DNA from: Maylandia zebra
Lineage: Eukaryota; Chordata; Actinopteri; Cichliformes; Cichlidae
Reading direction: 5' to 3'
DNA: 64,000 bases
NCBI RefSeq assembly: GCF_041146795.1
Contig: NC_135187.1
Location: 3,855,556 to 3,919,555 of the forward strand
A model generated the notes under the pieces. That model was not told the origin of the DNA. It made no database searches and saw nothing but the letters and a program-made list of their open reading frames with translations. Below are positions 1-64,000 of this stretch, in pieces. The translations under genes and the position numbers were made by a program. The number at the start of each line of letters is the position of its first letter. The first letter of the stretch is position 1.

Positions 1-2625
1 ACCTGGTGAGTTTAAAGTTTGTGTTTCTTAGTGTTTGATGTCAGTCATTTCTATCAACCCACCTAAAGTAGTGAACAAGGGAAAAAGAGCAGCTTTTAAA
101 TCAGTATCAAGGCTGTGCATTCTCCCATTAGCCTGAAGGTATTAAAAAAAACCATGACACTTGTTCACCAATCATGTGCTCTATGGTGTCTTCATATTAC
201 CACATACTATAGGCAATATTTCTAAAATGTAAAGGGGAAGTGCCTTAAACCTGCACTCTTTCTAATGACCAGTGGGGGGCGGAGCCAGTCGCTGCAAATT
301 GCTGGCCCTCACGTAGCCTGGTTTTGTCCTGTTTTTCCTTCCCACTGTTGCCAAGTGTTTGTACATAGGGTGTCGTCTAATTGTTGGGGCTTTCTCTGCA
401 TTATTGTAGGGTCTTTGCCTTACGCTACAAAGCACCTCGAGGTGACTGTTGTGATTTGGTGCTATATAAATTAAATTAAGTTAAATTAAATTTCATATTT
501 TATAAAAGTCTATAAGAAAACGACTGTAGTTGTCACTTCATTATGATCCCATGAAACTCTCGCAGTGTGTTTATTGACTAGAACATGTTGTATGGTTCAG
601 AGAAAAATGGACATGTGCACACGGTGTCCTACAGGGCTCGGCCACCGTAGCTACCTGTGTGCATGCCGTGTATTTTATCAGGCAGATGTCTCTAAACAGT
701 TAAGATGGAGATAACATTAATCTCAGATCATTGCTTGAAAATATGAATTAACAAATAAATTAATGTTATTTGTTCATTCATATTAACAAAGATACAAACG
801 AACTTAGAGCTGTCATCAAGAAATTAGATTTGAGGTAAGCTAAAAAGACCTGAGACAGTTAATCAGAACGCCGTCTGGTCTAAAAACCTCTGATTTGTGT
901 CTCTGTCTTCTTCCTCTCATCTTCAGCTGTCTGTGGGACCTGGAGACCGGCAAGCTGAAGGTCAACTTCACCAACCACATTGGGGACTGCATGTCGCTGG
1001 CTCTCTCCCCCGACATGAACACCTTCATCTCTGGAGCCTGTGACTCTCTGGCCAAGCTGTGGGATCTGAGGGAAGGCGCCTGCAAGCAGACTTTCTCCGG
1101 ACACACCAGCGACATTAACGCCATTGCTGTGAGGATATCCCAGAAACTCACGACACACACACACAAATCACACTATTTCTAGTCTATAGGGGGACAGTTG
1201 TGGTCTGAAGGCTGCCTTAGCAAAACTATTTCCTCTTGGTTTAAAACTCAAATGCTTCTTCTCGTCCCACTTGTAGTTCTTCCAAAGTGGTAATGCCATC
1301 ATCACAGGCTCCGATGACTGCCAATGCAAGATGTACGACCTGCGCGCCGACCAGGAGGTGATTAGCTACCAGGACGCCAGCCTGAACGCCGGGGTCACAT
1401 CTCTGGCTCTCTCCAGCTCAGGCCGCCTTATCTTTGCAGGTTACGATGACTTCAACTGCCACATCTGGGACTCACTGAAGGGAGAGAAAGTCGGTGAGCA
1501 CAGTTTATTCAAAATTACTTAAATTTAAATATGTATATCTTGTGGATGGATGGATATCTTAATTTATAGACTTTTAAAAGGGAGCATAGGGAGTGACGTT
1601 TTCATTAACGTTGGTGCTCTTCCACATGTCACCTGTAGATGGTGCTGATGCACTATTTTTATGATCTCTTTGCTTCCAACGGAACAGTTCATTAATTTTT
1701 TTTCAAAAATGAATATTTTATTTCTTAAAAAAGAAAATACATTTATTTCCTTTGCTGTTTCCAATTCGTCTCCTAAATTTTTTCATTTACTCTCTTTCCT
1801 TGCCGTCATTTTTTTTCCTTCCCTTGCTTCCTCTCTTCCCGATGCTGTTTTCCCCTCTTTTTTCTTTTCCTTTCCTTTAATTAATCATTTCCACCATTTT
1901 CCCTTTGCTCTTTCTCCTTGTTCCCTTTCTTCTCTGCCATTCTTTTTCTATTTTTCTATTTTTGGTGTTGTTCTGACATGTTGTTCCATTTTGCTGTTTG
2001 CTTACACTCCACTCTACTTTCTACAGTCACTTCATGTTATTCCCTTTTTTCCCCAATGTTCTTTCTTCTCGTCTTTAATTCTCCTTCCTTTATGTGCTTC
2101 ACTCGCTCATCTTTTTCCTTTACTTCCCCTCTTTTCTTGTCTGCTTCCCACTCTTTTCTTTTCCATGTCCTCTCCTTGAATTTCTTCTTTTTCTTTCGTC
2201 ACTTTCATATGATTTTTTCCCCTCCCTGATTTTTTTGGCCATTTGCTCTTCTTTGCTTTCCTCATATACTTTGTTCTTGTGATGTCTTATTTTTGTTCCA
2301 CACTTTCTCCTCTGTTTGTACTTTCCACTCTTTTTGTTTTTCATTGACTCATCTTGTGCCTTCTGAGCATCTTTTTTCCTTTTCTTTACTCTCCTTTTAA
2401 TTTCTCTGTCATAATTACTTTTATTCACTCATCTCCATTGCTTACAACCATGACCTCTTACTTTTCCTTCACTCCTTCTGCACTCTTTCATGTCTTTTAT
2501 CTTGTTGTACAACACCAGGCGTGCTCTCCGGTCATGACAACAGGGTGAGCTGCACCGGCGTCCCTGATGACGGTATGGGCGTCTGCACAGGATCCTGGGA
2601 CAGCTTCCTCAAACTGTGGAACTGA
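1..2625 (+). CDS. gnb3: G protein subunit beta 3, 3' half (partial)
   Basis: Coding exons are 1-5 (end of an exon cut by the window edge), 927-1128, 1277-1493 and 2519-2625 (TGA 2623-2625). Phases join exactly and give 176 codons plus stop, which is residues 165-340 of a 340-aa Gbeta. The product is the beta subunit of heterotrimeric G proteins, a seven-blade WD40 propeller at the inner membrane; blades 4-7 are here. Visible WD repeats end in LWD, KLWD, MYD, HIWD and KLWN. Galpha/effector contact residues D186, M188, D228, N230, D246 and W332 are kept. Choice of GNB3 over GNB1/2/4 rests on GDCMSLA..FISGACD and [18 protein letters not shown], which resemble GNB3, and on linkage to tpi1 and eno2. 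Residue 167 is Cys where the family has Ala. In vertebrates GNB3 acts in cone and ON-bipolar phototransduction. Whether this is the a or b teleost duplicate cannot be told. Confidence 0.93.
6..926 (+). other. gnb3 intron
   Basis: Intron with donor GTGAGT at 6 and acceptor CTTCAG ending at 926. Apart from the dispersed repeat at 264-490 I see no exon or structured element in it. Confidence 0.85.
264..490 (+). repeat. Dispersed teleost retroposon copy, plus orientation
   Basis: The stretch runs from a GC-richer head through a segment (about 340-450) into a tail of the form GCTATATAAATTAAATTAA at 460-490. A reverse-oriented relative lies at 41215-41420 and shares the 'AAAGC(A/G)CCT(C/T)GAGG' core and the TATAAA-type tail. 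This kind of sequence is very common in percomorph genomes, ending in AAATTGAATT-like repeats. It looks like a SINE or the 3' end of a LINE; the family name is not assigned. Confidence 0.65.
1774..2480 (+). repeat. Pyrimidine-rich (C/T) tract in last gnb3 intron
   Basis: About 700 bases are overwhelmingly T and C, with only scattered purines and no clean short repeat unit. It sits just upstream of the terminal gnb3 exon (acceptor at 2518) and accounts for several long open frames on both strands, which are rich in Ser, Phe and Leu on the plus strand and Lys, Arg and Glu on the minus strand, as expected of low complexity. It is equivalent to an extended polypyrimidine/polypurine duplex. Confidence 0.85.
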
Positions 2626-3006
2626 GGCGTCCCTGCAGAGAATAACGCCAGGAGACGAAGAAGAAACGGAGCAGGATGAGAGGAGAGGAAAATAGTGGCA
2701 GAGAAGTGAGGCTGGAGATTTGGTGCAGATATTTGACCTTCCTCTCTTTCTTTTTCCCGCTCTGCTTCTTCCTCATACATGTATGCAAATTTTAAAAGGT
2801 TGCGAATGAGTCATATTGTGCAAATGGCATCAGTTAAACAATGCACGATGCATCCCACTGCATGTACAAGAAAGCTTTACTGTGGATTTATTTGCTGAAA
2901 AAAGTAAATCTTAAAAAAAATAGATTATTAATCAAAACGGAGCGGAAAATAAGCTCTTATTGAAAATGATAAAAATCTCTAGATTTTCTGAAAATAACTG
3001 AATAAA
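2626..3006 (+). terminator. gnb3 3' UTR and poly(A) signal
   Basis: AATAAA at 3001-3006 lies 376 bases after the stop codon. A second AATAAA at 3502-3507 could be an alternative distal site. Which is used cannot be decided from sequence alone. Confidence 0.55.
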
Positions 3007-5939
3007 GAACAGTAAATAATGAAAATATGAAGATAGAGCTACAGATTTATTTTTATTGTCTTCGAGGTCTTTGACCTTTTAAAAGAGCACTGCAATCATC
3101 TAGAAGAAAAAGACTGACATGTATATTTATTTATATTTTATAGATTAACACATTAGAAATGTCTATGTACAGAGTCTCTTTGTTGTATCTGATCTGTTTG
3201 CTTTTTTGGCTGCACATATTCTGAGTGTGTATTTGTATGGTTGAGCTGCTTTCTCGGGTCCCATATTACCACCAGCTGACTTTGATCCAAGATGGCTGCT
3301 TTCCCCACTTCACAGGTAAAAAAAAACACTGATGGGCTCGTGGATGATGGTTTGAAGGTGGAACCTGGCTGTGAGAGTGGCTGTAAAACACTCCTGTAAG
3401 CTTTCTTTACTCCTCTGGCTTCAGCTGCATTTTGTTGTACTTTTAAACTTGAGCAGTTCCTCTGTACAAAAAAATACAAGATTTCTGTTGGAAATCTTTC
3501 TAATAAACATAGAATTCTGCATTAAGACTATGTCAGAGTCTTTTTGTTTCAATGACAAGGTCTGACCTTTAGTTATGAGGGTTAGTTTTAATTTCTTACA
3601 TTAACATGCACATACAGTCCTCCAGAATCTAGACTGGTCCCTGCAGCTGTTGCTCTCATCATCAGAGGGCAAAAATGCCTGGAGCGGAATCTCATTAGAG
3701 GTCAGCACACCTCAGTAATGTGAGTCATACCTGCAAACAGCAGCAGGGTAGACACAGAGATGCTGGTGCAGAAATGAAGCTCTACAGTGAACGAGGAGGT
3801 TTGAATTGTCTCCAGACAAAGTGCTGATGTTCTGCATCACATGTACTGGAATCAGAAAATAAGTTAAAGTATGTAACACTGATTTAAACAGAACTTTTCA
3901 CTGATAAAAACTGCAAAGTGCTTCACAAAAACACAAGAAAAACACAAGTAGATTCATAACATAAAACATCAAATTAATTACAAGCTTGTAAAAGAGTCAG
4001 TGGAGTCTCTACAGCACAAAGACAATTTCTCAACTTTGACAGTGAAGCCAACGGCGACTTTTGACCTGATGACCTGTAAGCTCAATGAGGTTCCTCACGG
4101 TGACAGACATACCGAGGGAGTTTGACCATGTAGGACTGATAGGTTTGTAGCATAAACCTATTCGCTGGAACGTTAAGGACAATTTAATTACACAGCAAAG
4201 CAAGACACGAGTAGGCAAAGTTCTTTATGTTTCTCATGCACGGGAGAGAAGTGAACAAACGCCGTCCCTTCGCTTGACCCCAGTTGCTCTCATCTGCTCC
4301 CCCGTAACACTGCTCTTTTATTGAGGTTACATGAATATGCATAGGTGCATTAGCATACGATGTATACATACACACAAAGAGTACCTTGCCTGTGCGTTGT
4401 GTAAGTGTGTGTGTGTGTGTGGGGGGGGGTCAGTGTGTGACCCCATAAAGACTTCCCTAAACCTGCTGGTCTGGAAGTCCAGCAGTTCATCTAAACAAAA
4501 GGCACTTAGACTAAAACTGACATATACGTTTATCCTACCATAAAACAATAAGAGAAGGTACGACCTCTCCCATGCTCCCAGGATGTGGGTGTGAATGCCA
4601 GAACACTCTGGAATGCACACAAAGCCTTTGCAGACTATTAAGGATCACACATCCTATCACTACACAATCGATTATACACCTCTAAGCATATATGGTTAAA
4701 TATTTCTAAGCATAAATGACAATCAACAATATAAACCTAACAAGGACCCTAAAAGGAAAAACTAAAACTTTAAAGTAAATTCTAAAATGTACAGTCAACC
4801 AATGAAGACAACGACCTGATGGATGGATGATCATGATGAAGGCCACAGGCCGAAACAGCCTTGGTCAAATAATAAAGCTGTTCTTTATACTATAAGTGTT
4901 GCTGGAGCTTCAGACCCTTGTTCTTCTCTATGCACTTTGGGCGTCATTGAAGTTGTTCCAGAAAACCTCCATTCTCTTTCAGAAAATCAATGAAGAGAAG
5001 CTAAATTAAAAAAAATATATATATCATTCAAAAAGTTTAAAAAGCTCACAAAAAGACCACTGCTCACATTACTAAGAAGGTCCTGAGTTCAACTCGCCAT
5101 CAGGCCAGGGTCTTTCAGTGTGAAGTTTGTGTGGGAACTCTCTGAGTACTCTGACTTCCTCCCATAGACCAAAGACTATTAGTGGGATTAGGCTAACTGG
5201 TCATTCTAAATTGCCCATAGGTGGGAATGTGAGTGTGAATGGTTGTCTGTCTCTATGTGTTAGCCCTGCCACAGACTGGCGACCTGTCCGGGGTGTATCC
5301 CGCCTCTCCCTGAATTGGACAAGCAGAAGAGAATGGATGGATTTAAGTTATTTAACAAACATAAACGTCATGTAAGGTACGAGTTTTCTGAATAGTCAAA
5401 AGTTTGGTACATAAAGGTACAATTTAGCAAAATGTATAATTTAGACAGAATATAATGTTACAGTAATGACTTGCTTGTGATTTTATGGTATTTTTGGCAT
5501 GATTTTCACAATAAAAACATCCAATTTTTACATATTATGATTGTAAATTTGGAAAATATATTTTCAAGGTATTATAATTACTGTGAACTGAATCAATTAA
5601 ATATTACTGACCAAAGTAAAATATTGATAACTTTAAAGGAGGTCTGATTATTCCAAGTTCCATCCATTTAAATCCTGTGTAAACGGTTTATTTTACATGA
5701 TCATCATGCCCAAAGTGATTCACAATAACAATATTACTGAAAATATAAATAACAATAAAATTGTTATATTGTCAACACTCATGTTTGACTTTGTGTCTTT
5801 TGTCTCTTTTTATTGGAAAAAATAAAACTGAAAGTAGAGACAACCAGAGAACAGAAACAACGAACAAAAAATGCCACGAGAAGCTTAATGCAAAATCTTA
5901 ACATTTCTGAGCGGTTTCCATGAGAATACCCCGTGAATG
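3007..5939. other. gnb3-tpi1 intergenic region
   Basis: No convincing exon on either strand. It contains a short (GT)n plus G-run near 4402-4430, a dispersed repeat at 5045-5345, and otherwise AT-rich unique sequence. All open frames are short and have no recognisable protein family features. Confidence 0.6.
5045..5345 (+). repeat. Abundant teleost dispersed repeat
   Basis: It contains the recognisable series 'GGTCCTGAGTTCAACTC', 'TTCCTCCCATAGACCAAAGA', 'CTAAATTGCCC', 'GACTGGCGACCTGTCC' and ends in 'GAATGGATGGAT'. This arrangement is a very common interspersed repeat in teleosts. A degraded copy in the opposite orientation is at 34350-34515. The autonomous partner and class are not determined here. 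Confidence 0.75.
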
Positions 5940-11154
<5,215 letters not shown>

Positions 11155-11570
11155 CAAATGCACAACTACTACAGCAGGATCGATGGAAAACACCCTGCCC
11201 TTTAGATCTGCACCGTGTATCACCTTGTTTCTGCAAACTGGGCTGACTGATCCAGTTAAACCAGAGGAGGTTGTTGAATATTTAAACTACTAAATACCTT
11301 TAAGAAAAGATGTTTTTCACTCCATTCTTTATTTTCCTGACTTCAATAAATAAGGAAACTTTAGATAATTAAGATTAAAAACTGGAAATCCACTGAGGCA
11401 TGTGATTCATGTGATCCATGTAAAGTTTCCTTTTAAATTCTTTATTTGCTGCTAAACTGAGGTGAACTTAGAGAATCAGGGGATCGGTCAGCCCAGGCTG
11501 CTTCATGTGTTTGACTTTATGTGTCTCACCTAACTGCACTAACTGATACTTTAGGTCTTTAACAAATAAA
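11155..11570 (+). terminator. tpi1 3' UTR with two candidate poly(A) signals
   Basis: AATAAA occurs at 11345-11350 and at 11565-11570, 190 and 410 bases after the stop. Either could end the transcript; usage is not resolved. Confidence 0.6.
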
Positions 11571-13110
11571 GTTTCAGACAGAATTTACTTGAAATGATAA
11601 AACAAAGATGTCTGCAGGTACTGAGCTGTGAGGAGTTGTGGTTTAACACTGACTGAAGAAATCAGGGAAATAAATGATGCAAGAAGTAAAAAGACAAAAT
11701 AAATAAATGTGGAAAAAGTGTATTTTATTTTGTGGTTTACTGTCCTTTTCAAATGCTTTTAAAGAAACCTAAATGTGACTTATGAGCAGTTAAAACAAGT
11801 TAAAGCATTTTTCCTTTGCATTTATATTTTTTTAGAATAATATTTGATTAGTATAGAATCCTTGAAACTAGTACTTCATAAAAGGTTTTTTTAAAGGGTC
11901 ATATTGCGTTTTTGTTCTTCTTTTTTAACTCATCATGTCAGACACAAACGTTTTCACTGTTGGCTCTATCACGAGTTCACAACAGAGCTGGCTCCGTTAT
12001 CATCACAGGAAATCGCTCTGCTTTCTGGGTCTGTGCTGACCGATGTCATATCTGATCAAATACATGTGTTGGTTGACAAGTTGATTGAGTCTGTTTAGTC
12101 ACATGTATTGCTGCCCAGGCTGTTTTTAATCATTTAAAACTGGTTTTCTTCATAAATCCTCTTGATTTAATACATGTTTTAGAAAATGTAAAAAACAATT
12201 TTAATCTGGTAAATAGCTTCAGTTCACTTAAATAAAATTTTTCCCCCCGTCTGCTCAGATTGAGCTCAGCAGGTCATCCTGAACATGTCAACGTGCAATA
12301 AGTTGCTGCCATGTGATTTGCTCATTAGATATTTGTGTTAACACGCAGCTGAACTGATGTACCTAATGAAATGGCCAGAGATCGTAGCTGTTCCATCAGG
12401 TGACATTGTTTCCATCCTCTCAGTGATTCCTCTGAATGGAGGCACTGCCCTCCAGGAGCTCCCTTCATGACTCCATGATAGCAGTCGTCACCAGAGGATA
12501 AAGCTGAGCTCTCAGAAGAAACGTGGACGGACTGGAGCAACAAAATAATGGCTGAACACCGTTGGTCCTTCAGTCACATGTTAATGGTACAATTTTAATT
12601 TCATGGAAAAAAAGTCTCCTGTATTGTCGAAGGTATATTGATTATAAGTTCCCCAAGCAGATGCTATAGTTTTAAGCCAGTTTGCAGTTTTAAATATTAT
12701 CACATCAAATAGCAAAATACATAACTTACTGAACTAAACTGGGACCTAAAAACCAGAAGATCAGTAGGAGCTCATATTCATCACAATTCACAGCTTTTGC
12801 GAGTATATCACCAAATGTGATCTTGATCTTCACAGTTTGAGTGATGACCCGTTAGTGATCAATGTGTGCAGGTTTGACTGCATTGCTCACATGCTTACTG
12901 TAAAATAAGCGGTGAATTGTGTGAATTGTGGACTGAGGGAAAACAGATGCCTCACCCTGGCAGAGCTCGTTGGCTGTTGAGCTGAACAAGTTGTAAAAAA
13001 TACAAAAAACCTCCACATGTTCATATTCTGACATTTCACTGAAAAAAAGATTCAGACACAAAACGACAAAACTCCTTCAGCTGTGTTTGAAATTGTAAAT
13101 TACCATCTTT
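11571..13110. other. tpi1-eno2 tail-to-tail intergenic region
   Basis: No exon, RNA gene or recognised transposon on either strand. It separates the 3' ends of two converging glycolytic genes. Confidence 0.6.
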
Positions 13111-13994
13111 TTTATTTCACATATTTTCACATTATTTTCAATGACAAGCGTTCTCTTTAAGTGTTTTTTTTTCTTTCTTCTTTTTTTGATCACAGCTATT
13201 CTAAAGACATTCAGGAGGAACCGAAGGAACAAAGGGACTCGGGGTTCATATATTCTATCTTCTTTTTCTCTGAGAAAGAGGCAGGATCTCAAGCATGGAC
13301 AAAGGACAAATAATCAGAATCACGTCTGGGCGAGAAGAAAAGGGAGCAACTGGAACCGAGAGACAGACACGACAAGAAGAACAAGGAGACGAAAATAGAG
13401 AGAAAGAAGAGGACAGAAGTGGGAGGAGTGCAGGTACTCGAGTGTCCAGGTAAGAGTGTGACATAGCAGAGTGTGTAAGTGTTCAGGTGTTTACAGTGTG
13501 TAGTTATTAGCCTCACTCCATCCCTGAAACTGCTGCTTTCCTTACAAATGCATCGTTCTCTGTCAGTTGCGAGCATTAGTCTTCATGGTTTTCTGATATC
13601 TTTACTCATTATTTTCTCTGTGTTTACAATGTTAATCTTTATTTTTGCAGGTCTGTCCTCTGGCTGTACATAAACTACTCCTTTAAAACTACAGTAACAG
13701 TGCATGTCTGGCTTATAAATATTCAGATTTTATGTTATTCCCCTGCATGTGCGTTACACGTGTTGCATCTGCTCACTGTGTGTGTGTGTGAGTGTGTGTG
13801 TGTGTGCATACAGTTTCATCTCCCTACCTTTAAGTTCAGTGCATAATTTATTTATTTAGTTATTTTTAGCTATTTTCTTTTGCTTATCTGTAATCTGTCC
13901 TTATACATGGCTCGTTCCTTGTGTGTGTGTGTGTGTGTGTGTATGTGTGTGTGTGTGTGTGTGTGTGTCATTGCAAGTCATTCGTCAGTCAGTT
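13111..13994 (-). terminator. eno2 3' UTR region and poly(A) signals
   Basis: On the minus strand, AATAAA occurs at 13851-13856/13847-13852 (about 140 bases after the stop) and at 13111-13116 (about 880 bases after). The longer option would be comparable to mammalian ENO2 mRNAs. A GT microsatellite at 13920-13968 lies inside it directly after the stop codon. Confidence 0.5.
13920..13968. repeat. (GT)n microsatellite in eno2 3' UTR
   Basis: Nearly uninterrupted GT dinucleotides with one TA interruption; read as (CA)n in the eno2 transcript. A shorter GT block lies at about 13778-13806. Confidence 0.9.
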
Positions 13995-24935
<10,941 letters not shown>

Positions 24936-25091
24936 TCACCTTAACTGCACCAAGGAGATGAAACACAGAAAACTTCAGCTCCTGGATGAAAAGATCTATT
25001 TTTACAGTGAACACAAACACACGGCAGCCTGCCAGGGGAGACGGCGAGCAACATCAATGCAGAAATCAAAGCTCACTACAGAGGAGTGCAT

Positions 25092-25092
<1 letters not shown>

Positions 25093-25151
<59 letters not shown>
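25093..25151. repeat. (CT)n(CA)n compound microsatellite
   Basis: CT units (about 25095-25122) run directly into CA units (about 25123-25150). It lies about 220 bases upstream of the eno2 ATG exon, in the intron preceding it, and generates long open frames that are not genes. Confidence 0.95.
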
Positions 25152-25155
<4 letters not shown>

Positions 25156-28100
25156 GTTACTTTTCTGTTTCTGGAAGCAGCAAAAAGAAAAACTTCAGTA
25201 GGAGAGAGAGGAGTTTTAAATAATGCATCAGTTCGTCGCTGCTTTTATCCAGACTGGAATCTGCTGATTTATTCTGGTTTCGTGGTGATGTGCTATATTT
25301 TTCTCATTGTCAACAAAACTAGCGAGGCATTGATCATACAAACAAGTACTGTGAATCAAAGCCTGATAGATCTTATTTTTTCTTTCTTCACGCCGATTTC
25401 TCCCTCTCTGTTTCGCTGGCTCACAGTTTCCTTTGTTACTTTGAAAGCTCTGTTATTTTACTCCTGCACACAGCCTCCTGCAGCCAGGAATATTCTCCAC
25501 GGCACCAACAATCTGTTAATTTACTACAGAGAAAGCTCCCAACAAATGCAACATGCCTTTCAAAACATTTGCTAAATAGTACAACTCTGAGAATAGGTGC
25601 TATAATCACTGGGCTTGATCCTGTTTGAAATGTTTTAGTATCAGTTTATTCCTCACATCATGAATTTATGGCAGATGTTACATTAGAAGGTGATATATTT
25701 GTCATGTAGCTTGAGCAGAGAAGCTCCACCCACCTTCTGTTCAAACTTGCTGTTTATGGGGGGCAGCCAATCAGAGGAGAGCTTGTTTAAAGGTGAGGAG
25801 CTAAACTGGAATGAAATTAAAGGATGCACTGAGGTCCACTTTAAATCCAAAAGGATTATTTTGATCGAGGAATCATGCAAAGCTAATTTATTAGAGTCCA
25901 AGAAAAATATATAAAGTGGAAAATGTAATCAAACGAACACTGGTGCGACTGCGTACGGTATTACTTCTTTCCTTTCTTACAGTAATCTTTGAGTTTGTGT
26001 ATTTTTCTGCATCATGATATATAATGAATACTTAATGACTGTGTTTGTATAAATGCAGTTCAGACAGTAAGACCCCCAACAATTAAACACATGTATACAT
26101 TAATACATAAAAGAGATCGAAGTAAAAATGATGTTGCCTTCATAACCCTTCCGATCACTGATCTATTTAAGTTAATATACTTTGAAAACTTTGATCTCTT
26201 TCAATAAAGAAACTAGAGAAAAGGTTTTGAGCAGGGGTTTTAGCCATCAGTCTGACCTTGGCAAAGCTTTTTTAGGCTTCTACCGCTGCTGTTTACTGCT
26301 GCTTCTTGTATCCCAGGAGAGAGATCTCGGAAAATCTTTCAGTGCTAATGCAGGAAGGATGCTCCTCTGTGGGCAACCTGACACTTAAAGAAAAAACACA
26401 GCTTGACTACATGGTATTCTTCGAAATAGGCCACTGCAGCCAACACTTTTCTTCTGGTTGTTTCTGGACCTTTGTTCTGTTTAAATGCAAGAATTAAAAC
26501 ATGAAGAAAAAAAGCACGTGAACGCTAATGCTGTTTCTAAATCCATGCATGTTAAAAGTGGTTATGTGCATTAGATACAGAAGCAGTGACTGGACTATCG
26601 CTCAGAATGTGCCTATACAGTATGTTATACTGGTACAGATGCTATGTGCAATAAGCCACAAACACTCTTGGTATTTAACTTTTAATAGGTTGAAATGTTT
26701 GTTTTGTTGGTTTGTTTATTTGCTTTTTTAGTGCTTTTACTTGAATCTGAATTTAGAGGTCAACCTTCACACTGATGATTGATGCTTGTTGTCATGGTGT
26801 TTAAAAATCTGGCAATAAAGCAACAACTAAAGTAACACTAAATAGAAAAGCAGATTTTATCACCACACTGTGATGCTCAGAGATCAGCTGTGGGTTTAAC
26901 AGCCTGTTGTTGAGGTTCAAAACATATCAGCAGCTTATGGCAGACAATGGCAAGCACACTTATAATTAACATTTACATGATGTGCACTGCTTGTCATTCA
27001 TGTTGTTTGGTGTGAATAAGTTATTTATACTTCTGTAACCATCGACTGCGGGGTGACATTATCTCCTTTCCTTTCATAAAGGATGGTCTAGTGTATCCTC
27101 TGCTAAATGAGCTAATAAAGGAAGCATTAACCCTCCTTTATCAGCTGTCAGTATTACTTTTACACCTCATGGTTCGCTTTGTTTTTTATGTTAATTCCAT
27201 CTTTTCAATTTTCAAACCCATTTTCGAGCCAGTGGAGAGAAGCCAGGATTGTGGTGATGTGATACCATCTGCTAAAACCAGAAAGAAGCCGAGCTGCTGC
27301 ACTCTGAACTAGATGGAGGCGAGAGTTTTGTGACTTTTTGTGCAAACCAGAGAGAAGGAGGTTTCCTTTAGTCGAGCAAATGTTAGAATACGATTAAGAT
27401 GATTTAAATATCAGCTTTTAAAAACACAAAAGTCAAAGATGGCTCACGAAGAACCAAGAGAGCCTCTTTCACTGGCCTTTCAATCTCTCGTGTACCCTTA
27501 ACTAACTTAAAGCTTTCAAATTCTGTTTCTCAGCCAGAGAGACTGAACTCCACAGCACAAGATTAAAAATGTATTCCATCACTTTGATGTTGAATTTTTA
27601 ATTTCTGTACCACTGTGACATTATTGCCATAACCTCAAGAGCATTTGAAGCTTTCATTAATTCTATTCTCCTGCGGTGGTGTTTCCCCTCTTCCTTCTCA
27701 TTGACAGTCCAGGCACTCAGCGTTGTAACTGCAGCGATACATCAAAAAGGGGCTTTTTATGCCGTCCTCATCCCTCCGTACTGTATGAATACTTTATTGA
27801 TCTGTGAGCTAAATCTGGCTCCCAGCTAGCTTGCAGAAACCTGGCGCCGAGGCTGTCCTCTTCAGATGCACTGACAGAAATATGGAGGCTCGGAGGAAGA
27901 GCTCATCCTCATATCTCTGTACAATACATCTTTTTTGGTTACAGACGTATAGATAAGATGTGGCAACATTGTTTTAGAAGTTCAATTGAATCCCAATAAT
28001 GATAAATCAGCTCCACGTTGTATGAATGCACAACAGAGGGTATGTCACTTTAATTTTCTATCTCTGAAATATGGAAGAAGCTTCCAGACCTAAAGACCAG

Positions 28101-30484
28101 CAGAGAGCAACTTTCTCTGGAAATCTTGAGTCACCCTGTATCTCATATCACACTCATATCACAGTCTTATTTAACACAATGTGATGATTGTTGTGTAAAT
28201 TGTGGTCATATTAAGATTTAAATATGTTTCAGAGAGTATGATCTGGGATGAGAGTACTTTTCAAAAAAGTTGGGGTTGAAAAATGCAAATTAAAAAAATT
28301 GTACTTCCCCAAAAAGTTGGCTCCAAAAGTCTCACTGTAGCTCATTTCTGCTGATTGAATACTATGACACTGCCATAGCTACAGGCAGTAATTTGAATGT
28401 AAATCATAAATGGCAAAGAATTGTGGGAAAATATTGTCTCATTAAAGTAAGTCTTCACTACTCCAATTCCATTACATTTACAGCAAGGGAAGGTTTTTCT
28501 GTAAATGCCATTTAGAGTAACGTCACTGGAAATGATGCAAAGACAATGAAATTTGCAGTCTTCACAGGAGCTTTACTGTAAAAGGTTTACAGTAGCTTAC
28601 CGGCTTCCAGCTGCCAGTGAAATTGTAAAACTACAGCAACCTGTCAAACAGACATGCGCAGACATGAAAAATAATATGATTAGAGCCTAGTACGATAAAT
28701 GCTTTTAAAGCCATCACTGTTAGGATCACGGCCACTTTCATCGACCAGCGCAAACACAGGCAGCCTCTAACTGCGGATGAATCTTGTCTGAAAAGGTTTG
28801 TGCTCCACATGTGTCTGATTGTTGTGTTTTATAGGACTGGTACTTGGATGTAATTAGACTTAGTTGATCAGTTAGCAGGTCACCCTTTAGTCCAACTACG
28901 GTCACTGCTGGTTCCAGAAGAAAAACATGGAGGTGTTTAAAATGCTGATGTTAAGGATTCCAAACAACCAAAGAAACAGAGTCCTGCTGTTAAGCATGGT
29001 GGAAAATAATTGTATGAAATGATGGTGGCAACTAATGATTGTTTTAATTATGAGTTCATCTACACAACATGCTCTGAACTCATTGGTTAACTTTTTTTAA
29101 CAGGTTATAAACTAAAGTCTGAGATTTAATATACTTAACATGTAATATGAGACCAAATCTCCCAACTGTAGAAACATAAACAGAAAAACGAGCCAGGTGA
29201 AATAAATAAAGACGGTCTCCTTGGCCTATCTTCATTCGTTTTATTGTCGAGTTAACCTGCCGGTGTTCCTGTGGGAGCACATTTTAAAAAGTGATTTCTG
29301 TCACTTTTTTCTATTTCTCTATATAATTTATGTCCTTGTGCTATCTTTCTTCTTCCTCTGTTATTTCCCCCGGTATTTATCTGACTCACATCCTGAATGC
29401 AAACCCTTTCTGCTTATGTGAATCTTTCCTGCAAACATCAGGCAGCGTTTGTTTCTTTTTTTAATTCCAGGTGTCACCTTCTTTCTCTTCCACCAGGTAC
29501 ACCATTTCCCTTGTGTGTTCCTTTTAACCCAATGCAAAGTCACATCACTCCTCTTGTCCTCTGACTCCTTCGCTCAGCACTGCTCTATCACGATTCCTCT
29601 GCGCAGCTCAGGGACATTATTTCCACCCATTTTCCCCTCACCATTGGTTTATTGTGGCATTTATGAAAATTTATGCTTATTCAGTTCTTACACTCGTAAG
29701 TCACAGGAGATAAAAGTGTCAGCATAATGAGTAAAGTGTATAAATGGTGCTCAGCAGAAGAGAAAGCAGATACTGTAAGGTGCCACCAGCATACTGAAGC
29801 GTCAGCTCACTCTGGATGTGTGGGTGGTTTAATTATTTCTTTTTTTAAAGTTTTGGTGCTGTTTGGAGCCCCACCCTGCCGTACTGCAGACTTTTCCAAA
29901 CAGTTCCTCCCTGGGCTGGAGCAGCAGCGCATGAGATACCTCCTCAGAAACCCCACAATCCCCAGTTTTCATCTAAACTGTTTTAGTTTCACGAGGTAAA
30001 ACTTGCTTTCCTAAGGCGACCGAGTGACTGCCTGGAGATTTAATTATAGCATTATTGTGTCAGGACTGTTCAAGGGCCTTGCAGATATATAGGTCTTGCG
30101 TCATCTGCTGTGTGGCCTCCCAGTCATGGTTTCACTCATTTATGCAGAGAAAAAATATTTCAGTGCCTCCTACAGCCTGCAAATGAAAAGAGACTTGTGT
30201 CTTAATGCATCGAGAAACCTAATTATGTTTATGTTTCATAGTCTGAGGCGATGCATTCTTTTAATATAAAGACATTTGAATGTAAGTTGTGCATTAATAT
30301 CACTACTAACTGCATGCAGCAATCTCATATCCACACACATGTTCTTGCTTCCTGATCTGTCACTACCTTAATGGGATTATCTCATTACCCTCATTTCCAT
30401 CCCTCTTTTCTCTCCTCGCTCTTGTTCTCTCTCCATCTCGCCCGGTGCTGTTTGGGCACGTTGCTGTGTATTACGTAAGCTCTA

Positions 30485-30508
30485 CAGCAGCAGCAGCAGC
30501 AGCAGCAG
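30485..30508 (+). repeat. (CAG)8 trinucleotide repeat
   Basis: Eight uninterrupted CAG units, not within any gene I can support. It gives an Ala run in one plus frame and a Cys run on the minus strand, both likely noncoding. Confidence 0.9.
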
Positions 30509-31393
30509 AGAGGGATGGAACCCATGAACACACCACACCTACCAGAGACTGCAGAGCTCAGCAGAAAATGTACCAGCACCAAAAGAGGGCGTGCCAGAGA
30601 GGAAGTGAACGAGGAGAAGGGAGAGTGAGATGAGGGCACACAAGGAAAGGAAAGAAATAGAAAAACATCAACTCTGTGTGTCTCTGCATGTGGCTGGAGG
30701 GACAAAAGGATCAAAGGAAAAAGAGCAAGACAGATGTGATGAAAATCATCAGAAGAGAAGGAGAGAAATGAGCGAGAGGAAGAATACAGCCTATAAAAAT
30801 AACACCACCTACCCATTTTACCCTCAAATTCTTCATAAACTCACAAAATATTTAAAACAACCACTTTCTGTACCTAAGATATTCCACATTTTGAAGCACT
30901 AAAAGAAACAAATTCCCATTTGAAAGCCCTCAGACTGCATAAATGAACAATGATCTAATTTAATGGTGCTCAAAATGCTCCACAATCCAAAACCTAACGT
31001 AACTAATGTTCTTCCTGCACTGCTAGCAGCTGAGGAGCTGAGGACTTTGATGGCTTTTCCCACTTCGCAGGAGCATTAGTTATTGCACGGTGCATGGCTA
31101 ATGTGGCAAACGTTACCATCTGTTTCCTTCCCTCCTACTCTATGTGCCCGTGTAGACTGTACTTTAATCAAATGGCACCCATCAAGGCTGAGAAATAAAG
31201 GCAACGCTTAAGTGCCAAAAACTGCAGGTCCCCTGATGACCACTGGAGGCTGGTTCCAAACAGAGACATTCCCCATGGACTCCAATGTTACAGTGTTCAA
31301 CTTGTTCATCTCTACAGCAGAAATAAACATGTTTACAATGATTTTGGTCTCTAGCTGTTTTATATGACTCATGAACTGACTCATGGCACAGAC

Positions 31394-31722
31394 CAGCGGT
31401 GCCCAACATCCGGGCCACGGACTGGTACCGGTTGAGTCTATACCGGGCCGCGAGAGTTGAGGCTCGGGTTTGAAATTTATGGTTTCCAGGGTTTTTACCA
31501 TAGCGACCAGAGAGCATTAAGGGGCAGAGAGGAGGATGTTAAGGACGCTGCTAATAAAGTTACACAATTACACGGTCAATTCATGTTTATTATTATATTT
31601 ACAAAATACCACAGTTTTTGTCTTGGTCATTTTATTTTATTTTGCTGTATTTATCTGCGACACCTTAAAGGCCGGTCTGTGAAAATATTGTCTGTGGTGC
31701 AAAAAATGGTTGGGGACCGCGG
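31394..31722 (+). mobile_element. Nonautonomous hAT-type DNA transposon
   Basis: Ends are near-inverted: CAGCGGTGCCCAAC at the left and GTTGGGGACCGCGG at the right. The flanks carry an 8-base target duplication with one mismatch, GCACAGAC (31386-31393) and GCATAGAC (31723-31730), which is diagnostic for hAT elements. No transposase frame is present. A reverse-oriented fragment of the same family is at 50025-50190. Confidence 0.82.
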
Positions 31723-32339
31723 GCATAGACTTTATATAAATAGATGAATGTAGTGACCATGACATCACCCAGTAACTAAAGAAGTCCCACTATGAAGTCT
31801 CAGCTGGTTTGAAACTGGACAACATCTGGCTGTGCATGCTGCTCACCTACTGGTTAATGCCTTGTCAGTCACACTGAAAACATCCCCTGGTTCATCTCCC
31901 TTCTGGACTAATAGTAAACATATTTCTAAATGAACTTCAAGACATCTTTTTTATGTATAGTCTATGGTTGCAAACCAAGCTAGCTAGCATTAGCTAATTA
32001 TGTAGCTCTCAACCAATTAGGATCACTCATTCTGGCACCAAAACACAAGGCGACAAAATGTCCAACTAAAAGCTTCAAACAGGAGTGCACAAATTACTGG
32101 GTGATGCAATTCATGCTGCCATCTTTTATATACAGCAAAGAGCAAACAGATGCAAAGGTCAGTATTTATTCCTGTGAGTGAAAGCCCTGATTATTTACAG
32201 TCTATTTTTAACACTTTCAGTTCATTTATTTTCATAAATAACACGTAAACAAAACAAATGAAAGCAGCCGTAGAAGGAGAGAAAAAGGCAAAGACAGAGG
32301 AACAAGTGCTAAAATGTGGCTTTAAATATATGCAAACTG

Positions 32340-32560
32340 AAAGAGAGAGAGACATAGGGAATGGCCAGGAGGAAGGAGAGAGGGAGGGAGTGATGAAGGA
32401 CAAAATGGAGAGTGAGTGGAAATGAGGGAGGGCGAGAGAGCGATAGAGAGAGATAAAAAAAAAGAGGAGAAAAGAGGGAAAGATAAATAATTAAATGACT
32501 GTGTTTGGCTGGAGAACAGAGGGGAGATGGAGGGATGAAGGGGAGGAGGAGGAGGAAGGC
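32340..32560 (+). repeat. Purine-rich (G/A) tract
   Basis: About 220 bases dominated by GA, GGA and GAGA motifs, just before the CpG-dense patch at 32680. On the minus strand it is a pyrimidine tract. A second such tract is at 35780-35960. Confidence 0.75.
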
Positions 32561-32679
32561 AGGGAACAGAAGGCTGATTATGGCACACACTTGGGAAGTG
32601 AAGCAGTCTCACACATACTGTATGTAATGCTGATAATGTGTCGACGTTTACACACATGTAGCTTCAGCTGGCGATTGTC

Positions 32680-32830
32680 GCAGGTACTCGCGCACACTTA
32701 ACGTCCGCCCACGCGTCACAGCAGGCAGCCGGAGATGCAGAAACCGAACACGCGCTGCTGTTACACCAGACCACAACACAATCAAGCGTCGGATCAAACA
32801 CAAACGCACACGCATTTGACTCCTGCTGCC
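32680..32830 (-). promoter_or_regulatory. CpG-dense patch, candidate eno2 promoter or first exon
   Basis: CpG dinucleotides cluster here in otherwise AT-rich DNA. On the minus strand the patch contains a perfect EGR1 site GCGTGGGCG (32714-32706) overlapping a TGACGCG CRE-like half. It lies about 7.8 kb upstream of the eno2 ATG exon on the coding side, where a promoter and noncoding first exon are expected. There is no clear consensus donor, so this remains a candidate only. Confidence 0.3.
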
Positions 32831-33127
32831 AACACACACACGCTCTGTACAGCCATTTTCCAAGAAATCAGAGGCATGTTGGGTTTTTTTCAGTGCTGCC
32901 ATATTAAAAAGCATCAGACAGAAAACACACACAGTAAAGATTGACTGTAGAATCACACAAACACATTTTAGCAGGAAATCACCCCACCAAGGAAAGCTGG
33001 AGACGGATTCTTGCATTCAGATTGATTCAACATATTTTTTAAAAACAAAAATAAAAGTCTCTTTAATATTTATTCATACAGCTGTATATGTGCAATGATA
33101 AAGAATCCATCCATCCTGAAATTTGAG

Positions 33128-33180
33128 ATACACTCCCTAATTTCCTTCGGGATTAATAAAGTATGCTGATTCTGATTAAA
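33128..33180 (+). repeat. Fish LINE 3' tail remnant
   Basis: 'TTTCCTTCGGGATTAATAAA' followed by 'GTATGCTGATTCTGATT' is the typical end of a very common fish LINE family. Only the tail is recognisable. Confidence 0.6.
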
Positions 33181-34349
33181 ATTTTCAGTAACAAATAGTC
33201 TTCCTGAGACACAAAGATCATCGTGCAATATGACTTCGATTCACAATCTCAGATCCACTCCGACCATAAGCAAACGAAGTGTTAATGATTCATGTTACAG
33301 AATCATGCCTCTTCTCCCTCAAGGGAAGTTGAGTCACTATAGTGTGTAAACAGATGCTATACCTTTGAGATAGATGGATGCACTTTTGTTCATTCAGTCT
33401 AAAATTACAAAACATATTAAACAACATTTTTGTAAATGTGCCAAATTGATAAACTGACTGATGTGCTACTCCTAACCCTTGGCTCTTTGAGAGGAACAGC
33501 TGATGGTGCTTAGACTGTAGACAAAGACTGACGTAGCTTTTCTTTCTGGAAAGTGGAGTCAGCACAGAAGGCGGTAAATCCTGTGGTTTCAAAAAAAGAT
33601 GTCTGGCTCTATAGAAGTCTGAGGAAATGACGCTACTTCTCACTTGACCTGTGATCTTATTGGATATATAAGTAAAAATGGCAGAACGTCATAGTGGCTA
33701 TTTCCCAGTGTGACATGCTCAAGAATCATAAACCTCTGAACCTGGAGACTCAACTCAGGAAGTCACAGACTTCAAAGTGCAATCCCACAAAGGCCTCGAA
33801 GCCATTATATGTACATACAGTAAATATAAGATTTCCAAAGCAACCATGGCCTCTCCCACTGGTTTCTGAAGTCCCGCTGTGAAGCCCGAAGCTGAGCCAT
33901 GTCAGCTTTTTAAAACTAGCTGTCATGGAGCTGACTGTGAAATCGATGGACACTCCGTAGGCTAGCAACTAGTCGGTCACACAGCAAAGCTTACCCTCAG
34001 TCCTCCTTGGCTCTAATTGTTACTGAAATATACAAAACAGGCCTCATGTTGTATTCAATCAGCCTTAAAACTATCGACTTAAGATGGGACCATAAACTCA
34101 TCAGGACGGTGCTCATGCTGGAAGCTCAAATGCACGAGATAGAGCTTCTTTCATTCTGAGATGTTCGCTGGTTAAAGGATGAAAAACAACAAACCAGCTG
34201 CAATAAAGAGAGAAGCTAGCCACAAAGTAAGACAAATGCATGATGCATTCATCCTTTTTGCTTGAAATGTGACATGCAAACAGCAAAAAATAAACATCTA
34301 TCGCTGCTTCAAATCAATTAAAATCTATATCTCACTATTTTTTTTAATC

Positions 34350-34515
34350 ATATATACTTCATCCATCCATTTCTGTAGTTTACTGACAAAGCGTAGCTGG
34401 AACTTATCCCAGCTTTCATGCAGTAAGAGGTGAGACACACCCAGATCACCAGTCCATCACACACGGACACCTCACATCCACACCTAAGGCCATTTAAGCC
34501 AGCATGCACCACCAG
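34350..34515 (-). repeat. Degraded copy of abundant teleost repeat, minus orientation
   Basis: Starts with CATCCATCCATTTCTGTAG and continues through 'GGAACTTATCCCAGCTTTCA' and 'CACCAGTCCATCACACACGG', the reverse complement of the kind of sequence at 5045-5345. Confidence 0.6.
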
Positions 34516-34801
34516 GTCGCCCATATTCATTTCACTAGTCTGTAAAGACTTTCAAAACCCTTAACTTTCCTTTTTTCAGTTATTGTTTGTTACTTTTCCC
34601 TTGAGGACGCGTTCCTGGAATGATTAAATAATGATTCCTGCTGTAAAAGCTGAATGTAGGACAAGTTATGAAATATTGATGTTTTAATACCATCTCATTG
34701 TATCTCATGTCATATCAATTTTCACTGCTGTACTTTATTTATTGATTAATATTTGTTGCTTCTGTCAACCCCCACTCATAAATGTACCTGCTGCAAAAGC
34801 A

Positions 34802-34802
34802 C

Positions 34803-34847
<45 letters not shown>

Positions 34848-35575
34848 TTTGTGCCTCTCAATCAAACACATACACGGTTGATGTACCGAGGACTCAAACG
34901 TAATTGACTGCAGGATCATACACACAGACACAAACACACACACACAAACACACACACACACACACACACACACATAACATTCCTACAGCCAAGACTCACA
35001 TGACCAAATACACACGCAATACACTTGACAGCCATTTTACAAGAAACCAAAGGAAATGCAGGCAGCAAACAGACACACACATTTTCTGTTAGATAGTTTG
35101 TCATAACACATCTAGCAAACACACACACACACACACACTTACACTTCATAATGACAGTTGAAAGCTTTAACCCTCCTCCCCCTCTCACAAACCAGCTCAC
35201 ACACACAAAAAGCCATGACACACATAAATAAACCACAAATTAGTATCTAAAACTGCAGCTCTCACACACACACACACACACACACACAAGCTGCCACAAG
35301 ACATCAAACCAATGCGTTCTTGCAAGAGGTTGTTCACACAGATTATGTGCATGTTGCCAAAACACACACAGACAAATACACATCATTTCCTTCCTCCTGT
35401 ATACGCACACACACATTTTTGAAAGCCACAACAATGCAACATTTAGACACACATCTAAAACTGACGCTTACACACATCTTTCAGTACATGCACACACATG
35501 CATGACTTCCGGTCTTACACACACACACACATACACAGTTGGACTACGACCTCTCACACACACATGCAGTAAGAC
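34802..35575. repeat. Cluster of (CA)n microsatellites
   Basis: Repeated CA blocks at about 34805-34844, 34920-34975, 35118-35141, 35262-35289 and several shorter ones, separated by CA-rich spacer. This looks like one decayed long CA array. It explains the long open frames of Thr/His and Val/Cys composition on both strands. Confidence 0.9.
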
Positions 35576-35714
35576 CTAAAACTGAAGCATTTCATTCTCG
35601 TGCACAACCTTCTGTATCCGCTATGCAGCACACAGAAAAGACACGCAATTACAATGATGCAGGAACACAAAGATGCAAAGAGGAAGAGAGGATTTCCTGC
35701 CTTTACCTGATGCC

Positions 35715-35742
35715 GGTGTGTGTGTGTGTGTGTGTGTGTGTG
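35715..35742. repeat. (GT)n microsatellite followed by purine tract
   Basis: Clean GT block; a G/A-rich tract follows at about 35780-35960. No gene here. Confidence 0.9.
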
Positions 35743-36419
35743 AGTGAGTTCTGCCTTTTACGGCGACTGAGAAAATACTGGAGAGGCAGAGCGATGAGAG
35801 AGAGAGAAACAGGAGGGGAGGAGGAAGAGAAGAGGAGAGAAGGAGGGGGTGATATATATGTGCGAGTGTGTGTCAGAGGGAGGAGGGGAGGGAGATGATT
35901 CAGAAGGGAGATGGGGAGAGGAAGAGGAGGGTTAATTAAAAAGGAGGAGATGGACGGAGGGATGATGATGGGGTGCAGAGGCTCTTTGCCTGACAGAGGA
36001 GGTAAAAATAGATGAAGGCAGGACCGGTTCTCGCGCTGCGTGTCTCCCTGCCTCTCTCTGGTGCTGCAGTGGGGTTCAGCTGATGTATATATGGTTACAT
36101 AATTGAGCCTTCTCCACTATACTCACACGACATGATGCTCAGTGTGTGTAATGCTCATGTTGTAGGGAGATAAATATGACATAACAAGCAAAAATTGTGT
36201 GTTGCACTAAAAAGATATCAAGTGAAGTTGAACTATGGCCGTGCTGTACTTTCCTGTGATACTGATTTAACCTGTTTAACCAGGTGGGTCATTAAACACA
36301 TCAACTGTTAGTTACAATGTTTGCCTGAAAACGGGAAAATCCTTGTGGGGACATGAGGAAGGACTAAAAAAGAAATTAAAGAAATTAAAGAACAGTAGCA
36401 ACATACCGACTGACAAAAT

Positions 36420-36434
36420 GCTGCCCTCTGGTGG
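36420..36434 (-). promoter_or_regulatory. CTCF consensus motif
   Basis: The minus strand reads CCACCAGAGGGCAGC, which fits the CTCF core CCDSNAGRKGGCRSY at all 15 positions. It lies in the intergenic region between eno2 and the cdc42-like gene. Binding is inferred. Confidence 0.5.
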
Positions 36435-38146
36435 TGAAAATGTAAAGTTTTCAGAGCGTAATTACCAAAAATCTGCATTTAAGCATATATAACCTAAATT
36501 TATGATGATTCAGTGCTTGAATAAAACCCCGAGCCTTAAATTGAAGCTGTTTATAATGAGGGCTGTCAGTTCCAGCAGCTAATTTACTGATTGTTTGGGA
36601 GTCTGTAAAAAAGAAAATGAATTGCCTGGATTTCATATTTTGTGCATCCTATTCATTTTTACCCAGCAGATGTTTTTCTTTAGTAGATATCCATGTGTAG
36701 GGCAGAAGGCTAAAAGCATGTTTACTCTTTACAGAATGAGAGATGAAAGAAATGCTCTTGAGAAACTAACCAGCTTTGTTTCTTCTGTTTTGATTTTTAG
36801 TTTTGTCCCTTTAATGCACGTACACGCTAATTTATCCACTTTTTACCACACAGCGAAGGTGCTTTCCATATTAACTTGTACTCATGATTTAACTAAAACT
36901 TGTATCTCTATATCTTCACTGGTGTTGTGTGATATTTCCCGATTTGTTTGTAACTTGGTTAAGTTATGGTGGTGTAACCAAAGACTCCAGTGATCTTTCA
37001 CCAATAAAATTTTACTTTCACCAAATCAAATTCTGGCCTGCGGCGCAAATCCACCGTCATGTCCTGAAAATGCTTCTAAACTGATGAGTTTACAGGAACT
37101 GTGACTGCGTTCTGGACAGAGCTCACCATAACTTCATTGTTCTTCCTTTGTTCTGTGCAGAATCGTGTTGAGCTGTGTCCTTGCTGCTCTAAAAACAGAC
37201 CGGTGACGCTGCTAATGCTGAGAGTGACACTGATACACATTGATAGGGCAAAAGGGTGAAGCCAGTGTGTGCTCAGTGTGTGTCACGGTTGTCTATTATG
37301 GTGTGTCTTTGCCTGCATGCAAGAGTATTATCGGGCAGGTGCATACATCCACCTGTGCGAACGTCTCTGGGTGCGCTTCTGTGTGTGTGCGAGAGTGTGA
37401 GATAATCTATAATTAAATTCCTGAGTTTAATGGGATTATCTTTGGGAGACAAGCGGCACATCGTCATTGGCATCAATCCCTGTGGTTAGCTATGGGTGAG
37501 CGACTAAGAGAAACATATATACAGAAGGAGAGAGAGAGAGAAATAAATGGGGGCAGATGAGAAAAAAAGATGAGGGAGCAACAAAGAGGATTTTTTTCCC
37601 CAAAAAGCACTGATGAGATAAAAAAGCAATGAAATGCTTGTGAAGTGAGCAAAACAGCGAGGCCATCCAGAGGGACGGAGTAATAGAGGAGCACCTCGCA
37701 TTGTAATTATCTCATTTTCTGCTGCATTATCGCTGAAGGTTGACAAGCCTTTCCCTCGGCGAGGTCTCCCTTCACCTCCAGCACATCAGTGCTGACCAGG
37801 CCAACCAAACAAACAGATTTATCCTTATTAAAGACATAATACAGAGGACCAGCTTGCATATTCACTCATACTCATCTACATGGCTATTTTTACAAGCTTA
37901 TGAACTGTCCACATCCAATTCCTAACTCATTATCGACCAGAGTCTGATCATTTCGACACAGCAGAACAGCTCTTCCCTGACCTCACGCTGTTTTCCACTG
38001 CGGTCAAGGGAAACAAATTAGATTGGATTGGTGTAAGAACTTGTATAGTATACTATAATATACTTAGTTATTTCTTGGATGACTTAAAATGTATCATATA
38101 AATGTTTAAAATCTATTTTAAACTTTTTTAAAGGCATTTTTAATGA

Positions 38147-38161
38147 CCAGCAGGGGGCAAC
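38147..38161 (+). promoter_or_regulatory. CTCF-like motif, opposite orientation
   Basis: CCAGCAGGGGGCAAC matches the CTCF core at 14 of 15 positions. It is on the plus strand, 1.7 kb from the minus-strand motif at 36420, so the two are divergently oriented. Confidence 0.45.
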
Positions 38162-39290
38162 ACCTCTAGTTGCAAAAAGAAATCTGTTTGCACAGAAGAC
38201 TATTGGAAAAAAGTTTGGACTCTTCGCTCTATTACTGCAGTAAATAATCATTTTCTGCCTTAGCCACTCATTTCAGGTCATATTGAATAAAATATTATAT
38301 CAGGGAGTTTTGTTTTGTAAATAAAGTATAGTTGTTAGCAAAGATAACGAAGGCAAAAACTATCAGCATGAGACTCCAAAACAGGATTTCATTAACCGAT
38401 GAGCGATTTCACAGTGTTACATCCATGCTGTCTATAGATTAAACAAGCAGGGCGCGCATTCAGTGGCTAATACTAATCATATACAATGAAATTTAACATG
38501 TTTTGTTAAACAGATACAAAAAATGTAGCACGTTACAGGCTGAATTGCTCATTTTAAAGGTGCCTTGAATTTGAAATCTTTTCCTAATTTTTTCGTTGCT
38601 CAAATGGAAATGTCAGCAAGTGTGGAGTGTATGAATCCATGGAGATTTCTGAAGTAGCAGAGAACACCAGGACGCTCTCTGGTTGTGTTAAAACGTGTAA
38701 AATGGCCCTTGAAAATGAGCATTGCAGTGACCCTAAAAAGAAAAACAAAAGTATCCTCAGTGTGTACTTTATCTCCCTCTGGTGATCACTGAGGAAAATC
38801 TGTCAGTCTATGTGTGGTTTTTACATTTTATTGAACTGGAGCCAGGTTATTAATGCGAATCTCTACTGTTAACCTAAAATATCAGTTTTAAATTCGATTA
38901 TGTGGCTCTATGTTGTACCTTTTAATGCTAAGATGACCTCTGATTGTGCATCCAGGGACTGTTTTAGATTATCTTTTAAATCATTTTCTTCTCAACCAAA
39001 AATGGGTGAAACCACTTCTCTGTTGTCCTGGTTTTGTTTGATCACGATAAAACTGTTTTACTTTCTATTTTAGACACATGTATTTTAAAAAATCAGTGAC
39101 AAAAAACACAATGAATAATAACAGAAAGAAGAGACATAATTTAACCACAAATCTCGAAGAAAGAAAATGTTTAAAGACCGTAGAATATAAGCTCTGAAAA
39201 TTGAAAACTGAGCAGAGGATTAGAAATAAGCTTGTGCTCTAGCTCAGGTGGTGAATATAAGAACCTATTTACACCTGGTTGTTGCAGGGA

Positions 39291-39322
39291 GACAAAGTGA
39301 CGACAAAGACAAAGTGACGTCA
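39291..39322 (+). promoter_or_regulatory. Tandem GACAAAGTGACG repeats ending in a CRE
   Basis: GACAAAGTGACG occurs twice (39291-39302 and 39308-39319); the second copy runs into a perfect TGACGTCA palindrome (39315-39322). It is about 1 kb upstream of the cdc42-like noncoding exon. Confidence 0.35.
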
Positions 39323-40249
39323 CATCCGCAGGCACTAGCTGCACTGTTTTGGCCATGCTGACCTCCCAGGTTTCCTACCATTTTAGCAAGTGCCCCTGTT
39401 GCCACAGCCAAATTAAAGACACAAGTTTATGATCGTGTTGGCATTTACTGCAATGTTAATGAAAGAGATGTTGCAACAGTTTGAAATGATGAAACTTTAA
39501 AAATCTTTACTCCTACTCATGCTCTCACTGGGAGTATAAATGTTTCCAAGCTGTGACGATGTCACTGCGCAAAGCCACCAATGTGGTGAGCATGATGCCC
39601 TCATAGGCTTGGACAGGTGAAGGCCTGACTGGGTGTTTGATCATGTTAAGCAAATTTTTCTATTTTTCTGAGAAAAATATAAAATTAAAAAATATAAAAT
39701 TTGCATTTCTTACAGATGCAAAATTTCTCAGTGATGTAAATTTCATAACGAGCAGACCTTTGAGTGCCTGCCTGTTTTTTGTGATTGCACAAGAATTTAC
39801 ATTACACCTGCACTGTAATGTAACTATAATGTAATACAGTGTTATTTTAATAAGATTTTTTTTTAAAATAATAAATACATTACCTATTACCTGTGGCCGT
39901 GTTGTTTTAAATCAATTACAGAATAAAAGACTAATAAAAGAAAGACTGAAAGATTAATAAAGATTGTATTTTACAGTGATTGGTTTAAGTACAGGAACGT
40001 GGTAATTTTTAAGCCATAAAAATTCTCACATACCTTCCACACAAAGCTTGATTTTTTTAAAATTAAAACCGGAAATAAAAACTAAATAAATAATGAATAA
40101 AAACTCATGTACCATAACTTTTAATTTATATATTTTTGTGATGTTAACTAAATTAAAGCGAGTTAGAATTAACAAACGCTTTTATACATGAAGAGTAATA
40201 AAAACAGAGGAACTTGAATATAACATGGGTCATAGTTCCGCCTTCCGCC

Positions 40250-40331
40250 TCGGGTGAGGAGGGGTAGTTTACAGGAAGCACCTGAACGTAGCACCGCATT
40301 ATAGCAAGTCCAGCGGCTGTGGCTTGAAAAG
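40250..40331 (+). promoter_or_regulatory. Promoter-side noncoding first exon of cdc42-like gene 1
   Basis: A GC- and CpG-richer block ends at donor GAAAAG|GTAGGC (40331/40332). It is supported as an exon by similarity to the equivalent block of the second copy ending at 61483: both carry GTCCA.CGGCTGTG and (G)AAAG|GTAGG.GCTG, and intron similarity continues for about 50 bases. The 5' end (transcription start) is not defined. Confidence 0.6.
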
Positions 40332-41214
40332 GTAGGCGCTGTAAGTGACGTTAACGATTTATCGGTGGTAAATACTGAAATATCCACAAAAATCACCGGG
40401 AGGTGTTGGGCTCATCTTTCCGGAGTTAAAACTGGCTGTTAGTGAGCTGACAGCTCACTCTCCTATACGGTAGTTGTCAAAACAAATGATTTCCTTGAGC
40501 TAACTTTAAGCTAGCTTCGCTGTTAAATCTCTGCCCAAAGTTACCGGTACGTTGTTTTTTTGTTTTTATATTTTTGGGAGGTAAACTACAACGTTTAACC
40601 CTCTTATTTATAAAGTTTACACACGCGTCTTTTAAGATTGTTTTTGTCATTATCTTTATGTTAAAATACTTTTAAGCAGGTTATTTTGCTGTGGGTGGGG
40701 GTCTGGGCGGATGTAACTTTAGGTTAGCTTAGCCTCATTTAGCGAGCTTCGAAGAAGTAAAACTTTTAATGATAAACTTTTAGCAGATTATTTCCGTGAA
40801 AAACTGTCAGCAGGTAGCGACGTTAGGCGTTAAAACATAAAGAAATCTGTACTCAGTTACTGTACAAGTAGCAGGCCTGCGATTAAAATCTTACTGTAAG
40901 TAAGTGGACAGCTTCACATGCGGAAGTGAGTGAAAAGCAGCAACACTTGAATGGATTTTTAACCATTTACAGCTGAAAAAGTTGCCATAAATAAGTTGAA
41001 GTTGTCGGTGTTTGCTCAGGGTTCTGTTGACTTTTCTATTTGACGAGTCGGTGTTACTAAACTGCTGTTGGTAGTACCTCATACAAAATCTATCTTAAAT
41101 TTGACAACGAAAGTTGAAAGTGTCTTATATAAAACTTATAAACACTATGCTTTCCTTGAAGTTACCATTTTAAAATTTTTGGATATTTTAGCTTTTAAAG
41201 GCGATTCGATTAGG

Positions 41215-41420
41215 TTCAAATTTTTTTTATATAGCATTAAATCACACAGTTGCCTCAAGGCGCTTTATATTGTAAGGTAAAGCTCCTACAATAATACAGA
41301 GAATACAGAGAAAATCCCAACAATCAGATGACCCCCTATGAGCAACCCTTTGGCCACATAGGGAAGGAAAAAACTCTGCATCTGCTGCAGCCGGGTGAGG
41401 CAACGGGATGGAAAGATATG
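41215..41420 (-). repeat. Dispersed teleost retroposon copy, minus orientation
   Basis: Reverse complement relative of 264-490: TATATAGC tail end, 'CTCAAGGCGCTTTATATTGT', 'CCTACAATAATACAGAG', 'GGGAAGGAAAAAACTC'. Lies in intron 1 of the cdc42-like gene. Confidence 0.7.
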
Positions 41421-43249
41421 TAGGATATAAAGCTATACTAGTATCTTGTTTTTTAGCATAAATAAACCATTATCTACATGGTTTATTCTTGCTCACGTTC
41501 ATTTGAGTTGGTGAACTCCAGTTGTTAGTATTGTTATGGGATGCATTGACTAATTATCTGAACAAATGATAAAATTTATCAATGTCAGGTGCTGTTGTCT
41601 GTCTGTTGTTTCCATAGACCGTATAGAAAAGACAGATGCAACCAGCATCATTAATTTTGCATTCTGCTTAGATTTTTAAAGCCACAAAGTTGCTGTTTTG
41701 GCTCCTGCTGTTATTTTTAATGTAATTTAATTTTTAGAGTCAGAAGTGACTTTAAGTGGGGGAGTGCCAAATTATATAATAGATGTATAACTCTCTGTAT
41801 CCCACTGTATTTCTATTAGCACGTTCCAGATTCCTGAGTACTACTGTGAAGTGTCAATTATGATACATTTCTCATCCTCTCCTCCTTCTTCTACACCCTC
41901 CACTAACGCTCTCTCCTCTCTTATCTCCATCTCATCCTCTTCACCTAAAGCCTGATCTCCTGGACTCAAGTCAGGGCTCTAGCATAGGAATGTGTATGTC
42001 GACAGGCATATTTATATGATTCATGTCAGCAGATCACACATCCAACTGTCCCATCTCTGGGCAGCTGACAATGAGCCGCCTATAACAACTACCGGATATA
42101 GGCTAATATTATGTCAGCTAATGGCTTGAGTGTGTATAAATAACACTTTTCCTCTGATAAACAACTTGATTATGTTCTTAAATGGTATGAGAGGCTATTT
42201 GCTTAGTGTTAGAGTCTGACAACTGATCCATTTCAAAGAAGCTTTCAGTAATACCAGGTAACACTGGCAAACGCAGGAGTGCTTACCGGCAGAAAGGTTA
42301 ATCTCACCTCAGTATAGCTGTCATTGGTCAGAAGTGAGATTCACTGACTCATCGACTCATATCGGACTACTTTCACAAAGCTTTACAACCTCCTCCTGAG
42401 TAAATAGATGTGGACGCTTTACAGCCGGCATTTTAAAAGCTGTAGTAAACAGCAGGTTGATGGGCTACACTCACTACAAATGAGCGCCATCCAGAACCTT
42501 TGTGATAAATCAGGGGTAAAAATTTTAAATATCCCAAAATATTTAACACAAGTCCATTGCTTTATTTCTGATGTATTGCTAATGTTGATATTATTCAAAT
42601 ACCAAATAGTATGAAAACAAAATATTTTTACTCACAAACAGTAGTAGAAATGTGTCGGCCAGCCACAACCATTATTACAGTACAGATAGATAAAAGACAT
42701 AGCTGTCGTGACATCCTACTCTAGTAAAAGTCCCGTCCCAAGCTTGCGTTTACCATCTTGGTGTGTTGAAACACTGCATTACAGGTGATGGGTGGATCTA
42801 AGTGTTAAACTGCAGTTATTGGCAAATGACTTATGATTGACAAGATGTTAGCTAATGAATTTGGCTAATTTTTGGAGTTGGCCTCAAGTGTAATTGAAGT
42901 TTTCTTCAGACATAAAAAATGTTATTTTTCTATAAAAACATATTTTCTGTTTTCCCATAAAAGCAAAGTAAACTGACAAGAATACAGCAGTTCAGTCTAA
43001 CAGCAAGTCTTTTAAACTAACATATTTCAACAATAAGTATTTCGCTAGTCTTGAATAAGGACATCAATACGGGCAACCAAGAAAACTGAGCTATTGAAAG
43101 TTGTAGCAGTAGTTGCATCTTAAGGCAAACTGACATCCAAAGTAGTTTAGTATTTAGACGATTTGAGAATGTCCTTCAACATATATAGAATACTAAATAT
43201 TAATTGTACATTATCTTTCACTGGTCTTTGTAGTCCAACTGAACTCTGC

Positions 43250-43540
43250 TAAATGGTAAATGGACTCGTTCTTATATAGCGCTTTTCTACTCTATCTGAG
43301 CACTCAAAGAGCTTTCTACAACAAATTCATTCGGCCAGTCACACCAATTCACACAAGCACCTTTTCTAAGCTGTTAGTGCCTATCTAAGATTCATGCACA
43401 TTCACACTCCAATGGATGCGTCGGTTAGTATCTTGCCCAAGGATATTTGGCATGTAGACTAGGGGGAAGCCAGTAATCAAACCACCAATCTTCTGATCAG
43501 TAGATGACCTGCTCTACCGCCTGAGCTACAGCCCACCCCT
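43250..43540 (+). repeat. Dispersed fish repeat with 'TATATAGCGCTTTTCTA' head
   Basis: Starts 'AAATGGTAAATGGACTCG', contains 'TATATAGCGCTTTTCTAC', 'CACACCAATTCACACAAGCA', 'ATCTTGCCCAAGGATA' and ends in a tRNA-like 'GACCTGCTCTACCGCCTGAGCTAC'. This order is widespread in teleosts. A second decayed copy is at 48690-48900. Confidence 0.7.
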
Positions 43541-44619
43541 AAGCTAAAATGCTTAGGGTTTTAGAAATGAGCCCTGTAATGAAAATTATCTGGATGCAAC
43601 TGGGGCAGAAAGGGGCATTGAAAAGACTCAGCTAGCGCTAATTTCCCAAAACTATGTTTTGCTGACAAATGAATTCTGCAGACATAACTGGTGTCTTCAT
43701 GCCTGCAAATGACTGGCCACCTTGTTTCTGACTCATCAGAGTTCAGCTGAATTCTGGCACTGCAAATTTACCCAAACAAAGAGCCAGTGATGAAGTGGCA
43801 GGCCATAGCCCTCTAACCATTGTCCTTCTTAATGAAGCCGCAGAGTGGGTATGAGAGCTGCTCGGCATCAGAGAGGTCACAGGTTCTCTAGTCATTGTGT
43901 AGTAAACATCGCGCCACAGACCAGGCAGTGTTTCCATCAGCCAGTCTCATACTGACTCTGCATTTTCATATCACCTGATGCAAACAGGCAGAGAAAAAAG
44001 GGCATAAAAACCATTTAATAATTCTTAAACCTGCAACTGAGCAGGTGTTTGGAAAAGTAATTTAATCTACATTTTGATCACCCATAAGCATCTATACATA
44101 GTAAATTAGTTAATGCTTCGCCCTCTTACTTGACACAACACAGTGGCAAGTTGAGCATAGTATCAAAACATAACTACATAGAAAATCTTGCATGTTAATA
44201 TGACCCTTAAAGCTGTCCAGAAATGCATGTAGGTTTTGTCCAGGGGAGTTATAAGAAAACAGACCAAAGAGCCAGTGTAACAATGCCTACTGGCATTACT
44301 GTGTGAGATTTTGCTGGTGATATATCCCTATAAACTGGTGCTCAAAGTTGAAAAACAATTCTCAAACAAAATTTTGGCATGAGATTTGGACACTTGATTG
44401 ATTTGAGTGATGTTTTTAACAACACCTAAATGTGTTTTTTAGCCCTGAAGATAAGGTGAAAAAATAATACAGATGAAACGACACAAAATATAGCCCGTTG
44501 TCTACTTTGAGGGCCTGCAACTTGGAAAACACTCACAGTATGAAGCTAAAATTTATACATGACTTCATTTGATATACTAAAGTTGTGTGGAAATTACATG
44601 TAGATAAAAATCATTTGAT

Positions 44620-45220
44620 TAAGAGGGTGGTTGGAGAAGTCGTTTTCTCACATTTATTTGCTTCTGTATAAAATCAACCTGTTACAGAGCAGCTGTGTCT
44701 GCTTGCACTAAAACTTAATTAAAAGTAACTGGAAATTGTGTCGTAAGCATCGACTGTAATGACTGAAATCTTTTGTCTCATATTGTCAAGGCTTGTTTGT
44801 ATACAGTTATGTTGCCATGGTTACCCTTCTGCACATGAAGCATTGGTGGGAGGTGCAGAATCAAGAGCAGGGCATCACCTCGCTTATGGAAAGCCCCTGA
44901 AATGTAGCAGTTGCACCGGATGCTCAGTTTGATAATGACTGAAGTACAACTACAGCCTATTAATACTTTCATTCTCAGTGATTCAAGTAGATTAAACCTT
45001 AGATTATTCTCATAGATCCTTTTAGACTTGGTACAGATTGTCTCAAAAAGTTGCTTTTGTCTTAAAGGCAACACTCATCAGGTGATTTCCATTATGTATA
45101 ACATATCTAATTACTTTCATTATGGACAAACACCTGATTAAGGTCTGTCAGGGGCTTATTTTGTCATTCCAGCAGTCTTCCAGAGACCCCACTTCCCTGT
45201 CTCACATCTGTTGTACACTT
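44620..45220 (+). promoter_or_regulatory. Intron 1 block shared with the second cdc42 copy
   Basis: Shares a series of matching short stretches with 62297-63240: 'CATATTGTC', GTTGCCATGGTTACCC (44811-44826; GTTGCCACGGTTACCC at 62381-62396), GAGGTGCAG, and CCAGAGACCC..CC(C)TG.CTCACAT. The GTTGCC motif resembles an RFX X-box and lies 877 bases before the ATG here and 896 bases before it in the other copy. Retention in both copies is seen; enhancer function is inference. Confidence 0.5.
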
Positions 45221-45618
45221 AGTTACTGATATGTCCTTTTTTCTTAACCAGCATATGCTCACTATGCTACTATGCTAACTTTTGTGGATTTAAATGTGGT
45301 GTTTTTAATCATGAAATTAAAACAAGAAGGTGTTTTCATAAGGTGTTGTAGGTGCATTATATCGGTGCACAGTTCAATTTTGTGGATAAAAATAAAATTT
45401 TGTGTGAAATAAAAATGATATGGTGATTTTTATAAGGTTCTGTAAGGTGCAAAAATGCGATAAATGAGCCATATCAGCCCATTGGTAGGTGGTTACTAGG
45501 CAACATGATGACGTTTAAATATATGACATACATAGGAACACCTCAGGGATCTAAGGTGTACCTGTGTGCCAGGTTTGGTAGCTAGCTCCTTGTGGTTTTA
45601 GGATCAGTTCAGGGATAA

Positions 45619-56519
<10,901 letters not shown>

Positions 56520-56910
56520 ACGCCACGACAAGAAGAAGAAGAGGATAGGAGAAGGTGGAGGTGGACCAGGAGGAGATTATTAACCCAGATGGGAACTGAG
56601 GGGGGGAGGGTAGACGCATTTAAACAGTGCCTTCAGCCATAGTGACTTAACGTGGGTGTGGTGTTAGAACGGATAGGCGCTTTGTTTTCATCACCGTAAC
56701 ATGACTAACATGTTTGAGCAACACTCTTCGCTAACCTGGAAACAGGGTTTTAATAATCGCAGGAAGCAGATTGAGCAATAGTAGTTTAAACCTCAGATGC
56801 CTTGAAGATACAAACAATGGATGGAGTCACGTTAGCAGCTGAAACTTAACAAAAACTTTTAAAATCATTAAAAAAATCTACAAGGAACTGTATAAAATAT
56901 CTGAAATAAA
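56520..56910 (+). terminator. cdc42-like gene 1 3' UTR and first poly(A) signal
   Basis: AATAAA at 56905-56910, about 385 bases after the stop. Mammalian CDC42 has long 3' UTRs, so distal sites such as AATAAA at 59513-59518 may also be used. Confidence 0.5.
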
Positions 56911-59900
56911 TGTTGGGAACAATGTGTTGGGTCAGTAAACTGCTGCTTTATATTTGTGACACTTGTGTTAGTGATTGATCTGCTGTTGATTTCATAGCCT
57001 TGAAATAATTTGGTAATCAGAGTTTGAACGGCTGTGGTGTACAGTAGCAGTGACGGGCGCTACACTGTTGATCTCAACAATAGCTTTTTTTAATTTGTTA
57101 ACTTTTCCACGTTAAAACAAAAAAACTTTGAGCAGTATTTTTCCCTTTTCTTTTGTTAACATAAAGATTAACTCTGTTTACAGATTTTGAATTTTTATTT
57201 TTAACCTTTAAACCAAAAAATCATATGCAGTTGTGCAGGCTTTGTGGATTTGTGTAAGACATAAGAGAGACACGTGGCACTCGTAGATTTTCAGCTGAGG
57301 ACTCTCTAAATACAAAAAATAATAACCTACAGGAGAAAAAAGCCTATTTCAAGTCAAACCTGTAGAGCTGCTTTGATTAGATTTGACTGTTGCTTCTGTA
57401 AGTGCAGTTTTGATGTCCTGGTCAGCGGTGAAGTTAAAAGTATTTAAGGTAGTGCTTTAAAATAATTGTCCAGAGGTGTTTCAGCGTAGCTGCTGAGTGG
57501 CTGTGTTTGCTTCTAGAAAGCCTTTGTTGACATTCTCATCCTGTGGCGAAAAATCCTGTGAAACTTGAGGTAAAGGAGCTAGTTTGCTCTTAATGTATCC
57601 ACAATACAATTCAAGCAAGTCCTTTTGAAGAAAGCAGGACATCTTTCCAAGCAGCTGTAGTTTGATCCCAACACAAGGTCAGATAAATCCTAAAGTAGAT
57701 AAACCCATCCACCTCTGCTTAAACTGTAGATTTAAATGTAATCAAAAGTGTTGATCATAAGAAAGTCAACATTAGTGCTGTTTTATTCGGTCACTGGTTT
57801 CAAAAAAGCAACAAAAAGAGCATCAACAAACATCTAGCCGACACCTTTGGGCAGTAAAAAAAACCTCCTAGCTGTTTCCTCCAAACACTGAAAGAATGAG
57901 CGTTTAACCCAACATGCTGGAGTGAACTCACGCCTGCAAACCGACCAGGGGATTCAAACAAGGAACCTTCCTGCTGTGAGGCAACGCTGCTAACCGCTGC
58001 AGCTCCAGTAGCCTTCAGTTTAGGATTGTTTGAGAGCCGTGTCTCCTCCTTATAACGCCTCTGCGTGCTGTAGGTGCGAGTTCTGTAACTTGACTTCATC
58101 CGTGTCAAAAAGAATAACTGAGACTAAACATTTACTAACTGGGCAGAAGCTGCACGTTACAGGACAACGCATGCATTGGTGTGCACAGTAGCTAACAGTG
58201 CCTCAATCTGTAGCTGAGAGAAGTTAGAAACTCGATGTTCTCATGTGGATGCATTGCTTTCCAAAGTAACAAAAATAATATTCAGACTCTTTAAGTCTTG
58301 AATTGTCTGAGATTTCTCAAGTTCCACCTGGTAACAGGACAAATGTGGGATATTCAGGAAATCTGAAGTCATGCAGTTTTCACCTGACCACAGAAACGGG
58401 AATGTTTTGCAAGAATTTGCATGCAACTGCACACAACATTATATAACTCCTAACAATAACTTTTAACTGTAAACATTAGTAGAGATATTGAAAAAGATTG
58501 GGCGAAATGTTCCTTTAGAACGAGTCACTGTGTGAAAACTGTGAGACGCGCCTTTTTTAAGTTTCTTAAATGTTTTCCACCTTATTAAACTGTTAAAGTC
58601 GACACAGACAAACGGCCCACGTGTGACCTCCTCTTGTTTTGTTCACTCCTGCTTCGCTGCTCCAGGCTAGAACCCGAGGTGGTTCTCTGGTGACTCGTTG
58701 GCTCCTCCTGGAGGCCTTAAAGGGGATTAGGCTGGTTTAAAGGATTCTGTGTGTCATTTCATTGGCTAAAATCAGACTGATCAGTGTTTGAGAAGTTAAA
58801 GTTGAGTCTTTTAAAGACATCAGTTCTACCTTCATTCATCTTCTAGCGGCTTCACAGTTTTTATATTTCATTTTACTACCTTTAAATAAGGAAGTGCTGC
58901 GCTGACCTTTAGAAAAAACCCTCCTCAGTGACTGAATTTTCCCAGTCATTTATTGAAACCTGCTGCTCTGACAGCAAACTTGGACTGAAAGAGTCGGTGC
59001 TGCTTGTTTTTATTCATCTTTCATAAAGTTAGTTAAAGCTACAATCAACAAACCTCTGATCTGAGGATGGTTTAAGGCGGTATGACTGGTGAGATGTTAA
59101 AGTTCTCTGACACTGATCAGGAGTCAGTAACACATTTGAAACCTTTAAACTGAAATCATTTCCCATTCAAATGAACTGAAATTCCACTTTCCCTCCTGTT
59201 TCTTTTCTATGGTTGATGATGGTTTATTCTGATTATGTATGGATGATTATAAGTATTATATAGATTTTTTTTCTTTATTGTTTCCTGGTGATTTTTTTTA
59301 ACTTGGTGTTTCTGGAATTTTAATTCCTTTTCTCTTTAGACGTTTTTTCTGACACTTGATGGTTGAGTGCCAACAGCTGGTTCGAGTATTGCTGGCCGGG
59401 TTGAAACTAAGTGATAACAAGCTTCTAATGGCAGGAGAGAAACATGAGAGCCGAAGCAAGAATTAAAGATGTTTTAAAAGATGAATGTTGGAAGTGGTGG
59501 GTGTTTGGAAATAATAAAACCAGTACTTGAATGTTTTTTTTTCACTGGGACTTTATTTGTTGAAATTAGAAAACTGCTTTTTTATCTGTGTGATTGCCAG
59601 GATCTTTTTAATTTGTTCATTTGAAATCAGACTGCCTCTTCATGGATGAAAGTATAAATGTTTCAAAATTAGATGGAGGATTTGTAGTTGTTCTTTTCAA
59701 ATAGTCTTAATAATCTGAATGTATAATCTTTTGCTCTTGTTTTTTTTAAAACAAACAACAACAAAAGATGTGAGGACAGTTAGCTTGTCTGAGAACTTTA
59801 GCTTAAGGAATATTAATTTGGTTGTATGAATATATCTAATTATTCCTTTTATTTAAAAAAAAAAAGTGAAAGATGCTTTAAATACTTCAAAAGCAAAGGG

Positions 59901-61399
59901 CAGCGTAATTAAAGATATGACACTTTTTCTTAACTAAATAACAAAAGTAATTGTTTTCCAATTAGTAACAGACCGACATCCACACTCAACAGGCACTTTG
60001 TTAGGTCCACCTGCATGGCTACTTTAAGTGCAAACATTCATCAGCATAACTCAATAACTTAGACATGCAGACACAAGCAAGACATTCTGAAGTTCAAACG
60101 TCAGAAGAAAGGTGACTCATGGTTGTGGTTGGGATATGCCTGCACAACCATCTTTGGGGTTTACATAAAATTGTCTGAATGACAGAAAATATCCAGTAAG
60201 CAGCAGGTCTCTGGGTAAAAATTACTTTTTAGAGCTGATAGAGAAGCAACAGTAACTCCAAAGTCCTTACAGCCAAGATGAGCAGTAGAGCTACGGTAGA
60301 AGACCACACTGGTCCTGAGATAGACATATAGTTAATTAACTATTACTCATCGTAGGGAAAAAAAACACCATAAACAGACATGAGAACAGGAAACTGAGGT
60401 CCTCACTCACACAGGAGATGATGAAGATATTTTAAATTATCTGCAATAATAACTGAATCAGTTTGCTCATTAAAGCTAGACTTTTAAAAAAGTGTTCAAT
60501 TGGTTTGGCACATTTAGTCCTCCGTAAATACACGGTTGGTTTTCAATAATGCTGGTTAGTACAGGACCCACACGGCGCTTTCTCTGACTGACAAAGGAGC
60601 ATGAACTGATTTCCTTTTTCTTTTTTTCGTTTTTTTAGATAGCGCTGATTGTAATTGTTTAAAGTCACTTTGGGCTTCTGGGCTCCAGAAGCCGATATGG
60701 AGCCGGTGATCCCTTTGGGCGGATGTGAAGTGTCAAAAAGGGATCGAGATCAGAAAAATCAGGCCAAGAGGACGAGTTATTTCTTTATTTTACTTATAAC
60801 GCCTTTAAACCCTGTTGGCCACAGACTATTTACCAATACAAGCAAAGTTATTACACATGGGAAACACAGAAACATTGGAAATTATATTTTGGCACCTCGC
60901 GTTTTCTTAGTGGACTCTCAAAGACGCATTTTCAGTGGGAAATGTGTCGCGGTTCAGACTCTGTACCTGAAAATAATCAGAGCACAGAGTGTCTGCAGCT
61001 GTTTAAATTAACTCCAAAGTAAACAAAATCAGTTTTAGCGTCTTAAAGTTATTTAAGCCTCATCTTCACTCAAATATTTACATTATGTCCAAAATCCAAC
61101 TGGGATATTTCGATTGATTCCAACACGACAAATGATTGATTATTGATCAATGTGTTCTGTGCCTTAAAAAAACCCTTTGCAAATGAATCAGCTCTTCTTC
61201 GCACTTTGGCAGCGGCTGTGAATGAGGAAATGAATCAGCTGGCTCAGGTACAGCAGGAAGGGAGGAGATAGAGGGACACTCAGTTTGCTGAAGAAAATCT
61301 GACAGCGAGCAGGATTAGTTCACGGGGTCTGTTACCCCGGTAACTAACTTGGAGTTGACGTTTACTCGGTCTGGAGCAGAAAACCCGAACTTGGCCTCA
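56911..61399. other. Region between the two cdc42-like genes
   Basis: No supported exon. Contains a short minus-oriented repeat fragment (57930-58015, 'GGGGATTCAAACAAGGAACC..AACGCTGCTAACCGCTGCAG') of a common teleost repeat. A 118-codon frame at 60655-61011 has no recognisable family features. Part may be extended 3' UTR of the first copy. Confidence 0.55.
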
Positions 61400-61483
61400 A
61401 CCCTGGATTATCAAACTCAGAGCTGATCGCTAAACCCGCTCCCGGAATAAGACCTAGCGGTCCATCGGCTGTGAACAGGAAAG
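61400..61483 (+). promoter_or_regulatory. Noncoding first exon of cdc42-like gene 2
   Basis: Ends at donor GGAAAG|GTAGGAG (61483/61484) within a local CpG-richer block. Its end and the start of its intron align to the first copy at 40305-40390: GGTCCATCGGCTGTG, AAAGGTAGG.GCTG, CGATTTA, AAATACT.AAATATC. This indicates that the promoter-side exon was duplicated with the gene. The 5' limit is unknown. Confidence 0.55.
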
Positions 61484-63276
61484 GTAGGAGCTGCCAGTTA
61501 TTATAAACTGCGATTTACTGACAATAAATACTCAAATATCTTCAGGGTACCTGTGGCAACCAAGACATTGGAGATTTAAAAATGATGGTAATGTGTGCGT
61601 TTTAACTCAAATTGTTATTTAAATTATTTTTTATTGCCTGAACATTTTGAGAATACACGTCTTAAACTTCAGTAAATAACAAAATATAATTAAAATAACA
61701 CATAGGTCATGTATTCAGTGGTGTTGTTTGTCTGGCCAACTTGAAATCAGATTATGCTGAAGTTAAATAGTTTCATTTTTAAAATGAGCTCAATGATGAA
61801 AGTCATTTGCTGCAGTCTGCAGAACAGGAGTATCTGGATGCACCTGATAAACAACAATGTTTGACTTCCCAGATAAGAAGATGACATTTAGAAAAATGTT
61901 GGCCTGTCACCTGAGTCATGATTACGGTCGACTGTGGAATCTTAGTGCAACAAAAGGTCAGATCAACTTTAAAATACTGATGATCCTCGGACGTTTACAT
62001 AAAAAACACTTTTTGAGCACTTTTTCAGATACTGATCGTTACACGTCCTTGTCTCTGTTCGCCTACATCATTAAACTAGTGCATTTTTGCTGTTTAAAGT
62101 ATCATAGTTACACCTCATGATATTTAACCCTGAAACCCTTGGTCACCCTAACCCTTGGTGTGACAGAGGAGGATATTGTGATAGGGTGCGATGTTGGCAG
62201 ATGTGGTGACTCCTAAAAGGACCAGCCAAAAGAAGAAGATGATGAATGTATAACTGTCTTCACTGAATTAAAACAACAACAACACAGTCAGCTAATTGTG
62301 AGGGGGTCATGGGGAACTTTCTCAGATTTGACTGCTTTTGTATCAAATGAACATGGTTATCATATTGTCTGAGGTGTTCTGTTGCCACGGTTACCCCACC
62401 AAGGAGGCAGAGGCCAGAGGTGCAGGGCAGAGAGCGGGGAATAGTCTCCAAAGTGAAAAGCCCTTCAAACATCTCTGTGCTGCACTCGGCGATGGACATT
62501 TTAAAAAAGGACAAAATTACTTTAATGGTAAAGGCAGCGCACACACTTAACCAGTGATGTGTGTGTCCCAAGGTTCATGAACTTACCATGATTTAAGGCG
62601 TCAATGAGCATCATCACATGCTCTGCTCACCTCAGAATCGCCTTGTCATTGGGAACCATCAACCAATCAGAGCATAGTTGTGGTAGACTTAGGAGAGAGA
62701 AGTTCTAGGAGTCCAATATCAATATTTATATTATATTTCTAAATACTTTCAAGTTGTGCCAAGAGATTATGACACACTAATCTGAATCTCTTTCTGGATG
62801 CGCAAAATCAATTCGTGCCTGATGTGGAAGAAGAAAAAAGAAAGAAAGAAGATACGTAGCCTCTTAAACATGAAGCAATAATGTGTTTGGTCTAAACTGA
62901 ATATATACCAATCAAGTACATTTGACCAGATTCATTTACATTTAAGATTTTACTCTGTAATTAAAAGTAATCAAATTAGTTAAAATCAGCATTTTTAGCA
63001 TGAATATTTTCTTGAGTGTTGGTGGTCTGCAGTCTGGTCTTGTTCTGTTTGTACTGACATCAGTTCCAAATTTACAGTGACAACTTTTATTGTTTGTTAC
63101 TGTAACCATAACTGTTACAGTATCATACATATAATAAGTCTATTTAAGCACAAGTGTCTAATTAAAATCAGCTGCATACTGTAGATGACACTCCAGAGAC
63201 TCCCTCTGTTCCCCTGCCTCACATTTACTGTTCATTCATTCTTTGCTTCTTCATCATCTTCCATCCTCCTCCTCAG
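61484..63276 (+). other. Intron 1 of cdc42-like gene 2
   Basis: 1.8 kb against 5.4 kb in the first copy. Contains the shared block described at 44620-45220 (here about 62297-63240), with GTTGCCACGGTTACCC at 62381-62396. Nothing else recognisable. Confidence 0.6.
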
Positions 63277-63890
63277 ATGTCCACTATAAAGTGCGTGATG
63301 TTGGGTGACCTTGAAGTGGGAAAAACCTGCCTGTTCATGTCCTACACGGTCAACAAGTTTCCCTCTGAATACGTGCCCACGGTGAGGTGAAAGTCTGCAG
63401 ACATGCAGCAGCATTCATTTCACTTTATTCCATGTAACACAGTGTACAGCTCTTGTGCTGTTCCAGGGTTTTTATGCATAGAAGAACTGTCAGCGCCCCC
63501 TTTCAACACTGTGATGAAGCTATTACTATTTATGAACCCATAATATTACACAGAGGAGTGTTTTTAATGGACCTATTTGTGTTGTGTTGTGTTGAAAAAC
63601 ATACAAGTTAAACACCACTTATGATGAAAAAGATTTTTTGTGTAAGGATCCTTGGTCAAGACACTGAAGCCCAAACTGCTTTGATAAATCAGTGTGAGTG
63701 CATGGAATAAATCCAATTTTATTATGAAGAACATCTGTAATCAAGTCCTTTTGGCGGGTTTACTTCCTTCCTGTTGTCTCTTTCTTGTTCTCATTCCTCA
63801 GCCTCTGTCTCCTCCAGGTGGTGAACACTTACTCCATGACGGTGATGATCAGAGAGGAGGAGTACACTCTGAAAATGTGCGACACTTCGG
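63277..63890 (+). CDS. Second, diverged Cdc42-like GTPase (5' part, runs off window)
   Basis: Two exons are visible, 63277-63381 and 63818-63890, coding residues 1-59 plus the first base of Gly60, with the same borders and phases as cdc42-like gene 1. Both sit between good splice sites (CCTCAG acceptor before ATG, GTGAGG donor; CTCCAG acceptor, GTAAAG donor), and no stop or frameshift is seen. Compared with Cdc42, about 20 of 60 residues differ. P-loop reads GDLEVGKT (G12L, A13E); switch I has T35 but F37V, D38N, N39T; DTSG replaces DTAG (A59S). K16, T17, D57 and G60 remain. In Ras/Rho proteins G12 changes impair GTP hydrolysis, and F37/D38 are effector contacts, so altered signalling is plausible. 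It may be a functional divergent paralog or early decay; exons 3-5 lie outside the window. Confidence 0.85.
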
Positions 63891-64000
63891 GTAAAGACAA
63901 ACATTTCTGCTCTCAGTTTAATAACTAATGAAACTCTGTGTTGTATAATATCAATCTTCATACCAGCAGCAGTCACATACATATAGTCGGAGCAATATTT

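Follow-up and report, generated by a model that had tools for sequence, protein, structure and literature searches.

A rapidly diverging tandem duplicate of Cdc42 in the cichlid Maylandia zebra: a possible atypical GTPase

An intact Cdc42-type gene of Maylandia zebra is followed by a divergent tandem cdc42-like duplicate which, with a probability of about 0.5, is coding or was so until recently and specifies a protein predicted to bind GTP, to resist GAPs and to have lost the CRIB effectors. The window, i.e. the whole stretch of DNA that was analysed, comprises 64,000 nucleotides of contig NC_135187.1 (positions 3,855,556 to 3,919,555 of the forward strand), and the copy lies at its 3′ end. 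We regard the copy as a tandem paralogue of Cdc42 that evolves fast and may be an atypical GTPase. Few animal proteins vary as little as Cdc42, and the copy, if functional, would be a natural test case for the way in which a GTPase turns atypical, tolerating changes both at G12 and in the effector loop; it could show whether the loss of hydrolysis and the loss of the old effectors must coincide. As a pseudogene, it would be an ordinary finding.

The parent gene and the divergent copy

The parent gene contains five coding exons on the plus strand, spans 40.3-56.5 kb including its putative 5′ exon and codes for 191 residues, with all introns bordered by GT/AG. Its residues 1-59 are identical to the PDB Cdc42 chain 1ees_A, which we take to be the human Cdc42 sequence. 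Coding exon 1 of the copy sits about 6.8 kb beyond the parent gene. The features of the two genes are listed below, a slash marking exon borders.

40302..40331, + strand: 3′ part of the parent 5′ non-coding exon, predicted from its match to the copy; donor GAAAAG/GTAGGC
45688..45792, + strand: parent coding exon 1
54378..54450, + strand: parent coding exon 2
55060..55169, + strand: parent coding exon 3, containing Q61
55449..55646, + strand: parent coding exon 4
56430..56519, + strand: parent coding exon 5, giving the C-terminus KKRCVLL and the stop codon
61340..61483, + strand: putative 5′ non-coding exon of the copy together with its proximal promoter, with an undefined start, predicted from the match to the parent; donor GGAAAG/GTAGGAG
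62255..62520, + strand: duplicated intron-0 block of the copy, matching parental positions 44696-44947 in collinear order
62381..62394, unstranded: X-box-like (RFX) palindrome GTTGCCACGGTTAC, aligned with that of the parent at 44811-44824
63277..63381, + strand: copy coding exon 1, residues 1-35, with the P-loop GDLEVGKT
63382..63817, + strand: copy intron 1, GT...AG, 436 bp
63818..63890, + strand: copy coding exon 2, residues 36-59 plus base 1 of codon 60, with the switch I sequence VVNTYSM and the motif DTS

Two cdc42-like coding exons with an open frame and splice sites, as described in an earlier sequence-only reading of this DNA, are indeed present at 63277-63381 and 63818-63890. The copy starts with ATG at 63277, its exon 1 ends at 63381 in the donor CCCACG/GTGAGG, and exon 2 lies between the borders CCTCCAG/GTGGTG and ACTTCGG/GTAAAG, the start, both acceptors and both donors being intact and 59 codons open. 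The duplicated unit extends further than that reading reported: it begins near 61.4 kb, where a putative second version of the 5′ non-coding exon is located.

Within residues 1-59, the only part compared, the copy differs from the parent at 20 of 59 positions and agrees with it at 39 (66% identity). The changes are Q2S, V8M, V9L, G12L, A13E, L20F, I21M, T25V, F37V and D38N, followed by N39T, A41S, V42M, G47R, G48E, P50E, G54K, L55M, F56C and A59S. All six replacements named earlier (G12L, A13E, F37V, D38N, N39T and A59S) are therefore real, although they make up an incomplete list. The canonical effector loop TVFDNY is replaced by TVVNTY, and residues 26-36, 11 in a row, are identical in the two proteins. 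The Ras/Rho motif residues G10, G15, K16, T17, T35 and D57 are present in the copy, as is Y32. Retention of the nucleotide-binding residues had been claimed for K16, T17, T35, D57 and G60, and it holds for the first four; G60 is not visible because codon 60 is interrupted by an intron behind its initial G (TCG G/GTAAAG), the one base of this codon that the window shows. The window ends 110 bases 3′ of copy exon 2, and exons 3-5, including Q61, TQxD and CaaX, lie beyond it.

Intron 1 is 8585 bp long in the parent (45793-54377) versus 436 bp in the copy, with the first ~80 bp still matching. The parent intron 1 also harbors a 141-codon stop-to-stop open frame at 47653-48078 (+).

Extent and origin of the duplicated unit

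The BLASTN comparison of 57-64 kb with 38-57 kb gave nine matches, four of which are strong and collinear on the plus strand: 61455-61544 against 40302-40388 (69% identity, E 3e-5), 62255-62520 against 44696-44947 (E 1e-8), copy exon 1 with its flanks (E 1e-22) and copy exon 2 with its flanks (E 4e-12). The other five are weak (E 0.003 to 0.05) and include a 41-base piece of intron 1 that is also collinear and a match at 62273-62357 near its expected place; the three that are out of order or on the opposite strand are treated as chance. As a control, six non-coding blocks were each compared with 60 random segments. For four of the six, including 61400-61560 and the intron-0 block, none of the 60 segments aligned as well, while just upstream of copy exon 1 the alignment to the parent was no better than random (52 of 60 segments as good), and at the start of copy intron 2 it was little better (5 of 60).

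The first duplicated block ends in a splice donor common to both genes (GAAAAG/GTAGGC in the parent, GGAAAG/GTAGGAG in the copy), from which we infer a duplicated 5′ non-coding exon in the copy. The copy is a tandem gene duplicate carrying the 5′ exon with its donor, the intron-0 block and two coding exons in the parental order. A retroposed copy, or processed pseudogene, is ruled out by the introns, the 5′ exon and the intron-0 block. Chance similarity is ruled out as well, since in a tblastn search of the window with the copy the parent exons 1 and 2 were matched with E 4e-16 and 3e-5, respectively, and every remaining match had an E value of at least 0.47.

Relationship to known GTPases

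The Pfam Ras model matches residues 5-58 of the copy with 51.2 bits (cutoff 21.6), and the related Roc model reaches 28.9 bits (cutoff 27). Among the best 60 of 505 PDB matches, the first 36, which are named Cdc42/G25K or, in a few cases, merely "GTP-binding protein", have E values of 5e-22 to 1.6e-19 and precede Rac2 at 8e-17; the two top ones (4js0_A and 1a4r_A) are Cdc42 chains with V at residue 12. By sequence, the copy is a Cdc42 relative that lacks the canonical effector loop of this subfamily. Like the parent and the fish cdc42 and cdc42l genes, it keeps the borders of coding exons 1 and 2 and the frame of the P-loop, and unlike Cdc42 it is altered at one third of the positions at which the parent equals 1ees_A (20/59).

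Rnd proteins are described as GTP-locked and devoid of hydrolysis owing to changes equivalent to Cdc42 G12, A59 and Q61 (PMC6696182, excerpts, where the RhoA numbering 14, 61 and 63 is used). Positions 12 and 59 are changed in the copy and position 61 is beyond the window. The earlier comparison with atypical Rho proteins is reasonable. The positions affected could nevertheless be coincidental, the chance that 20 changes in 59 residues include both 12 and 59 being 0.11. The PDB sequences of Rnd1 and Rnd3 (RhoE) read GDVQCGKT and GDSQCGKT, respectively, followed by DTSGSP, versus GDLEVGKT and DTS in the copy. Like them, the copy has serine at position 59, a replaced G12 (V in Rnd1, S in Rnd3, L in the copy) and a replaced residue 13 (Q in both Rnd proteins, E in the copy). 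Unlike the copy, Rnd1 and Rnd3 retain F37 and Y40 in the effector loop, and unlike theirs the overall sequence of the copy is that of Cdc42. Close kinship to Rnd is ruled out, as the best 60 of 505 PDB matches are Cdc42 or Rac, with no Rnd among them. The copy also resembles RhoU and RhoV (Wrch/Chp), atypical Rho proteins which, in the excerpts of PMC6959303, have effector-loop residues of their own for some partners; unlike these proteins, to which the same excerpts ascribe N-terminal extensions, it starts at M1 as Cdc42 does.

Coding gene or decaying copy

The copy and the parent differ at 15, 9 and 16 sites in codon positions 1, 2 and 3, respectively, with NG86 estimates of dN 0.225 and dS 0.438. 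Under a codon model which assumes that the parent protein is frozen and that both branches have had equal time, omega for the copy is 1.38, with a range of about 0.65-3 (values of 0.7 and 3 cost no more than 1.9 lnL units). An omega of 1 fits equally well (lnL -382.8 vs -382.5), a neutral 64-state model falls short of the best one by 1.3 lnL units, and a Cdc42-like constraint (omega 0.2) is rejected by 13 lnL units, so the copy is not constrained as Cdc42 is. Exon 2 has changed more than exon 1 (12/24 vs 8/35 residues), a weak difference with a Fisher P of 0.049. The replacement rate argues for relaxed or diversifying selection on the copy.

The signs of an unprocessed pseudogene were looked for in the 59 codons, the two acceptors and the two donors, and no stop, frameshift or lost splice site was found. 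When 24 to 34 neutral mutations were simulated on the copy, 48.1 to 35.5% of the outcomes were free of stops. Given the 16 gaps per 297 mismatches counted in the six flanking non-coding blocks, the probability of no indel in the copy over the same numbers of mutations is 0.27-0.16; that of the start and the four splice dinucleotides all surviving is 0.22-0.12. The joint probability of no stop, no indel and an intact start and splice sites is 0.030-0.007 if these are independent. The six signature residues would all be kept under neutrality with P 0.07-0.09. The integrity of the gene is thus a moderate argument that the copy has had a coding function for most of its history.

The character of the replacements gives a mixed picture. 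The longest unchanged run (residues 26-36) is not significant (P 0.15-0.24), and in none of 12 settings is the mean BLOSUM score of the 20 replacements significantly above the neutral expectation (P 0.19-0.29). None of the V/L/I/M/F/C residues has left that set (P 0.006-0.018), which was chosen after the changes had been seen; when Ala is added, three are lost (P 0.38-0.54), and when Ala, Trp, Tyr and Thr are added, three are lost as well (P 0.16-0.42), neither result being significant.

The sequence-only reading had preferred an atypical GTPase to random loss. This preference, for which the intact frame, start and splice sites speak with their neutral chance of ~1-3%, has a weaker basis than was claimed there: the rate of change is neutral-like or higher, the BLOSUM test is null and hydrophobicity is significant in only one of three residue sets. 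A young pseudogene, in which constraint was lost after duplication and the 59 visible codons are open by luck, is somewhat unlikely. It would account for a replacement rate equal to the neutral one (omega near 1, and a 64-state neutral model only slightly worse than the best), for changes falling on otherwise highly conserved residues, for conservative-replacement tests that are mostly not significant and for the stop-free third to half of the simulated neutral copies; against it, ATG, GT/AG and frame would all survive in about 1-3% of neutral histories, this figure being a product of separate chances, the six signature residues are kept, and the 5′ exon donor and the intron-0 block are kept too. 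Truncation of the copy to exons 0-2, with the retained donor splicing to nothing useful, is highly improbable: it would fit the position of exons 3-5 beyond the window end and the near-random alignment of the intron 2 start with the parent, and the intact exon 2 donor CGG/GTAAAG speaks against it.

Proposed mechanism

If the copy is a GTP-binding, GAP-resistant paralogue, as we favor, its protein would bind GTP and Mg2+, and the bulky residue 12 together with glutamate 13 would block RhoGAP-assisted hydrolysis. Together with A59S, these P-loop changes may shift the protein towards its GTP-bound form, in the manner of Rnd proteins, and from them we infer that GTP loading might even be permanent. 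F37V, D38N, V42M and F56C would do away with the CRIB contacts as well as with the layer packed behind switch I, and the PAK/WASP/ACK-type effectors would thereby be lost. The copy would then act, if at all, via other partners, e.g. GEFs or RhoGDI shared with Cdc42, either as a divergent competitor or as a specialised switch in the tissue in which its retained 5′ elements direct expression.

Residues F37, D38, V42 and F56 are all replaced in the copy. For Cdc42 and PAK1, Kd values of >2000 nM (D38A), 190 nM (F37A) and 550 nM (D38E) are given in the excerpts of PMC9241073, the effect of V42A being mild (40 nM). In the excerpts of PMC5500802, D38A weakens ACK binding 67-fold, V42 counts among the main contributors to it, and F56 of Cdc42 packs behind F37 and D38. 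The earlier statement that F37 and D38 changes disrupt CRIB binding agrees with these excerpts, in which D38A and F37A weaken PAK1 or ACK binding (PMC9241073, PMC5500802). It is not certain that all CRIB partners would be lost, because RhoV, although atypical, uses its own atypical effector loop to bind the PAK6 CRIB (PMC6959303, excerpts).

A GDP/GTP-cycling Cdc42 paralogue with shifted effectors and normal or fast, RhoU-like exchange, rather than a GTP-locked one, is improbable. T35, D57 and Y32 are kept, and the excerpts of PMC6959303 present RhoU as mainly GTP-bound, presumably through fast exchange, and the distinct effector-loop residues of RhoU and RhoV as serving different PAKs, all of which would suit such a protein.

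Substitution of G12 in Ras/Rho proteins generally blocks GAP action, and for this reason GAP control of the copy is unlikely, which counts against a cycling paralogue. The fullest version of the GTP-loaded reading, in which a constitutively loaded, CRIB-blind Cdc42 reached the Rnd solution (12, 59 and, as predicted, 61) independently, rebuilt switch I with F37V/D38N/V42M/F56C as one packing unit and is driven by its own duplicated promoter with RFX-type sites, is speculative and must be regarded as doubtful.

Fish cdc42 genes

The original annotation paper for the fish genes is said to be that of Salas-Vidal in 2005. Zebrafish has cdc42, cdc42l (cdc42c) and a divergent cdc42l2 (cdc42b), the last being 77% identical to human CDC42 (PMC7762611, excerpts), versus 66% identity of the copy to its parent over residues 1-59 only. 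Both cdc42l2 and the copy are divergent fish Cdc42-type genes, and the former may be an orthologue of the latter. In the excerpts of PMC7762611 cdc42b is not detected by RT-qPCR, a point against the reading we favor for the copy; in those of PMC9561152 RNA-seq counts are reported for cdc42l2, lower in pax3 double mutants, and a cdc42b accession is given in PMC2853574 (likewise in excerpt). Tissue-dependent dominance of cichlid cdc42 duplicates and a single zebrafish cdc42 copy found in Ensembl are mentioned in the excerpts of PMC4632047.

In the literature searched, mostly titles, abstract starts and passages, no description of a tandem, P-loop-altered Cdc42 was met. Relatives of the copy were sought by pattern in a viral collection (viral_contigs, 11 stretches matched, none confirmed) and a prokaryote collection (genome_contigs, 30 matched, none confirmed); since these collections are viral and prokaryote, the misses say little about orthologues.

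Neighbourhood and X-box-like palindromes

Exons of a triosephosphate isomerase gene are located at 8470-8841 (+) and an enolase at 19733-19954 (-), the best PDB matches of which are to gamma-enolase, with beta- and alpha-enolase nearly tied. TPI1 and ENO2 lie next to each other on human 12p13, and human CDC42 lies on 1p36 with ENO1/RERE. Because the TPI and enolase neighbours resemble human 12p13, the parent may descend from an old whole-genome duplication, as a partner of CDC42 that was lost in mammals.

X-box-like palindromes (GTNRCCNNRGNNAC), which we assign to the X-box/RFX motif, occur at 44811-44824, 61331-61344, 61547-61560 and 62381-62394. These four sites account for all seven strand matches to GTNRCCNNRGNNAC in the whole window, and every one belongs to the 5′ portion of one or the other Cdc42 gene. 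Seven matches were observed versus 0.91 expected and none of 100 shuffles reached seven, palindromes being counted twice and the pattern having been picked after the conserved block was seen. The palindromes at 44811 and 62381 are aligned copies within the duplicated intron-0 block, and their persistence in both blocks suggests RFX control of both Cdc42 genes through these candidate sites.
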